Part shown: in pieces, positions 1 to 64,000 of the stretch
How positions within the stretch are numbered: position 1 is the first letter of the stretch
Layout of the letters: every line of letters starts with the position of its first letter
DNA from: Bradyrhizobium sp. AZCC 1693
GTDB taxonomy: Bacteria > Pseudomonadota > Alphaproteobacteria > Rhizobiales > Xanthobacteraceae
NCBI RefSeq assembly: GCF_036924745.1
Contig: NZ_JAZHSD010000001.1
Span: 806,001-870,000 of the forward strand
Length of the DNA stretch: 64,000 nucleotides
Direction: 5' to 3'
Made by a program: the position numbers and the translations under genes
Notes under the pieces: generated by a model
What the model was told of the DNA's origin: nothing
The model's input: only the letters and a program-made list of their open reading frames with translations
Database searches by the model: none

Positions 1-521
1 AACTCGATGAAGCTCATCTCCTGCTCGCGTTCGAGACGGAGCCGCACCGAGTCCATCGTCAGCATGCGGTTGACGGAGAAATGCCGGCCGATGTCGCGCA
101 GCATCTCGATCCAGTTCAGCTTGGTCAGCCATTCGGCGTTGTCGAGCATGATCGCGTCGCTCGGGCCGGAACCGTAGCGCAGTACCTTTGCGAACACGCC
201 GCGGATCGAGGCCTTGTTGGCTTCGATTTCCTCGATCGAGCGGATGGCGCGCGATTCATCCTTGCCGGAGGGGTCGCCGACCATGGTGGTGCCGCCGCCC
301 ATCAGGGTGATCGGCTTGTTTCCGCTCTGCTGCAGCCAATGCAGCATCATCATGGTGAGGTAGTTGCCGATATGCAGCGACGGCGCCGTGCAGTCGTAGC
401 CGACATAGGCGATCGCCTGGCCCTTCGCGGCGAGCGCGTCGAGGCCCTCGAAATCGGAGCATTGGTGGATGAAGCCGCGCTCCTGTAAAATGTTCAGGAA
501 ATCTGATTTAAATGCGGTCAT
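1..521 (-). CDS. tyrS: Tyrosyl-tRNA synthetase, N-terminal part (runs off the window)
   Basis: This class I aminoacyl-tRNA synthetase charges tRNA-Tyr in the cytoplasm. The reverse strand reads [20 protein letters not shown] from an ATG at 521-519 and stays open to the window edge, giving about 173 residues of a protein that is normally about 420. The ATP-binding HIGH-type motif appears as APSLHIGN. It is followed by a [13 protein letters not shown] stretch and a segment with LDNAEWL, both typical of bacterial TyrRS. The KMSKS loop and the tRNA-binding C-terminus lie outside the window. The gene is divergent from anmK, with 176 bp between them for both promoters. Identity is secure; only completeness cannot be judged. 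Confidence 0.95.
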
Positions 522-697
522 GGCGGGCTGCTTTGATCATTCTATTTTCACTGTAATTGTAGCGAGTTGCGGAACCATGGCGGAACGGGCTGCCGCAAGC
601 TTGGGCGCTGTGGCATTATAAGATGTCTGTGTTTGGCACAAGCTGATCGTCGTCGGCGGGACGGATCGAGCAGGGCGTTGCAAAGGCACGATTTAAC

Positions 698-1798
698 ATG
701 ATGTTGACGGCGCTAGGTCTGATGAGCGGCACCTCGCTCGACGGGGTCGATGTCGCTATGATCGAGACCGACGGCCGCCGGGTGAACGCCCTGGGGCCAT
801 CCGGCTACCGCCCCTACACCGAAATGGAGCGCAGCCTGCTGCGGCAGGCGCTGTACGAGGCCGCCGACCTGCCGGATCGCGCGGCGCGGCCGGGCTGCCT
901 GCGCGAGGCGGAGCGGGTCGTCACATCTGCCCATGCCGAGGCGGTGGCCGCCTTCACCGCGCAACACCGCCTGCGCTTCGACGACATCGACATCGTCGGC
1001 TTTCACGGCCAGACCGTGCTGCACCGGCCCGAGAAAAAGTTGACGGTCCAGATCGGCGACGCGCTCGCGCTCGCCAGGACGATCCACATTCCCGTCATGT
1101 ACGATTTCCGCGCTGCCGACGTCGAAGCCGGCGGGCAGGGCGCGCCCTTTGTGCCGGTTTATCACCGCGCACTTGCCCAATCGCTTGACTGGGAGGGCCC
1201 GACGGTCGTGGTCAACATCGGCGGGGTCGCCAATATCACCTATATCGACGGCGACACGCTGATTGCCTGCGATACCGGCCCGGGCAACGCATTGCTCGAC
1301 GACTACATGTTCCGCTGGCTCAACCAGCGTTTCGATACCGAGGGCCGCACCGCCGCGCTGGGCAAGGTCGATGCCGCCTGGATCACCCGCGCGCTGGAGA
1401 TGCCGTTCTTTTCGCTGCCCCCGCCGAAATCGCTTGATCGTAACGATTTTGCGGGGCTGAGGCTCGGCGATGTACCGCCCGAGGACGGCGCGGCCACGCT
1501 GACCGCCTTTACCGCAGCTGCGATCGCCCGCGTGGTGCCGCTGCTGCCGAAGGAGCCCAAGAACTGGATCGTGGCCGGCGGCGGCGCCCGCAACCTGACC
1601 ATGCTGCGGATGCTGCGCGAGTGTCTGGCGCCGGCGACCGTCCGGGCGGCGGACACGCTGGGCTGGGCATCCGACGCCATTGAGGCGCAGGCCTTCGGAT
1701 TTCTGGCGGCGCGGGGCCTGAAAGGCTTGCCGCTGAGTTACCCCGCCACCACGGGGGTGCCGTACCCGATGACCGGGGGGATCGTCGCCCGGCCGTGA
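698..1798 (+). CDS. anmK: Anhydro-N-acetylmuramic acid kinase
   Basis: AnmK phosphorylates and hydrolyses 1,6-anhydro-N-acetylmuramic acid to MurNAc-6-phosphate, recycling cell-wall sugar in the cytoplasm. The protein is 366 residues, the usual family length. It begins with the diagnostic phosphate-binding loop LMSGTSLDGVDVA (residues 8-20). GFHGQTVLHRP follows near residue 107, and the ASKHA-fold glycine motifs NIGGVANIT and CDTGPGN are present, with a GGGARN element near the C-terminus. Two ATGs are adjacent (698 and 701); either may be used. It sits divergently from tyrS, an arrangement common in Rhizobiales. The product name rests on family signatures and is well supported. Confidence 0.95.
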   Translation: MMLTALGLMSGTSLDGVDVAMIETDGRRVNALGPSGYRPYTEMERSLLRQALYEAADLPDRAARPGCLREAERVVTSAHAEAVAAFTAQHRLRFDDIDIVGFHGQTVLHRPEKKLTVQIGDALALARTIHIPVMYDFRAADVEAGGQGAPFVPVYHRALAQSLDWEGPTVVVNIGGVANITYIDGDTLIACDTGPGNALLDDYMFRWLNQRFDTEGRTAALGKVDAAWITRALEMPFFSLPPPKSLDRNDFAGLRLGDVPPEDGAATLTAFTAAAIARVVPLLPKEPKNWIVAGGGARNLTMLRMLRECLAPATVRAADTLGWASDAIEAQAFGFLAARGLKGLPLSYPATTGVPYPMTGGIVARP

Positions 1799-1858
1799 CG
1801 GATCGGGGTGACCGGGATCAAGATCTGTTGATGCAACTGCATCGACCTTGACGACTAT

Positions 1859-1890
1859 ATGCAGATGCATCTAATTAGATGCAGATGCAT
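1859..1890. promoter_or_regulatory. 32-bp palindromic operator upstream of the GST gene
   Basis: The two halves are both the 12-mer ATGCAGATGCAT (1859-1870 and 1879-1890) around a central CTAATTAG (1871-1878). The site is therefore a direct repeat and also an inverted repeat, with one mismatched pair of positions per arm (1864-1865 against 1884-1885). It lies 38 bp before the GST start. The size, AT-rich centre and position suggest an operator for a dimeric winged-helix repressor such as a MarR-type regulator. No such regulator gene is adjacent, so the partner is unknown. Confidence 0.6.
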
Positions 1891-1928
1891 GGAGCGAGGC
1901 TGGTCGGCCTTCGCCTTTAGAGGTCGTC

Positions 1929-2606
1929 ATGACGCAGAAACTTACTCTGATCAGCCACAAGCTTTGCCCCTATGTGCAGCGCGCCGTGATCGCGCTCACC
2001 GAAAAGGGCGTTCCGTTCGAGCGGATCGATATTGATCTCGCCAACAAGCCGGACTGGTTCCTGAAGATTTCGCCGCTGGGCAAGGTGCCGGTGCTGCTTG
2101 TCGCAACCGCGGACGGCGAGGCGGCGCTGTTCGAGAGCAATGTCATCTGCGAGTACATCGAAGATACGCAAGGCGGCGCTAGACTGCATCCGCAGGATCC
2201 GCTCCAACGTGCGCAGCATCGCGCCTGGATGGAGTTCGGCTCCACGATTCTGAGCGAGCTCTGGGGCCTGGAGACGACGGGTGATCCCGCGGTCTTTGAA
2301 ACCAACCGGAAGGCAGTAGCCGCGAAGTTCGCGCAGGTCGAGAAAACGCTCGGCGCGGGAACGTTTTTTGCCGGCAAGGATTTCAGCCTGGTGGACGCGG
2401 TGTTCGCACCGATCTTCCGCTATTTCGATGTGTTCGATCAGTTGATCGATCTTTCGGTGTTTGCCGATACGCCGAAGGTCCGCGCATGGCGAACCGAACT
2501 GGCGAAGCGCGCGAGTGTCCGCACCGCGGTGGGTGCCGATTATCCGCAATTGTTGCACGCGTTCCTGGTGCGTCATGACGCGCACATGCTGAAGCTGGCG
2601 GCTTAG
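1929..2606 (+). CDS. Glutathione S-transferase family protein
   Basis: A 225-residue cytosolic GST. The N-terminal thioredoxin-like domain (about residues 1-80) contains HKLCPYVQR, where Cys13 occupies the catalytic position as in omega/lambda-like GSTs, then SPLGKVPVL (cis-Pro loop) and FESNVICEYIE. The helical C-terminal domain runs from about residue 90 to the end. The Cys active site suggests thiol-transferase, dehydroascorbate-reductase or deglutathionylation chemistry rather than classical Tyr/Ser conjugation; this is inference from the motif. ATG 1929 follows a weak Shine-Dalgarno (GAGGTCGTC). The 32-bp palindrome just upstream suggests that the gene is inducible. It appears monocistronic. 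Confidence 0.88.
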   Translation: MTQKLTLISHKLCPYVQRAVIALTEKGVPFERIDIDLANKPDWFLKISPLGKVPVLLVATADGEAALFESNVICEYIEDTQGGARLHPQDPLQRAQHRAWMEFGSTILSELWGLETTGDPAVFETNRKAVAAKFAQVEKTLGAGTFFAGKDFSLVDAVFAPIFRYFDVFDQLIDLSVFADTPKVRAWRTELAKRASVRTAVGADYPQLLHAFLVRHDAHMLKLAA

Positions 2607-2664
2607 CGCTTTGCCGGGTAGGCTTTTACGATGGGCTCATTTACGGGCTGCAAACGTAATGCGC

Positions 2665-2795
2665 GTGTCCCGGGCGCGATGCAGCGCGTAGCGCTGCTTC
2701 GCAGAACCGGGACCCATGTTGGCAACGGAAACAACAGGAAGGATAGGCCCCGGCTCTGCAGTGCACCACTTCGTGTTGCACCGCGTCCGGGGCAC
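2665..2795. repeat. Dispersed intergenic palindromic repeat (copy 1)
   Basis: This non-coding element begins near GTCCCGGGCGCGATGCAGC and ends near CTGCACCGCGTCCGGG-type sequence, with several internal palindromes. A related element lies at 21486-21616, and a start-like fragment (GTGTCCCGGGCGCGGCGCA) occurs near 42371. It fills most of the gap between the GST and hydrolase genes. This style of repeat is abundant between genes in Bradyrhizobium. Here it sits at the convergent 3' ends of two genes. Confidence 0.6.
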
Positions 2796-2805
2796 CGACC
2801 GGACG

Positions 2806-3453
2806 TCAGCGCACGTTGGCGAGCCGCATGTCGAGATAGCCGGTCACCGTCTCCATCAGCGGCTCCAGCTTGCCGTCGAAGAAATGGTTGGCGCCCGGGA
2901 TGATCTGCTGATCGATCACGATGCCTTTTTGCGTCTTCAGCTTCTCGACCAGCGTGTTGACGTCCTTCGGCGGCACCACCGCGTCCTTCTCGCCGTGCAC
3001 GATCAGGCCTGACGACGGGCAGGGCGCCAGGAAGGAGAAGTCATAGAGATTGGCGGGCGGCGCGATCGAGATAAAACCTTCGACCTCGGGACGGCGCATC
3101 AAAAGCTGCATGCCGATCCAGGCGCCGAACGAGAAACCGGCGACCCAGCAGGCGCGCGCTTCGGGGTTGATGGTCTGCGCCCAGTCCAGCGCGGAGGCCG
3201 CATCCGACAATTCACCGGTGCCGTGATCGAACGAACCCTGGCTGCGGCCGACGCCGCGAAAATTGAATCGCAGCACCGAGAAGCCGCGATGCGCAAACGC
3301 GTAGTAGCACTGGTAGACGATCTGGTGATTCATCGTGCCGTGAAACTGCGGATGCGGATGCAGGATCATCGCGATCGGCGCGTTCTTCTGCTTGGCCGGA
3401 TGGTAACGGCCTTCGAGGCGGCCCGCAGGGCCGGTGAAAATAACTTCAGGCAT
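2806..3453 (-). CDS. Alpha/beta hydrolase (dienelactone-hydrolase-like)
   Basis: A 215-residue cytosolic serine hydrolase. Visible elements are the oxyanion-region HPHPQFHGTM (about residues 32-41), the strand LRFNFRGVGRSQG, the nucleophile elbow GFSFGA with the Ser in the G-x-S-x-G context, the acid region HGEKDAVVPP and a late catalytic His in PGANHFF. The size and the HPHPQ signature match a small alphaproteobacterial hydrolase family without a settled substrate. ATG 3453 is preceded by AAGGATC as ribosome-binding site. It is divergent from the cysteine desulfurase gene, 291 bp away. The fold is certain, the substrate unknown. Confidence 0.85.
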   Translation of the reverse strand: MPEVIFTGPAGRLEGRYHPAKQKNAPIAMILHPHPQFHGTMNHQIVYQCYYAFAHRGFSVLRFNFRGVGRSQGSFDHGTGELSDAASALDWAQTINPEARACWVAGFSFGAWIGMQLLMRRPEVEGFISIAPPANLYDFSFLAPCPSSGLIVHGEKDAVVPPKDVNTLVEKLKTQKGIVIDQQIIPGANHFFDGKLEPLMETVTGYLDMRLANVR

Positions 3454-3744
3454 TCATGATCCTTGGAAGTGGTCCTTGGCAACGGCCGTGATCCGGCGGA
3501 GAAGAAATGCGATCAGGCGTCGTTGGGTGGTGCGCAAACGGCGCTCCCGTGAAACTGGTGGCGGCGTTCTAGCATGAGGCGAGGGGCAAAAAGCAAGCAT
3601 CTTGAACATCTGGAAGGCAGTTCAAGGCGTTAGGCTTTGATTGTAAGAGACGGCGCGATCCCCAATTGTCATAAGGCATCTTGCGCCGGCGTGAGGCCGA
3701 GGCTCGCGGGAGCTGCTGGCCGATATAGGTAATATTGTACGGAA
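3454..3744. other. Divergent intergenic region, hydrolase / cysteine desulfurase
   Basis: This 291-bp spacer holds both promoters. An AT-rich patch (GATATAGGTAATATTGTACGG, taken as two parts: GATATAGGTA then ATATTGTACGG) lies immediately before the desulfurase ATG and may be its -10 region, with GGA as a weak ribosome-binding site. I see no gene, repeat or clear riboswitch in it. Confidence 0.35.
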
Positions 3745-4899
3745 ATGCCCGACCGGGTCTATCTCGACTGGAATGCGACGACGCCGCTTCGCCCCGAAGC
3801 CAGGCAGGCGATGGCGGCTGCCTGGGAAGTGGCCGGCAATCCGTCCTCGGTCCACGCCGAAGGGCGTCAGGCGCGCCGGCTGGTCGAGGACGCCCGTGCC
3901 GCCATCTCGGCGGCCGTCGGAGCCCGGCCGCAGGATGCGGTGTTTACGTCTGGTGGTACGGAGGCGAATGCGCTGGCGCTGACGCCGACACTACGCCGGG
4001 GTGGGGGCGAGCCGGTCCGTCGATTATTGGTCTCGGCCATCGAACATACGTCGGTGCTGTCAGGCGGGCGTTTCTCGCCGGAGGCGATCGGGACCATCCA
4101 GGTCACCGGCTCCGGCCTGATCGACATCGACCATCTGCGCAGGCTTCTCGCCGTTGGGCCGCCGGCGCTTGTCTCGGTCATGCTGGCGAATAACGAGACC
4201 GGCGCGCTTCAGCCGGTCGGCGAAGTCGCTGACATCGTACATGAAGCAGGCGGGCTGCTGCATGTCGATGCAATCCAGGCGTTTGGAAAAATACCGTGTG
4301 ATATCAAATTGATGAAGGCCGATTTGGTCACGCTTTCTGCGCACAAGATCGGCGGCCCCAAGGGCGTCGGCGCGCTGGTTCTGGCCGGGGACGTGCAGGG
4401 GCTGGAGCCGCTGCTGCGTGGCGGCGGTCAGGAGCTCGGGCGGCGGGCCGGCACCGAGAATGTCGCGGGCATTGCGGCCTTTGGCGCTGCCGTGCGGGCG
4501 GCCATGGCAGCCCTTGAAGTCGATGCAGCTCGGTTGCAGGACCTGCGGAACCGTCTCGAGAAGGGTCTCCAGCAGACCCCTGGAATGATTGTGTTTTCGG
4601 CGGGCACGCAGCGGTTGCCAAATACCAGCCTGTTCACGGTACCCAGCCTCAGGGCCGAAACGGCAGTGATTGGCTTCGATCTCGGCGGTATTGCGGTATC
4701 CTCGGGTTCCGCCTGTTCGTCCGGCAAGGTCCAACCGTCCCACGTCCTGGCCGCCATGGGGGTCGGCAGGGAACTCGCGCAGGGAGCGGTGCGGCTTAGT
4801 CTGGGCTGGTCTACCACGGAGGCAGACATTGATTTGGCCCTTCAGGCTTGGCGAAAGCTTGCCGATGCCTTACTTAGAGGGCGACGAAACACGGCTTGA
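3745..4899 (+). CDS. Cysteine desulfurase, NifS/IscS type (group I)
   Basis: This PLP enzyme removes sulfur from L-cysteine for Fe-S cluster and other sulfur pathways. It is 384 residues. The PLP-binding lysine is Lys201 in TLSAHKIGGPKG, and the persulfide-forming Cys324 lies in SSGSACSSGK, the long-loop context of group I IscS/NifS rather than SufS. The N-terminal YLDWNATTPL is typical. It stands 88 bp before sufB in the same direction, so the locus encodes two cysteine desulfurases of different class. Rhizobial suf loci often carry this arrangement. The last codons overlap the Irr-box-like motif at 4895-4910. Whether it is iscS or a nifS paralogue cannot be settled from sequence, so I give no symbol. 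Confidence 0.92.
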   Translation: MPDRVYLDWNATTPLRPEARQAMAAAWEVAGNPSSVHAEGRQARRLVEDARAAISAAVGARPQDAVFTSGGTEANALALTPTLRRGGGEPVRRLLVSAIEHTSVLSGGRFSPEAIGTIQVTGSGLIDIDHLRRLLAVGPPALVSVMLANNETGALQPVGEVADIVHEAGGLLHVDAIQAFGKIPCDIKLMKADLVTLSAHKIGGPKGVGALVLAGDVQGLEPLLRGGGQELGRRAGTENVAGIAAFGAAVRAAMAALEVDAARLQDLRNRLEKGLQQTPGMIVFSAGTQRLPNTSLFTVPSLRAETAVIGFDLGGIAVSSGSACSSGKVQPSHVLAAMGVGRELAQGAVRLSLGWSTTEADIDLALQAWRKLADALLRGRRNTA

Positions 4900-4910
4900 A
4901 ACGTTCTAAG
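4895..4910. promoter_or_regulatory. Imperfect inverted repeat resembling an Irr iron-control element
   Basis: The 16-mer CTTGAAACGTTCTAAG is an inverted repeat with one mismatched dinucleotide (the left arm reads CTTGAAAC against the ideal CTTAGAAC). The right half TTCTAA matches the core of the rhizobial Irr iron-control element as I recall it. It overlaps the stop codon of the upstream desulfurase gene and ends 77 bp before the sufB start. That position suits iron control of the sufB operon promoter. Assignment to Irr is inference. Confidence 0.45.
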
Positions 4911-4987
4911 TCCGTTTCGCCGGAACGCTTCGTCGCTGATTTTGAATTGTTCCACCGCGGTCCTTGAAACCGCGAGCGGAGGATAGA

Positions 4988-6469
<1,482 letters not shown>

Positions 6470-6470
6470 C

Positions 6471-6582
6471 GACCTCATCCTGAGGAGGCCGCGTAAGCGG
6501 CCATCTCGAAGGATGAGAGGAAAGATTGTGGGCCACGTTCTTCGAGACGCGCCTATCGGCGCTCCTCAGGACGAGGGCAAAG
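6471..6582. repeat. Dispersed palindromic repeat inside the suf operon
   Basis: The element contains CCTCATCCTGAGGAGG near its left end, GGCCGCGTAAGCGGCC as a perfect inner hairpin (6487-6502), and CGCCTATCGGCGCTCCTCAG near its right end. It occupies almost the entire sufB-sufC spacer (129 bp), the only wide gap in sufBCDST. Such elements can stabilise or attenuate mRNA, so it could set the SufB:SufC ratio. That function is inference. Confidence 0.6.
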
Positions 6583-6598
6583 AACGGAACGGAAAACA

Positions 6599-7351
6599 AT
6601 GTCATTGCTTGAAGTGAAAGACCTGAAGGTTCGTGTCGAGGATCGCGAAATTCTCCACGGGCTGTCGCTCACGGTGAACCCGGGCGAGGTGCACGCGATC
6701 ATGGGGCCGAACGGCTCCGGCAAATCGACGCTGAGCCACGTCATCGCGGGCAAGCCCGGTTATGAAGTGACTGGCGGCGAAATCCTGTTCAGGGGCGAGG
6801 ACCTCCTGGAAATGTCGCCGGACGAGCGCGCCGCCAAGGGCGTATTTTTGGCGTTCCAGTATCCGGTCGAAATTCCTGGCGTCGCCACCATGAACTTCCT
6901 GCGCACCGCGCTGAACGCGCAGCGCAAGGCACGTGGCGAGAGCGAATATTCGACGCCGGACTTTCTGAAAAAGGTGCGCGAGGTCGCCAAATCGCTCAAC
7001 ATCCCGCAGGACATGCTCAAGCGCGGCGTCAATGTCGGGTTCTCCGGCGGCGAGAAGAAGCGTAACGAGATTTTGCAGATGGCGCTGTTCGAGCCGGCCG
7101 TCTGCATTCTCGATGAAATGGATTCCGGCCTAGATATCGACGCGCTCAGGATCGCTGCCGACGGCGTCAACGCGCTGCGTTCGCCGGATCGTGCGATGGT
7201 GGTCATCACCCACTACCAGCGATTGCTGAACTACATCGTGCCCGACTTCGTGCACGTGATGTCAAATGGCCGCGTCGTGAAGAGCGGCGGGAAGGATCTG
7301 GCGCTGGAGCTCGAGGCTTCCGGCTACGCCCAGTTCGAAGACGCAGCCTGA
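6599..7351 (+). CDS. sufC: Fe-S assembly ATPase SufC
   Basis: SufC is the ABC-type ATPase of the SufBC2D complex. The 250-residue protein shows Walker A GPNGSGKST (residues 36-44), the Q-loop region AFQYPVEIPG, the ABC signature FSGGEKKR (148-155), Walker B CILDEMDSGLD (169-179) and the H-loop THYQR. It has no membrane-spanning partner, as expected for the soluble Suf ATPase. ATG 6599 follows GGAAAACA. It lies downstream of the repeat element and just 11 bp upstream of sufD, so the two are surely cotranscribed. Confidence 0.97.
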   Translation: MSLLEVKDLKVRVEDREILHGLSLTVNPGEVHAIMGPNGSGKSTLSHVIAGKPGYEVTGGEILFRGEDLLEMSPDERAAKGVFLAFQYPVEIPGVATMNFLRTALNAQRKARGESEYSTPDFLKKVREVAKSLNIPQDMLKRGVNVGFSGGEKKRNEILQMALFEPAVCILDEMDSGLDIDALRIAADGVNALRSPDRAMVVITHYQRLLNYIVPDFVHVMSNGRVVKSGGKDLALELEASGYAQFEDAA

Positions 7352-7362
7352 CAGGTATCGTG

Positions 7363-8688
7363 ATGAATTTGGCTTTGGCAAAGAACGAGACGGGACGTGC
7401 GCTGAGCGACAGCTTTGCCGTCGTGCGCGACCGGCTGCCGGGCACAGGCAAGGTCGCCGAGGCGCGAAGTGCCGCCTTCGAGGCTTATGATCGTGTGGGC
7501 CTGCCGCACCGGCGGATCGAGGATTGGAAGTACACTGATCTGCGCGCGCTGATGCGCGAAGTGCTGCCGCTGGCGCCTGCGCCGGATTCTGCCGCGCTGA
7601 CGCGGGCTGCGGCGGCGGTGAAGCTGCAGGCGATCAAGGGCGCGCGCCGGCTGGTGCTGGTGGACGGCGTGTTCGCGCCAAAACTTTCTGAGCTGGACGG
7701 GCTGGAGAAGGGCGTTGCCGTCGGTACCCTGCGCGGCGTTCTGGAATCCGGCGAAGCCGCCCTGCAGGCTCAATTGTTGACGCTCGACAGCGCCAATCCG
7801 ATGGTCGCGCTCAACAGTGCGATGATGACCGACGGCGTGGTGATCCAGATCGCCAACGGCATCGTGCTGACGCAGCCGCTGCAAATCATTCATGTCGCGA
7901 CGGGCACCACTCCCGCGGCGATGTTCACACGCTCGCTGCTGCGGCTCGGCAAGGATGTCGGCGTGACGCTGGTCGAAAGCTACATCGCAGCCGACGGCGC
8001 GAAGACCTATCAGGCCCATGACTCGCTGGTCATCGCGATCGGCGACAATTCGCGGCTTGACCACGTCCGCCTGGTCGAGGACAGCCGCGAGGCCCTCAAC
8101 ATTTCCTCCGCCGTGGTGACGCTGGGCGCGCACGCGCATTTCAACACCTTTGGCATGACCTCAGGCGCTGCCGTCAGCCGCTATCAGGCGACCATTACGT
8201 TTGCAGGCGAACATTCCCGCGTGGAAACCAATGGCGTCAATCTGCTCAATGGCCGACAGCACGCCGACACCTCGCTGTTCATGGACCATGCCGTGCCGCA
8301 TTGCGCCAGCCGCGAGGTGTTCCGTGCCGTCGCCGACGACCGCGCCCATTCGGTGTTCCAGGGCCGCATCATCGTTCGCCCGCATGCGCAGAAGACCGAC
8401 GCCAAGATGATGACGCGGGCGCTGCTTTTGTCCGACGAGGCCGAGGCCGACAACAAGCCGGAGCTCGAAATTTTTGCCGACGACGTCACCTGCGGCCATG
8501 GCGCCACCACCGGCGCGCTCGACGAGAGCCTGCTGTTCTATCTGCGCGCCCGCGGCCTGTCGGAAAAGGAAGCCCAGGCGCTGCTGATCCAGGCTTTTGT
8601 GGGCGAAGCCATCGAATCGATCGTCAACGACGATCTGCGCGAACTCGCGATTGCAGCGGCGCATCGCTGGCTGGAGGCAAGGGCATGA
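7363..8688 (+). CDS. sufD: Fe-S cluster assembly protein SufD
   Basis: SufD pairs with SufB through C-terminal beta strands and supports iron entry in the SufBC2D scaffold. The 441-residue protein has the N-terminal GLPHRRIEDWKYTDLRAL motif typical of SufD and a long beta-helical core. The C-terminal block shared with SufB, CGHGATTGALDESLLFYLRA followed by GLSEKEAQALLIQAF, includes the conserved His. I take ATG 7363 because AGG at 7353-7355 is correctly spaced; the overlapping GTG at 7360 is an alternative. Its stop overlaps the sufS start by an ATGA arrangement, so translation is coupled. Confidence 0.96.
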   Translation: MNLALAKNETGRALSDSFAVVRDRLPGTGKVAEARSAAFEAYDRVGLPHRRIEDWKYTDLRALMREVLPLAPAPDSAALTRAAAAVKLQAIKGARRLVLVDGVFAPKLSELDGLEKGVAVGTLRGVLESGEAALQAQLLTLDSANPMVALNSAMMTDGVVIQIANGIVLTQPLQIIHVATGTTPAAMFTRSLLRLGKDVGVTLVESYIAADGAKTYQAHDSLVIAIGDNSRLDHVRLVEDSREALNISSAVVTLGAHAHFNTFGMTSGAAVSRYQATITFAGEHSRVETNGVNLLNGRQHADTSLFMDHAVPHCASREVFRAVADDRAHSVFQGRIIVRPHAQKTDAKMMTRALLLSDEAEADNKPELEIFADDVTCGHGATTGALDESLLFYLRARGLSEKEAQALLIQAFVGEAIESIVNDDLRELAIAAAHRWLEARA

Positions 8689-9932
8689 CCCAGCATCCGG
8701 CGGTCAAGAATGGCGCTTATGACGTCGCCCGCGTGCGGGAGGATTTCCCCGCGCTGGCTATGAAGGTCTACGGCAAGCCGCTGGTCTATCTCGACAACGC
8801 CGCCTCGGCGCAGAAGCCGAATGCGGTGCTCGACCGCATGACGGAAGCCTACAAGAGCGAGTACGCGAACGTGCACCGCGGCTTGCACTATCTCGCCAAT
8901 GCCGCGACAGAGGCTTACGAAGGCGCGCGCGGCAAGGTCGCGAAATTCATCAATGCGGCGCGCAATGAAGAAATCATCTTCACACGCAATGTCACCGAGG
9001 CCATCAACCTCGTGGCATCGTCATGGGGCGAGCCCAACATCAAGCAGGGCGACGAGATCGTGCTCTCGATCATGGAGCACCACTCCAACATCGTGCCCTG
9101 GCACTTCCTGCGCGAGCGCCATGGCGCGGTGATCAAATGGGCGCCGGTCGATGACGACGGCAATTTCCTGATCGAGGAATTCGAGAAGCTGCTGACGCCG
9201 CGCACCAAGCTCGTTGCCATCACCCAGATGTCGAACGCGCTCGGCACTTTCATCCCGGTCAAGGAGGTCGTGAAGCTCGCTCATGACCGCGGCATTCCGG
9301 TGCTGGTCGACGGCGCGCAAGGCGCGGTGCATCTGCCGATCGACGTGCAGGACCTCGATTGCGATTTCTATGCATTCACCGGCCACAAGATCTATGGTCC
9401 GACCGGTATCGGCGCGCTCTACGCCAAGCATGAGCACCTGGTGGCGATGCGGCCCTACAACGGCGGCGGCGAGATGATCCGCGAGGTGGCAAAGGATTGG
9501 GTCACCTATGGCGACCCGCCGCACAAGTTCGAGGCCGGTACGCCGCCGATCGTCGAGGCGATCGGGCTGGGCGCTGCGATCGACTACGTCAACTCGATCG
9601 GCAAGGAACGCATCGCCGCCCACGAGCAAGATCTTCTGACCTACGCCCAGGAGCGCTTGCGCGAGATTAATTCGCTGCGCCTGATCGGCACCGCCCGCGG
9701 CAAGGGACCGGTGATCTCCTTTGAGATGAAGGGCGCCCATCCCCATGACGTCGCGACCGTGATCGACCGGCAGGGCATTGCGGTGCGCGCCGGCACCCAT
9801 TGCGTGATGCCGCTTTTAGAGCGGTTCAATGTCACAGCCACCTGCCGCGCGTCGTTTGGAATGTATAATACCCGGCAAGAAGTCGACCATCTGGCACAGG
9901 CGCTGATCAAGGCGCGGGAATTGTTCGCATGA
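8685..9932 (+). CDS. sufS: Cysteine desulfurase SufS (group II)
   Basis: SufS mobilises sulfur from cysteine for the SufBCD scaffold. The start at 8685 overlaps the sufD stop as ATGA, which decides it over longer in-frame openings; this gives 415 residues. PLP lysine is Lys235 in FTGHKIYGP, and the catalytic Cys373 is in RAGTHCVMPLL, the short-loop context that defines group II enzymes. VYLDNAASAQKP near residue 36 is a family hallmark. No sufE or sufU sulfur-acceptor gene is adjacent. The gene overlaps sufT downstream, again by ATGA. Confidence 0.97.
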   Translation: MTQHPAVKNGAYDVARVREDFPALAMKVYGKPLVYLDNAASAQKPNAVLDRMTEAYKSEYANVHRGLHYLANAATEAYEGARGKVAKFINAARNEEIIFTRNVTEAINLVASSWGEPNIKQGDEIVLSIMEHHSNIVPWHFLRERHGAVIKWAPVDDDGNFLIEEFEKLLTPRTKLVAITQMSNALGTFIPVKEVVKLAHDRGIPVLVDGAQGAVHLPIDVQDLDCDFYAFTGHKIYGPTGIGALYAKHEHLVAMRPYNGGGEMIREVAKDWVTYGDPPHKFEAGTPPIVEAIGLGAAIDYVNSIGKERIAAHEQDLLTYAQERLREINSLRLIGTARGKGPVISFEMKGAHPHDVATVIDRQGIAVRAGTHCVMPLLERFNVTATCRASFGMYNTRQEVDHLAQALIKARELFA

Positions 9933-10300
9933 GTGACACGGCCGAAGTCAAAACTGCCAATATGGAAACGCAGTCGGCGCTGCCGCCGGAGGAGACCGAG
10001 CGGCTGGGCACCGAAATCGTCGCCGCGCTGAAGACGGTGTTCGATCCGGAAATTCCGGCCGACATCTACGAGCTCGGCCTGATCTACAAGGTCGATCTCA
10101 AGGACGACCGTGCCGTCGACGTGACGATGACGCTGACCACGCCGAACTGTCCGGCGGCTGGCGAACTGCCGACCATGGTGGAAAACGCGATCGCCAGCGT
10201 TCCCGGCGTCGGCGTCGTCAGCGTGAACCTGGTGTGGGATCCGGCCTGGACGCCGGATCGCATGTCCGACGAGGCGCGCCTCGTCCTCAATATGTGGTAA
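9929..10300 (+). CDS. sufT: SUF-associated Fe-S assembly protein SufT (DUF59/MIP18 family)
   Basis: A 123-residue DUF59-family protein implicated in Fe-S cluster maturation, probably at the delivery step. The domain covers about residues 25-120 and includes FDPEIPADIYELGLIY, the conserved Cys in TTPNCPAAGELP, and a C-terminal WDPAWTPDRMSDEARL. The first 20 residues are variable. Its ATG overlaps the sufS stop (ATGA), so it is translationally coupled to the desulfurase. The family role is known only in outline. Confidence 0.92.
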   Translation: MSDTAEVKTANMETQSALPPEETERLGTEIVAALKTVFDPEIPADIYELGLIYKVDLKDDRAVDVTMTLTTPNCPAAGELPTMVENAIASVPGVGVVSVNLVWDPAWTPDRMSDEARLVLNMW

Positions 10301-10366
10301 TTGAGTGAGGCCCTAACAGCTTTGCGGGAAGATGACTGGCATTGATTTGCCGTTGGAAATGATCAT

Positions 10367-10771
10367 ATGACTAGCATGACACCTGCTTCACCCACGCCCG
10401 CCGCCAAGCCGAAGCCGCGTCCGCGCCCGCAGGTCATGAAACTGACCGAGGCCGCCGCCCAGCGGATTACGGAGCTGACCAAGCGCGCCGATTCCGAGAT
10501 CGTGGGCTTGCGCGTCGGCATCAAAAATGGCGGCTGCGCCGGACAGTCCTACACGGTGGAATACGCCCATGAGATCCGGCCGACCGACGAGGTGGTCGAG
10601 GACCGCGGCGTGAAGATCCTGGTCGATCCCAAGGCGGTGTTGTTCCTGCTTGGCACCGAGATGGACTACAAGGCCGACAAGCTGCAGGCCCAGTTCATCT
10701 TCAACAATCCGAACCAGGTTTCCGCCTGCGGCTGCGGCGAGTCGGTGCAACTGACGCCGGCGAAGGTGTAA
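10367..10771 (+). CDS. sufA: A-type Fe-S carrier SufA (HesB/IscA family)
   Basis: A-type carriers receive Fe-S clusters from the scaffold and pass them to apoproteins. The 134-residue product carries the three invariant cysteines, Cys57 in NGGCAGQSY and Cys121 and Cys123 in SACGCGESV. A 23-residue Pro/Lys-rich leader (KPKPRPRP) precedes the domain; an internal Met24 could be an alternative start. It closes the suf run, 66 bp after sufT, so it may share the operon or have its own promoter. IscA against SufA cannot be separated by sequence alone; the symbol follows context. Confidence 0.93.
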   Translation: MTSMTPASPTPAAKPKPRPRPQVMKLTEAAAQRITELTKRADSEIVGLRVGIKNGGCAGQSYTVEYAHEIRPTDEVVEDRGVKILVDPKAVLFLLGTEMDYKADKLQAQFIFNNPNQVSACGCGESVQLTPAKV

Positions 10772-10797
10772 CGACCGCATCGCCGGGGCGGTGAGCA

Positions 10798-11247
10798 ATG
10801 GACCGCGATTTCCTGATCGACCTGTTTGCCGATTTCGGCCCCGTCACAATCCGCAAGATGTTCTCCGGCTTCGGCATCTCCGCCGACGGCACCAATTTCG
10901 CGCTCGCGCTGCGCGCCGGGCTTTATTTCCGCGCCGATGACCAGACGATTCCGCAGTTCGAAGCGGAGGGATCGCAGCCGTTTCAGTATCAGACGCGCAC
11001 CAAGACGGTCACGATGAACTCGTACTGGCAGTTGCCGGCACGCCTGTTCGACGATTCCGAGGAGTTGGCCGACTGGGCGAGGGCGGCATTGGCCGCGGCG
11101 CAACGCGCGGCCTTACGCAAGCGGCCCAAGGCGCGCAAGGCAGCGAAGCCAAAGATATCTAGCAAGGCTGCGAGCAAGCCGGCTGTTGGCCGCAAGCCGG
11201 CGGCGAAGCGGCACGCAGCGAAGGCGAGGAAGGCACCGCGCAGGTAG
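10798..11247 (+). CDS. TfoX N-terminal domain protein with basic tail
   Basis: The first 105 residues form a TfoX_N domain (FADFGPVTIRKMFSGFGIS, FALALRAGLYFRAD, SYWQLPARLFDD). TfoX proteins influence competence genes in gammaproteobacteria; the stand-alone domain in Rhizobiales has no proven role. The last 40 residues are almost all Lys, Ala, Arg and Pro (AKPKISSKAASK and similar), a histone-H1-like tail suggesting nucleic-acid contact. It starts 27 bp after sufA in the same direction and could be cotranscribed, though nothing links it to Fe-S assembly. It converges on the diguanylate cyclase gene, with only 1 bp between their ends. Confidence 0.85.
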   Translation: MDRDFLIDLFADFGPVTIRKMFSGFGISADGTNFALALRAGLYFRADDQTIPQFEAEGSQPFQYQTRTKTVTMNSYWQLPARLFDDSEELADWARAALAAAQRAALRKRPKARKAAKPKISSKAASKPAVGRKPAAKRHAAKARKAPRR

Positions 11248-11248
11248 C

Positions 11249-12316
11249 TTAAGCGACCTGGCTGCGGGTCTCGGCGGCGTATTCGGGATCGACTTCGCAG
11301 ATCACGCGGTTGCGGCCGTTACGCTTGGCAGCGTAGAGGCAGGCGTCGGCGCGCTCGATCAATGAATCCGTATCATCGTCCGGTTTCAGCATGGAGACGC
11401 CGACCGAGATGGTGACGCGGCCGAGAATTTCGCCTGTCGATTTCTTCTTCAATTCCTTCGACATCACGGCGCGGCGAATGTGGTCGGCGACCGTCAGGGC
11501 CTGGCGCAGCGCCGTGTTGGGCAGCACCACCGCAAATTCCTCGCCGCCATAGCGGGCGGTGATGTCCTGGCCCTTGATGGTCTGCTTCAGCGACATCGCA
11601 ACCAGACGCAGCACCTGATCGCCGGTGAGGTGGCCGTAGGAATCGTTGAACGATTTGAAATGGTCGATGTCGAACATCATCAGCGACAGCGGTTCGCCGC
11701 TCGCCAGCGCCGCCCGCACCGCCATCTCGATCGAGCGGTCGAAATATTTGCGGTTGCCCAATCCGGTCAGCGGATCGGTCAGGCTCTCGGCGCGGATCGC
11801 CTCGAGGCTGTGCTGGAGGTTGCTGATCTCGGTCTTTGACAGCGCCAGCCGGTTTTCCAGCGCCTTGTTGGTCTCTTGCATCTCGCGGGTGGACTTCATC
11901 AGGCCTTCGATGACCGCCTTGATCTGATCGCAGTTCTTGGCATTCCGGAGTTTCTCGCTGGCGCCGCTCAGCCTGGCGTCATAGCTCTGCGACATGTCGA
12001 GCGCGTCCGTGATCAGGTTCATCACGTCGTCGATTTCGCCGATCACGCGCGCGCCGACCTTGTCGATGCGGTCGGAGGTCTTGATGTGCGAGAGATAGGT
12101 TTCGTAGATTTGTTCGAGATCGGACTCGCTCAGTCTGCCGTTGCGCGCCAGCGTCTCGTTGATGATCTTGTTGAGGGGAGCATTGTATCCGGTCGCGTAG
12201 ACGTACCAGATTTCGTAATTGCGCGGGACGGCGGTCTGCCGGAGGGATTTGATCTGGCCCAACGCGACTTCGGCAAACGCCAATGTGCGTTCGTGTTCGT
12301 CCAGCAGCCTGACCAC
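11249..12316 (-). CDS. Diguanylate cyclase (GGDEF domain)
   Basis: The C-terminal GGDEF domain (about residues 178-345) makes cyclic di-GMP from GTP. It shows DPLTGLGNRKYFD, the metal-site FDIDHFKSFND, and the active-site GGEEF at 257-261 in RYGGEEFAV. The product-inhibition I-site RxxD is changed to KGQD (248-251), so feedback control may be weak. The N-terminal 170 residues contain no recognised sensor or membrane segment; they look helical with a coiled-coil linker near 145-175. No in-frame ATG is available near the 5' end, so a GTG start at 12316 is used. The protein should be cytosolic. Confidence 0.9.
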   Translation of the reverse strand: MVRLLDEHERTLAFAEVALGQIKSLRQTAVPRNYEIWYVYATGYNAPLNKIINETLARNGRLSESDLEQIYETYLSHIKTSDRIDKVGARVIGEIDDVMNLITDALDMSQSYDARLSGASEKLRNAKNCDQIKAVIEGLMKSTREMQETNKALENRLALSKTEISNLQHSLEAIRAESLTDPLTGLGNRKYFDRSIEMAVRAALASGEPLSLMMFDIDHFKSFNDSYGHLTGDQVLRLVAMSLKQTIKGQDITARYGGEEFAVVLPNTALRQALTVADHIRRAVMSKELKKKSTGEILGRVTISVGVSMLKPDDDTDSLIERADACLYAAKRNGRNRVICEVDPEYAAETRSQVA

Positions 12317-12445
12317 TGATCCGTCCCCAATATCGAGCAGCGCCGCTCGTGCCGTGCCGCAATGATTAAATTATCGTCGGCAGGTTAAGGGAGGAGAATG
12401 AACGGCCGGTAAATGGTTCCGGCCGTTGGGTCGCGCCGAGTTCGT

Positions 12446-13948
12446 TCAGACGCGGGCGCGAACCGGCCGCAACAGGAACGCCGGAAGATGCGAGTGATCG
12501 GCGGGCTCCGATTCAGCGTCGCGCTGGGCGCGCCGCGGTTCCGGACGACCGATCGAGGGCACGCGCGAAGGCTGTGCAGGGGCGGGCGGCACGAAGGCTG
12601 CGGCCGCTGCCTGCGGCTGCGGGCCGGCACTGCGGCCAGCGCCCTTGGCATGCCGCGGTTCGCGTTCACTGCGCTTGTCAGCACCCTTATCAGTACCCCT
12701 GGCAGCGCGCGGCTCGCGCTCGCGCCGCGGCGTGCGGCCGCCGCGCGAACCTTCCCGGGAACCCTCGCGCGAGCGATGTTCGCGCGGCTGATCGGTCTCG
12801 CCGGACGAATCCGAGTGCACGGCATAATCGCCTTCGGCGGTGGGGATGTTCTGGCCGATCAGCCGTTCGATCGCAGCAATCGATTTGTTGTCGAGCGGGC
12901 TGACGATCGAGATCGCGGTGCCGGCGCGTCCGGCACGTCCGGTACGGCCGATGCGATGCACGTAGTCGTCGGCATGATGCGGCACATCGAAATTGAAGAC
13001 GTGGCTGACGGCGGGAATGTCGAGGCCGCGGGCCGCGACATCGGAGGCGACCAGCAACGGGATCTCGCCCTTGCGGAATTGATCGAGCGCCGCGGTGCGC
13101 GCCGACTGATCCATGTCGCCATGCAGCGCGCCGACGCTGAAGCCGTGCTTCTGCAGCGATTTGTAAACGACGGCGACTTCGCGCTTGCGGTTGCAGAAGA
13201 TGATCGCATTCTGAAGATCCTTGGCGTCGCGCAGCAGGCGGCGCAGGATCTCGCGCTTCTCGTGTACCTCGCGTCCGGCGGGGACCTGGAATTGCGACAC
13301 GCCCACAGCTGTGGTCGCCGGCTTCGAGACTTCGATCCGCGCGGGATTGTGCAGGAAGGCTTCGGTGATGCGGCTGATTTCCGGCGGCATCGTCGCGGTG
13401 AAGAACAGGGTTTGCCGCGTGAACGGCACCAGCTTGCAGACGCGTTCGATGTCGGGGATGAAGCCCATGTCCAGCATGCGGTCGGCTTCGTCGATCACCA
13501 GCAGTTCGACGCCGGTGAGCAGCAGCCCGCCGCGTTCGGTGTGGTCGAGCAGGCGGCCGGGGGTCGCGATCAAGACGTCGACGCCACGGGTCAGTTTACT
13601 GTCCTGGTCGCCGAACGAGACGCCGCCGATCAGGAGCGCGACGTTGAGTTTCTGGCCGACGCCGTATTTGTCGAAATTCTCTTTCACCTGTGCCGCGAGT
13701 TCGCGGGTCGGTTCGAGGATCAGGGTGCGGGGCATCCGTGCCCGCGCGCGGCCCTTTTCCAGCATGGTGAGCATGGGCAGGACGAACGCAGCGGTCTTGC
13801 CGGTGCCGGTCTGGGCGATGCCGAGAACGTCTCGACGGGCCAGAACGTGGGGAATCGCCTGTTCCTGGATGGGGGTAGGGGTCGTGTAACCGGTGGCCGC
13901 AACCGCGGCGAGGACCTTATCGGAAAGTCCGAGATGGGAAAAAGACAT
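12446..13948 (-). CDS. DEAD-box ATP-dependent RNA helicase (RhlE-like)
   Basis: A 500-residue RNA helicase acting in RNA unwinding, ribosome assembly or mRNA decay. Motifs in order are the Q motif PTPIQEQAIP, motif I AQTGTGKT, Ia PTRELAAQ, Ib TPGRLLDH, motif II VIDEADRMLD, motif III TATMPPE, then IV to VI ending HRIGRTGRAGR. From about residue 385 it has a long Arg/Glu/Gly-rich disordered tail (REHRSREGSREGSRGGRTPR). ATG 13948 follows GAGG at the right distance; a GTG 18 bp earlier is less likely. Alphaproteobacterial RhlE-type proteins share this layout. It probably has its own promoter. Confidence 0.94.
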   Translation of the reverse strand: MSFSHLGLSDKVLAAVAATGYTTPTPIQEQAIPHVLARRDVLGIAQTGTGKTAAFVLPMLTMLEKGRARARMPRTLILEPTRELAAQVKENFDKYGVGQKLNVALLIGGVSFGDQDSKLTRGVDVLIATPGRLLDHTERGGLLLTGVELLVIDEADRMLDMGFIPDIERVCKLVPFTRQTLFFTATMPPEISRITEAFLHNPARIEVSKPATTAVGVSQFQVPAGREVHEKREILRRLLRDAKDLQNAIIFCNRKREVAVVYKSLQKHGFSVGALHGDMDQSARTAALDQFRKGEIPLLVASDVAARGLDIPAVSHVFNFDVPHHADDYVHRIGRTGRAGRAGTAISIVSPLDNKSIAAIERLIGQNIPTAEGDYAVHSDSSGETDQPREHRSREGSREGSRGGRTPRREREPRAARGTDKGADKRSEREPRHAKGAGRSAGPQPQAAAAAFVPPAPAQPSRVPSIGRPEPRRAQRDAESEPADHSHLPAFLLRPVRARV

Positions 13949-14333
13949 TGAGCCTCTAGTCGACACCGCCGTTCGGAATCGAGGGTAAAAAGGCTGTCGC
14001 GTTTTGCCCCGAAACGGCGCGCTTTTGAAAAGCTGGGGGCTCTGACTTACGCAGACGAGCGGCTAACCTAGGGAATCGCGTTTCGATCCAAGGCCGCGTT
14101 GAGCCGGAACATAGGGGCGAAATGGCCAAAGTCAATCTGGGAACGGCCATATCGCCGAAAAAGCTTAATGTTCTCGCACAAATAACGGCCAAAACCGTCA
14201 TTTGGCCGTCAAATCGAGCCGCAGTATTCCTACCACCCGGGGCCATTGAACCGTGGGCATCGGGATGCCGACTATGGCATGAAGCGGCTTTGCACGGCCC
14301 AAACCAGGACCATTCGTGCGCCGGGGGAATTCG
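13949..14333. other. Divergent intergenic region, helicase / caspase-like gene, with inverted repeat
   Basis: This 385-bp region has no convincing gene. The element at 14185-14209 is a perfect 9-bp inverted repeat, ACGGCCAAA and TTTGGCCGT, around a 7-nt loop. The GGCCA core recurs at about 14122 and 14144. The cluster could be an operator for the caspase-like gene 125 bp downstream. AT-rich DNA near 14160-14182 may contain promoter elements. Confidence 0.4.
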
Positions 14334-15836
14334 ATGATGGGTTGGCTTTCCAGATTGCTCGCGGTGACGAGTCTCGCAACATGCATCGCGGCTTTCGCCG
14401 CGCCCGCGCACGCCGAAAAGCGCGTCGCGCTGGTCGTCGGCAACAACGATTACAGGAACGTGCCCAAGCTGCAGAAGGCGGTCAACGACGCCCGCACCAT
14501 GGGCGATACGCTCAAGCAACTCGGCTTCACGGTGATGGTGGCCGAGAATCAGAACCGGCAGGCGTTCAGCCAGACGCTGCTGGCGTTCGACAAGGCGGTC
14601 GGGGCCGGTGACACCGCGTTCTTCTTCTATGCCGGCCACGGCTTTGAAATCGCCGGCCAGAATTTCCTGCTGCCGACTGACGTGCCGGCGGCGACCGAAG
14701 GCCAGGAAGAACTGGTGCGCGACGCCTCGATTCTGGCCGACCGCATCATCGAGCGGATGCAGAACCGCAAGGTGCGCACCGCCATTCTGGTGTTCGATGC
14801 CTGCCGCAACAATCCGTTCGAGCGTGCCGGCACCCGTGCGGTTGCCGGCGGTGGCGGCCTTGCGCCGATGACCCAATTGCCGGAAGGCGTGTTCTCGGTG
14901 TTCTCGGCGGGGCCGCGGCAGACCGCGCTCGACCGGCTTTCCAATGACGACACCAATCCCAATTCGGTGTTCACGCGCACCTTCGCCAAGGAGCTGACGC
15001 AGCCTGGCGCCAACCTCGTCCAGGTCGCGCAGCGCACGCGGCGGCTGGTCAGCGAACTGGCGGAGACGGTTCGCCACAAGCAGATCCCGGTCTATTTCGA
15101 CCAGATGGTCGACGACGTATTTTTGAATGGCATGGCGAGCAAGGCGCAGCCGGAAGCCGCGGCGAAGCCCGCCGAGCCGCTGCAGAAGCTGGCGGCCCTG
15201 CCGCCGGTGCAGCAGCTCAAGCCGCAGAACGATTCCGTCAATGCGCCGATCGCGATGTTCTCGCGCCACAATGGCGGCTGGACCGTGGTGTTCTCGATCG
15301 CCGACCCGACGCTCGGTATTTCCTGGCGAATGGGCGACGCCGGCGATTTCCGCGAAACCGGCTTCATCGACACGCTCGACCCGCGCACCCGCAAGCGGAT
15401 GCCCAACCCCTCGATCGAGTTGCCGGCCGATGCGCCGGCGGCCATGATCCAGGTGCGCTATGTCGACACCAATGGCGAGTTGCAGGGCCCGTTCCCGATC
15501 CGCTTCGACCCCGAGGCCGCCCTGATCCGCGACCAGCGCAAGATCCTCGACATGACCGCAACAAGCTGGCTGTCGTTCCGCGAATTCAACGGCCTGCTGG
15601 TCTACTACACGCATCTGATGTCGTATCGCTGCGCGATCCGCGAGGTGCGCGTCGGCATCGACAGCGCGGTGCCCGACAAGGTTCTGAAAATGCCGCCGTG
15701 CGATCCCCGCGATCCCAGCGCCATTCCACATGAAGCGCAGCCCTATTTGAAGCTCGCGCCGGCGACCAAGTCGGTCTCGGTGGAGCTGACTTATCGCGAC
15801 GGCAGCGTCTCGGAGATCAAGAGTTTCCGGCGCTGA
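14334..15836 (+). CDS. Secreted caspase-like (peptidase C14) protein
   Basis: A 500-residue protein with a signal peptide (cleavage likely after AHA, residue 27) and a metacaspase-type p20 domain (about 28-260). The catalytic dyad is intact: His102 in YAGHGFE and Cys157 in DACRNNPF. The start of the fold reads RVALVVGNNDY. A linker with Ala/Pro follows to about residue 300, and then a roughly 200-residue beta-rich C-terminal domain I cannot name. ATG 14334 is preceded by GGGGGAA. Bacterial caspase-like proteins are thought to cleave after basic residues, but substrates in this family are unknown. A periplasmic position is inferred from the signal sequence. Confidence 0.88.
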   Translation: MMGWLSRLLAVTSLATCIAAFAAPAHAEKRVALVVGNNDYRNVPKLQKAVNDARTMGDTLKQLGFTVMVAENQNRQAFSQTLLAFDKAVGAGDTAFFFYAGHGFEIAGQNFLLPTDVPAATEGQEELVRDASILADRIIERMQNRKVRTAILVFDACRNNPFERAGTRAVAGGGGLAPMTQLPEGVFSVFSAGPRQTALDRLSNDDTNPNSVFTRTFAKELTQPGANLVQVAQRTRRLVSELAETVRHKQIPVYFDQMVDDVFLNGMASKAQPEAAAKPAEPLQKLAALPPVQQLKPQNDSVNAPIAMFSRHNGGWTVVFSIADPTLGISWRMGDAGDFRETGFIDTLDPRTRKRMPNPSIELPADAPAAMIQVRYVDTNGELQGPFPIRFDPEAALIRDQRKILDMTATSWLSFREFNGLLVYYTHLMSYRCAIREVRVGIDSAVPDKVLKMPPCDPRDPSAIPHEAQPYLKLAPATKSVSVELTYRDGSVSEIKSFRR

Positions 15837-15923
15837 CCGCCGCATCGAGGCCTCATGGTACGCGACGCGCGGCGTTGCCGCGATTCTCACCATGAGGGTC
15901 TGAGACCTGGCCCAAGCGCTAGC

Positions 15924-16026
15924 TGTCATGCCCCGCGAAGGCGGGGCATCCAGTACGCCGCGGCTTCTCGATTCAATCACTGCTGCCTCTGGAATACTGG
16001 GTCGCCCGGTCAAGCCGGGCGATGAC
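15924..16026. repeat. Palindromic RPE-type repeat
   Basis: Two hairpins flank a central segment. The left is ATGCCCCGC (15928-15936) against GCGGGGCAT (15941-15949). The right contains TCGCCCGG and CCGGGCGA around TCAA. An outer pairing CCAGTA/TACTGG links the halves. This is the typical design of palindromic elements dispersed between genes in Rhizobiales, and related elements in this window lie at 21390-21477 and 60901-61039. Confidence 0.7.
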
Positions 16027-16039
16027 AGTTGAATGTGTG

Positions 16040-16560
16040 TCGGCGTTCTCGCAACGCAGAACGCGCCCGAGGTTTGCTTAAAAGCCTTTCCCTCAAAACA
16101 GAGGGAGCAGGGAATGCCGGGTGCTTGCTGCACCCGCGGTCTCGTGTGCAATGTATGCATAAGATGCGCACACGAGCATACAGGTACAGCCGGAGCACTC
16201 CGGCATTCCCTGCGCAATGGTTTGACGGCTTATGGCGCGCTCCCTGGAGACGAATTCGTCTTGCCTCCATCGCTGTCGGCTTGATGGCTCAATCGATCCG
16301 GTCGGATCAAATGCGCCACCGGCAGCTTGGCACCAGCCACGGGTGTCGGGACCACACGGTTTTGCCGTACGCTTCAGCGCTGATCATCTTGCGCGCTGTG
16401 CTCGCTCACGGATACCCGCCCTGCAAACACGCTTCGCGCCTGACGCTGCCGCGTCCATCGCATCCCGTCCCGCGTTCATGACGACGCGCGATCCGCCCCT
16501 CTTGTCGAGACGGGACGCGCGGAAAAGCCACCGATTTGGGGCGGATGGGAAGCGGAATAT
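16040..16560. repeat. Long dispersed Bradyrhizobium-type repeat
   Basis: The core is bounded by a perfect 14-bp inverted repeat, GCAGGGAATGCCGG (16107-16120) and CCGGCATTCCCTGC (16200-16213). After it comes GGAGACGAATTCGTCTTGCC and a further roughly 300 bp. I recognise this sequence as a high-copy intergenic repeat in Bradyrhizobium and relatives, where it is often mis-annotated as small proteins starting near GVLATQNA. No transposase or terminal duplication is visible. It is probably non-autonomous. Confidence 0.65.
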
Positions 16561-16827
16561 TTTTGCGCGGGAGGCTGGATGACCAAAATCAGCCTGAAAG
16601 TGTTCAACAAATCGCCGTTTGTGCGCAACGATAGTGGGAGCCTTTGCAGGGCGGGGGCGAGCCGGAAGGCGATGCCACTGTGGCCAAGTCGTACTTATTC
16701 AAGCAGGTATATGTATGCGGGCATTTCAGATGACCTTTCGAAAGCCTTCCCGATCGCTCCGGGGCCGCGTCCGCCAGCAGCACTGCAGTTCTTTTCTTGC
16801 AGATCATGATCGAGTTGTAGGCGCGCG

Positions 16828-18111
16828 ATGTCAGAGCTGACCGCGCCCGTCGTACGGCCGGGGATTTCTGCGCTCATCGGCTCGTGGCCGCAATCACGGG
16901 TCTGGCTTCTCTGTGTCGATCTTTTCCCGGCACTGGCCGCCGCCTCGCTTCCATGGTCCACAACGGCGGTTTCCATTTTCATGGTGCTGTGGATGCTCGT
17001 GGTTCTTCCCACGATCAACTGGCAGGCGTTTTTCGAGTCCTTGCGTGCACCGGCCAGCTTCCTGCCGCTGGCCTTCTTCGCACTGGCGATGGCGGGGCTG
17101 TTCTGGACCGAGGACACCTGGCCGGTTGGAATTCAAGGCCTCGTGCCCGTATCAAAGCTGCTGGCCGTTCCGCTTCTCCTGTATCACTACGAACGCTCCC
17201 AGCGCGGGCATTGGGTGCTGTTCGCGTTCCTGGCTGCCTGTGTCCTGCTCATGGGATTGTCATGGGTGACATACTTCGCCGACTGGAAAGCCTCCTCGCC
17301 GGGTGCGCTGGCTGGAGTTCCCGTCAGAAACTACATCGATCAAAGCCACGAATTCGCGCTGTGCCTGTTTGTCATGGCGCCGCTGCTCCTGTCATTCGCA
17401 GCGAGCGGTCATCGCGCGTGGACCTTCGCCTTCGCAGCCGTCATGCTGGGCTTCTATTTCGACATGCGGTTTGTCGCGACCTCGCGGACGGCATTGGCCT
17501 ACTTTCCGATTCTGTTGATCCTTTTCGCCGTCAAATATCTGAACCGGGCACATGCGATCTATTTTCTGATGCTTGCGGCAGTTGTCGAGTTCGGAGTTCT
17601 GCTCTCATCGCCCTATTTGCGTGACCGGCTCGCGCGCACGGCGCAGGACTACAAGGTGGATCGCGACAGCAATGCCGCGACGTCGAACGGCCTGCGACTG
17701 ACGTATTGGCGCGTTTCCATCAGGTCGATTTCCGAGGCGCCCGTTTTTGGGCACGGCACCGGATCGACCCAGCAGCTCTTCAGCCGCGAGGCGGAAGGCA
17801 AGAGGGGCGAATGGGGCAACGTCATCCGCAATCCTCATAACCAGACACTCTATGTCGCGATCCAATGGGGCGTGCTCGGTTGCCTCGTCCTTTATGCGAT
17901 GTGGTACTTTCATCTGCAGCTCTTCTGGGGATCGCTTTTTCCTTCATGGACCGGCCTGGTGATCGTGGTGCAGAACTTCATCAGTTCGCTGCTCAATTCC
18001 CATCTGTTCGACTTCCACGAGGGGTGGGTATACGTGCTGGGCGTTGGTGTCGCGGGCGGCATGGTGCGCTCGCGCGCAACGCCCGTCCGGCCCGGCGCCA
18101 GCCCGGAGTAG
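16828..18111 (+). CDS. O-antigen ligase / polymerase-like membrane protein
   Basis: A 427-residue polytopic inner-membrane protein with about 10-12 hydrophobic segments. The large periplasmic loop (about residues 255-340) has the Wzy_C/WaaL-type arrangement: SIRSISEAPVFGHGTGST followed by NPHNQTLYVAIQWG, where Arg and His residues are typical of undecaprenyl-glycan ligases. It probably transfers or polymerises a surface glycan. No glycosyltransferase or other polysaccharide gene is nearby, so it is an orphan. It sits between repeat-rich DNA and an unrelated flavoprotein gene, suggesting acquisition or rearrangement. ATG 16828 lacks a strong ribosome-binding site. Ligase and polymerase roles cannot be separated by sequence. 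Confidence 0.8.
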   Translation: MSELTAPVVRPGISALIGSWPQSRVWLLCVDLFPALAAASLPWSTTAVSIFMVLWMLVVLPTINWQAFFESLRAPASFLPLAFFALAMAGLFWTEDTWPVGIQGLVPVSKLLAVPLLLYHYERSQRGHWVLFAFLAACVLLMGLSWVTYFADWKASSPGALAGVPVRNYIDQSHEFALCLFVMAPLLLSFAASGHRAWTFAFAAVMLGFYFDMRFVATSRTALAYFPILLILFAVKYLNRAHAIYFLMLAAVVEFGVLLSSPYLRDRLARTAQDYKVDRDSNAATSNGLRLTYWRVSIRSISEAPVFGHGTGSTQQLFSREAEGKRGEWGNVIRNPHNQTLYVAIQWGVLGCLVLYAMWYFHLQLFWGSLFPSWTGLVIVVQNFISSLLNSHLFDFHEGWVYVLGVGVAGGMVRSRATPVRPGASPE

Positions 18112-18178
18112 ACAAGTTCCCGGCGAGCTCTCCAGCGGCCATGATCTGGCGCTTGCAGGCGCATCTATTGCGCTGGCA

Positions 18179-18202
18179 GCAGCACAATATGCAGCACAAT
18201 AT
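18179..18202. repeat. Tandem 12-bp direct repeat
   Basis: GCAGCACAATAT occurs twice head to tail (18179-18190 and 18191-18202), and GAGTAGGCT recurs just after it (from about 18207 and 18225). The array lies 58 bp before the flavoprotein start, so it may be an activator or repressor site, or simple replication slippage. Confidence 0.45.
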
Positions 18203-18260
18203 GGTTGAGTAGGCTCGATGGCCGAGTAGGCTTGGCTCTATCGATGCGAGGGAGCGAGCG

Positions 18261-19478
18261 ATGAAAACACGTTGCTGCATCGTCGGCGGCGGCCCGGCCG
18301 GCATGATGCTGGGTTACCTGCTCGGACGCGCCGGCATCGATGTCGTGGTGCTGGAAAAGCACGCCGACTTCTTCCGCGACTTTCGCGGCGATACCGTGCA
18401 TCCCTCGACGCTGCAGGTGATGGACGAACTCGGGCTGATCGACGGTTTCCTGAAACTGCCGCATCAGCGCCTGCAGAAGATGGCGGGGATGTTCGGCGGC
18501 GAGACCGTGCGGCTCGCCGATCTCGGCCGGCTCAACGTCAAATATCCGTTCATCGCCTTCATGCCGCAGTGGGACTTTCTCAATTTCCTGCGCGAGAGCG
18601 GCAAGCGGTTTGCTTCGCTCAAGGTGATGATGTCGACGGAAGCGGTCGATCTGCTTCGTGACGGCGAGCGCATCACGGGCGTGAAGGCGAAGACGCCGGA
18701 TGGCGTGATCGATATCGAGGCCGACCTGACCATTGCCTGCGACGGCCGCCACTCGCTGGTACGCGAACGCGCCGGGCTTGAAGTCGAGGAAATCGGCGCG
18801 CCGATGGATGTGCTGTGGTTTCGTGCCGGCAAGCGGGACGGCGAAAACGAAAACCTGTTTGCCCGCGTCGATCCCGGCAAAATGATGGTGACCTTCGACC
18901 GCGGCGACTACTGGCAATGCGCCTTCGTCATTCCGAAGGGGCAGTATGAGGCCGTGAAGGCGAGGGGACTGCCCGCGCTGCTCGACGACATCGCGCGGAT
19001 GGCGCCGATCCTGAAATCGGGGCTATCAGGGGTGAAGGGCTGGGATGAGGTGAAGCTGTTGACGGTTGCGGTCAACCGCCTGAGGCGCTGGACGCGGCCG
19101 GGACTCCTGTGCATCGGCGACGCCGCGCATGCGATGTCGCCGATCGGCGGCGTCGGCGTCAACCTCGCGGTGCAGGATGCGGTCGCGGCCGCGAACCTGC
19201 TGGCGGCGAGGCTAATGAGCGGCTGCCCATCGGAGGACGAACTCGACGCGGTGCGCCGGCGCCGCGAATTCCCGGTGAAGATGACGCAGCGGATGCAGGT
19301 CGTCGTGCAGAACAATATCGTCAACGCCGCGCTCAAGCCCGGCAATCAACCGCTGAAGGTCCCGCTCGTGATGCGGCTCGTCACCGCTGTGCCCTGGCTA
19401 CAGGGCATCACGGCGCGGTTTGTCGGCCTTGGCGTGCGGCCCGAGCATGTGCAGTCGCCGCGCGCGCCGTCGCCGTGA
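18261..19478 (+). CDS. FAD-dependent monooxygenase / oxidoreductase
   Basis: A 405-residue flavoprotein of the p-hydroxybenzoate-hydroxylase superfamily. The N-terminal dinucleotide-binding motif is CCIVGGGPAGMMLGYLLGRA followed by the acidic strand end VVVLEKH. The DG motif appears as ACDGRHSLVRE. The second FAD motif is LCIGDAAHAMSPIGGVGVNL. These residues bind FAD and NAD(P)H and support aromatic hydroxylation in known members. The substrate cannot be read. ATG 18261 follows GGGAGCGAGCG. It appears monocistronic, with the 12-bp tandem repeat upstream. Confidence 0.88.
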   Translation: MKTRCCIVGGGPAGMMLGYLLGRAGIDVVVLEKHADFFRDFRGDTVHPSTLQVMDELGLIDGFLKLPHQRLQKMAGMFGGETVRLADLGRLNVKYPFIAFMPQWDFLNFLRESGKRFASLKVMMSTEAVDLLRDGERITGVKAKTPDGVIDIEADLTIACDGRHSLVRERAGLEVEEIGAPMDVLWFRAGKRDGENENLFARVDPGKMMVTFDRGDYWQCAFVIPKGQYEAVKARGLPALLDDIARMAPILKSGLSGVKGWDEVKLLTVAVNRLRRWTRPGLLCIGDAAHAMSPIGGVGVNLAVQDAVAAANLLAARLMSGCPSEDELDAVRRRREFPVKMTQRMQVVVQNNIVNAALKPGNQPLKVPLVMRLVTAVPWLQGITARFVGLGVRPEHVQSPRAPSP

Positions 19479-19741
19479 AGGCTGATATCGAAGCCGGTTT
19501 ATCTCGATGTGGAAACAGGTCGCTCCACCGGCCGGGCGTTGGCCGCCATGGCGGCGGGCGAGGCCGTTCCGGGCTCCCCCTTGGCCAGGCAAGGAATCGC
19601 TAACCAAGTGGAACGCCAAAGCCGCAATCGAGCCGTGCAAAAATCGAAATGCCGGCGCTGTTGCGAGCAGGTTACAGCTTTTCCGAGCAGTATTGGTTAG
19701 TTTCGCGGCAGAATTTTGGTTTTATCACTGTGGGAAATATT

Positions 19742-20509
19742 ATGAAAAAGATCGCTATCGCAGCCGCCGCCCTTATGATGGGCTCGATGTCTGCTTCAGC
19801 CGCCGATCTGGCGGCGCGGCCTTATACGAAGGCGCCGCCGCCGGTCGTGTCCGTTTATAACTGGGGCGGTTTCTATATCGGCGGCCACGTCGGTGGCGCC
19901 TGGACTAACCAGGAGTGGATCAATACCGCTAACACCACCGGGTTCGGTGATCTCTCGCCCGGCGACGGCTTCCGCCAGCGGGGCTCGGGCATTTTCGGTG
20001 GTGGCCACGTGGGCTACAACTGGCAAGCCAGCAACTTCGTGTTCGGTCTCGAGGGCACCGTCTCGGGCCTCGACAACCACGGCACCGTGCTCAACACCGT
20101 CTTCGGCGCCGGACTTGATGACCAGTTCAGCTGGCGCGCCGACTGGATGGCGACGATTACCGGCCGCGCCGGTATCGCGGTGAATAACAACCTGTTCTAC
20201 GTCAAGGGCGGCTACGCAGGCGTCAACAACCGCTTGTCGGTGGTCGATGCGGTACCGTTGACGGGTTCGGGATCGCAGACGCAGTGGCACAACGGCTGGA
20301 CCGTCGGCGCCGGTTGGGAATACGGCATCACCGCGAACTGGATCGTAGGATTTGAATACGATTATTCGCAGTTCGAGCGGAAGAGCTACCAGCTCGCCGG
20401 CGCAGCGGCTCCGGCCGTCTACACCTTCGATGCCAAGCCCCGCGATATTCAGTCGGCTGTGGTCCGCCTGAGCTACAAGTTCGGCGCCCCGGTCGTCGCG
20501 AAGTACTGA
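19742..20509 (+). CDS. Omp25/31-family outer-membrane beta-barrel protein (1)
   Basis: A 255-residue porin-like barrel of the outer membrane. The signal peptide MKKIAIAAAALMMGSMSASA is cleaved before ADLAARPYTKAP, the motif shared by all five such proteins in this window. Eight or so amphipathic strands follow, alternating glycine and aromatic residues (GFYIGGHVGGAW, HVGYNWQ, GFEYDYSQF). The C-terminus RLSYKFGAPVVAKY ends in an aromatic residue as expected for BAM recognition. ATG 19742 is used. A strong terminator follows at 20534. Such proteins are abundant in Rhizobiales; exact pore function is unknown. Confidence 0.9.
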   Translation: MKKIAIAAAALMMGSMSASAADLAARPYTKAPPPVVSVYNWGGFYIGGHVGGAWTNQEWINTANTTGFGDLSPGDGFRQRGSGIFGGGHVGYNWQASNFVFGLEGTVSGLDNHGTVLNTVFGAGLDDQFSWRADWMATITGRAGIAVNNNLFYVKGGYAGVNNRLSVVDAVPLTGSGSQTQWHNGWTVGAGWEYGITANWIVGFEYDYSQFERKSYQLAGAAAPAVYTFDAKPRDIQSAVVRLSYKFGAPVVAKY

Positions 20510-20533
20510 CACAAATAAATGATCCAAACGAGG

Positions 20534-20565
20534 AAGCCCCGGCGCAAGCCGGGGCTTTTTCTTTT
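20534..20565 (+). terminator. Rho-independent terminator after OMP 1
   Basis: Perfect 8-bp stem GCCCCGGC (20536-20543) and GCCGGGGC (20548-20555) around GCAA, followed by TTTTTCTTTT. It lies 25 bp after the OMP stop and before the convergent SDR gene. Confidence 0.92.
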
Positions 20566-20602
20566 GGGTCGATCAGGCAAACCTTGATCTCCGATTCCCG
20601 CT

Positions 20603-21373
20603 CTAACCCATGATCGAGTAGCCGCCGTCGACGGGAATCGCTGACCCGGTGACGAAGTCAGAGGCGGGCGAGGCGAGAAATACCGCGATCCCGGCAAAAT
20701 CATCGATGGCGCCCCAGCGCGCTGCCGGCGTGCGCGCCAGCACCCGGTCGTGCAGGCCGTCGATCTCGTTGCGGGCGCGCTTGGTCAAATCGGTATCGAT
20801 CCAGCCTGGCAGCACGGCGTTGGCCTGGATGTTGTCGGCGGCCCAGGCACAGGCGCAGGAACGCGTGAACTGCACGATGCCGCCCTTGCTGGCGGCATAG
20901 GCCGGTGTGAAGCTGGCGCCGAAGATCGACATCATCGAGCCAATATTGATGATCTTGCCGCCGCCGGCCGCCTTCATCGCGGGATAGACCGCCTGCGAGC
21001 ACAGGAAGGCGCTGGTGAGGTTGGTCTGGATCACGCTGTTCCACTCGGCGATATCGAGCGCATGCGGCGGCTTGCGGATATTGATGCCGGCGTTGTTGAT
21101 GAGGATATCGATTCGGCCGAGCTCACCGGCGACGCGGCTGGCCATGGCGGCAACCGCTTCCTTGTCGGTGACGTTGGCCGCGACCGCAATCGCCTTGGCG
21201 CCGCCTTGGTTGAGCTCGGCGACTGCGGCGGCCGACTTGGCCTCGTTGCGGCCCACCACCGCGATCGCCGCGCCGGCTTGTGCAAGCCCCCTGGCCATGC
21301 CGAGCCCGATGCCGCCATTGCCGCCGGTGACGATGGCTACCTTGCCGGTGAGATCGAATAGTTTTGCAGCCAT
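20603..21373 (-). CDS. Short-chain dehydrogenase/reductase (SDR)
   Basis: A 256-residue NAD(P)-dependent oxidoreductase. The Rossmann motif is VTGGNGGIGLGMA (TGxxxGIG), the stabilising NNAG is in LINNAGINIRKP, and the catalytic Ser-Tyr-Lys appear as NIGSMMS, then PAYAASKGG. The C-terminal FVTGSAIPVDGGYS is typical of classical FabG/gluconate-dehydrogenase-like SDRs. ATG 21373 follows GGAAGGGAA; an upstream open stretch lies inside a repeat and is not coding. The substrate is unknown. Closest functional style is 2-deoxy-D-gluconate or 3-oxoacyl reductase, but that is not decidable here. Confidence 0.9.
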   Translation of the reverse strand: MAAKLFDLTGKVAIVTGGNGGIGLGMARGLAQAGAAIAVVGRNEAKSAAAVAELNQGGAKAIAVAANVTDKEAVAAMASRVAGELGRIDILINNAGINIRKPPHALDIAEWNSVIQTNLTSAFLCSQAVYPAMKAAGGGKIINIGSMMSIFGASFTPAYAASKGGIVQFTRSCACAWAADNIQANAVLPGWIDTDLTKRARNEIDGLHDRVLARTPAARWGAIDDFAGIAVFLASPASDFVTGSAIPVDGGYSIMG

Positions 21374-21389
21374 TGCTGTTCCCTTCCTC

Positions 21390-21477
21390 GTCATGCCCGG
21401 GCTTGTCCCGGGCATCCACGTCTTTCTTGCCGTCGATGTTTAAGGACGTGGATGGCCGGGACAAGCCCGGCCATGAC
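21390..21477. repeat. Palindromic RPE-type repeat upstream of the SDR gene
   Basis: The left arm GTCATGCCCGGGCTTGTCCC and right arm with GGGACAAGCCCGGCCATGAC are near-perfect inverse copies, with CCACGTC/GACGTGG inside. It resembles the elements at 15924 and 60901. It begins 17 bp before the SDR start codon, so it lies inside that gene's 5' leader or promoter. Confidence 0.7.
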
Positions 21478-21485
21478 GGGACGGT

Positions 21486-21616
21486 GTTCCCCGGATGCTG
21501 CGCAGCGCGCCGCGTCAGCGGCGTGGTGCGCTGCTGATCCGGGGTCTACGGGGATGCGGCGGTGGGTCCCGGCGCTGCGGTGCATCGTCAAGAGACGCTG
21601 CACCGCGTCCGGGACA
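21486..21616. repeat. Dispersed intergenic repeat (copy 2)
   Basis: Related to 2665-2795: it shares GACGCTGCACCGCGTCCGGG-type sequence at the right end and CGGATGCTGCGCAGCGC at the left. The hairpin CGCCGCGTCAGCGGCG lies within. It is directly adjacent to the previous repeat, so the SDR upstream region is a composite of two repeat families. Confidence 0.6.
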
Positions 21617-21636
21617 TGGATACCGATACCGCAGGT

Positions 21637-21822
21637 TCAGCGGTTGCCCTGCCAGATCAGGATCAGGCCGACGGCGCCGAGCACGGCGCCATATCCGGCC
21701 CATTGCAGTTGATTGATCATGAAGCTCGATGGCGGCCAGGGAATTGCGCCGGTGCCCTGACCGATCCACAACAGGCCGATCGCAAGCGCCAGAAAGCCGA
21801 TGATCGAAAGCCATCTGGCCAT
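21637..21822 (-). CDS. Small two-helix membrane protein
   Basis: A 61-residue protein, MARWLSIIGFLALAIGLLWI at its start, with two predicted membrane helices (about residues 5-22 and 38-56) joined by a short Pro/Ser turn. ATG 21822 is preceded by a very good AGGGAGAA ribosome-binding site, which sets this start within a longer open frame. I recognise no family with a named role, but short two-helix proteins of this type are common in Bradyrhizobium. The region upstream is divergent from the next gene. Confidence 0.7.
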   Translation of the reverse strand: MARWLSIIGFLALAIGLLWIGQGTGAIPWPPSSFMINQLQWAGYGAVLGAVGLILIWQGNR

Positions 21823-21985
21823 GGATTTCTCCCTGTTGCTGTCTCGGACCTGGGCTCGGCCGCGGCTTGTCGTATGCCGGCCTAAGGAAACCGTTGCCCG
21901 CGGCGGCCGTAGCTTCCGATCGAATAGAAAGCCGGCCGGCTTCGCAAGGCCGGAAGTCGTTGCACCGCGATTCCCTGGGGCCATC

Positions 21986-22370
21986 ATGAGCCGCCGGACG
22001 GTCATTCTGGCGCGCGCTTGTCGTCGCGCTCGTTTTGGGCGCCATCGGCGCCTACGTGGCGTGGCCGCGGCATGCGGATTTGCGCGGCTTCGAGCCGGCG
22101 GAGATCTCCCGGCTGGAGACGGCGATGTGGCGCGATTATTACGAGAAGCGCTATGTCGCGCTGTTCGGCCATCTCTACGAACTGTCGCGGACGCAGTTCG
22201 GCAAGCCGGCGGACGACCCGTCGCTCCCAATATCAGGCATCGGCCGCGCCGAGGCGATGGCCTATCGCGACGCGCGCGGGAAGGCGATGAGGGATCCAGA
22301 CTGGTCCGAGATCGAGTGCCGGCTGCGGCGCGCGTACCGGTCGCTGAAGGCGGCGGTGGCAGGCGGTTGA
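21986..22370 (+). pseudogene. Membrane-anchored hypothetical protein with apparent N-terminal frameshift
   Basis: The main frame (from 22035) encodes about 111 residues beginning GAIGAYVAWPRHADLRGF, with a soluble helical C-terminal part (WRDYYEKRYVALFGHLYELS). In the same frame, upstream codons read WRALVVALVLGAIGAYVAW, an N-terminal membrane anchor, but this stretch lacks any start codon after the stop at 21987. The only ATG (21986) is one frame off, giving MSRRTVI before the shift. One extra base near 22004-22009 would explain this. Without it, a TTG at 22035 would drop most of the anchor. No family recognised. The gene may be intact with a sequencing error. Confidence 0.5.
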
Positions 22371-22402
22371 TGCGGTCCGAAAGTCCTCGAAATCCAGACA
22401 AC

Positions 22403-22432
22403 AAAAAAGCCCCGGACGATGCCGGGGCTTTT
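22403..22432. terminator. Bidirectional terminator
   Basis: Stem AAGCCCCGG (22407-22415) and CCGGGGCTT (22422-22430) with A-run on the left and TTTT on the right. It can serve the upstream plus-strand gene and the convergent OMP gene at 22454. Confidence 0.9.
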
Positions 22433-22453
22433 GAGCTGCTGATTTAGCAGAGA

Positions 22454-23221
22454 TCAGTACTTGGCGACGAGCGGGCCGCCCCAGTTGAAGCGGTAGACGA
22501 GCTCGCTGCGCACGCTGTGCTCACGCAGTTTCTCGGTCGTGGAGAATCCAACCGGAACGCCAGTGGCGAAGTCGTTGAGCGTCAGATTTACCCGGTCGAA
22601 TTCCGAATAGCGATACTCAGTCTTCCAGAACAGGCCAGGGAGGAAGTTCAAGGCATACTCATCGCCAGTGCCAATGAACCAGCCGTTCTTGGTAAACCCA
22701 GGCGAGGTGAGGGCCGGGGCAAATCCAAGCGCGTTCAGATTCGTGGACTTCCAGTGGCCCTGCGTGTAACCGCCCGAGACATAGGTCAGCAACTGCGGGA
22801 AAATGAGGTAGCCGACACGGGCACCGACCGCCCACTGCCAATCCTGCTTTTGCTGTCCGGCGAAACCTGGGAACAATTGAGCGTCGCCGTGCACGTCCAT
22901 GAAATCATAGTCGGCGAAGGCACCGACCACCCAGTTGTTGAACTGGTAATCGCAACCACCCTGGACGGTGCCAAACCAGCCCCGCGCGCCGCTCGTCGAA
23001 TTCCTGGTAAGTTGAACGCCGGTCGCCGTGTCAAAGACGTTGTTGTCATTGTTGGTCATAGCACCACCGCCGCCGGCGCCGATGTAGCAGCCGGTCCAGG
23101 ACGGAGCATAGGCAACGGGAGCTGCCGGAGCCTTGGTATAGGGGCGGGCAGCGAGATCAGCCGCCGAGGCCGATCCGGTGAAAGCCGCCAGTGCGGTCAG
23201 AGCGAGCAGTACCTTTTTCAT
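22454..23221 (-). CDS. Omp25/31-family outer-membrane beta-barrel protein (2)
   Basis: A 255-residue barrel with signal peptide MKKVLLALTALAAFTGSASA, mature start ADLAARPYTKAP and C-terminus RFNWGGPLVAKY. It differs from its paralogues in having two cysteines, in WTGCYIG and QGGCDYQF, which could form a periplasmic disulfide near the barrel mouth. ATG 23221 follows GAGGGATTG; an upstream TTG is less likely. The strand pattern matches about eight antiparallel strands. It is convergent with the gene before it and has the shared terminator. Function beyond porin or adhesin-like is unknown. Confidence 0.88.
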   Translation of the reverse strand: MKKVLLALTALAAFTGSASAADLAARPYTKAPAAPVAYAPSWTGCYIGAGGGGAMTNNDNNVFDTATGVQLTRNSTSGARGWFGTVQGGCDYQFNNWVVGAFADYDFMDVHGDAQLFPGFAGQQKQDWQWAVGARVGYLIFPQLLTYVSGGYTQGHWKSTNLNALGFAPALTSPGFTKNGWFIGTGDEYALNFLPGLFWKTEYRYSEFDRVNLTLNDFATGVPVGFSTTEKLREHSVRSELVYRFNWGGPLVAKY

Positions 23222-23455
23222 TTTCAATCCCTCAGTCCAAAAGCGTCAAATCTGATCGCTCTAACGATGCGCGAGCACCCGATTCCCAAAACCCAGTATC
23301 GTGACTATACGCAGTTCAGCCCAAAAAGCTGTTGCGGGGGGAACACAGCCTCCGGAAAACGAATGACCGGGAAATGCCCGAAAAAAGGGCAAATTCGGGC
23401 GCTAACCGGCCCGAAAATGCCGGAAATTGCCCGAAAGTCGCCTCTCAGGGTGAAA

Positions 23456-23581
23456 TCAGACGGTCCAGCAGGTCGTCGCTGGCGAATTCCGCCTCGTCGG
23501 AGATGAAGGCGAACCGGGCCTCGGCCTTGGTTCCCATCAGCCGCTCGACAGAATCGGGGGTGCCTTCGCGGTCGTCGGCCA
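23456..23581 (-). repeat. parE 3'-end duplicate, copy A
   Basis: About 126 bp match the last 41 codons of the true parE (25127-25251) with five differences by eye, one of them an inserted G at 23462-23463 that removes the normal ending. It encodes ADDREGTPDSVERLMGTKA in the parE frame. At two positions where A and B agree (GGTCGTCG and CCGGGCC), true parE differs (GCTCGTCG and CCGAGCC). It has no start codon or upstream parE, so it is an untranslated remnant. It marks the left end of toxin-antitoxin unit 1. Confidence 0.88.
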
Positions 23582-23653
23582 GCAGCATGGGGTCGCGGGT
23601 ACCCGGCTCATTGTCTCGCCAGAGACCGATCATTTGTACGCTGCTTGAATTTC

Positions 23654-23669
23654 GTATAAAATCTTATAC
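23654..23669. promoter_or_regulatory. Palindromic operator of toxin-antitoxin module 1
   Basis: GTATAA (23654-23659), spacer AATC, TTATAC (23664-23669): perfect 6-bp arms. It ends 12 bp before the toxin ATG and contains a TATAAAAT-like -10. The site suits autorepression by the XRE antitoxin. Confidence 0.65.
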
Positions 23670-23681
23670 ACGGAACTTGTC

Positions 23682-24026
23682 ATGGGGCAGGAAAAGGAGA
23701 TTCGCTGGCTAGGCTCGGCCTATGAGGATTTGCTGGCGTTTCCCGATGATGCTCGCCGCCAGGCGGGTTTCCAGTTGGGCAAGGTGCAAGCGGCATTGGA
23801 GCCTGATGACTGGAAGCCCTTCGACGACATCGGCCCGGGCACACGGGAAATCCGATCCGCGAGGCGAGCGGAACCTACGGGGTTGATGTATGTCGCCAAG
23901 TTCGAGGAAGCTGTGTACGTCCTGCATTGTTTCCAGAAGAAGACACAGGCGACGAGCCGGCGGGACAAGGCCATCGCCGAGACTCGCTACCGAGCCGTGG
24001 TCAACACGCGAAAGGTCGGGAAATGA
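23682..24026 (+). CDS. RelE/HigB-superfamily toxin, phage Gp49-like (module 1)
   Basis: A 114-residue basic protein with the Gp49/DUF891 signature: IRWLGSAYEDLLAFPDDARR near the N-terminus, then REIRSARRAEPTGLMYVAKF and YVLHCFQKKTQATSRRD. Members of this RelE-related family cleave mRNA on the ribosome. ATG 23682 lies just after the palindromic operator. The stop overlaps the antitoxin ATG (ATGA), a toxin-first order typical of HigBA. The reading frame is complete and key basic residues remain, so this is the one toxin in the window that looks functional. Confidence 0.88.
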   Translation: MGQEKEIRWLGSAYEDLLAFPDDARRQAGFQLGKVQAALEPDDWKPFDDIGPGTREIRSARRAEPTGLMYVAKFEEAVYVLHCFQKKTQATSRRDKAIAETRYRAVVNTRKVGK

Positions 24027-24355
24027 AGATTGATGCCGAAATCCGTCATGTGACGAAGCCGGGGACGAACATCTTCCTGGAGCTGGGGTTCTCGCCGGCG
24101 GAGGCCAAACGCCTGCAAGCGGCTTCGCGCAAGCAGATCAACGACACCAGACGGCTCAAAGAGCAATTGATGACCGAACTGGCGGCGTGGATCGGAAAAC
24201 ACCACCTCAAACAGGCCGAGGCTGCAGACATTTTGATGGTCTCGCGGCCTCGGGTATCCGACGTGGTGAACAAGAAGGCCTCGAAGTTTACCATCGACAC
24301 GCTAGTGGAGATGCTCAGTCGCGTCGGCAAGCCGGTCAAACTGACCGTGGATTGA
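24023..24355 (+). CDS. XRE-family antitoxin, HigA-like (module 1)
   Basis: A 110-residue antitoxin/repressor. The start is set by the ATGA overlap with the toxin gene. The C-terminal half is a helix-turn-helix: LKQAEAADILMVSRPRVSDV then NKKASKFTIDTLVEMLSRVG. The first 45 residues probably wrap around the toxin. It should bind the palindrome at 23654-23669 and repress the operon. A hairpin follows 10 bp after the stop. Confidence 0.87.
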   Translation: MKIDAEIRHVTKPGTNIFLELGFSPAEAKRLQAASRKQINDTRRLKEQLMTELAAWIGKHHLKQAEAADILMVSRPRVSDVVNKKASKFTIDTLVEMLSRVGKPVKLTVD

Positions 24356-24364
24356 AAACGCCGT

Positions 24365-24398
24365 TAAGCCCCCGTCATGGCAATGACGGAAGGGCTTA
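24365..24398 (+). terminator. Long hairpin after toxin-antitoxin module 1
   Basis: Stem TAAGCCC-CCGTCAT (24365-24378) against ATGACGG-A-GGGCTTA (24383-24398), loop GGCA. There is no T-run, so termination is uncertain. It lies between the antitoxin stop and parE copy B, and could instead be structural at the element boundary. Confidence 0.5.
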
Positions 24399-24406
24399 GC
24401 CCTTAC

Positions 24407-24496
24407 GCTCACACGTCCAGCAGGTCGTCGCTGGCGAATTCCGCCTTGTCGGAGATGAAGGCGAACCGGGCCTCGGCCTTGGTTCCCATCGGCCGC
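24407..24496 (-). repeat. parE 3'-end duplicate, copy B
   Basis: About 90 bp match the last 28-30 codons of true parE at 25125-25214 with four differences by eye. Unlike copy A it keeps the correct ending, LLDV then TGA. It shares with copy A the GGTCGTCG and CCGGGCC variants not found in true parE. It separates module 1 from module 2 and lies directly before the module 2 promoter. Confidence 0.88.
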
Positions 24497-24526
24497 GTAT
24501 ACCGCCTGACGTAGTATGAATTTGCC

Positions 24527-24813
24527 ATGATCCGATCGTGGCGGAACACGGCAACCCGGAAGGTTGGGAAGGCCATTCTTCGAATCAGTTGCGCGGTCTC
24601 GACGTCGATACCGCAGTTGATTTGTTATTGGCGCTCAACGTCGCCAAGAGCCTCCAAGATCTCAGTCCGCTGCGGAGCGTCGGATTGCACAAATTGAAAG
24701 GCGCCCGGAAGAAGCAGTGGGCCATGACGGTGAATGACCGCTGGCGCATCTGCTTCGAATTCCGCGCGGGCGATGCTTTCGACGTCGAGATCGTCGACTA
24801 CCATAAGGGTTAA
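24527..24813 (+). pseudogene. higB: HigB-type toxin with apparent frameshift (module 2)
   Basis: ATG 24527 opens MIRSWRNTATRKV, the expected N-terminus of host-inhibition-of-growth toxins, but the frame is lost at 24564-24565. The rest, WEGHSSNQLRGLDVDTAVDL through VDYHKG, continues in another frame to a stop at 24811-24813. One missing T in AGGTTGGG restores a full 95-residue HigB. A GTG at 24538 in the downstream frame would give a 91-residue variant with an altered N-terminus; activity would be doubtful. Key features such as QWAMTVNDRWRICFEF are intact. Either a decayed toxin or a base-calling error. Confidence 0.75.
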
Positions 24814-24816
24814 GAC

Positions 24817-25104
24817 ATGGCTCCCGCGATCCATCCAGGCCGGCTTCTGAAGCGCGAACTCGAAGCCCGCAAGCTCACTGCCAATCGTTTGGCGCTGGAC
24901 CTCGGCGTCCCGTCGGGGCGAATCACCGACATTCTCAATGGAAGGCGCTCGATATCGGCAGATACGGCCGTGCGGCTGGGCCGCTATTTCGGCAACAATC
25001 CGCAGTTCTGGCTCGATTTGCAGGGTCAGTACGATATTGCCGTGATTGAACGGGACAAGGGGGCCGACATCAGCAGGCGGGTCAGGCCCGCAGATGCGGC
25101 GTGA
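24817..25104 (+). CDS. higA: HigA-family antitoxin (module 2)
   Basis: A 95-residue XRE antitoxin. MAPAIHPGRLLKRELEARKL opens the HigA/VapI pattern, and LALDLGVPSGRITDILNGRR is the helix-turn-helix, followed by LGRYFGNNPQFWLDLQGQYD, diagnostic of HigA. It starts 3 bp after the toxin stop with AAGGGTT as ribosome-binding site. The gene is intact although its toxin partner appears frameshifted. It ends 22 bp from the convergent parE stop. Confidence 0.9.
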   Translation: MAPAIHPGRLLKRELEARKLTANRLALDLGVPSGRITDILNGRRSISADTAVRLGRYFGNNPQFWLDLQGQYDIAVIERDKGADISRRVRPADAA

Positions 25105-25126
25105 AAGGCCCGCGTCCTGCCCGTGC

Positions 25127-27181
25127 TCAGACGTCCAGCAGCTCGTCGCTGGCGAATTCCGCCTTGTCGGAGATGAAGGCGAACCGAGCCTCGGCCTTGG
25201 TTCCCATCAGCCGCTCGACAGAATCGGCGGTGCCTTCGCGGTCGTCGGCCATAAGCACCACGCGGAGCAGCGTGCGCCTGGCCGGGTCCATAGTGGTTTC
25301 CTTGAGCTGCGCCGGCATCATCTCGCCCAGGCCTTTGAAGCGGCCGACATCGACCTTGGCGTTGGCGTTGAACTCGTTCTTCAGCAGCGTGTCCTTGTGG
25401 GCTTCGTCGCGGGCGTAAACCGTCTTGGCGCCATGGGTGAGGCGATAGAGCGGCGGCACCGCCAGATAGAGATGCCCCTCGTCGATCAGCCGTGGCGTCT
25501 GCCGGTAGAAGAACGTGATCAGGAGCGAGGCGATATGCGCGCCGTCGACGTCGGCGTCGGTCATGATGATGATGCGGGAATAGCGCAGATCTTCTTCGCG
25601 ATAATGCGCGAGCGTTCCGCAGCCGATCGCCTGCATCAGATCGGCGAGCTGCGCGTTCGCCGTCAGCTTGTCCTTGCCGGCGGAGGCGACGTTGAGAATT
25701 TTTCCGCGCAACGGCAGCACCGCCTGGGTCTTGCGGTCGCGCGCCTGCTTTGCGCTGCCGCCGGCCGAGTCGCCTTCAACGATGAAGAGTTCGGAGCCTT
25801 CGGTCGCCGTGTTGGTGCAGTCGGCGAGCTTGCCGGGAAGCCGCAGCTTCTTCACGGCGGTCTTGCGTGAAGTTTCCTTCTCGGCGCGACGGCGCAGCCG
25901 TTCGTCGGCGCGCTCGATGACGAAATCCAGGAGCTTGTTGGCCTGCAGCGGATTGCCCGACAGCCAGTGATCGAACGGATCCTTGATCGCCTGTTCGACG
26001 ATCTTCTGGGCTTCCGCGGTGGCAAGGCGGTCCTTGGTCTGGCCCTGGAATTCCGGCTCGCGCACGAACACCGAGAGCATGACGGCAGCTCCCACCATGA
26101 CGTCTTCCGAGGTGATGGGGGCGGCGCGCTTGCCCTGGCCGATGCGCTCGGCGTGGTCCTTCAGGCCGCGCAGCATCGCGCTGCGCATGCCGGACTCGTG
26201 CGTGCCGCCGTCGGGCGTCGGCACCGTGTTGCAATAGGAGGAGAGGAAGCCGTCGGCATCCGCCGTCCAGGCGACCGCCCATTCGCAGGCGCCATGGGCG
26301 CCGTTGCGGCCCGATTTGCCGGAGAAGATATCCGGATGCACCAGCGTGTCGGCGTGGATGGCGGCGCCGAGATAATCCTTCAGGCCGCCCGGGAAGTGGA
26401 AACTATCCTCGGCCGGCACATCCTCGATGCCCTTCAACAGCGCGGGATCGCAGCGCCAGCGAATCTCGACGCCACCGAACAGGTAGGCTTTCGAGCGCGT
26501 CATCTTGAACAGGCGCTGCGGCTTGAAGGCGGCCTTGGCGCCGAAGATGTCGGTGTCGGGCTTGAAGCGGATGCGGGTGCCGCGGCGGTTGTTGATCTTG
26601 CCGAGGTCTTCGATCTTTCCCTTCGGATGGCCGCGCTCGAAACTCATTCGGTAGAGCTTCTGGCTGCGCGCGACTTCGACCTCGAGACGTGAGGAGAGGG
26701 CGTTGACGACGGAGACGCCGACGCCGTGCAGGCCGCCCGAGGTCTCGTAGACCTTGGAATCGAACTTGCCGCCGGAATGCAGCGTGCACATGATGACTTC
26801 GAGCGCGGATTTTTTCGGAAATTTCGGATGCGGATCGACCGGGATGCCACGGCCGTTATCGGTGACGGTCAGAAAACCGGCGGCGCCCAATTCGACTTCG
26901 ATGAACGAGGCATGCCCCGCCAGCGCCTCGTCCATGGCGTTGTCGATGACTTCGGCGAACAGGTGATGCAGCGCCTTTTCGTCGGTTCCGCCGATGTACA
27001 TGCCGGGGCGGCGGCGCACCGGCTCCAATCCTTCCAGCACCTCGATGTCGGCCGCGGTATAGCCGGCCTCGGCGCTGGTCGCCCGCGACGCCGCCTTGGG
27101 CGCCGCGCGGCCCTTCGGTTCCGCCCCGAAGAGGTCGTTGGCTGATTTCGGTTTTGTAGCTGATTTCAATGACTTGGACAT
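25127..27181 (-). CDS. parE: DNA topoisomerase IV subunit B
   Basis: ParE is the ATPase subunit of topoisomerase IV, which decatenates daughter chromosomes. The 684-residue protein has the GHKL ATP site (EVIDNAMDEALAG, VTDNGRGIPVD, TSGGLHGVGVSVVNAL), the transducer domain, and the TOPRIM motifs EGDSAGGSAKQARDR and MTDADVDGAHIA. KQARDR rather than KQGRNR favours ParE over GyrB. The first 35 residues are a low-complexity leader. ATG 27181. Its last 125 bp are the sequence duplicated at 23456-23581 and, in part, 24407-24496. It carries slightly different bases from those copies, so the present terminus may have been exchanged. Confidence 0.95.
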   Translation of the reverse strand: MSKSLKSATKPKSANDLFGAEPKGRAAPKAASRATSAEAGYTAADIEVLEGLEPVRRRPGMYIGGTDEKALHHLFAEVIDNAMDEALAGHASFIEVELGAAGFLTVTDNGRGIPVDPHPKFPKKSALEVIMCTLHSGGKFDSKVYETSGGLHGVGVSVVNALSSRLEVEVARSQKLYRMSFERGHPKGKIEDLGKINNRRGTRIRFKPDTDIFGAKAAFKPQRLFKMTRSKAYLFGGVEIRWRCDPALLKGIEDVPAEDSFHFPGGLKDYLGAAIHADTLVHPDIFSGKSGRNGAHGACEWAVAWTADADGFLSSYCNTVPTPDGGTHESGMRSAMLRGLKDHAERIGQGKRAAPITSEDVMVGAAVMLSVFVREPEFQGQTKDRLATAEAQKIVEQAIKDPFDHWLSGNPLQANKLLDFVIERADERLRRRAEKETSRKTAVKKLRLPGKLADCTNTATEGSELFIVEGDSAGGSAKQARDRKTQAVLPLRGKILNVASAGKDKLTANAQLADLMQAIGCGTLAHYREEDLRYSRIIIMTDADVDGAHIASLLITFFYRQTPRLIDEGHLYLAVPPLYRLTHGAKTVYARDEAHKDTLLKNEFNANAKVDVGRFKGLGEMMPAQLKETTMDPARRTLLRVVLMADDREGTADSVERLMGTKAEARFAFISDKAEFASDELLDV

Positions 27182-27547
27182 GGCTCTTTAGGTGTTGCGC
27201 GCGATGTCGCGCCGCGAATCGGTCAGTCTGACTATGCCACGGATGGGCTCAAAAGGTGACGGCCGGCAATGCGCCAAGCGCCTTGTTCCGGCCACGGCAC
27301 CTGATGGCGAGCCTCTATCAGGCAAGCGCGGCGCTGAACAGATAGCCGTAACGCCATCGGCCAAAGTCTGGAGAGACCACGGATTTTGGCTGGCGCGGAA
27401 GGCCGCCGCGGCGGGCGGAATTGAGTGTAATCACAAGCTTTGCCAGCCTTTGTGACTTGAAGTCACGCAAGCGGCTGGCTTAGCTGTCGTGACCCTTGAA
27501 TCAGAGGAAAATTCAACGGCGGAAACGGGCGGGAAGGCACTCAGGAT
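27182..27547. other. Divergent intergenic region, parE / DedA gene, with nested hairpin
   Basis: This 366-bp region has no gene. At 27442-27479 two nested inverted repeats occur: outer GCCAGCC (27442-27448) and GGCTGGC (27473-27479), inner GTGAC (27452-27456) and GTCAC (27462-27466) around TTGAA. The structure lies about 70 bp before the DedA start and may be an operator or leader hairpin. The rest shows no recognisable motif. Confidence 0.45.
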
Positions 27548-28078
27548 ATGCAAGACTTTGCGCGCGCTCTGGCTGATTTCGTGCGCGACAATCAGGCCTG
27601 GGCCGCTCCGATCGTTCTGGTGCTGGCATTCGGCGAATCGCTTGCCTTCATCTCGCTGCTGGTGCCGGCCTGGGGGGCGCTGGTCGCGATCGGCGCGCTG
27701 ATCGGCGTCAGCGGCATCAGCTTCTGGCCGGTCTGGCTGGCCGGCGGCCTCGGCGCGGCGCTCGGCGACTGGGTCTCCTACTGGTTCGGCTACCGCTACA
27801 AGGAGCACGTCGCCGAGATGTGGCCACTGTCGCGCTATCCCGAGATATTGCCGCGTGGCGAGGCGTTCGTGAAAAAATGGGGCGTGCCCTCGATCTTCAT
27901 CGGCCGGTTCTTCGGTCCGCTGCGGGCCTCGGTGCCGCTCGCCGCGGGTATCTTCGAAATGTCCTACTGGCCGTTCCAGATCGCCAATTTCGTCTCGGCG
28001 CTGGTGTGGTCGGCCGCCCTGCTGCTGGTCGGCGACGTGATGGGCAAGCTCGCCGAATGGCTGTGGCGGGTGGCGTAG
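27548..28078 (+). CDS. DedA-family membrane protein
   Basis: A 176-residue inner-membrane protein of the DedA/SNARE-associated family, which functions in lipid (undecaprenyl-phosphate or phospholipid) translocation and membrane homeostasis. Visible signatures are FGESLAFISLLVPAWGALV with its conserved Glu, GALGAALGDWVSYWFGYR-type sequence (LGAALGDWVSYWFGYRYK), and GRFFGPLRASVPLAAGIFEM with the essential Arg. Four or five membrane helices are evident. It is shorter than classical DedA (about 200) but complete. Single-gene unit by spacing. Confidence 0.9.
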   Translation: MQDFARALADFVRDNQAWAAPIVLVLAFGESLAFISLLVPAWGALVAIGALIGVSGISFWPVWLAGGLGAALGDWVSYWFGYRYKEHVAEMWPLSRYPEILPRGEAFVKKWGVPSIFIGRFFGPLRASVPLAAGIFEMSYWPFQIANFVSALVWSAALLLVGDVMGKLAEWLWRVA

Positions 28079-28271
28079 GGGCAGGCTGGAATAAGCGGAT
28101 GATGGGGGTGTTTTCCCAACGTACGTAGACCGGAGCATCTGCGCATTGCCGTCGCCTTGCCGTCGTCGTGCTATCGCAGAATCGCTGGTAGTTTCAGCGG
28201 CAATCAAGGGCACGGCTAGAAGCGGAAGAATCCCGCGAACCGCATTCATCGTCTTACTGGGAGGACTTCAC

Positions 28272-29261
28272 ATGGAATTGACACGTCGTCACGCTCTCGC
28301 CGGAGCCGCGGCTCTGGCCGCTTCGCCCTTGTTGCCTTCTGCGCCCGCCAACGCCGCCGCGCCGATGGCCGACAAGCAGGCGCCGAGTTTCTATCGCTAC
28401 AAGGTGGGCGACGTGCAGGTCACCGTCATTTCCGACGGCGTGAATACGTTTCCGCTCGGCGATAGCTTCGTCCTCAACGCGAAGAAGGACGAAGTCGCCG
28501 CGGCGCTCGAGAAGGCCTACATGCCGAAGGACAAGGTCAGCATCCAGTTCGGACCGCTGGTGATCAATTCCGGCGGCAAGCTGATCGTGCTCGACACCGG
28601 TAACGGTCCGGGCGCGTTTGCATCGAGCAAGGGCAATGTCGGCCAGTTCGCCACCAACATGGCTGCAGCCGGCTTCGATCCGAAAAACGTCGACATGGTG
28701 GTGATCTCGCATTTCCATGGCGACCACATCAACGGCCTGCTCAATGCCGAAGGAGCGCTCGCGTTCGCCAACGCCGAAGTGCTGGTGCCGTCCGTCGAGT
28801 GGAAATACTTCATGGACGATGGCGAAATGGCCAAGCAGACCGGCGAGCGCATGCCGGGCGTGTTCAAGAACGCCCGCCGAGTATTCGAGGCCGGGCTCAA
28901 GAAGAAGGTGACGCCCTATGAGTGGGGCAAGGAAGTAGCTCCCGGCCTGCTCGCGGTCGAGACCGCCGGCCACACGCCGGGCCATACCTCCTACGTGCTG
29001 TCCTCGGGCTCGGGCAAGGTGTTCATCCAGTCCGACGTCACCAACATTCCCTACCTGTTTGCGGCCAATCCCGGCTGGCACGCCTTCTTCGATCAGGACG
29101 CCGCGATGGCCGAAAAGGCCCGCCGCAAGACCTATGACATGTTGGTGGCGGACAAGCTCCAGGTTCAGGGCTTCCACTACCCGTTCCCGGGGCTCGGCAA
29201 CGTCGAAAAGGACGGCAACGGCTACCGGGTGATCCCCGCATCGTGGAATCCGGTGATCTGA
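28272..29261 (+). CDS. Exported metallo-beta-lactamase-fold hydrolase
   Basis: A 329-residue MBL-fold protein with an N-terminal twin-arginine-type signal (MELTRRHALAGAAALAASPL, cleavage near ANA-A). The metal site is SHFHGDHINGLL with further His in ETAGHTPGHTSY, Asp in QSDVTN and a late His in GFHYPFPG. It probably acts in the periplasm on a lactone, ester or similar substrate. ATG 28272 follows GGGAGGA. The family includes quorum-quenching lactonases and many uncharacterised hydrolases, so substrate remains open. It appears monocistronic; a palindromic repeat follows. Confidence 0.88.
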   Translation: MELTRRHALAGAAALAASPLLPSAPANAAAPMADKQAPSFYRYKVGDVQVTVISDGVNTFPLGDSFVLNAKKDEVAAALEKAYMPKDKVSIQFGPLVINSGGKLIVLDTGNGPGAFASSKGNVGQFATNMAAAGFDPKNVDMVVISHFHGDHINGLLNAEGALAFANAEVLVPSVEWKYFMDDGEMAKQTGERMPGVFKNARRVFEAGLKKKVTPYEWGKEVAPGLLAVETAGHTPGHTSYVLSSGSGKVFIQSDVTNIPYLFAANPGWHAFFDQDAAMAEKARRKTYDMLVADKLQVQGFHYPFPGLGNVEKDGNGYRVIPASWNPVI

Positions 29262-29270
29262 CACGCGGGA

Positions 29271-29373
29271 GTCATTCCGGGGCGCGCGCCAAGCGTGCGA
29301 ACTATGGTGCGCAATTGCGCACCTGGGAATCTCGAGATTCCGGGTTCGATGCTGCGCATCGCCCCGGAATGAC
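29271..29373. repeat. RPE-type palindromic repeat, family 2 copy 1
   Basis: Ends are GTCATTCCGGGGCG and CGCCCCGGAATGAC. Inside are TGCGCAATTGCGCA and GAATCTCGAGATTC, each a perfect palindrome. The same family recurs at 41519-41617 with near-identical core. It is located between the MBL gene and the PaiB-like gene. Confidence 0.8.
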
Positions 29374-29589
29374 CACGCTCTTGACGTCCGGCGGGCGCGG
29401 CCTTATAGCCGCGCCCATGATCAACGCTTCGACCATGTTCGCCGCTCGCCGCCGCCGCATTATCGCGGTTCGGGCGGTTGTCTGCGTTTGAGATCGTCGC
29501 CCCTGCCGCCGGATCGGATCCCGCGGCTTCTTCCTTTTCCAGAAAACGCGGTCTGAACTGGCGGCTCCTACGTCAAGCAGGAGTTTGAG
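29374..29589. other. Intergenic region before the paiB-argC unit
   Basis: About 215 bp with no gene seen. AGGAG at 29578-29582 is the ribosome-binding site for the PaiB-like gene. A CG-rich stretch with GCCGCTCGCCGCCGCC precedes it. No attenuator or riboswitch is recognised. Confidence 0.35.
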
Positions 29590-30276
29590 ATGTATACGCC
29601 TCCACCGTTCAAGTCCGACCGCGCCGCGAGCCTGGCGTTCGCGGAAGCGCGCGGGTTTGGGCTGGCCTGCGCGTGGGACGGCAACAAGCCGGTCGCCTCG
29701 TCACTGCCGTTCTATCTGACCTCAGCCAATGACGGCACGCCGCGCGCAGCGTTTCACGTCGCGCGTCACAACCCGCTGGTAAAGCTCGCGGACGGGACCA
29801 CGTCCTGGCTGCTGGCCGTCACCGGCGCGGATGCCTATGTGTCGCCTGACTGGTACGTCTCGCCCGACCAGGTGCCGACCTGGCTCTATCAGGCGGTGCA
29901 TCTGACCGGTCCGGTGCGGGCGATGTCCGACGACGAGCTCGCCGCGCAGATCGAGGCGCTCAGCGCCAAGTTCGAGGAGCGGCTGTTGCCGAAGAAGCCG
30001 TGGCTGTCGTCGAAGATGACAGCCGGGCGGCTGGAAGCGATGAAGAAAGCGATTGTGGGCCTTGAGATGACGGTTGAAGAAGTGGAGGGCAGCTTCAAGC
30101 TGAACCAGCACAAGTCCGAGACCGACTATGCAGCAGTCGCGGGGTCGCTGGCCTCGCAGGCCGATGCCGGCGCGCAGCAGATCGCGCATTTGATGAAAGA
30201 GGCACGGCCCAACGCCTTTGTAAACGAAGAGGCCTTTGCCAGCGAAACGAACCAGCTCGAAAGGACCGTGCCATGA
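29590..30276 (+). CDS. FMN-binding negative transcriptional regulator, PaiB-like
   Basis: A 228-residue protein of the PaiB family, with the split-barrel flavin-binding fold. Signatures are MYTPPPFKSDR at the N-terminus, RAAFHVARHNPLVK and WYVSPDQVPTWLYQAVHLTG (only part of each motif is needed for recognition). Known relatives repress sporulation or protease genes or act as heme/FMN-binding proteins. Its stop overlaps the argC ATG (ATGA), so it is translationally coupled to an arginine gene, an odd pairing. The start follows AGGAG. Confidence 0.87.
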   Translation: MYTPPPFKSDRAASLAFAEARGFGLACAWDGNKPVASSLPFYLTSANDGTPRAAFHVARHNPLVKLADGTTSWLLAVTGADAYVSPDWYVSPDQVPTWLYQAVHLTGPVRAMSDDELAAQIEALSAKFEERLLPKKPWLSSKMTAGRLEAMKKAIVGLEMTVEEVEGSFKLNQHKSETDYAAVAGSLASQADAGAQQIAHLMKEARPNAFVNEEAFASETNQLERTVP

Positions 30277-31265
30277 CCCTCACCGACAGCCACCAGCCCA
30301 AGACTGCCGGGGAGACCGCCGGCGCCGCGACCAAGCCCGCCGTGTTCGTTGATGGCGCATCCGGAACGACGGGGCTCGGCATTCAGGAGCGCCTGCGCCT
30401 GCAGAACGACGTCGTGGTGAAAAACATCGCCGAGGACAAGCGCAAGGATGCCGGCGCCAAGCGCGCGCTGATGGAGGAGGTGGACCTCGTCATCCTCTGC
30501 CTGCCTGATGATGCCGCGAAAGAAACCGTTGCCCTGATCGACAGCATGGGCGCTTCGGCGCCCAAGGTGCTCGATGCGTCGACGGCTTTTCGCGTGGCCA
30601 GCGACTGGACGTACGGCTTTCCCGAGCTCACGCCTGATCAGGCCGACAAGATCAGGGCGGCGCGAAAAGTCTCCAATCCCGGCTGCTATCCGACCGGCGG
30701 GATTGCGCTGCTGCTGCCGCTGGTCGATGCGGGTCTCGTGCCTGCGGACTATCCCGTCACCATCAACGCGGTCTCGGGCTATTCGGGCGGCGGCAAGTCG
30801 ATGATCGCAAGTTTTGAGGATGGCAGCGCGCCGTCCTTCGAATTGTATGGCCTTGGCTTCGAGCACAAGCATCTGCCGGAGACGCAGCTTTACTCAAAGC
30901 TGACGCGACGGCCGATTTTCGTGCCGTCGGTCGGCAATTACCGGCAGGGCATGCTGGTCTCGGTGCCGCTGCATCTCGACACGCTGGCGGGCAAGCCAAG
31001 CGGGGCTGATCTGCACGCCGGGCTGGCGAAGCGCTACGCGGGAAGCAAGTACGTCTCGGTCATGCCGCTCGAGAACGCGGCGACCAAGGGCGGGCGGCTG
31101 GAGCCCGAGGCGCTCAACGAGACCAACAAGCTCGAGCTTTACGTCTTTGCCAGCGAGAAACATCGCCAGGCGGTGCTGGTCGCGCGGCTCGACAATCTCG
31201 GCAAGGGCGCGTCGGGCGCGGCGGTGCAGAACATGCGGCTGATGCTCGGCTTGGCCGACAAGTAG
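30273..31265 (+). CDS. argC: N-acetyl-gamma-glutamyl-phosphate reductase, type 2
   Basis: Catalyses NADPH-dependent reduction of N-acetylglutamyl phosphate in arginine synthesis. The 330-residue protein has VFVDGASGTTGLGIQERL as NADP-binding loop, catalytic Cys in SNPGCYPTGG, and FEHKHLPE with the conserved His. The short dehydrogenase/dimerisation pattern is the type 2 form (roughly 310 residues), which differs strongly from the longer type 1 enzyme at 31362. A 20-residue leader precedes the domain. Coupled to the PaiB-like gene. Having both types adjacent is unusual; one may serve LysW-like or alternate substrates, but this is inference. Confidence 0.9.
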   Translation: MTLTDSHQPKTAGETAGAATKPAVFVDGASGTTGLGIQERLRLQNDVVVKNIAEDKRKDAGAKRALMEEVDLVILCLPDDAAKETVALIDSMGASAPKVLDASTAFRVASDWTYGFPELTPDQADKIRAARKVSNPGCYPTGGIALLLPLVDAGLVPADYPVTINAVSGYSGGGKSMIASFEDGSAPSFELYGLGFEHKHLPETQLYSKLTRRPIFVPSVGNYRQGMLVSVPLHLDTLAGKPSGADLHAGLAKRYAGSKYVSVMPLENAATKGGRLEPEALNETNKLELYVFASEKHRQAVLVARLDNLGKGASGAAVQNMRLMLGLADK

Positions 31266-31292
31266 CTGATCGAGTATTGCTGCGAGGCGAAC

Positions 31293-31329
31293 CGGTGGAC
31301 GGAGCGACGCTGCAGTTCTTTCGCGGCAA
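31293..31329 (+). repeat. Remnant of the methyltransferase 5' end between the two argC genes
   Basis: These 37 bp match 32424-32460, the codons VDEETLQFYRGN region of the methyltransferase at 32408, at 32 positions by eye. Translated they give VDGATLQFFRGK before a stop. The duplicate lies after the first argC exactly as the full gene lies after the second, so an argC-methyltransferase unit appears to have been duplicated and one methyltransferase lost. Confidence 0.7.
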
Positions 31330-31361
31330 GACAATCAGATGACGCCTCAAAGGAACGCGCG

Positions 31362-32411
31362 ATGAGCACGAAGAAGAAGATCGGCATTCTCGGCGCCTCC
31401 GGCTACACCGGAGCCGACGCGGTGCGCCTGTTGGCGCGGCATCCGAATGCCGAGATCACCGCGCTCACCGCCAATACCCATGCCGGCAAGGCCATGAGCG
31501 ACGTGTTTCCGCATTTCTTCATGCTGGATCTGCCGGAGCTCGTGGAATGGGAAAAGGTCGACTGGACCAGCCTCGACGCGGTGTTCTGCGGACTGCCGCA
31601 CGGCACCACGCAGGAAATCATCGCGGCGGTGCTCAAGGCCAATCCCAAGATCAAGGTCCTCGACATGTCCGCCGATTTCCGGCTGCGGGACAAGGACACC
31701 TATGCGCAATGGTACGGCCATGAGCACCGGGCGCTCGAATTGCAGGGCGAAGCCGTGTACGGCCTCACGGAGTTTTACCGGGAGAAGATCGCCGCGGCGC
31801 GGCTGGTCGCCTGTCCCGGCTGCTATCCCACTGCGGCGCTGCTCGCGCTGGTGCCGCTTGCGAAAGCAAAACTGATCGACGTCGACGACATCGTGATCGA
31901 CGCCAAATCCGGCGTTACGGGCGCCGGCCGCGGGCTGAAGCAGAACACGTTGTTCAGCGAGGCGGGCGAGGGGCTGTCGCCCTATTCGGTCGGCACCCAC
32001 CGGCACGCGCCCGAGATCGAGCAGGAGATCGGCGTCGCCGCAGGATCAGCGGTGACGGTGAACTTTACGCCGCATCTGATTCCGATGGCGCGGGGCGAAC
32101 TCTGCACGTCCCACGTCAAGCTCAATGGCGCGACGCCGGACGATTTGCGGGCCACGCTGGAGAAGGCCTACGCCAACGAACCCTTCGTGCATGTCGCCAG
32201 GAAGGGCCTATTGCCGCAGACCCAGAACGTGCGGGGCTCCAACTACGTGCAGATCGGCGTCGTCGCCGACCGCATCAAGAACCGGGCGATCGTTATCTCG
32301 ACGCTCGACAATCTGGTAAAGGGTTCTGCTGGCCAGGCAATCCAGAACATGAACCTGATGTTCGGGCTGCCCGAGATGGCGGGGCTGGAACAGATCGCGC
32401 TGTTTCCATGA
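31362..32411 (+). CDS. argC: N-acetyl-gamma-glutamyl-phosphate reductase, type 1
   Basis: Second ArgC, 349 residues. The NADP loop is GILGASGYTGADAVRLLARH, the catalytic Cys is in VACPGCYPTAAL, and the late GTHRHAPEIEQE is the type 1 signature. ATG 31362 is preceded by AAAGGAACG. Its stop overlaps the methyltransferase start by ATGA, so those two are coupled. Together with the type 2 enzyme just upstream it forms an arginine-pathway pair; no other arg gene is visible in this window. This copy most resembles the housekeeping enzyme of Rhizobiales. Confidence 0.93.
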   Translation: MSTKKKIGILGASGYTGADAVRLLARHPNAEITALTANTHAGKAMSDVFPHFFMLDLPELVEWEKVDWTSLDAVFCGLPHGTTQEIIAAVLKANPKIKVLDMSADFRLRDKDTYAQWYGHEHRALELQGEAVYGLTEFYREKIAAARLVACPGCYPTAALLALVPLAKAKLIDVDDIVIDAKSGVTGAGRGLKQNTLFSEAGEGLSPYSVGTHRHAPEIEQEIGVAAGSAVTVNFTPHLIPMARGELCTSHVKLNGATPDDLRATLEKAYANEPFVHVARKGLLPQTQNVRGSNYVQIGVVADRIKNRAIVISTLDNLVKGSAGQAIQNMNLMFGLPEMAGLEQIALFP

Positions 32412-33019
32412 CACGAGGTGCCGCGGTGGACGAGGAGACGCTGCAGTTCTACCGCGGCAATGCCGAGGCTTATGCCAAGCGCACGTTCACCTCGCGCCAG
32501 GCGCGGCTGATGGCGTTTCTGGCGCAGCTTCCGCCGGCCGCTTGCATCCTCGAACTCGGATGCGGCGCCGGCGGCGACACCGTGGAAATGCTGGCGCGCG
32601 GGTTCGAAGTTCGCGCAACCGACGGGTCGCGGGAAATGGCTGATATCGCGTCAAAGCATCTTGGCCGCACGGTCGAGACGCTGCTGTTTCATGATCTCGA
32701 TGAGGTCGAGACCTATGATGCTGTTTGGGCCAATGCCTGCCTGTTGCATGTGCCGAGGCCGGAGCTCGCGGATGTTCTTGCGCGGATTTGGCGCGCGCTG
32801 AAGGCCGAGGGCGTCTTCTACGCGAGCTACAAGGAAGGCGAGGCTGATGGACGCGACACGCTCAATCGCTACTACAATTATCCGTCGCCGGACTGGCTGC
32901 GTGCGACCTACGCCGATGCTGGCAAATGGAACTCGCTGTCAATCGAAACCGGCGAAGTCATAGGGTTTGATGACAAGATGGCGTCGATGCTGTTCGTCGT
33001 TGCCCAGAAAAGCGGCTGA
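32408..33019 (+). CDS. Class I SAM-dependent methyltransferase
   Basis: A 203-residue methyltransferase. Motif I is ILELGCGAGGDTVEML and the acidic residue of motif II is in VRATDGSREM. The adenine-binding and motif IV region is AVWANACLLHVPR, followed by a GVFYASYK strand. The start at 32408 overlaps argC (ATGA). The substrate is unknown; proteins of this form act on small molecules or tellurite-like compounds. The remnant at 31293-31329 shows that its 5' end was once duplicated. Coupling to argC is seen, but a link to arginine synthesis is not established. Confidence 0.87.
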   Translation: MTRGAAVDEETLQFYRGNAEAYAKRTFTSRQARLMAFLAQLPPAACILELGCGAGGDTVEMLARGFEVRATDGSREMADIASKHLGRTVETLLFHDLDEVETYDAVWANACLLHVPRPELADVLARIWRALKAEGVFYASYKEGEADGRDTLNRYYNYPSPDWLRATYADAGKWNSLSIETGEVIGFDDKMASMLFVVAQKSG

Positions 33020-33194
33020 CTTTCGCCCTTCAAGCATCGTGAAATTTCCCACGGTCAATCGAGCGAGAGAGTTCTCGCAAGGTGTGGCCGTCTGGCTATA
33101 GCTTTGAGACGCGAATCCAGTAGAACATTAGCCGGATACCGGCAGCACGTATGTCGGAAAACGTTCTGGGAATGCCGGACTGGGAATGCCGTAA

Positions 33195-34607
33195 ATGAAA
33201 ATGAGAAAATACCTGCTGGCCACCGCTCTCGTTGGCCTGGGATCAGCCCCGACGATCGCCGCAGACCTCGCCGCCCGGCCTTACACCAAAGCTCCAGCAC
33301 TCACCGCCGTCTACGACTGGACCGGCTTCTACATCGGCGTCAACGCAGGCGTCGGCCTCGGCCGCGATCGTGTTGTGCACGACATGGGCGGCGAAGGATT
33401 TCCCTACTCGTTCTACACGTCGCCGCAGGGGGGATTCGGAGGCGGCCAGATCGGCTACAATTGGCAGACGGGTTCGATGCTCGGCCCGATCGTGTTCGGT
33501 GTCGAGGCAGATATCCAGGGTGCCGGCCTGCGCGATGACCGCACCAATTTTTCCGATCTCGGCATTACGACAGCCTATGGTCAGAAACTCGACTGGTTCG
33601 GGACTGCTCGCGGGCGCATCGGCATCGCCAATGGTCCGGTGCTGAGTTATGTGACCGCCGGCTATGCGTTCGGAAACGTCAAGACCAACGCGACCCAGAC
33701 TATAGCCGGCGTGACTACAACTTTTGCTACTGACCGCACGCAGGGCGGGTGGGTCGTCGGCAGCGGCGTCGAAGCGGCGCTGGGCGGCAACTGGACCGGA
33801 AAGATCGAGTATCTCTACCTCAATCTCGGCAACAATACCGACGTTTCCACTCTCAACGTTCCGACCCCAATCAACACCGAAATTCGCGAAAACATCTTCC
33901 GGGTCGGTTTGAACTATCGGATCGGTGGCAAGCCTTACGCGCCGGTCGCTGCCGCCAATTGGGGTGGTTTCTATCTCGGCGGCAATTTCGGTTCCGGCAC
34001 CGGTCGCGATCGCAGCTCATTGAATATCCCGGCGGCGCCGATCTTTGAGACATTCAACCTCGCGCCTGACGGTATCAATGGTGGCGTCCAGGCGGGCTAC
34101 AACTGGCAGGCAGCCAATTGGGTGTTCGGTGTGGAGGCCGATATTCAGGGCAGCACCCAGAAAGACAACAAGACATGCGTGATCTTCTGTACCCCCGGGA
34201 TTCAGGCCGCTTATGACGCCACTTTGCCGTGGTTCGGCACGGTTCGTGGACGGCTCGGTTATTCGGTTGGGTCGACCCTGTTCTATGCGACCGGCGGTCT
34301 TGCTTACGGCAGCATCAAGACGAAGATCAACACGACCTCCTTTGTCGGCCCGGTCACGCAATCCTTCTCGCACACCAATACCGGTTGGACCGCGGGTGCG
34401 GGCATCGAAACGCCCTTTACCCTATTGGGCCTGTTGGGGCCGAACTGGACCGTCAAGACGGAATATCTCTACGTCGATCTCGGCTCGACTTCGGATTCCT
34501 TCGTCTTCGGCGCTGATCCGGCGACGGCGAACCGTTCCGTCACCGAACACGTCTTCCGCACCGGCATAAACTATCACTTCAATTCGCCGGTTGTTGCGAA
34601 GTACTGA
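33195..34607 (+). CDS. Tandem double Omp25/31-type beta-barrel protein (3)
   Basis: A 470-residue outer-membrane protein twice the usual size. The signal peptide is MKMRKYLLATALVGLGSAPT, then the usual ADLAARPYTKAP. Barrel 1 spans about residues 38-250 and ends FRVGLNYRIGGKPYAP. Without any new signal, barrel 2 starts at WGGFYLGGNFGSGTGRDR and repeats the same landmarks (GYNWQAANWVFGVEADIQGS against GYNWQTG...VFGVEADIQGA), ending VAKY. The two halves align along their length, so this is an in-frame fusion or internal duplication. ATG 33195 (or 33201) is used. A terminator follows. The assembly may be two barrels in series or one larger barrel. Confidence 0.9.
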   Translation: MKMRKYLLATALVGLGSAPTIAADLAARPYTKAPALTAVYDWTGFYIGVNAGVGLGRDRVVHDMGGEGFPYSFYTSPQGGFGGGQIGYNWQTGSMLGPIVFGVEADIQGAGLRDDRTNFSDLGITTAYGQKLDWFGTARGRIGIANGPVLSYVTAGYAFGNVKTNATQTIAGVTTTFATDRTQGGWVVGSGVEAALGGNWTGKIEYLYLNLGNNTDVSTLNVPTPINTEIRENIFRVGLNYRIGGKPYAPVAAANWGGFYLGGNFGSGTGRDRSSLNIPAAPIFETFNLAPDGINGGVQAGYNWQAANWVFGVEADIQGSTQKDNKTCVIFCTPGIQAAYDATLPWFGTVRGRLGYSVGSTLFYATGGLAYGSIKTKINTTSFVGPVTQSFSHTNTGWTAGAGIETPFTLLGLLGPNWTVKTEYLYVDLGSTSDSFVFGADPATANRSVTEHVFRTGINYHFNSPVVAKY

Positions 34608-34630
34608 GCGCTGTTTGAGAGGCGCGAATG

Positions 34631-34662
34631 AAAAACCCCGGGGCCGAGCCCCGGGGTTTTTT
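34631..34662 (+). terminator. Rho-independent terminator after OMP 3
   Basis: AAAAACCCCGGGGC, loop CGA, GCCCCGGGGTTTTTT. Symmetric, so it can serve the convergent MAPEG gene too. Confidence 0.92.
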
Positions 34663-34692
34663 GCGTTGGCTTTCGAAGTCCGGAAGGACGCC

Positions 34693-35091
34693 TCACACCA
34701 CCTGGAAGATCGCCAGCGCCAGCACGACTTGCGCCAGGAAGCCGACGGTGAAGGCGAGCGTGCGGAATACCGGCAGGCCCAGCGTGTAGACGATCAGATG
34801 CGCGACGCGGGCCCAGAAATATACGGCGCAGGCATAGACGGTCCATTTGGTGGAATAGTCGAGGTCGTTGAGGATCAAGACGAGCGGCGCGAAGATGATC
34901 AAATTCTCGACCGCATTGTCATGCGCGAACATCAGCCGCGTCGCCCATTCGGCTTGCGGCTTGTCGTTGCGCGAGGGGTTGGCCATGCCACCGGAGAGGC
35001 CGCGCACCTGATAGCGATTGATCATGTAGGGAATCCACAACAGCCCGGTCAAAATCACGGTCAGCGTCAGCCAGAACAATTCACGCGTCAT
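34693..35091 (-). CDS. MAPEG-family membrane protein
   Basis: A 132-residue protein with four membrane helices of the MAPEG family (membrane-associated proteins in eicosanoid and glutathione metabolism). Visible motifs are MFAHDNAVENLIIFAPLVLI, with the conserved HxNxxEN-like element, and YFWARVAHLIVYTLGLPVFR. The start is ATG 35091, which follows GGGGGAACC; a longer reading lacks a ribosome-binding site. Bacterial members show weak glutathione-transferase activity. It sits 3' to phaC in the same direction, 81 bp away, but no functional link is clear. Confidence 0.88.
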   Translation of the reverse strand: MTRELFWLTLTVILTGLLWIPYMINRYQVRGLSGGMANPSRNDKPQAEWATRLMFAHDNAVENLIIFAPLVLILNDLDYSTKWTVYACAVYFWARVAHLIVYTLGLPVFRTLAFTVGFLAQVVLALAIFQVV

Positions 35092-35172
35092 TGGTTCCCC
35101 CGCAACTGATTTCAAGTCCCGGCCAAGTCCCGGCGCAGGACGGCTGATTATAGCGAACCGTGCCCGCCCGCG

Positions 35173-36978
35173 CTATGCGCGGACCTTGACGTAGCTGCCG
35201 GGTGCGTCCTCGATCGGCGGCATCTCCTCGGAGCCGACGGCGCGCGCAGGCACCTGCTCGGCGTCCAGGCTCTCCAGCCATTGCTGCCAGTCGGGCCACC
35301 ACGAACCCTTGTGTTCGGTCGCGTTCTTCATCCAGTCGGCGAGCGTGACGTCCTTGATGTTGTCGTTGGTCCAGTACTGGTACTTGCCGCCGGCCGGCGG
35401 GTTGACCACGCCGGCGATGTGGCCGGAGCCGGACAGCACATACTTCACCGGGCCGCCGAAGAACTGCGAGCCGTAGAGCACTGAATCCGCCGGCGCGATG
35501 TGATCCTCTTTGGTCGCCAGATTGTAGACCGGCACCTTGACCTTCGACAGGTCGAGCAGCGTGTTGTCGAGCACCATGCTGCCGGAGGAGAGCCGGTTCT
35601 CCAGATAGCAGTTGCGCAAGTAATAGGAATGGTTGGCGGCCGGCATCCGCGTGGCGTCGGAATTCCAGTGCAGCAGGTCGAACGAGGAGGGCGGCTGTCC
35701 CTTCAGGTAGTTGCTGACGACATACGACCAGATCAGATCATTGGAGCGCAGCATGTTGAAGGCCATCGCCATCTTGCTGCCTTCGAGAATGCCTCTTTCT
35801 TCCATCTCGCGTTCCAGCGTCGAGATCTGGTCTTCGTCGACGAACACGAGCAAATCGCCGGCATGGGTGAAATCGACCTGCGCCGCAAAGAACGTCGCCG
35901 ACGTTACGCGCTGGCGCCGCTTTTCGGCGAGCCAGGCCAGCGTCGAGGCGAGCAGGGTGCCGCCAACGCAGTAGCCGGCGGTATGGACCTTCATCTCGCC
36001 CGTCACCTTTTCGATGACGTCCATCGCGGTCAGCGGGCCTTGCTTCATGTAGTCGTCGAAGGTCTTCCTGCCGAGTTCCTTGTCCGGATTGACCCAGGAG
36101 ATCACGAACACCGTGATGCCCTGATCGACGCACCATTTGATGTAGGATTTTTCCGGTTTGAGATCGAGGATGTAGAACTTGTTGATCCAGGGCGGCACGA
36201 TCAGGAGCGGCGTGCGCAGCACCGTCTCCGTGGTCGGCGTGTACTGGATCAGCTGCATCAGCTCGTTCTGGAAGATCACCTTGCCGGGCGTCGTCGCCAT
36301 GTTGACGCCGACGACGAGGTTGGACGGGTCGGACTGGCGGATGCGCAGCGTGCCGCGGCCGGCCTCGATATCCTCGGCCAGCATCTTCATGCCGCGCACG
36401 AGGTTGTCGCCGTTCGAGGCCAGCGTCTCGCGAAGCACTTCGGGATTGGTGAAAACGAAATTCGACGGCGCGATCGCGTTGGTGATCTGCTGGACGTAGA
36501 ACTCGGCCTTCTTGCGCGTGTGCGGATCGATGCCTTCGGCGTTCTTCACCAGTTCTTGCGCCCATTGCGCGGTGAGCAGATAGAGCTGCAGCACGAAATC
36601 GAAGAACTGGTTCGATTTCCACTCCGGATCCTTGAAACGCTTGTCGCGCGGCGACGGCTCGATCGCAGGCTTGGCCGCTTCGCCGGCCATTCGGCGCGCG
36701 GCCTGGCCCCAGAGATCGAGATAGGCCTTGCCCATCCTGGTCTGCAGGTCTTCGGCGCGTTGCGTGTCCGTCAGCCAGTATTCCGCCACCTTGGTGAAGG
36801 TCTTGATGACCTCACCGATTTCGCTGGGCGGCTTGTCCTTCGGTTCCCCGTCCTCGCGCGGCTTAAGATAGGCCGCGAGCGCCTGGCCGCTGGTCTCCAT
36901 CGCCTTGGCGATGTTCATGGCGAAGGCTTCGGCGTTGAAGGTCTTCGGAGCCTGGGTTTCGGTGTTGACGTCACTCAT
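35173..36978 (-). CDS. phaC: Class I poly(3-hydroxyalkanoate) synthase
   Basis: PhaC polymerises 3-hydroxyacyl-CoA into storage polyester granules in the cytoplasm. The 601-residue length matches class I. The lipase-like box is GYCVGGTL with catalytic Cys337, followed by the Asp region [12 protein letters not shown] and the His in [13 protein letters not shown]. Other class I marks are [16 protein letters not shown] and [12 protein letters not shown] 36978. No phaA, phaB or phasin gene is adjacent; in Bradyrhizobium they are typically elsewhere. The upstream 296-bp region should hold its promoter. Confidence 0.96.
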
Positions 36979-37274
36979 AGCAAGGACACTATAGCTTCAT
37001 TTCGCATTCGTCACCGCGCTGATTGACGGCAAGAGGGTTGGGGTTAACCCTGCTGCACTGCGATAAAGTTTGCGTGTTCAGACCCATTGCACACATTGCA
37101 GCCGCACCGATCACATTTGCTCTTTGGGCTTTAATCGTTTCGGGCGACAATGGTTTGAACGGTTCTAGCGAAATCAACGCCGCGGGACGGGTTGGCGTTG
37201 CAAAGCTCATACCACCGCATAAATGCGATCGTGTTGCGCGCGCGGTGTTCAGGTAGTTGGGGATTTCCGGACGG
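36979..37274. other. Divergent intergenic region, phaC / lipoprotein gene
   Basis: About 296 bp. Several TGC/GCA-rich short motifs (GTTAACCCTGCTGCACTGCG, TTGCACACATTGCAG) lie near 37055-37106. Sites of this type are bound by PhaR-like regulators in other alphaproteobacteria, but the match is loose and I do not assign it. No gene is evident. Confidence 0.3.
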
Positions 37275-37568
37275 ATGCCGGTCAATCGGACGATAAGGCT
37301 GTGGTCGATTGCCGCGCTGGTCGCGTCGGCATTCGCGCTCGGCGGCTGCTCGACGCAGATCGCGGATATGCCGGGCCTTGGCGTGCCGGCTGACGCACCC
37401 GAGCGTCCGAAGGAAGCCGGTGGATATCTACCGGTTCATGACCTGCCGCCGGACCGCAACGAGGAGGCGATCAAGCCGGCCGAACTGGCTAAAATGCAGT
37501 CAGAATTGACGGCCGCCCGGGACCGCCAGGCGACGGCCTCCACCCCGGCAAAGCCGGCCAAGAAGTGA
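37275..37568 (+). CDS. Small predicted lipoprotein
   Basis: A 97-residue protein with an n-region, hydrophobic helix and lipobox FALGGC-S, so Cys is lipidated after signal cleavage. The mature part is short, polar and Pro/Glu/Lys-rich (VHDLPPDRNEEAIKPAELAK), consistent with an outer-membrane-attached disordered lipoprotein. I take ATG 37275, although a TTG at 37257 is in frame. No family with known function recognised. It is transcribed away from phaC. Confidence 0.75.
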   Translation: MPVNRTIRLWSIAALVASAFALGGCSTQIADMPGLGVPADAPERPKEAGGYLPVHDLPPDRNEEAIKPAELAKMQSELTAARDRQATASTPAKPAKK

Positions 37569-37860
37569 GAAGGCCGCTGTCCTGACGCGCTGTCCTGGCG
37601 CGAACCGGCCGTGGCCGGACCGGGTCCGGAGCGGGGTTGAAAGCGGCATTGAAAGCGGCATAAAAACTGGCGCTGCCGGGCTCCCGTGGTAAAAAGAACC
37701 CAATTCAACCGCATTGCGGGTCCAGAGCTCATAGGATCTCGCGCCTGAATTCGCTCTAAATCATTGATTGAGCGCGACTTCTGACCGAAACCCGGTTCCG
37801 GTTTCGATAGCCGCGAAGGTTCCCCGATTCTGTCCCCTCGGTTGTCGGAGCAAGGGTCCC
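37569..37860. other. Region upstream of the aminotransferase-hom unit
   Basis: This 292-bp region shows a tandem GAAAGCGGCAT repeat (about 37639 and 37651) and a perfect 7-bp hairpin CGAAACC (37786-37792) / GGTTTCG (37800-37806) 54 bp before the aminotransferase ATG. The hairpin may be a leader element. I looked for a SAM or lysine riboswitch and saw none. Confidence 0.4.
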
Positions 37861-39081
37861 ATGGAAGATTTTTATCGCATCCGCCGTCTACCGCCTTACG
37901 TGTTCGAGAAGGTCAACCAGGCCAAGGCGGCTGCGCGGAACGCCGGGGCCGACATCATCGACATGGGCATGGGCAATCCGGACCTGCCGACACCGCCCCA
38001 TGTGCTGGAGAAGCTGAAGGAGACGCTCGGCAAGCCGCGTACCGATCGTTACTCGGCCTCACGCGGCATCAACGGCCTGCGCAAGGCGCAAGCCGCCTAT
38101 TACGGGCGGCGGTTCGGCGTAAAGCTCAATCCCGACACGCAGATCGTAGCTACCCTCGGCTCGAAGGAGGGTTTTGCCAATGTGGCGCAGGCGATCACCG
38201 CGCCCGGCGACGTCGTGCTGTGCCCGAATCCGAGCTATCCGATTCATGCCTTCGGCTTCCTGATGGCGGGCGGCGTGATCCGCTCGGTGCCGTCGGAGCC
38301 GACGCCGCAGTTTTTCGAGGCGGTGGAACGCGCGATCATCCATTCGATCCCGAAGCCGATCGCGCTGATCGTCTGCTATCCCTCCAATCCGACCGCCTAT
38401 GTCGCCGAGCTCGATTTCTACCGCGATCTGGTGGCGTTCGCGAAGAAGCACGAGATCTTCATCCTGTCGGATCTGGCCTACGCCGAAGTCTATTTCGACG
38501 ACAACAATCCGCCGCCCTCGGTGCTGCAGGTTCCCGGCGCGATCGACGTCACCGTCGAGTTCACCTCGATGTCGAAGACGTTCTCGATGGCGGGCTGGCG
38601 CATGGGTTTTGCCGTCGGCAATGAGCGGATCATCGCGGCGCTAGCGCGGGTGAAATCCTACCTCGACTACGGCGCGTTCACGCCGATTCAGGTGGCGGCC
38701 ACCGCCGCGCTGAACGGGCCGGACGATTGCATCAAGGAAATGCGCGACACCTACCGCAAGCGCCGCGATGCGCTGGTCGAATCGTTTGGCCGGGCCGGCT
38801 GGGAGATTCCGCCGCCGCAGGCCTCGATGTTCGCCTGGGCGCCGCTGCCCAAGACCTTCGAGGGCGTCGGCAGCATGCAGTTCGCGACCCTGATGGTGGA
38901 GAAGTCGGGCGTGGTGGTTTCGCCCGGCGTCGCCTTCGGCGAGCATGGCGAGGGCTATGTCCGCATCGCCATGGTGGAAAACGAGCAACGTATCCGCCAG
39001 GCCGCCCGCGGGGTGCGCCGCTTCCTTGAAAGCGGCATTGAAACGTTGCACAACGTGGTTCCTCTCGCCAACCGGCGCTAA
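37861..39081 (+). CDS. Class I/II aminotransferase (AlaC / LL-DAP-aminotransferase-like)
   Basis: A 406-residue PLP enzyme of fold type I. MEDFYRIRRLPPYVFEKVNQ is typical of the AlaC/YfbQ and LL-diaminopimelate aminotransferase-like group. DMGMGNPDLPTP, CYPSNPTAYV and the PLP lysine in SMSKTFSMAGWRMGF are visible. The enzyme probably makes alanine or another amino acid from its keto acid. ATG 37861 follows GGAGCAAGGG. It is 27 bp upstream of hom, so it is likely cotranscribed; such pairs are common in alphaproteobacteria. Annotations often call this LL-DAP aminotransferase, but specificity cannot be judged from sequence. Confidence 0.88.
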   Translation: MEDFYRIRRLPPYVFEKVNQAKAAARNAGADIIDMGMGNPDLPTPPHVLEKLKETLGKPRTDRYSASRGINGLRKAQAAYYGRRFGVKLNPDTQIVATLGSKEGFANVAQAITAPGDVVLCPNPSYPIHAFGFLMAGGVIRSVPSEPTPQFFEAVERAIIHSIPKPIALIVCYPSNPTAYVAELDFYRDLVAFAKKHEIFILSDLAYAEVYFDDNNPPPSVLQVPGAIDVTVEFTSMSKTFSMAGWRMGFAVGNERIIAALARVKSYLDYGAFTPIQVAATAALNGPDDCIKEMRDTYRKRRDALVESFGRAGWEIPPPQASMFAWAPLPKTFEGVGSMQFATLMVEKSGVVVSPGVAFGEHGEGYVRIAMVENEQRIRQAARGVRRFLESGIETLHNVVPLANRR

Positions 39082-39108
39082 TTCCTTTTACTGCAGGTTA
39101 TCTGATTC

Positions 39109-40428
39109 ATGGTCGCACCCCTGAGAGTGGGTATCGCGGGGCTCGGCACTGTTGGCGCCGAAGTCGTCCGCGTTATCGAAGAGCAGTCGCGGACGCTGTC
39201 CGAGCGCAGCGGGCGCGGCGTGCGCGTCGTTGCCGTCACCGCGCGCTCGAAGGCCAAAAAGCGCTCGCTCGACCTGCGCGGTGTCGACTGGGCCAAAAGC
39301 CCGCTGGCGCTGGCCAATGACCCCAACGTCGATTGCTTCGTCGAACTGATGGGCGGCTCCGGCGAGCCGGCGCTGTCGGCGATCGAGGCGGCGCTGAAGG
39401 CCGGCAAGTCGGTGGTGACCGCCAACAAGGCGCTGATTGCCAAGCACGGAATTCGGCTGGCGAAGGCCGCCGAGAAGAATGGCGGCGCGCTGAACTTTGA
39501 GGCGGCGGTCGGGGCGGCCATTCCCGTCATCAAGACCCTTCGCGAGGGGCTTTGCGGCACCGGCGTCAACCGCGTCTACGGCATCCTCAACGGCACCTGC
39601 AATTACATCCTGACCCGGATGGAGCAGGAGGGCCTATCGTTTGCCGAATGCCTGAAGGATGCGCAGCGGCTCGGCTATGCCGAAGCCAACCCGTCCTTCG
39701 ACGTCGACGGCCATGACACCGCGCAGAAGCTTGCGATCCTGGCGAGCCTCGCCTTCGGCACCAAGGTGGCGCAGAGCGCGGTCTATGTCGAAGGCATCTC
39801 CTCGATCGCGCCGGAAGATCTGCGCGCGGCGGAAGAGCTGGGTTATCGAGTCAAGCTGCTTGGCGTGGCGGTGCGGACTGCCAAGGGCATCGAGCAGCGC
39901 GTGCATCCGACCATGGTGCCGAAATCGTCCTCGATCGCGCAGGTGATGGGCGTCACTAACGCCGTCACCATCGACGGCGAAGGCATTCCCCCGATCACGC
40001 TGGTGGGACCCGGCGCCGGCGGGGCTGCGACGGCGTCCGCCGTCGTGGCGGATATCGCCGACGTCGCGCGCGGCATTCGCGCCAAACCGTTCGGACGTCC
40101 CGTGGATCGGTTGCGCGACACCACCAAGGCGCCGATGGAGCGCCATGAGGGCGGCTACTACATCCGCCTGATGGCGCGCGACCTTGCCGGCACCGCTGCC
40201 ACCATCGCAACGCGTCTTGCCGAACAGAAGATTTCGCTGGAATCGATCGTGCAGCGCCATCCGGAGGGCGTCGACCTGAATGGTGCCGCGAAAAAAGCGT
40301 CGCCGGTCCCGGTCATCCTGATTACCTACGCAACATCAGAGGATGCGGTGTATCGTGCGCTAGAGGCGGTACAGCGCGACAAGGTGATCAGCGGCCGGCC
40401 GCAGGTGATACGGATCGAGAAAAACTAG
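39109..40428 (+). CDS. hom: Homoserine dehydrogenase
   Basis: Reduces aspartate semialdehyde to homoserine on the way to threonine and methionine. The 439-residue protein has an N-terminal Rossmann motif GIAGLGTVGAEVVRVI, the catalytic-domain blocks TANKALIAKHG, GILNGTCNYILTRM and AEANPSFDVDGHDTAQKLAI, and a C-terminal ACT domain (about residues 350-430) for feedback by threonine. It lies downstream of an aminotransferase and upstream of glpX. Start ATG 39109. Complete and standard length. Confidence 0.96.
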   Translation: MVAPLRVGIAGLGTVGAEVVRVIEEQSRTLSERSGRGVRVVAVTARSKAKKRSLDLRGVDWAKSPLALANDPNVDCFVELMGGSGEPALSAIEAALKAGKSVVTANKALIAKHGIRLAKAAEKNGGALNFEAAVGAAIPVIKTLREGLCGTGVNRVYGILNGTCNYILTRMEQEGLSFAECLKDAQRLGYAEANPSFDVDGHDTAQKLAILASLAFGTKVAQSAVYVEGISSIAPEDLRAAEELGYRVKLLGVAVRTAKGIEQRVHPTMVPKSSSIAQVMGVTNAVTIDGEGIPPITLVGPGAGGAATASAVVADIADVARGIRAKPFGRPVDRLRDTTKAPMERHEGGYYIRLMARDLAGTAATIATRLAEQKISLESIVQRHPEGVDLNGAAKKASPVPVILITYATSEDAVYRALEAVQRDKVISGRPQVIRIEKN

Positions 40429-40504
40429 CGTGCGATTTGCATGAGCTGCGCGTTTGAACGATTGATCGGGCCGGGGGCCCGTGCAGGTTTAAAGGAGTAA
40501 GCCG

Positions 40505-41506
40505 ATGTCGACCCATATTTCCGTTCCGCCGCAACTGCTGCTGGAGCGTATCCTGACGCTCGAGATCGTGCGCGTGACGGAACGTGCCGCGGTTTCGGCC
40601 GCGCGGCTGCGCGGCCACGGCCAGGAGAAGCCAGCCGACCAAGCCGCGGTGGACGCGATGCGCCGCGAACTCAACAAGCTGCCGATCGAAGGCACCATTG
40701 TGATCGGCGAGGGCGAGCGCGACGAGGCGCCGATGCTGTTCATCGGCGAGAAGGTCGGGCTGAACGCCGGTCCGCAGGTCGATATCGCCGTCGACCCCCT
40801 CGAAGGCACCACACTCTGCGCCAAGAACATGCCGGGCGCGATCGCGACCATGGCGATGGCCGATGGCGGCACGCTGTTGCATGCGCCCGACGTCTACATG
40901 GAGAAGCTCGCGGTCGGCCCGGGCTACGACAAGGGTGTCGTCGCACTCGACGCGTCGCCGGCTGACAACGTCCGCCGCCTTGCCAAGGCCAAGGGCGTTG
41001 AGCCTGGCGCGATCACGGTGCTGGTGCTCGATCGCCCGCGCCACGCCGAGATCATCGCCGGCGTCCGCTCGACCGGCGCTGCGGTGCGCCTGATCACCGA
41101 CGGCGACGTGGCGGGCGTGATCCATTGCGCCGATCCTGACAATACCGGCGTCGACATGTATATCGGCACCGGCGGCGCGCCCGAGGGCGTGCTGGCCGCG
41201 GCGGCGCTGCGCTGCATCGGCGGCCAGATGCAGTGCCGGCTGATCCTCGACAGCGACGAGAAGCGGGAGCGCGCGCACAAGATGGGCGTGACCGATCCGA
41301 AGATGATCTACGGCATCGAGGACATGGTGCGGGGCGACTGCCTGTTCGCGGCAACAGGCGTCACCACGGGCTCGCTGCTCACGGGCGTCAAGTTCCGCAA
41401 GGATGGCGTGATCGAGACCGAAACGGTGGTGATGCGCTCGGTCACCGGCACGGTGCGCTACATCAAGGCCGAGCACCGGCAGTTGGACAAGTTCCATTTG
41501 GATTGA
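40505..41506 (+). CDS. glpX: Class II fructose-1,6-bisphosphatase
   Basis: GlpX dephosphorylates fructose 1,6-bisphosphate in gluconeogenesis. The 333-residue protein shows the lithium-sensitive phosphatase motifs GEGERDEAPM and VDPLEGTTLCAKN, IGTGGAPEGVLAAAAL and the late GVTTGSLLTGVKF. ATG 40505 is preceded by AAAGGAG. It is 76 bp after hom and may share its transcript. The gene order hom-glpX-(HAD)-recJ matches Bradyrhizobium and Rhodopseudomonas. Confidence 0.95.
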   Translation: MSTHISVPPQLLLERILTLEIVRVTERAAVSAARLRGHGQEKPADQAAVDAMRRELNKLPIEGTIVIGEGERDEAPMLFIGEKVGLNAGPQVDIAVDPLEGTTLCAKNMPGAIATMAMADGGTLLHAPDVYMEKLAVGPGYDKGVVALDASPADNVRRLAKAKGVEPGAITVLVLDRPRHAEIIAGVRSTGAAVRLITDGDVAGVIHCADPDNTGVDMYIGTGGAPEGVLAAAALRCIGGQMQCRLILDSDEKRERAHKMGVTDPKMIYGIEDMVRGDCLFAATGVTTGSLLTGVKFRKDGVIETETVVMRSVTGTVRYIKAEHRQLDKFHLD

Positions 41507-41518
41507 GTGCTCTCCCTC

Positions 41519-41617
41519 GTCGTTCCGGGGCGATGCGAAGCATCGAACTATGATGCGCAATTGCGCATCTGAGAACCTCGAGATTCCGGGTTCGCGCTGC
41601 GCGCGCCCCGGAATGAC
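41519..41617. repeat. RPE-type palindromic repeat, family 2 copy 2
   Basis: Shares the end CCCCGGAATGAC, the palindrome TGCGCAATTGCGCA and the CTCGAGATTCCGGGTTCG core with 29271-29373. It lies between glpX and the HAD gene. Confidence 0.8.
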
Positions 41618-41641
41618 GGAAAGAAAAAAGGAGAGGCTCGC

Positions 41642-42361
41642 ATGTCCGACGTATCCGCGGTGAAGGCGCTGGTGTTTGACGTGTTCGGCACCGTCGTCGA
41701 CTGGCGCACCAGCCTCATCAACGATTTCACCAAATGGTCTGACACCTCGGGCATCAAGGCCGACTGGACCGCTTTGGTCGACGGCTGGCGCGGCGTCTAC
41801 ATGGCCTCGATGGATGAGGTGCGCAAGCATCCCGAACGTGGCTATCAGATACTGGACACGCTGCATCGGCGGTCGCTGGAAAAACTGGTCGCCGAGTTCT
41901 CGATCAAGGAACTGAGCGACGCCGATTTGCATTATCTGACGATGGGCTGGCACCGCCTGCATCCGTGGCCCGACAGTGTGCCCGGGCTGGCGCGGCTCAA
42001 GAAAAAATACATCATCTCGCCGCTCTCCAACGGCAACGTCGCGCTGCTGACCAACATGGCAAAATTCGCCGGCCTTCCGTGGGACCTCGTGATGTCGGCG
42101 GAACTGTTCGAACACTACAAGCCCGATCCCGAAACCTATCTCGGCGCCGCAAAACTGCTCTGCCTGCCGCCGGAGCAGGTGATGATGGTCGCCGCCCATA
42201 ACAACGATCTGAAGGCCGCGCAAAAGCTCGGTCTGAAAACCGCCTTCGTGGCGCGTCCCACCGAATACGGCCCGCACCAGAAATATGATTTCGAGGCCAA
42301 AGGCGACTGGGACATCGTCGCCAAGGATTTCGGCGGCATCGCCGACCGGCTGGGGTGCTGA
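41642..42361 (+). CDS. HAD-superfamily haloacid dehalogenase (type II)
   Basis: A 239-residue HAD hydrolase of the L-2-haloacid-dehalogenase type. The nucleophile is Asp13 in LVFDVFGTVVDWR; the second motif is SPLSNGN, the lysine is in ELFEHYKPDPETYLG, and the acidic motif is VAAHNNDLKAA. In known enzymes the aspartate attacks the halogen-bearing carbon; many members act on phosphates or other small substrates, so the activity is inferred. ATG 41642 follows AAAGGAGAG. Confidence 0.87.
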   Translation: MSDVSAVKALVFDVFGTVVDWRTSLINDFTKWSDTSGIKADWTALVDGWRGVYMASMDEVRKHPERGYQILDTLHRRSLEKLVAEFSIKELSDADLHYLTMGWHRLHPWPDSVPGLARLKKKYIISPLSNGNVALLTNMAKFAGLPWDLVMSAELFEHYKPDPETYLGAAKLLCLPPEQVMMVAAHNNDLKAAQKLGLKTAFVARPTEYGPHQKYDFEAKGDWDIVAKDFGGIADRLGC

Positions 42362-42395
42362 GCTGGTTCGTGTCCCGGGCGCGGCGCATTGTTTT

Positions 42396-42688
42396 TTATG
42401 GCGTACCTGACGCGGAGCGCGACCGGCGCGATGTGTGGCGCATACGCTGAACGATAACCTCGCTATCGGTGACGCGGTAAAAAATCAGATAGGGATAAGG
42501 GGTGAGAGTGAGGCGCCGCACGCCTGGAAGGTCGGTCGCTTGCCCTGCGTATGGGTGCTGCGCCAGCAAACGGAAAAGAGTTTGGATCCGCTCGCGAACA
42601 TGATTTGCCCTTGGGGCGAATCCGACTCGATATAGTCAAACGCCTTCTCGATCTGTGTCGCCGCGCGCTTTGTGACGCGCAACCTCAC
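42396..42688 (-). pseudogene. ParE/RelE-type toxin, frameshifted
   Basis: From a GTG at 42688 (overlapping the antitoxin stop as GTGA) the reverse strand reads MRLRVTKRAATQIEKAFDYI, a ParE-toxin N-terminus. It leaves frame at 42607-42610. One frame over it continues RERIQTLFRLLAQHPYAG and then LTLTPYPYLIFYRV to HTSRRSR and a stop at 42396. One missing C in TTGCCC on the plus strand (G on the gene strand) accounts for this. Key residues of the fold are intact on both sides. The antitoxin remains intact. A real single-base loss or a sequencing error are both possible. Confidence 0.8.
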
Positions 42689-42912
42689 ACAGGACGCTTT
42701 GCAAGGATCGAACGCATCTGTTCGTCTGTGGCGAACTCACCCTGCGCGATCTCCGCATCGGCCTCGGCAAGGTCAGCGCGTTCTTCGGACGTCAACTGAA
42801 TAACGGGTTGCTGCTCGCCGGCCACCTGCAAAAGCAGGCGCGCAAGTTCATCCTGCACCTCGGGGGGGAGGGCGCGAACGCTGTCGACTGCATGTTCAAG
42901 CAGTTTGGTCAT
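42685..42912 (-). CDS. Antitoxin of the ParE-type module
   Basis: A 75-residue protein, MTKLLEHAVDSVRALPPEVQ at its start, with the helical pattern seen in small antitoxins that partner ParE/RelE toxins (LPPEVQDELARLLLQVAGE). The C-terminal part (DEQMRSILAKRPV) would bind the toxin. No obvious DNA-binding domain is recognised beyond this. ATG 42912. Its stop overlaps the toxin GTG, the usual antitoxin-first coupling. It retains a full frame while its toxin does not. Confidence 0.8.
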   Translation of the reverse strand: MTKLLEHAVDSVRALPPEVQDELARLLLQVAGEQQPVIQLTSEERADLAEADAEIAQGEFATDEQMRSILAKRPV

Positions 42913-43035
42913 GGTTGAAAGATAGGCGTTTCCCTGGCGGGGGGAAGGATTTCAGGGAAAAATGTAGGCGTCTTATTCTGCCCTGACGCAACGATGCATG
43001 CCCACCGTAGTTCCTGTCGCAGTAGCGCGGACTAT

Positions 43036-44130
43036 CTATCCAGCCCCGCCCTGGATCACGCCGAACCAGCCAAGGCCCTTATAGGTCTCGTACCCTGGCG
43101 TGGCGTGGAACGCCACCAGCGCGCCGGAACGGTCCTGATGGAAGCCGGAGCGGCGCCCCTCCAGTGGAAGCGAGATGCGTTCGGTGAGCAGGCCCTGGCC
43201 GTCGGAGGCGGCGATCACCCGGAAATTTGAATCGACCAGCAGCACGCGGGCCTTGTCGGCGGCGCCGACGCGCACGCCCTGGACGATGGCGCGGGCCTGC
43301 GGCTCCCAGTCGAAATGGATGGCCAGCACGCCGGTCGGCTTGCCGTTTGCCTTGCCGCCTTCGCGCACGCTGGCGCAATAGGTCACGACCTGAGAATTGC
43401 CGAGCAAAGGCTGGCATTCGACATCGCCGACGGCGTAGTCGTCGCCGGAGCGCAAGGCTCGCGCAGCGCGAAACCATTTTGTGTGCGCCACGTTCTGGCC
43501 GACGACGCCAAAGCGATCGGCGCGGCCGTTGGCGCGCACATTGCCGTCGAGATCGCACAGCCAGAGATCGAGATAGACGGTATAGGCGCCGAGGATCACC
43601 GCCATTCGTTCGGACACATGGCTGACGGCGGCGGCGCTTGGCTCGGCGGCGCAATCCACGACGGCGGAATCGGTCGCCCACCAGCGCACGTCGCAGGTAC
43701 GCTCATAGAGGTTGCGGTCGATCAGTTCGATGGCGTTCAGCGACAGATCGACCATGCGCTCGCCGCGCGAGCGGTCGGCCATCTGCGCGATCGAGGTCAT
43801 CAGATTGCCGGTCCGGTTGGTGAGCTGGCTTTCAAGCTCGCGGGCGATGGTCTCGACCTGCTGGCCGACGTTGCGGACTTCCTGCGCCACCACGGCAAAG
43901 CCCGCGCCCTGGGCGCCGGCGCGCGAGCTCTCGATCAGCGCGTTCAGCGCCAGCATCTTCATCTGGTTGGTGATCTTCTGGATCGACTTGGTTTTCTCGC
44001 AGGCGACCTGATTGACCTCGGCGGTCAATCTGGCGATCAGCGCGGAAACGTCGGCTTCATCCTCGGCGCCCGCTGCGTTGACTGACTGTTTTGCGGTCGT
44101 TGCGGTCGGAGAGCGAAGCGCGACGGACAT
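43036..44130 (-). CDS. Soluble chemoreceptor-like protein with N-terminal MCP hairpin and C-terminal cache domain
   Basis: A 364-residue protein with inverted domain order. The N-terminus (about residues 30-115) contains the methyl-accepting signalling hairpin: QKITNQMKMLALNALIESSR followed by GAGFAVVAQEVRNVGQQVET. After it comes a roughly 200-residue cache/PAS-like sensor (YTVYLDLWLCDLDGNVRANG, then AIHFDWEPQARAIVQGVR). There is no membrane helix, and the hairpin lies at the start rather than the end. ATG 44130 follows GAGGAA; a TTG at 44190 is an alternative that adds 20 residues. A cytosolic sensor is inferred. Confidence 0.82.
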   Translation of the reverse strand: MSVALRSPTATTAKQSVNAAGAEDEADVSALIARLTAEVNQVACEKTKSIQKITNQMKMLALNALIESSRAGAQGAGFAVVAQEVRNVGQQVETIARELESQLTNRTGNLMTSIAQMADRSRGERMVDLSLNAIELIDRNLYERTCDVRWWATDSAVVDCAAEPSAAAVSHVSERMAVILGAYTVYLDLWLCDLDGNVRANGRADRFGVVGQNVAHTKWFRAARALRSGDDYAVGDVECQPLLGNSQVVTYCASVREGGKANGKPTGVLAIHFDWEPQARAIVQGVRVGAADKARVLLVDSNFRVIAASDGQGLLTERISLPLEGRRSGFHQDRSGALVAFHATPGYETYKGLGWFGVIQGGAG

Positions 44131-44442
44131 TGGCGGGAATTCCTCAGTCTTTGTGCTGATGTCGATCTTCTGCGGATCGGCGGGACTCAACGGGAGCGTG
44201 TTTGACTCCTTTGTCGGGGATCATGGCTAACGATTGGTTTAATTTCCGCCGGCCTGCGGGTAGTATTACGGGGACAAGTTGCATCTTCTTTGTGCAAGTC
44301 GTTTATGTCGGCATAGGCTCAAAGCTGACGTGGCCGAGGCTGTGTCAGCCTGGCCACAGCGATTCGCGCGCTGCCACACACGCCATCGGCCTTGCTTTGC
44401 GTTTGCCGAAGGGCCGCTTTGCCCCTATTTCTCGAAGGGATC

Positions 44443-46284
44443 ATGACGCTTCCCGCATCCGCACTTCCCGTTGAACTGCCACCGGCGTTTCTCGGCGTGT
44501 CGCGTTCAGCGACCGGCAAATTGTGGCGCGACCGGCTCGATGCGCGGGGGGCTGCGCGGGCGCTGGCGATCACGCAGCGCTACCAATTGCCGGAGATGCT
44601 GGCGCGCGTGCTGGCGGGCCGCGATGTCGGGATCGATGAGGTCGAGGATTTTCTCGATCCGACCATCCGTAAACTGATGCCCGATCCCCACACCGTGACG
44701 GCGATGGAGACGGCGGCGCGGCGCATTGCCGACGCGGCCGCGCGCGCCGAGAAGATCGCGATCTTCGGCGATTACGACGTCGATGGTGCGACCTCGGCGG
44801 CGCTGCTGGCCTGGCATTTGCGCCATTGCGGGCTCGATCCGCTGATCCACATCCCCGACCGCATCTTCGAGGGCTATGGACCCAATACCGAGGCGGTGCG
44901 CGCGCTCGCAGCCAGGGGCGCGACACTGCTCGTCACCGTCGATTGCGGCACCACCAGCCTTGAGCCGTTGGCGGAAGCGCAGAAGCTCGGCATGTCGGTC
45001 GTGGTTATCGACCACCACCAGACTGCTGAAGAATTGCCTGAGGTCGATGCGCTGGTGAACCCGAACCGGCCGGACGATCTCTCTGGCCTCGGCCATCTCG
45101 CCGCGGTCGGCCTCGTGCTGATCACGCTGGTGGCGGTGAACCGGGAATTGCGCGGCCGCGGCTTCTGGAATGCCGAACGGCCGGAGCCGGATCTTTTGGG
45201 CATGCTGCACCATGTGGCGCTTGGCACCGTCGCCGATGTCGCGCCCCTGACCGGGCTCAACCGCGCCTTCGTCGCCAAGGGCCTGATCGCGATGCGCCGC
45301 CGCGACCATGTCGGCCATACCGCGCTGATGGACGTGGCGCGGCTGAACGGTCCGCCCGAAGCCTGGCACCTCGGATTCATGCTGGGGCCGCGCATCAATG
45401 CGGGCGGAAGGATCGGGCGCGCCGATCTCGGGGTGCGGCTGCTGCTGGAAGGCGACATCTCGGAGGCTGCGCGGATCGCCGCTGAACTCGACCGGCTCAA
45501 CAGCGAGCGCCGCATCATCGAGCAGGCGGCCGAAGCGCAAGCCGAGGCCGAGGCGCTGGCCTCGCTCGGGCTTGAGGACAAGGGCGCGGTGATCGTGACC
45601 GCCGCCGAAGGCTGGCATCCCGGCATTGTCGGGCTGGTGGCGTCGCGCCTGAAGGAGAAATTTGCGCGCCCCGCCTTTGCCATCGCGCTGGAGCCGGGCG
45701 GCATCGGCACCGGCTCTGGCCGCTCGATCTCGGGCGTCGATCTCGGCAAGGCCGTGCGGCAGGCGGTGAAGGAGCGGCTCTTGATGAAGGGCGGCGGCCA
45801 CGCCATGGCCGCGGGCGTGACGCTGCGCAAGGAGAAGCTCGCGGAGTTTCGCGCCTTCATGGAAAGTGCGCTGGCCGAGGACGTCGCCAATTCCCGTCAC
45901 GAGCACGAGCTGTTCATCGACGGCGCGGTGAGCGCGCGCAGCGTGACGGTGGAATTCGCCAACATGCTGAACCGCGCCGGGCCGTTCGGGGCGGCCAATC
46001 CGGAGCCCGTGATCGCGCTGCCGGCGCATCAGCTCGTCTATGCCGACGAAGTGGGACAGGCGCATCTGCGCGTGCGCTTCAAGTCCGGCGATGGCGCCAT
46101 CGTCAACGGCATCGCGTTCCGCTCGGTCGGGCAGAAGCTCGGTCACGCGCTGACGCAGAACCGCGGCCAGCCGCTGCATGTGGCAGGATCGCTTGCGGTC
46201 GATCGCTTTCAGGGCTCGGAACGCGTGCAGTTGCGCGTCACCGACGTCGCGGTGCCGGATCCGGGACCGGCCGTGATCCGGTAA
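44443..46284 (+). CDS. recJ: Single-stranded-DNA-specific exonuclease RecJ
   Basis: RecJ degrades 5' ends of single-stranded DNA in recombination and mismatch repair. The 613-residue protein carries the DHH-family motifs IFGDYDVDGATSAALL, TVDCGTTS, VVIDHHQTAEELPEVDALVN and GPRINAGGRIG. DHHA1 then follows with GWHPGIVGLVASRLKEKF and SGRSISGVDLG, then GGGHAMAAG, and a C-terminal OB-like domain. ATG 44443 follows GAAGGG. It is the normal partner downstream of glpX in Bradyrhizobium-type genomes. Confidence 0.96.
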   Translation: MTLPASALPVELPPAFLGVSRSATGKLWRDRLDARGAARALAITQRYQLPEMLARVLAGRDVGIDEVEDFLDPTIRKLMPDPHTVTAMETAARRIADAAARAEKIAIFGDYDVDGATSAALLAWHLRHCGLDPLIHIPDRIFEGYGPNTEAVRALAARGATLLVTVDCGTTSLEPLAEAQKLGMSVVVIDHHQTAEELPEVDALVNPNRPDDLSGLGHLAAVGLVLITLVAVNRELRGRGFWNAERPEPDLLGMLHHVALGTVADVAPLTGLNRAFVAKGLIAMRRRDHVGHTALMDVARLNGPPEAWHLGFMLGPRINAGGRIGRADLGVRLLLEGDISEAARIAAELDRLNSERRIIEQAAEAQAEAEALASLGLEDKGAVIVTAAEGWHPGIVGLVASRLKEKFARPAFAIALEPGGIGTGSGRSISGVDLGKAVRQAVKERLLMKGGGHAMAAGVTLRKEKLAEFRAFMESALAEDVANSRHEHELFIDGAVSARSVTVEFANMLNRAGPFGAANPEPVIALPAHQLVYADEVGQAHLRVRFKSGDGAIVNGIAFRSVGQKLGHALTQNRGQPLHVAGSLAVDRFQGSERVQLRVTDVAVPDPGPAVIR

Positions 46285-46386
46285 CCTCTACGTCAAATGA
46301 CGAGCGAAGAAATCAATCAGCAGTTCGTTATGTTGATTTTCCACGTCGCTGTTGAGCCCGTGTGCTGTGCGATGAAACCAGTCGGA

Positions 46387-46494
46387 AAGCCGGATGCCGG
46401 AAATCGGCACGTCCGGTTTGATGAGCGGGGAGAGGAAACGGGACGTTGCCGCACGGCCCAAGTCACCGCGCCTCTCCTCGACTCTGCTCACTCA
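46387..46494 (+). mobile_element. Group II intron 3'-end remnant (domain V and possible VI)
   Basis: The 33 nt at 46387-46419 fold like a group II intron domain V. The lower stem is AAGCCGGA (46387-46394) with TCCGGTTT (46412-46419), containing the AGC triad. An upper stem GCCG/CGGC carries a GAAA-type loop, and the two-nucleotide bulge CG (46410-46411) is on the 3' side. Downstream, GGAGAGG and CCTCTCC can pair as a domain VI-like hairpin. There is no reverse transcriptase gene nearby, so the intron body is gone or was elsewhere. Call rests on the domain V structure. Confidence 0.65.
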
Positions 46495-46555
46495 TCCGGG
46501 CTACCAACGAATATAACTTCGCGATCTCGCGACGCTCGTTCTGCGCAGCGTCGCT

Positions 46556-46894
46556 TCAACGCCGCTTGCGGACGTGGACGTTGATGTCGAGATCGATGTC
46601 GCTGACGCAGGTCTGCGTCGTCTGGTGCGATCTGCCCTCATGCCAGCGGCCGGAGCGCGGGCGGGCCTTGCTGACGTTCGCGAGCTTCAGGCAGCGCCAT
46701 TGCGGCAGCGGGCCTGAGCTTTCGCCGGCGAACTGCCAGGCCAGCACGACCGCTTCACCGCGCCTGTTGGTTCCGATGATGTGCGGGCACAGTTCGCGGA
46801 GGCGGCCGTCATAGCGGCAGACGACCTGCTGCTCGCCAAGGATGGCGTTGCGGAAGATGGTGTAGGTGGCGCTTTGCATCGGGCGGCCCGCCAT
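46556..46894 (-). CDS. Hypothetical small protein with conserved CPHIIG motif
   Basis: A 112-residue protein. Recognisable segments are TIFRNAILGEQQVVCRYDGR, LRELCPHIIGTNRRGEAVVL and AWQFAGESSGPLPQWRCLKL. I recall similar short Bradyrhizobium proteins with no assigned role; the pattern weakly resembles a WYL-like or SH3-like ligand-binding fold. It is divergent from the frameshifted ATPase gene, 64 bp away. ATG 46894 or 46879 may be the start. Confidence 0.6.
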   Translation of the reverse strand: MAGRPMQSATYTIFRNAILGEQQVVCRYDGRLRELCPHIIGTNRRGEAVVLAWQFAGESSGPLPQWRCLKLANVSKARPRSGRWHEGRSHQTTQTCVSDIDLDINVHVRKRR

Positions 46895-46958
46895 CTAGGA
46901 TTGTACGACAATCCCCGTATAACCGTAACGAACGACTTTGTTTCCAGGATCCGAGCCG

Positions 46959-47734
46959 ATGGCTTCCAGACGAAATCGCCCGATCAATCTGCCGGCGCCG
47001 TATCTCAAGCGCATCTGGCTCGAGCCGTCGCGGATCACCAACCGCGAGGCCTATCCGTTCTGCCTGCCTTTGCTGCGCCACGATTTTGAACTGAGTTTTG
47101 ACAGGGCGATCACGATCATCGTGGGCGAGAATGGGACGGGGAAATCCACCTTGCTGGAAGGCATCGCCGTGCTCGCCGGCTACGACGAAGCCGGGGGCGG
47201 CAAGGGGTACATGACGGTCGACCACTCATGGGCGTTGGAAAAAATGGGGGGCAATTGTCCAACGCGTTGCGGGCGAGCTGGCTACCCAAAATCACCAATG
47301 GCTGGTTTTTCCGCGCCGAAAGCTTTTTCTCGGTTGCCCGATACTTAGACGAGATGGCCCAGAAATATCCAATGGGAGGAGGCCCTCCGCCGGACTTCCT
47401 GTCCCATTCCCACGGTGAAGGGTTTTTACGTTTCTTCGAGGAGCGTTGCCAGAAGCAGGGCATCTTCATCTTCGACGAACCGGAATCCGCGCTGTCGCCC
47501 GCGCGACAGATCGAGTTTTTGAAGCTGATGCGGCGGATGGAAAATATCGGCCATTGCCAGATCATCATGGCCACGCATTCGCCTGTCCTGATGGCCTACC
47601 CGAACGCGAGGCTGTTGCGGCTGACGAAATATGGGCTGGAGCCGGTGACGGTGAAGGATACCGACCACTACAAAGTCATGCGGGAATTTTGCGAGGACCC
47701 GGCGGGGTTCGTGGAAGCGGCGATGGAGGAGTGA
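46959..47734 (+). pseudogene. AAA-type ATPase, frameshifted
   Basis: The first frame begins MASRRNRPINLPAPYLKRIW and includes Walker A VGENGTGKSTLLEGIAVLAG. At 47241-47257, in AAAAAATGGGGGG, the frame is lost; the protein continues one frame over with ALRASWLPKITNGWFFRAES, Walker B GIFIFDEPESALSP and the H-loop IIMATHSPVL, to a stop at 47732-47734. One missing G would restore about 258 residues. The family is the ABC/SMC-like AAA_15 or OLD-adjacent ATPases common near restriction or phage-defence loci, but no partner is visible. A C-terminal fragment of a homologue lies at 50505. Confidence 0.8.
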
Positions 47735-47886
47735 GGCGCGGAACTGGGCGTTGACCCGCGGTGCCCGCCTTTCCGAAATAGGGCTGCTTCGGGCCCGCGC
47801 CACGAACCGGCCTTCTTTGCCACGAGAATGCGTTACAATATCGCAGCCCGTGTCCGCGCGGGCCAACGAGACAATGGGGAAACGAC

Positions 47887-48429
47887 ATGAGAGCGACGAT
47901 TGCGAAGGCTGCGGCTGTGATGGCGGCATTGGCCGTAGCGGGGGCGGCCTGGGCGCACGGGCCAACCCGCCAGAAGGTGCGGGAATCGATCGAGATCAAC
48001 GCGCCGCCGGCCAAGGTTTGGGCCGCGATCGGCAATTTCCAGGACATGGGCTGGTTGCCGCCGGTCAGCAAGACCGAGGGCGACAAAGGCAACGCGATCG
48101 AGGCCACGCGGCGGTTGACGCTGGCTGATGGTGCGACCGTCGATGAGGAACTCTACAAGTACGATGCCGAGAGGATGACCTATTCGTACCGGATCACCGC
48201 CGTGGATGTGAAGGTGCTGCCGGTCACCAACTATTCGTCCACCCTGACGGTGACGCCCAGCGCCGACGGCAAGGGGAGCAGCCTGGAGTGGGCCGGCGCG
48301 TTCTATCGCGGCTTTCCCAACAACGATCCGCCGCCGGAACTGAGCGACGAGGCTGCCGTGAAGGCGGTGAGCGGGCTCTATAGAGCGGGCCTCGAGGCGC
48401 TGAAGAAGAAGGTCGAAAGCGGAAGCTGA
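47887..48429 (+). CDS. Secreted SRPBCC-fold protein, MxaD-like
   Basis: A 180-residue protein with signal peptide MRATIAKAAAVMAALAVAGA (cleaved near AWA-H) and an SRPBCC/START-like domain: KVWAAIGNFQDMGWLPPVSK, then RLTLADGATVDEELYKYDAE and SYRITAVDVKVLPVTNYSST. Periplasmic SRPBCC proteins of this sort (MxaD-like) accompany PQQ-alcohol dehydrogenase and XoxF loci and affect electron transfer. It is 2 bp from the YVTN propeller gene, also secreted. No dehydrogenase or PQQ gene is nearby, so the pair appears separated from its usual partners. ATG 47887. Confidence 0.82.
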   Translation: MRATIAKAAAVMAALAVAGAAWAHGPTRQKVRESIEINAPPAKVWAAIGNFQDMGWLPPVSKTEGDKGNAIEATRRLTLADGATVDEELYKYDAERMTYSYRITAVDVKVLPVTNYSSTLTVTPSADGKGSSLEWAGAFYRGFPNNDPPPELSDEAAVKAVSGLYRAGLEALKKKVESGS

Positions 48430-48431
48430 TC

Positions 48432-49379
48432 GTGCGGACGATTGCTCTGGCGGCGCTCGTCGCCAGCATCGGCGCGGCTTTGGCCGGGCAGGCGCGGGCT
48501 GACGAAGCCTTCGTCACCAATCAGCTCAGCGAAAACCTGACGGTCGTGGATCTCACATCCCTGCAGCCGGTCGCGACCATCGCAATCGGCGGCAAGCCTG
48601 CGGGCATAGCCATCACGCCGGATGGACGCCTCGCCTATGTGACGAGCCCCGACGCCAAGGCGCTGACGGTGGTCGATGCCGCCGCACGCCGGATCATAGG
48701 CAGGATCAACATCGGCGGTGGTCCGCTCGGCGTCGCCGTGGCGCCGGATGGCGCCACAGTCTACGTGGCCGACTGGTACGCCGCGGCGGTGCGGGTGATC
48801 GATCCGAAAGAGCTGCGCGTGATAGCCGATATTGCGGTCGGCGCCTCGCCGTCGGGACTTGCGGTGACGCCGGACGGGCGGCTCCTGCTTTCCGCGGACC
48901 GCGACGCCGACAGCGTGTCCGTCATCGACACCGCGACGCGCGCGCGGCGGGCGACGATCAAGGTCGGGGAGCGCCCGTTTGGCATCACCATCGACGCCGA
49001 GGGCCGGCGCGCCTACACCGCCAATGTCGGCTCGAACGACGTCTCGGTCATTGACGTCGCCGAGGCCCGCGAGATCGGGCGCGTGAAGACGGGCTTGCGC
49101 CCCTATGCGGTCGCACTCGCGCAAGGGCGCGGCTTTGTCACCGACCAGTATGACGGCACCGTCAGCGTGTTCGATCTCCTAACGCTTAAGCCGGTCAGGC
49201 GCATCAATGTGGGCGATTACCCGGAAGGGATCGCCGCGACGGCGGACGGCCGGCGGATCATCGTGGCGAACTGGGAAAGCAACTCGATCAGCGTGATCGA
49301 TGCGGTCGAGTTGAAGGTGACCGGCGAGATCAAGGTCGGCGACGGGCCGCGGGCGTTCGGGGCGTTTCTGCGGCGGTAG
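48432..49379 (+). CDS. YVTN-family periplasmic beta-propeller protein
   Basis: A 315-residue exported protein starting with GTG. Signal peptide cleavage is near ARA-D. The mature part has seven repeats with the YVTN-like pattern (AYVTSPDAKALTVVD, VYVADWYAAAVRVID, AYTANVGSNDVSVID, VTDQYDGTVSVFD), forming a seven-blade propeller. Such proteins occur with PQQ-dependent alcohol catabolism genes, where they are thought to be accessory. Adjacent to the SRPBCC gene and probably cotranscribed. Role beyond accessory is unknown. Confidence 0.87.
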   Translation: MRTIALAALVASIGAALAGQARADEAFVTNQLSENLTVVDLTSLQPVATIAIGGKPAGIAITPDGRLAYVTSPDAKALTVVDAAARRIIGRINIGGGPLGVAVAPDGATVYVADWYAAAVRVIDPKELRVIADIAVGASPSGLAVTPDGRLLLSADRDADSVSVIDTATRARRATIKVGERPFGITIDAEGRRAYTANVGSNDVSVIDVAEAREIGRVKTGLRPYAVALAQGRGFVTDQYDGTVSVFDLLTLKPVRRINVGDYPEGIAATADGRRIIVANWESNSISVIDAVELKVTGEIKVGDGPRAFGAFLRR

Positions 49380-49417
49380 CTTGCGGACGGAGGCGCAGGA
49401 TAGAGGGCCATGTTCGA

Positions 49418-49981
49418 CTAACGTCGTTCGGCTTCGGCCTCCTGCTCCAACTGCAAGATATGTGCTCGTAGCGCCTCGAATCTCGTTTCCGTGGCATCGC
49501 TGAACAGTGGGTCCTTATGAGAGGACAAGGCCGAAGCGATTTCAGCCCAATCGGGAGGCCGCAATGCCTTCAGGGCCGCAGGGAAGAAATCGCGATCCTC
49601 CATCGCGATGTGACGGCGCTCGTGCTCCAGGAAATCGCGAACGATGGTGTCCACGTCATGGCGAAGGAATTCGCGATCCGCGAGCACACCGTCTACCGTT
49701 TTTGCTACGCGGCGCAAACGCTCGGCCCCTTTTTGATGCTCACGCGCGAGATCGCCGACTTTCGCCGCGGCAACGGGATCGCGAATTTTCAGCTTTGCAA
49801 AGACCCGGTCTTCCTGATGATGGTGGTACATCTCGGTATAGACTTCGAAATAGGCAATGATGGCCCGGATAACCTCATAGTCCGGCCGGTCTGCGCGATC
49901 GAAAATGTCCAGCTCGTGTTCGAGGACGGCGAGCAGACGTTCGATATTGCGGTGTTCGCGGGTTAGCAACTCGATGATCAT
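49418..49981 (-). CDS. Hemerythrin-domain protein
   Basis: A 187-residue four-helix protein with hemerythrin metal ligands: His in REHRNIERL (helix A), EVYTEMYHHHQEDRVFAKL (helix B), DLAREHQKGAERLR (helix C), and FLEHERRHIAMEDRDFFP (helix D). The HHHQED and HxxxE patterns are those of cytosolic non-heme diiron proteins involved in oxygen or nitrosative sensing or iron handling. ATG 49981. It is convergent with the YVTN gene. Some Bradyrhizobium hemerythrins are iron-regulated, but no such box is evident. Confidence 0.87.
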   Translation of the reverse strand: MIIELLTREHRNIERLLAVLEHELDIFDRADRPDYEVIRAIIAYFEVYTEMYHHHQEDRVFAKLKIRDPVAAAKVGDLAREHQKGAERLRRVAKTVDGVLADREFLRHDVDTIVRDFLEHERRHIAMEDRDFFPAALKALRPPDWAEIASALSSHKDPLFSDATETRFEALRAHILQLEQEAEAERR

Positions 49982-50167
49982 TGCCGTGATCCACAGCGTG
50001 AACCATCAGATTAAGCCTAAAACCGTCACGGTGTTTGCGCTGGATCAAAACCGCAGCGGAAAGAGCCCAGCCCGCATTGGTGCAGCGCGGCAGATTGGAC
50101 GCCCGCACATGCCCGGCCTCGTTTGTGCTATAATACCAAGAGAACGAGAGAAAACAGGGAGGACGCC

Positions 50168-50494
50168 ATGCCTCATACCCTGGTGCCCAGTGACCGCGTC
50201 GAGCACGTGAGCGTTTACGGGCGCGACGGCACAAAGCTCGGCTTAATCGAACGGCTGATGCTCGACAAGGTGAGCGGAACGGTGGCCTATGCCGTGATCA
50301 AAACCGGAGGGCTGCTCGGCAGCCACCATCATTGTCCGATCCGGTGGGACGCACTCCGGTTTGATTCCGCGCGTCAGGTCTACCAATCCGACGTGACGCT
50401 GGATGAGCTGCGCGCGGGCCCGTCCGAGCTCGATGATGACGCCTTCGACTGGGGCGACCGCTCACGCCCGCACCCGCGCTACTGGGGCGTGTAG
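50168..50494 (+). CDS. PRC-barrel domain protein
   Basis: A 108-residue protein with a PRC-barrel-like start: VEHVSVYGRDGTKLGLIERL and GTVAYAVIKTGGLLGSHHHC, then an acidic linker and a basic end. PRC-barrel proteins bind RNA or photosynthetic reaction centres in relatives; in Rhizobiales they are often general stress proteins. ATG 50168 follows AGGGAGGA. It follows the hemerythrin gene divergently, 186 bp apart. Metal-like HHH at about residue 50 may be incidental. Confidence 0.8.
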   Translation: MPHTLVPSDRVEHVSVYGRDGTKLGLIERLMLDKVSGTVAYAVIKTGGLLGSHHHCPIRWDALRFDSARQVYQSDVTLDELRAGPSELDDDAFDWGDRSRPHPRYWGV

Positions 50495-50504
50495 GGCGAC
50501 GCCT

Positions 50505-50630
50505 CGATGGCGTATCCGAACGTGCGACTGCTGCGGCCGACGACGTATGGGCTGGAGCCAGTGACCGGGCGGGAGACCGATCACTACAAGGTCATGCAGG
50601 AGTTTTGTGATGATCCGGACGGGTTTGTCC

Positions 50631-50632
<2 letters not shown>
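50505..50632 (+). pseudogene. C-terminal fragment of an AAA ATPase at the uvrA 3' end
   Basis: About 128 bp encode MAYPNVRLLRPTTYGLEPVT and TDHYKVMQEFCDDPDGFV, matching the end of the frameshifted ATPase at 47589-47715 (MAYPNARLLRLTKYGLEPVT, TDHYKVMREFCEDPAGFV). It has no start and ends exactly at the convergent uvrA stop (50631-50633). Probably left over from deletion or insertion beside uvrA. Confidence 0.82.
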
Positions 50633-53612
<2,980 letters not shown>

Positions 53613-53874
53613 ATCGGCATTTCCAGGCGCGTGGGAAGACGCGCCACGTTGGGCGCGCATTGCCGGGCAGGCCGGGATCAGGCGCCGATGATCTCGGAAC
53701 GTAGGAAGAACGACGAGGAATTTCCAGTGCCGCGAACGAATCATCAACCGATTGTTTGAATTGGCGCATTTTTGGCGGCAGCAGTCAGCAGGTCCAGCCG
53801 CGGGAACCGCACAGCAAAACGCCTCCGTTCCGGTTTGATCGGAACGGAGGCGCAGGCAGTTTCAGCAGGAAGTC
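53613..53874. other. Intergenic region between uvrA and OMP 4
   Basis: The uvrA promoter region and the OMP 4 terminator (53814-53852). Sequence such as GAACGAATCATCAACC was checked for a GTTC-N7-GTTC LexA box and none was convincing. No gene is visible. Confidence 0.4.
53814..53852 (-). terminator. Rho-independent terminator after OMP 4
   Basis: A perfect inverted repeat, GCCTCCGTTCCG and CGGAACGGAGGC, around GTTTGAT; on the gene strand the stem is followed by GTTTTG. It lies directly after the OMP 4 stop. Confidence 0.9.
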
Positions 53875-54531
53875 TTAGAAGTGATAGTTGACGCCGACCT
53901 GAACGCTGTTCAGGTTGAGCGTTCCGCTCGCAACGCTCGCGACGATGCCAGGGAAGTTGTAGGTTTCGCCCTGGAAGCTGCGATAGAGGTACTCGGCCTT
54001 GACCGACCATTTCGGTGCGAACATGACCTCGACACCAGCGCCGACGGTCCAGCCGGAGTGGAAGTGGCTGTCCGAGGCGCTCAGGCCGAGCAAGGTGGCT
54101 GTCATGCGGTTGTCGGCCCAGGCGTAGCCGCCGGTGCCGTAGATCAGGACCTGATCGAAGGCATAGCCGACGCGGCCACGAACGGTGCCCATGTCGCGAA
54201 TCTTGTCGCTGACCGAGGCGAGGCCCACAATGCCCACGGTGGCGCCCACGTCAGCCCAGGCGGCATCCGCTTCGATGCCGAGCACGACGTTGCCCATCTG
54301 CCAGTTGTAGCCAGCGGTGCCGCCGGCGAAGCCGCCGCTCAGCGTGCCGATGCCATCGGAATTTTCCTGGGCGTAGCCTCCCATCGCGCCGAGGTAGAAG
54401 CCGGACCAGTTGTTGATCGCGATCGCGGCGGCGGGCGCCTTGGTGTAGGGCCGTGCGGCAAGATCCGCGGCGGCCGCGGGGGCGATCCCAAGCGCGATCA
54501 GGGCGGTCGTCGTTAACAGAACTTTTTTCAC
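53875..54531 (-). CDS. Omp25/31-family outer-membrane beta-barrel protein (4)
   Basis: A 218-residue barrel with signal MKKVLLTTTALIALGIAPAA (GTG start at 54531 after AAGGAA) and mature ADLAARPYTKAP. Strand landmarks include WSGFYLGAMGGYAQENS, GYNWQMGNVVLGIEADAAWA and KWSVKAEYLYRSFQG. Unlike its four paralogues it ends NLNSVQVGVNYHF instead of VAKY, so the terminal residue is Phe, the textbook BAM signal. It has its own terminator. Tandem with OMP 5 between uvrA and ssb. Confidence 0.88.
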   Translation of the reverse strand: MKKVLLTTTALIALGIAPAAAADLAARPYTKAPAAAIAINNWSGFYLGAMGGYAQENSDGIGTLSGGFAGGTAGYNWQMGNVVLGIEADAAWADVGATVGIVGLASVSDKIRDMGTVRGRVGYAFDQVLIYGTGGYAWADNRMTATLLGLSASDSHFHSGWTVGAGVEVMFAPKWSVKAEYLYRSFQGETYNFPGIVASVASGTLNLNSVQVGVNYHF

Positions 54532-54705
54532 TTCTTTTTCCTTCTTTCGGGATTTCCAACGCAACTACGCGAGTAGTCAATTTGAGGTTGCCTGCGCATA
54601 TAGCGCGAAGTCTTCGCAGAATGCTGTCGCCGAAAAACCACATCCGCGGCGAAAGTAGGTAATATGCAACCGCAGCGGGTAAACACTATCCCTGGGTACA
54701 ACCAA

Positions 54706-54738
54706 ACAAAAAGGCCGGCGCGAGGCCGGCCTTTCCGT
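54706..54738. terminator. Terminator after OMP 5
   Basis: Stem AAAGGCCGGC (54710-54719) and GCCGGCCTTT (54725-54734) with loop GCGAG; the gene strand ends in T residues. It is located 27 bp after the OMP 5 stop. Confidence 0.88.
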
Positions 54739-54760
54739 ATTCCGCTTGCAGTCGCAGCGA

Positions 54761-55510
54761 TCAGTACTTCGCGATAACCGGACCACCCCAACGATAGTTC
54801 ACGCGAACGGTGACGAGGTCGACGTCCTGGCGGATGCGGTCGGTGCCGAAGAAGGCACCAGTCGTGTCGACGAAGGTGTGGGTGCGGTCCTGCATGAACA
54901 GGTGATTGTACTCGACGCCGGCCGACCAGTTCGGGGCGAAGCCGAATTCGAGGCCCGCGCCGACCACGGCGCCCCAACGGGTGTCGTCGCCGGTGGTGGC
55001 AACCAACAGACCGGTGGGAACATCAAACTGGCGGAAACGATCCGCCGTAACGGCCGCACCACCCTTGATGTAGAACAGAACGTTGTTGGCGGCCCAACCG
55101 ACCTGACCGGTGAACAGGCCGAACGCATCGATGCGCGAGTCATTGCGGAGCGTCGGATCGAACACGCTCACATTGCTGCCCCTGAAGTCGGCCCAGTTGC
55201 CCTGCGCTTCGAGACCGAACACCCAGCTGCTGGCTTGCCAGCGATAGCCGATCTGACCGCCCGCGGTACCGCCAGTTGCGTCATGGCACCCCTCGGCCGC
55301 GATGAACGCGCCGGCCGGTGTCACGAAGTCCCAGCACTTGCGGCTCGAACCCCAGCCGCCATTGGCGCCGATGTAGAAGCCGCTCCAGTCGTACACGACC
55401 GCGATCGGCGCCGGCGGGGCCTTGGTGTAAGGACGCGCCGCGAGGTCGGCAGCCGCCGCAGGGGCGGCGAGCGCAATGAGGGCAACCGTACTCAAGAAAA
55501 CCTTTTTCAT
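54761..55510 (-). CDS. Omp25/31-family outer-membrane beta-barrel protein (5)
   Basis: A 249-residue barrel with signal MKKVFLSTVALIALAAPAAA and mature ADLAARPYTKAP, ending RWGGPVIAKY. Motifs include YDWSGFYIGANGGWGSSR and GYRWQASSWVFGLEAQGNWA. It has two cysteines, RKCWDF and EGCHDA, likely a periplasmic disulfide. ATG 55510 follows GGAGATAG. It is tandem to OMP 4 but with a separate terminator, so each is probably transcribed alone. Relation to the other four paralogues is seen from the shared N-terminus. Confidence 0.88.
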   Translation of the reverse strand: MKKVFLSTVALIALAAPAAAADLAARPYTKAPPAPIAVVYDWSGFYIGANGGWGSSRKCWDFVTPAGAFIAAEGCHDATGGTAGGQIGYRWQASSWVFGLEAQGNWADFRGSNVSVFDPTLRNDSRIDAFGLFTGQVGWAANNVLFYIKGGAAVTADRFRQFDVPTGLLVATTGDDTRWGAVVGAGLEFGFAPNWSAGVEYNHLFMQDRTHTFVDTTGAFFGTDRIRQDVDLVTVRVNYRWGGPVIAKY

Positions 55511-56036
55511 GGGTCTATCTCCAGCTCTTCCGCTTTCCGTTGGTCCCGAAGCGTTTCGAAATGACGCGAGCATTCGCGCCGTTCGACAACTTCTATATCG
55601 CGACTCGCCCGGAAATGGTGTCGCCGGAATGCAACATGCGTAAACGAAGTTTATTTAGCCAAGCTGATGATTTACCTATCATATTCACAATATCGTGCGG
55701 AACTTTCGGGTTCCATTTCGGAAGTCTTTCGGTTCCCGTGAGTTCCCTTTAATCGCGCTTGGGTTGCACCGCCAGGATCGGACCAGACATCAGTTGATGC
55801 AGGGAACAAAGCTGGAACGTTGATCGAGGCGATGCTATATGTGGATAACCGCCGGCTTGCCGAGGGATCGCTAAGTCGGCGGAGCCTGCGAGTGTATAGG
55901 GTCGTTCGAATGTCCGGAAACGGACGCGGAAGGCGGACAAGCGACGGGTCAAGAATTCAAGGCGGTCGGCATGAAGCGGGCTGACCGGTAATTTTTGCCA
56001 GTGATTTTTGCCGGCGATATCGAGTGGAGAGCGGCG
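55511..56036. other. AT-richer divergent region, OMP 5 / ssb
   Basis: This 526-bp region between the OMP 5 and ssb starts has a stretch near 55640-55700 (GTTTATTTAGCCAAGCTGAT, ATTTACCTATCATATTCAC) that is clearly lower in GC than its neighbours. It may hold OMP 5 promoter elements or acquired DNA. Near 55890-56020 is the ssb leader. No gene, repeat or clear SOS box is seen. Confidence 0.4.
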
Positions 56037-56525
56037 ATGGCGGGAAGCGTAAACAAGGTGATTCTGGTCGGCAACCTCGGCAAGGATCCTGAAATCCGGC
56101 GGACACAGGACGGGCGGCCGATTGCCAATCTGAGCATCGCGACGTCGGAGACGTGGCGCGACAAGGGCACCGGCGAGCGCAAGGAAAAGACCGAGTGGCA
56201 CCGCGTCGTGATCTTCTCCGAACCGCTTTGCAAGATTGTCGAGCAGTATCTGAAGAAGGGCGCCAAGGTTTACATCGAGGGCGCGCTGCAGACGCGCAAA
56301 TGGACCGACCAGAGCGGCGTCGAGAAATACTCGACCGAGGTCGTGCTGCAGGGCTTCAACTCGACCCTGACCATGCTCGATGGCCGCAGCGGCGGCGGTG
56401 GCGGTAGTTTCGGCTCCGACGATTCCGGCGATTTCGGCTCCAGCGGTCCCGCCAGCTCCGCGCCACGGCGGGCGGTCGCGGCCGGCGCCCGCAACAGCGA
56501 CATGGACGACGATATCCCGTTCTAG
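56037..56525 (+). CDS. ssb: Single-stranded DNA-binding protein
   Basis: SSB coats single-stranded DNA in replication and repair. The 162-residue protein has the OB-fold (residues about 3-110) opening [30 protein letters not shown] and [13 protein letters not shown] glycine-rich linker ([12 protein letters not shown]) follows, with the acidic tip DMDDDIPF that recruits partner proteins. ATG 56037 follows GGAGAGCGG; a longer reading upstream lacks support. It is separated from uvrA by two porin genes, whereas uvrA and ssb are neighbours in many bacteria. Confidence 0.96.
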
Positions 56526-56765
56526 CGCGAGCCGCTCGGCCGGCGCATTGGCTTGCAAGAAATTCGCTTGCGAGAACGGGCGTTTACGCCTGCTTACGAC
56601 TATGTGCCGGCGCAAGAACCAGCCGCATTACGCTGAAACCGGCTCGTAGACGCGTTGCGATCCGAGCCCGCGGGCGGTTCGCCCGCGCACGATGTTATTA
56701 ATATTTACATGAGGTATTTCACTTAAGCTGCTCCTCGAACGCCCACCGGATCTGGAGCGCCCACC

Positions 56766-57164
56766 ATGAGCCTCGCGCCGCTGCTGGAGGCCCCCGGGAC
56801 GATTCCGCTGCACGCCTTCGCCGCCATGGCGGCGTTTGCGCTCGGCATCGTGCAGTTCGCTGCGCCAAAGGGAACGTTGCCGCACCGGACCATCGGCTGG
56901 ATCTGGGTGCTGCTGATGTTTGCGGTCGCGATCAGTTCGTTTTGGATCCATGAGATCCGCCTGGTCGGGCCGTTCAGCCCGATTCATCTGCTCGCGATCT
57001 TCACGCCGATCATGCTGGTGCTCGCGGTCCTGCATGCCCGCCGGCACAATGTCAGCGGGCACAAGAAAGCGATGATGTCGATCTTCTTCGGCGCGCTCGT
57101 CATTGCCGGCCTGTTCACCTTCCTGCCGGGCCGGATCATGCATGCGGTGGTTTTCGGCCAATAG
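56766..57164 (+). CDS. DUF2306-family membrane protein
   Basis: A 132-residue protein with four membrane helices (for example LHAFAAMAAFALGIVQFAAP, IGWIWVLLMFAVAISSFWIH, HLLAIFTPIMLVLAVLHARR, MSIFFGALVIAGLFTFLPGR). The HAFAAM, RTIGW and SGHKK motifs place it in DUF2306, whose function is unknown. ATG 56766. It lies between ssb and gyrA, 202 bp before the gyrA start. Possibly heme- or metal-linked given its conserved histidines, which is only inference. Confidence 0.82.
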   Translation: MSLAPLLEAPGTIPLHAFAAMAAFALGIVQFAAPKGTLPHRTIGWIWVLLMFAVAISSFWIHEIRLVGPFSPIHLLAIFTPIMLVLAVLHARRHNVSGHKKAMMSIFFGALVIAGLFTFLPGRIMHAVVFGQ

Positions 57165-57366
57165 GCCGATGCAGGAAACGCTGTTCCAGCGCCGTTTTGC
57201 GGGGCCCGAAAATGCCACCTCAAGCGAGCCCGCCGGGACGCCCCGGCGATCCCGTAAGTCCATGAAAAAACGAGCGGAAAAACCGCTTCTCCAGACAGCT
57301 TCGGGGTGGTTATTGGACCCCTGATGCGCTATATGATTCTCAGCTGAGAACTGACCGGATTTCCCT

Positions 57367-60096
57367 TTGTCTGACCCTGAAAATAACACGCCCGGCGAGC
57401 CGCCGGAGCCTTCCGATATTCGTCCCGTTTCCATCCTCGACGAGATGAAACGCTCCTACCTCGATTACGCCATGAGCGTGATCGTGGCACGGGCGCTGCC
57501 GGACGCGCGCGACGGGCTCAAGCCCGTGCATCGCCGCATTCTCTACGCGATGCACGAGAACGGCTTTGAGTGGAACAAGTCGTACAACAAGTCGGCGCGC
57601 ACGGTCGGCGACGTCATCGGTAAATACCATCCCCACGGCGATCAGTCGGTCTATGACGCGCTGGTGCGTCTGGCGCAGGATTTCTCCATGCGCGTGCCGT
57701 TGATCGACGGGCAGGGCAATTTCGGCTCGGTGGACGGCGATACGGCGGCCGCGATGCGGTACACCGAATCCCGCCTGACCAAGATCGCGCAGACACTGCT
57801 CGACGACATCGACAAAGACACCGTCGATTTCCAGGCCAATTACGACAGCCGCGACCGTGAACCGACGGTGCTGCCGGCGAAATTCCCCAACCTTCTGGTC
57901 AACGGCGCCGGCGGTATTGCCGTCGGCATGGCGACCAACATCCCCCCGCACAATCTCGGCGAAGTCATCGACGCCTGCGTGGCGCTGATCGACAATCCCG
58001 CGCTGACGATCGACGATCTCATCAACATCGTGCCGGGGCCGGATTTTCCGACCGGCGGCATCATCCTGGGGCGGCAGGGCATCCGCTCGGCCTATCATCT
58101 CGGCCGCGGCTCGATCGTGATGCGCGGCAAGGTGACGATCGACACCATCCGCAAGGATCGCGAAGCGATCATCGTCACCGAAATTCCCTACCAGGTGAAC
58201 AAGGCCACCATGGTCGAGCGCATCGCCGAACTGGTGCGCGAGAAGAAGATCGACGGCATCTCCGACCTGCGCGACGAATCCGACCGCGACGGATTCCGCG
58301 TCGTCGTCGAACTGAAGCGCGACGCGGTGCCCGACGTGGTTTTGAACCAGCTCTACCGGTTCACGCCGCTGCAGACGAATTTCCCGGCCAACATGGTGGC
58401 GCTCGACGGCGGCCGGCCGCAGGTGATGAACCTGAAGGACCTGCTGACGCTGTTCGTCGCGTTCCGCGAGCAGGTGGTCACGCGGCGCACCAAGTTCCTG
58501 CTCAACAAGGCCCGCGACCGCGCCCACATCCTGGTCGGCCTGGCGATCGCGGTCGCCAATATCGACGAGATCATTCGCGTCATCAGAACCTCGCCCGATC
58601 CGACCACCGCGCGCGACACCTTGATGTCGCGGGACTGGCCGGCGCGGGATGTGGAAGCGATGATTACGCTGATCGACGATCCCCGGCACCGGATGGCGCC
58701 CGACGGCACCGCGCGGCTGTCGCTGGAGCAGGCCAGGGCCATTCTCGACCTGCGCCTGCAGCGGCTGACGGCGCTCGGCCGCGAGGAGATTTCCGAAGAG
58801 CTCGACAAGCTCGCGGTCGAAATCGCCGACTATCTCGATATCCTGCGTTCGCGTGCCCGCGTGCAGGCGATCATCAAGGAAGAACTGGCGGCGGTGAAGG
58901 GCGAATTCGCCACCCCGCGTAAAACCTTGATCATCGAGCAGGAAGGCGAGGTCGAGGACGAGGACCTGATCCAGCGCGAGGACATGGTCGTCACGGTCTC
59001 GCACGCCGGCTACGTCAAGCGCGTGCCGCTCTCGACCTATCGCGCCCAGCGGCGCGGCGGCAAGGGACGGGCGGGCATGCAGACCCGCGACGAGGATTTT
59101 GTCAGCCGGCTGTTCGTGGCCTCGACCCATACGCCGGTGCTGTTCTTCTCCTCGAAGGGCCAAGTCTACAAGGAAAAGGTCTGGCGGCTGCCGGTGGCGG
59201 CTCCCAACGCGCGCGGCAAGGCGCTGATCAACATCCTGCCACTCGAGCAGGGCGAGCGCATTACCACCATCATGCCGCTGCCGGAGGATGAATCTTCCTG
59301 GGCCAATCTCGACGTGATGTTCGCCACGACCGGCGGCACCGTCCGCCGCAACAAGCTGTCCGACTTCGTCGACGTCCGCCGCTCCGGCATCATCGCCATG
59401 AAGCTCGGGGAGGGCGAGGCGATCGTCGACGTGCAGATCTGCACCGAGCACGACGACGTGCTGCTGACGGCGGCCGGCGGCCAGTGCATCCGCTTCCCCG
59501 TCACCGATGTGCGCGTCTTCACGGGCCGCACTTCGATGGGCGTGCGCGGCATTGCGCTGGCCAAGAACGACACGCTGATCTCGCTGGCGATCCTCAGGCA
59601 TGTCGAGGCGACCTCGGACGAGCGGTCGGCTTACCTCAAGATGCGCCGCGCGGTGGCAGGTGAAGCCGCAGCCGAGGAAACCGCCGAGACGGAGACCGAG
59701 GAGGCGTCGGCCGCGATCCAGCTTTCTTCGGAGCGCTATGTCGAGATGTCGGCGCAGGAGCAAGTGGTGCTGACGGTGTCCGTCAACGGCTACGGCAAGC
59801 GGACGTCATCTTACGAGTACCGCACCACCGGCCGCGGCGGCAAAGGCATCGTCGCGATGTCTGTCAACAACCGCAACGGCAAGCTGGTGGCGTCGTTCCC
59901 CGTGGAGCACAGCGATCAGATCATGCTGGTCACCGACAAGGGGCAGCTGATCCGCTGCCCGGTCGAGGACATCCGCATCGCCGGCCGCTCGACGCAAGGC
60001 GTCATCGTGTTCGATACCGCCGAGGACGAGCATGTGGTGTCCGTCGAGCACATAGGCGACGACGGGGAGAACGGCGAGAACGGCAACGGCGGCTAG
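57367..60096 (+). CDS. gyrA: DNA gyrase subunit A
   Basis: GyrA cuts and rejoins DNA in gyrase. The 909-residue protein starts with TTG (57367). The catalytic tyrosine is Tyr132 in AAMRYTESR. The winged-helix region has [20 protein letters not shown]; residue Gln93 sits where E. coli Ser83 occurs, with Asp97 at the Asp87 site. The GyrA box QRRGGKG is in [13 protein letters not shown], followed by the pinwheel repeats and an acidic tail. Gyrase here would be predicted less quinolone-sensitive than the E. coli enzyme, if residue 93 mapping holds. No neighbouring gyrB. Confidence 0.96.
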
Positions 60097-60173
60097 CGCC
60101 GCCGTGATCGGGAGGAGCGCGCGCTCGCGCACCCCTCGAGGCAATTCGCTGGTTGCCAGATTTTTGGGAAACG

Positions 60174-60890
60174 ATGTCCTTGCATTTCATCCTTGTGGCA
60201 GGACCTCTGGTCCGAGCCTCAAGCTGGGAACCAACGGCGGAATGCCTGCGGGCGGCGGGATGTCATGTCCAGGTGCCTGACGTCTTGGCCCATCATCATT
60301 CGCCGCCTGCCTGGCGCGCATGGACCTCTCAGCTTCTGGATCACGTCACCGGTGGCGATGAACCAATTGTGGTGGGTCATAGTTCGGCAAGTGCGCTGGC
60401 TGCCGATCTCGCGACGAAGCTGCCCGTGCGCGGAATAATCATTGTGGACGGGGATGTGCCTCCATCGCGAGGCGCAGCCTTCCCGGTCAGGCCCGCCCTT
60501 CACGATTTCATCAAGGGCCTCGTCGAACCCGACGGCATGCTTCCGGTCTGGTCGAGATGGTTTGCGCGCGATAGGCAGCGTATGTCTCTTGTCGGTCTGG
60601 ATATTTTGGTGCGCGACGCGGCGGCATTCGCCCGATTCGAAAGTGGACTTCCACGGATGCACATCGGTTGGTTCGACGACACGATCGAACTCGCCGATTG
60701 GGAGCATATCCCTGCCGGTTTCATCCAGACTTCAGCGATCTATGATCACGCAACCATAGAGGCGCAACGACGCGGCTGGCCAACGGCGAGCCTGCAAGGC
60801 ACGCATTTGCATCCGACGCATCATCCGGCAGAGACGGCAAACGCGATTCTCGCCATGTCGCATCAACTTGTTCCCGGCGGGAAGCATTAG
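60174..60890 (+). CDS. Alpha/beta hydrolase
   Basis: A 238-residue cytosolic serine hydrolase. The N-terminus HFILVAGPLVRASSWEPTAE contains the oxyanion strand. The nucleophile elbow is VVGHSSASAL with Ser in GHSSA, the acid region is near GIIIVDGDVPPSR, and the late His is in GTHLHPTHHPAETA. The substrate is unknown. ATG 60174 follows GGGAA; a longer reading exists but lacks a site. It is downstream of gyrA, 77 bp away, in the same direction. Confidence 0.8.
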   Translation: MSLHFILVAGPLVRASSWEPTAECLRAAGCHVQVPDVLAHHHSPPAWRAWTSQLLDHVTGGDEPIVVGHSSASALAADLATKLPVRGIIIVDGDVPPSRGAAFPVRPALHDFIKGLVEPDGMLPVWSRWFARDRQRMSLVGLDILVRDAAAFARFESGLPRMHIGWFDDTIELADWEHIPAGFIQTSAIYDHATIEAQRRGWPTASLQGTHLHPTHHPAETANAILAMSHQLVPGGKH

Positions 60891-60900
60891 TCAGCTGGCC

Positions 60901-61039
60901 GTAGCCCGACGGGTCGCGCGAATGCGCGCCACGCGACGAGCGCAATTGCGCTCGCGTAGTGATGACAGGCTCCGCGCAACCCGGGATCAGCCTATCCGCT
61001 GGCGATACCGGTCCCGGATTTCGCTTCGCTGCGGGCTAC
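60901..61039. repeat. Palindromic dispersed repeat, 139 bp
   Basis: The ends are GTAGCCCG (60901-60908) and CGGGCTAC (61032-61039), exact inverse copies. Inside are GAGCGCAATTGCGCTC (60938-60953) and CCCGGGATCAG...GGTCCCGGATT. It is similar in design to 15924-16026. It occupies the space before the PEBP 3' end; open frames here are not genes. Confidence 0.65.
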
Positions 61040-61159
61040 GCGATCGGCGTAAAGCCGATCAGCCGAAATTGCGCGCTCGCAAGCTCGCGCGCGAATATCC
61101 GCGCGGTCTCTATTCAACGCCGTCGTTCCTTGTCTACTGGTCCTGGCGTTCTGCCGGCC

Positions 61160-61609
61160 CTATCTCTCATACCAACCGACGAGGATCGCTTCTGCGATCG
61201 CGTGCTTGCGCGCCTCTCTCTCGATATCACGGCAGGACGCACCGGCTTTTGCCGGAAGATGGTCCGTCGAGAGGGCGAGCAACCGGAAGTGATAATGATG
61301 AGGTCCATGGCCGTGAGGTGGGCACGGGCCGCCATAGCCCACTTTCCGGAAATCGTTGGCCGCCTGCTTCAAGTTTGTGTTCTGCGCGGCGCCGTCCGCA
61401 AGCTCCGTTAGCACTGGCGGAAGATCGTAAACCGCCCAATGATGCCATGTGCCGGCTGGCGCATCGGGATCGTCGCAGAGCAAGACAAAACTTCGCGTTT
61501 CGGCAGGCGCGCCGGACCATTGCAAAGGCGGCGACAGGTTTTCTCCATCGCAGGTGAAGCGTCGAGGAATTGCTGCCCCGTCGGCGAAGGCGTTTGAAAC
61601 GAGCTTCAT
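61160..61609 (-). CDS. PEBP-family protein (YbhB/YbcL type)
   Basis: A 149-residue phosphatidylethanolamine-binding protein-like fold. Signatures are GAAIPRRFTCDGENLSPPL, the CR1 motif LCDDPDAPAGTWHHWAVYDL and the CR2 motif YGGPCPPHGHGPHHYHFRLL, forming the anion-binding pocket. ATG 61609 follows GGAGAG. Bacterial members (YbhB) have no settled role; some bind small ligands. It precedes an acyltransferase remnant on the same strand, 11 bp away, once likely an operon. Confidence 0.85.
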   Translation of the reverse strand: MKLVSNAFADGAAIPRRFTCDGENLSPPLQWSGAPAETRSFVLLCDDPDAPAGTWHHWAVYDLPPVLTELADGAAQNTNLKQAANDFRKVGYGGPCPPHGHGPHHYHFRLLALSTDHLPAKAGASCRDIEREARKHAIAEAILVGWYER

Positions 61610-61620
61610 GGCTCTCTCCA

Positions 61621-61884
61621 TCAGGCTGCAGGAGACATCGGCTTGGGCTTGGCGAGCTCCTCCAGATCCGGCTCGCCGCGGTGAGTGAACATCGATTGCC
61701 GCACCTGGTCGCACAGCCGAACGATCGGTTGAAAATCGATGCCTGCGGGCAGGACCGGATCGCCGATCTCAATTCTAATCGCGCTGCGGCGCAGAAACCA
61801 TCGGTCACCCCACAATACTGTCCGCGTGGCCTTGATGGTGCCTGGCACGGCGCGATCAGATTGCGACGGTCTGGCTCGACCTTG
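61621..61884 (-). pseudogene. Lysophospholipid acyltransferase, C-terminal remnant
   Basis: The frame ends at 61621 and contains KATRTVLWGDRWFLRRSAIR then IEIGDPVLPAGIDFQPIVRL and HRGEPDLEEL, the C-terminal block of PlsC-like acyltransferases (GTRTVL...RRG). Upstream, where the catalytic HxxxxD should lie, the frame carries unrelated sequence, so the N-terminal part is missing. Probable deletion. Confidence 0.65.
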
Positions 61885-62034
61885 CCCGGTGCAGAATCCA
61901 ATAACTCTGACTAAATCCGGGAAGTTCATCGGACATTGACCAAAATCAGCCTGGTATACAAAAGGGCCTTGCGCGGTTAAGGCAGAGTGACGCCCGAGAT
62001 GCGTGGAAAACCCGCTGCGGCAGAGTAGCCTGCG

Positions 62035-63042
62035 ATGCGACCGATCTTCCATCCGACCCTCGTCAACGGTCGATACGGCGACCCGACGATCTATGTGGAG
62101 ACGCTGTTCGAAAAGCACAGCCTGCTGTTCGATGTCGGAGAAATTGCTTCGCTGTCAGCGCGGAAGATACGACGTGTCGACCAAATTTTCGTCTCGCATG
62201 CGCATATCGACCATTTCGTTGGCTTCGACCATCTGCTCCGATTGCTCGTCGGGCGCGAGAAAACGGTGCGACTCTACGGTCCACCCGGCTTCGCGGAGCG
62301 CGTCTTTCACAAGCTTCAGGCCTATCGATGGAATCTGGTCGAAACCTATCCTTGCGATCTTGTTTTCGTTGTGAGCGAATTCGAAACGCCGAATTCCATG
62401 TCCACCACGCGGTTCCGCCTGAAGAAGGCGTTTACCGCGGAGCCATCAGTTTCACACAAAAACCTTGCCGGCGTACTCTGCGACGAGCCGACCCATCGCG
62501 TGTCGGCCGCGATCCTTGAACACGGCACGCCCTGCCTTGCCTTTGCCCTGCAGGAAGCGGCGCATGTGAACGTCTGGAAGAACCGATTGTCGGAGCGCGG
62601 ACTTCCCGTTGGTCCGTGGTTGCGCTCCCTCAAGAAGGCCGTTGTCGAGCGTCGCGCGGACGATCATTTGGTCCATATCGACGGACCGGCGACATCGGGT
62701 GATCGTCTTGTACCACTTGGCAGCCTGCGTGATCTCTTGACGGTCGCTGCCGGTCAGAAAATTGCCTATGTTACCGATGTCGCCGACACGCCGGCCAATC
62801 GTGCCGCCATCGTGGCGCTCGTTGAGAATGCGGACATCCTGTTCATTGAGGCCGCATTTGCCAGGGCGGACGCCGGATTGGCGACGGACCGGGCCCATCT
62901 TACGACCACCGCTGCCGGAGAAATTGCGCGGGAGGCCAATGTGCGCCGCGTCGAGCCGTTTCACTTTTCTCCGCGCTATTCGGGTGAGCAGGAGCGGATG
63001 CTGGCCGAGGTGATGGCGGCATTCAGGGGATCTCACGCCTGA
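62035..63042 (+). CDS. RNase Z-like metallo-beta-lactamase protein
   Basis: A 335-residue MBL-fold protein of the ribonuclease Z/ElaC-like class. The metal site is FVSHAHIDHFVGFDHLLRLL; VGREKTVRLYGPPGF, IAYVTDVADT and FIEAAFARAD correspond to the further ligands. RNase Z matures tRNA 3' ends; this branch is longer and shares a variant middle, so it may act on other substrates. ATG 62035. It lies 24 bp before the CapA gene start. Confidence 0.83.
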   Translation: MRPIFHPTLVNGRYGDPTIYVETLFEKHSLLFDVGEIASLSARKIRRVDQIFVSHAHIDHFVGFDHLLRLLVGREKTVRLYGPPGFAERVFHKLQAYRWNLVETYPCDLVFVVSEFETPNSMSTTRFRLKKAFTAEPSVSHKNLAGVLCDEPTHRVSAAILEHGTPCLAFALQEAAHVNVWKNRLSERGLPVGPWLRSLKKAVVERRADDHLVHIDGPATSGDRLVPLGSLRDLLTVAAGQKIAYVTDVADTPANRAAIVALVENADILFIEAAFARADAGLATDRAHLTTTAAGEIAREANVRRVEPFHFSPRYSGEQERMLAEVMAAFRGSHA

Positions 63043-63066
63043 CGCGGACTGCTGGAGCAGTATTTC

Positions 63067-64000
63067 ATGCCCGAGGGAAGACATTTGCCGGCTGCGCACA
63101 GGAAGTCGGTGCGGCTCTTTCTATGCGGAGATGTCATGTGCGGTCGCGGCATCGACCAGGTATTGGCGCAGCCCTGCAGCCCCGAGATTTACGAACGCTA
63201 CCTGCGATCCGCGGAGGATTACGTGCAACTCGCCGAGCAGGCGAACGGGCCCATCCCGCGGCGCAACGGGTCGTCCTACGTTTGGGGCGCCGCACTGGGC
63301 CAATTGGAGCGCATGCAGCCGGATGCGCGGATCATCAATCTCGAAACGGCTGTGACCCGCAGCCACGACCGCGTGAACAAGGGCATCAACTACCGCATGA
63401 GCCCCGAGAATGCAGAATGTCTCGCGGCGGCCAGGATCAACTGCTGCGTATTGGCCAACAACCATGTGCTCGATTGGGGCCGCGCCGGCTTGCTGGAGAC
63501 GCTGACTGTTCTGCAGAAACTGAACGTCAAGGCGACGGGCGCAGGACGCAACGATCATGAAGCGCGCGCACCCGCGCTGCTGAACCTTGGCAAAGCGCGG
63601 CTTTTGATCTTTTCGTTCGGATCGACATCGAGCGGCATCCCGCTCGATTGGGCTGCGACGTCAGATGCTCCAGGCGTCAACTTGCTGCCTGACCTCTCCG
63701 AGGCGAGTGTGTCTGATATCGCCGACCAGGTCATGGCGATCAGGAGGCCGGGCGATCTCGTCGTCGTTTCAATCCATTGGGGATCCAATTGGGGATATCA
63801 TATTCCCAATGAGCAGAAAATTCTGGCCCGGGCCCTCATCGACAAGGCAGGCGTGTCGATCGTTCACGGGCATTCTTCGCATCATCCGAGAGCGATCGAA
63901 ATCTATCGAGACCGCCTCATTCTCTATGGCTGCGGTGATTTCCTGAACGACTATGAAGGTATCGGTGGTTACGAGCGCTACCGTGACGACCTTGCCTTGA
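63067..64000 (+). CDS. CapA-family protein (poly-gamma-glutamate-synthesis-like), partial
   Basis: From ATG 63067 the frame stays open to the window end, at least 311 residues. The start reads KSVRLFLCGDVMCGRGIDQV, the metallophosphatase-like first motif of CapA proteins (GDVM), then INLETAVTRSHDR, INCCVLANNHVLDWGRAGLL, VVVSIHWGSNWGY and IVHGHSSHHPRAIEIY. CapA of Bacillus makes capsule; most proteobacterial relatives have no assigned function. Located just after the MBL gene, perhaps cotranscribed. Confidence 0.85.
   Translation, partial: MPEGRHLPAAHRKSVRLFLCGDVMCGRGIDQVLAQPCSPEIYERYLRSAEDYVQLAEQANGPIPRRNGSSYVWGAALGQLERMQPDARIINLETAVTRSHDRVNKGINYRMSPENAECLAAARINCCVLANNHVLDWGRAGLLETLTVLQKLNVKATGAGRNDHEARAPALLNLGKARLLIFSFGSTSSGIPLDWAATSDAPGVNLLPDLSEASVSDIADQVMAIRRPGDLVVVSIHWGSNWGYHIPNEQKILARALIDKAGVSIVHGHSSHHPRAIEIYRDRLILYGCGDFLNDYEGIGGYERYRDDLAL

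Follow-up and report, generated by a model that had tools for sequence, protein, structure and literature searches.

Displaced gene 3' ends around toxin-antitoxin genes: two stacked units behind parE in Bradyrhizobium sp. AZCC 1693

How does a gene come to have its 3' end three times over, with a toxin-antitoxin (TA) pair between each occurrence and the next? The question is raised by parE in Bradyrhizobium sp. AZCC 1693 and bears on a wider one, in that we know of no settled account of what moves small chromosomal TA operons in the absence of transposases and integrases. The window analysed here is a 64,000-nucleotide stretch of the genome, in whose coordinates the locus comprises the following features.

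25127..27181, minus strand: parE, topoisomerase IV subunit B, 684 aa (TIGR01055, 772 bits, above cut-off)
25127..25257, minus strand: present parE terminus, the newest, to which the copies are compared
25105..25126: spacer of 22 nt, from HigA stop to parE stop
24817..25104, plus strand: module B antitoxin, HigA family (TIGR02607, 84 bits)
24538..24813, plus strand: module B toxin, predicted HigB-like (PF05015, partial; ORF list)
24409..24496, minus strand: copy B, displaced parE terminus, 88 nt
24023..24355, plus strand: module A antitoxin, HTH_37 (PF13744)
23682..24026, plus strand: module A toxin, predicted Gp49-like (PF05973)
23456..23587, minus strand: copy A, native end of parE now displaced, 131 nt and one inserted base
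23401..23455: native parE flank past copy A (BLAST and alignment with single-ended relatives)

A search of the 7.6 Mb single-contig genome, with 40 of 52 candidates scored, confirmed the triplicate parE end reported in the first-pass annotation and refined its limits to those given above. All three occurrences lie within the window, no further match being found outside it in that search, and copies A and B each match the present terminus at 95% (E 4e-53 and 3.7e-34, respectively). The gene itself is intact, its old 3' end displaced beyond it. The two units had been described as HigBA-type modules: profile searches bear out a TA pair in each, the families, however, being different. Unit A combines a Gp49-type toxin (PF05973) with an HTH_37 antitoxin (PF13744), and HigBA proper is confined to unit B, whose HigA score may be compared to a curated cut-off of 47.7 bits. 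The HigB of module B is incomplete, profile positions 32-91 of 91 being matched, and its frame is apparently interrupted over the first residues, judging from the ORF list and the profile match; the frame is interrupted in a second Bradyrhizobium genome, G233, as well. By eye, the 22-nt spacer resembles in both length and sequence that of the undisplaced parE-HigA pair of Rhodopseudomonas rhenobacensis (locus L270).

Copy A can be recognised as the displaced native end because relatives without modules join parE directly to the flank of copy A. This flank aligned immediately behind a single parE end in 24 of 28 single-ended relatives (BLAST of positions 23401-23640 against L005-L033 without L014, and alignment), so that the empty sites sought at the outset do exist. 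They support, together with the alignment of relatives, the earlier proposal, in which A and B are former ends since displaced and the terminus now in place looks like a newcomer. Across the genus, parE was matched in 261 of 265 genomes, and a resolved second terminus beside it was present only in our genome and G233, in each case with a module between and in neither as a copy without one; three candidates per genome were scored, up to 19 in a second search, a depth at which a weak extra copy could be missed. Multiple parE matches occurred in 42 genomes, most second matches being at other loci, within query positions 1-67, and taken, without individual checking, as gyrB. Those of G005, G171, G192, G194 and G201 are short (27-46 nt) and lie elsewhere in the query, and that of G202 sits on another contig. 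In G013 the two parE occurrences, one near each end of a single contig and similarly flanked, were taken as assembly overlap, and behind parE in G137 the repeats belong to a repeated element that holds a HigA remnant, none of them being a parE tail. In G229 a possible copy of the parE terminus lies at a contig edge.

The displaced-tail pattern is not specific to parE. Both within Bradyrhizobium and in other bacteria, displaced 3' ends surround TA genes at an AAA ATPase gene, an aminotransferase gene, ribD, anmK, a rhodanese gene and further genes, and the footprint occurs with several TA families; a cassette that targets parE, as first suggested, is therefore not supported. At anmK the arrangement is again stacked, with three copies of the gene end and two units. 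Measured over 12 pairs of true and displaced ends, the distance from the start of the copy to the end of the gene ranges from 67 to 244 nt. One locus, L332, has a lone HigA between the tails, HigB having been looked for there and not detected.

The bases carried by true and displaced ends bear on their origin. Copies A and B share C at 15 and 60 nt before the end, where the present terminus has G and T, so the two variant bases originally noticed are real. Among 34 single-ended relatives, C is found at 15 nt in 19 and at 60 nt in 21, whereas G at 15 nt occurs in 11 and T at 60 nt in none. The present end is also unusual at 125 nt, and at all three sites copy A (at 60 and 15 nt also copy B) has common alleles. 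Over the 12 pairs, which come from several genes, 60 of 91 differences lie at third codon positions; this count leaves out 14 differences within 12 nt of a joint and four gap columns, and includes two anmK copies that are not independent. Two rhodanese pairs, not pooled, have 8 of 12 and 7 of 11 differences at third positions, and at L327 no such bias is seen (3, 7, 6). By their sequences, the copies appear to be diverged natural alleles.

The clearest case is the parE of G233, where both alleles are represented among the 34 relatives at 11 of the 13 sites that differ (with random substitution giving a null of 0.20, p 1e-6; weighting transitions raises the null to 0.25). Among the four closest relatives, the allele held by most is found in the true end and not in the displaced end at six sites located 147-222 nt before the stop; at sites 45, 15 and 14 it is the displaced end that carries their majority allele and the true end that does not. 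Sites 1 and 0 of the displaced end have the majority allele of the 34 relatives, sites 75 and 33 being uninformative. The two ends are thus reciprocal hybrids, such as a single crossover would produce. This pattern is clear in G233 only: it is partly present in G153, where at 99, 93 and 60 nt (site 96 is ambiguous) the displaced copy differs from the closest relatives and the true end does not, and is ambiguous in G171 and in our own pairings of A and B with the true end. A mosaic scan of the parE body found no single relative that remains closest along the gene.

Possible donor arrangements, in which a TA operon adjoins the gene with no displaced tail, were encountered at some of these genes. 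A relative of HigA lies tail-to-tail with parE, with no repeat, at four of 80 named loci, all Rhodopseudomonas; HigB was found at three of the four and not detected at L270, which is accordingly a parE-HigA, not a parE-HigBA, neighbour. Since the parE tails of these Rhodopseudomonas differ from the present termini at many sites, they are not the direct source. For module A no donor arrangement was found, its 12 weak genus matches besides our own having coordinates away from parE; in the genus searches with both modules, no more than two or three candidates were scored in each genome. In other Bradyrhizobium, HigA sits 6-15 nt behind the aminotransferase gene with no displacement, and of 235 locus records, which overlap in part, 35 have HigA/HigB behind AAA_21 (37 matches). 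Among the 235 records, no such arrangement was found for the G153 and G180 genes, ribD, the amidase gene, anmK or the Fe-S gene.

The reading that we prefer, and in which our confidence is evenly balanced, is that small 'gene end + TA' pieces of DNA integrate by host recombination at the 3' end of the same gene. The donor would be a related bacterium in which a TA operon already lay directly behind that gene; a short piece, consisting of the operon and the last 67-244 nt of the gene, would enter the recipient and be joined by host homologous recombination to the gene's own 3' end. The simplest route would be for the piece to circularise and cross over once (Campbell type), leaving a whole gene with a new tail and, past the operon, the old tail as a 5'-truncated fragment. 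At parE two events would have taken place, module A arriving first and module B then inserting nearer to parE. The flanking repeats could loop an operon out again; where both TA genes work, such loss would be punished by the toxin, and addiction may be the reason that the footprint is found around TA genes. As the module B toxin is interrupted here and in G233, and L332 lacks a detected HigB, addiction cannot hold these three now. We infer the circular intermediate, the transfer route and the role of addiction from what is observed: the layout, empty sites, donor-state arrangements, allele patterns and recurrence. The displaced fragment in G180 is missing the final 100 nt of its gene, and under recombination a subsequent deletion has to be supposed.

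An alternative that we think rather unlikely, yet worth weighing seriously, is homology-facilitated illegitimate recombination, in which a linear donor pairs at one end and joins without homology inside the tail of the recipient gene. The displaced copy would then be wholly native and the true end donor-derived. The donor-state and empty-site evidence serves this explanation equally, the joints are variable as it would have them, and it accommodates our own locus, with its unusual true end and common alleles in A and B. It has already been put forward (PMC5361080) for the stacked T6SS immunity arrays of Vibrio cholerae. Against it, the displaced copy departs from the closest relatives at 147-222 nt in G233 and at the three sites in G153; a wholly native copy is thus not seen in the former and mostly not in the latter.

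Quite improbable, in our judgement, is insertion with long target duplication, whereby a module-linked process would cut the target and duplicate roughly 100 bp at the end of the recipient's own gene. In PMC3874152 and PMC1643837, this is proposed for restriction-modification genes with the same footprint, an addiction-type cargo and direct repeats that vary in length around 100 bp. The displaced copies of G230 and G171, identical to the true end at 100% and 98.6%, respectively, would fit. Such a duplication is at odds, however, with differences biased to third codon positions and natural alleles, and with the existence of donor-state neighbours.

The first-pass annotation rightly described the units as small and lacking an integrase: the nearest tyrosine integrase match (PF00589, the sole recombinase family searched, with 29 matches in the genome) is about 0.96 Mb away. 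No phage record matched 23440-25330. With 24380-25330 as query, 18 of 72,556 plasmid records matched and none carried 80% of it; the 15 listed all match within query positions 781-951, the parE-side end, and their named features are parE and gyrB only. The arrangement is carried by no phage or plasmid match, a point against our preferred reading. The genome has two Ku genes, a point in its favour. That the units are remnants of integrase-carrying CIME-like elements, which attached at the parE 3' end and of which only the TA genes survive, is very improbable: a 3'-end target, an intact gene and tandem accretion are what such elements would show, but the displaced lengths at the one target parE are 131, 88 and 233 nt, several different genes serve as targets and no tyrosine integrase is near. 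The varying lengths, which speak against a fixed core site in parE, and this lack of a nearby tyrosine integrase also make a parE-specific integrase unlikely. Tandem duplication of the gene end within the genome, followed by TA capture or decay and involving no gene transfer, can hardly be credited, since, although the G230 repeat does contain gene end plus HigB fragment, native flank and not TA follows the displaced copy, module B DNA is more similar between our genome and G233 (97%; two or three candidates per genome scored) than is the parE body (94.8%), and the G233 copies have alleles of different lineages.

No firm enrichment figure is claimed, because the second repeat survey was not clearly above control and gene-end cases were few in the first. 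The first found a straddling repeat in 14 of 155 TA records (L042 and L072 being one locus) against 23 of 1874 random positions, with gene-end cases at five loci only (L042/L072, L043, L083, L153 and L198); the second found six in 80 against 79 in 1828 controls (4.3%), and two of the six (L302, L293) repeat first-survey loci. The straddling-repeat criterion missed G230. Gene-end screens covered 90 loci with 848 ends of each kind and 80 loci with 596 of each kind, the second missing anmK owing to an overlapping ORF. All confirmed displaced copies are 3' ends. Rows for 5' ends with TA genes between were L162 and L175, both repeats, and L339, where the ORF was called on the other strand. Among the other 5' rows of the first screen (L135, L138, L147, L149, L164 and two at L206), cargo was looked at in one L206 stretch, so the 3'-end bias is an impression only. 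Copies of 3' ends alone are not something that the recombination model itself predicts. L326 was entered as a 5' case only through an ORF on the other strand. Several candidates were rejected: L158 (TA genes between) is an interspersed repeat, what flanks HigBA at L087/L097, L121 and L175 is a recurring genomic element and not gene ends, the repeat at L185 is short, and L046, L064, L110 and L162 were judged on length alone. The L164 repeats have no TA link as far as looked at.

The occurrence of the footprint at several genes suggests a simple, integrase-free way for TA operons to spread. More speculatively, and with considerable doubt, one may imagine type II TA operons as minimal mobile units with no recombinase of their own: circles of 'gene tail + TA' would enter and leave the same conserved gene in different strains through host recombination, move replacement tails between species, stack in arrays and stay by addiction until the toxin decays. 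A shared footprint, with displaced tails beginning 67-244 nt ahead of the stop, would allow past insertions to be traced in genomes. Conserved genes could exchange ends with relatives as a by-product, and the footprint offers a direct test of whether addiction preserves repeat-flanked cargo.

CIMEs and their kin at gene 3' ends have direct repeats of the 3' end and tandem accretion, and a fixed attachment core and an integrase are expected of them. The present units resemble them in the repeats, the accretion and the intact target gene, and differ in that neither a fixed core nor an integrase, of the tyrosine family searched, is seen. Insertion of restriction-modification genes with long target duplication was reportedly described by Nobusato et al. 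2000 (Gene 259:99). Among the matches listed in searches of the open-licence literature, we found no TA case of the displaced-tail footprint. The likeness to the restriction-modification insertions lies in small addictive cargo, direct repeats of about 100 bp of variable length and empty sites in relatives; here, however, the cargo is TA genes of several families with no restriction-modification system, the repeats are gene 3' ends, successive units are stacked, and the alleles suggest that one end is donor-derived and not copied at insertion. Integration of circularised linear DNA by a single crossover in E. coli, as described in PMC3240628, would by our own reasoning give the same product geometry, although it concerns laboratory plasmids with no TA cargo and no natural genome footprint. 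In the T6SS immunity arrays of V. cholerae (PMC5361080), successive horizontally acquired modules likewise push older material downstream to form an array; there it is the effector gene itself that is displaced, whereas the units described here are anchored on an unrelated gene, which remains intact.

The terminus of parE is present three times in the window, as the first-pass annotation had stated, and the true end, copy B and copy A were the sole matches to it when the whole genome was searched. Their arrangement is as follows.

25127-27181, minus strand: parE (TIGR01055)
24409-24496: copy B of the parE terminus, a repeat of the parE end
23456-23587: copy A of the parE terminus, a repeat of the parE end

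The intervening units had both been described as HigBA-type toxin-antitoxin (TA) modules. Profile search bore this out for unit B, between copy B and the true end, which is a HigB/HigA pair, but unit A, between the two displaced copies, proved to be a Gp49/HTH_37 pair. The reading frame of the unit B toxin is apparently broken at its start. Three more HigB-like loci occur in the same genome outside the parE site. A tRNA-Pro called by ARAGORN within the parE coding region (27064-27138) is probably a false positive.

Across 265 genomes of the genus, with three candidates scored per genome, a parE-end match was present in 261 and more than one match in 42, own genome counted. A resolved second terminus beside parE was seen among these 42 only in the own genome and in G233, with a contig-edge copy in G229 as a possible further case. 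Most of the other second matches look like gyrB, judged by query position; five genomes have short, unexplained ones, and that of G013 resembles an overlap left by the assembly. The empty sites that the first-pass annotation had proposed seeking do exist: of 28 single-ended relatives, 24 have 3' of parE a sequence that can be aligned to the region beyond copy A (the exceptions being loci L025, L031, L032 and L033), so that copy A occupies the place of the native parE end. At sites 15 and 60 nt before the stop, the alleles of both copies A and B are the common ones and it is the true end that is unusual. Copy A carries one inserted base in the alignment and two changes absent from all 38 relatives compared, as expected of an older fragment; we therefore infer that module A arrived first and module B second.

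Other repeats and TA traces were observed behind parE in relatives and beside HigBA operons. Directly 3' of parE in G137 (L094, 4660-5680) lie a repeated element in three copies, a HigA remnant and, by eye, a GIY-YIG-like fragment. Tandem duplications of about 1 kb occupy the same position in G155 (L092, 3940-5950; 94%, with an ORF of about 310 codons per repeat) and G065 (L093, 3677-5632; 83%), the duplicated stretch possibly being the outer-membrane protein gene that lies 3' of parE in the window. A recurring element, one frame of which reads VPIFIGRGAP as a peptide, lies around or next to HigBA operons in the own genome (L097, 4392-4456 and 5296-5360), L121 and L175.

In G233 module B is found at 97% identity between the true end and a displaced parE end of 233 nt, so that its joint is not the one of the window (88 nt). 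Its HigB frame is likewise broken: over the toxin (L034, 6240-6540), which lacks an intact frame, the longest plus-strand ORFs are one of 42 codons and one of 73 codons that runs in another frame. Both known parE-linked copies of module B thus look worn. The two G233 ends differ at 13 sites, at 11 of which both alleles are found among 34 single-ended relatives, where 20% would be expected for random substitutions (p 1e-6; 25% if transitions are weighted). Between 147 and 222 nt before the stop there are six sites at which the true end matches most of the four closest relatives; at sites 45, 15 and 14 the displaced end does so, sites 75 and 33 being uninformative. This allele order reads as the reciprocal pattern that a single crossover would leave, a hybrid signature for which G233 is mainly the base.

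The same footprint was found at other genes, as listed.

AAA_21 ATPase gene (G230): displaced tail 67 nt, 100%
Gene weakly like sugar epimerases (G180): tail 75 nt, 87%, without the last 100 nt; Gp49/HTH_37 module
Class-III aminotransferase (G171): displaced tail 142 nt, 98.6%
1259-codon ORF (G153): displaced tail 131 nt, 95%
ribD (L327): HigB and HigA between ends
anmK (L339): HigB and HigA between ends
NAD(P)-binding Fe-S protein gene (L342): HigB and HigA between ends
Amidase (L332): HigA between ends, HigB not detected
Rhodanese-type tail (L330): ParE-type toxin cargo
Rhodanese-type tail (L326, by eye): DUF4258 cargo

The named recurrence loci come from bins labelled Rhizobium, Hyphomicrobiales, Reyranellaceae, Proteobacteria and Magnetococcales; the genomes with G numbers belong, like the window, to Bradyrhizobium. 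L339 has three anmK ends, with HigBA between the first two and DUF2442, DUF4160 and DUF433 genes before the third, the same architecture as the parE array of the window. At the G171 site, HepT-like and nucleotidyltransferase genes (type VII TA type; L153, 5397-6039) adjoin the displaced aminotransferase end and are a second TA unit, of another type. We claim no firm excess of the footprint at TA genes relative to other cargo, and its bias towards 3' gene ends is an impression.

Over 12 pairs of true and displaced ends, 91 differences fall at codon positions 1, 2 and 3 in numbers of 14, 17 and 60, a third-position excess (p 2e-10 against one third) seen also in all six G153 substitutions from 120 nt on (5/5 in the 12-pair analysis) and absent from L327. 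The bias supports the idea that both ends evolved as working gene tails before meeting; it is not proof, since some bias would also arise if only the true copy were under selection.

Arrangements resembling donors, with the gene followed by TA genes and no repeat, were also encountered. A HigA relative lies directly behind an unrepeated parE in four Rhodopseudomonas loci, with HigB beside it in L271, L272 and L290 and none found in L270. Among 29 other best-matching aminotransferase loci, six have HigA 6-15 nt past the stop of an unrepeated gene (L242, L245, L251 as a remnant, L254, L258 and L267), HigB being present in four and not found in L242 or L251; in L249 HigBA is farther away. Of 235 locus records, which overlap in part, 35 have a HigA or HigB match within 1.5 kb behind AAA_21, two of the 35 being from G230. 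The ATPase gene often stands immediately 5' of module-B-type HigBA (for example in L045, L047, L060, L274 and L302), as if ATPase and HigBA made up a three-gene unit. For the G153 gene, 12 of 29 relatives have the displaced flank no more than 100 nt from the end of the gene, and HigA or HigB was detected at the locus in none of the 29, which is the empty state. None of the 235 records holds a donor state for the G153 or G180 genes, ribD, the amidase, anmK or the Fe-S gene. In Nitrospira-type bins (L340, L341 5001-7409, L343) a HigA relative lies about 4 kb or less, and in L341 about 200 nt, from a parE/gyrB-like gene of 43% identity.

Donor-derived, homology-anchored entry explains the empty sites and the donor states as well as the hybrids and the variation in joints. 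Copying of the recipient's own target at insertion leaves the natural foreign alleles unexplained. Integrase action is unlikely, because joints vary, targets are several and PF00589 has no match near the site, in line with the earlier remark that no integrase is present. Within the homology-anchored class we prefer that a donor fragment would be circularised and then enter by a single crossover at the gene end, the reciprocal pattern of G233 being the main reason for favouring a circle rather than one-sided entry of linear DNA. In E. coli, linear DNA is described as degraded, or ligated into circles and integrated by single crossing-over (PMC3240628); the two Ku genes of the own genome make end joining plausible. 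Addiction would then keep repeat-flanked TA cargo in place, a role that agrees with the stabilisation model outlined for TA in super-integrons (PMC2654758). With the toxins of module B worn and HigA standing alone in L332, addiction cannot be at work in every case now.

Among the titles and abstract beginnings screened from open-licence papers, none describes displaced tails of genes around TA genes. Insertion with long target duplications, variable and around 100 bp in size, has been reported for restriction-modification genes (PMC3874152; PMC1643837), and the displaced-immunity-gene arrays of Vibrio have been ascribed to a process akin to homology-facilitated illegitimate recombination (PMC5361080).
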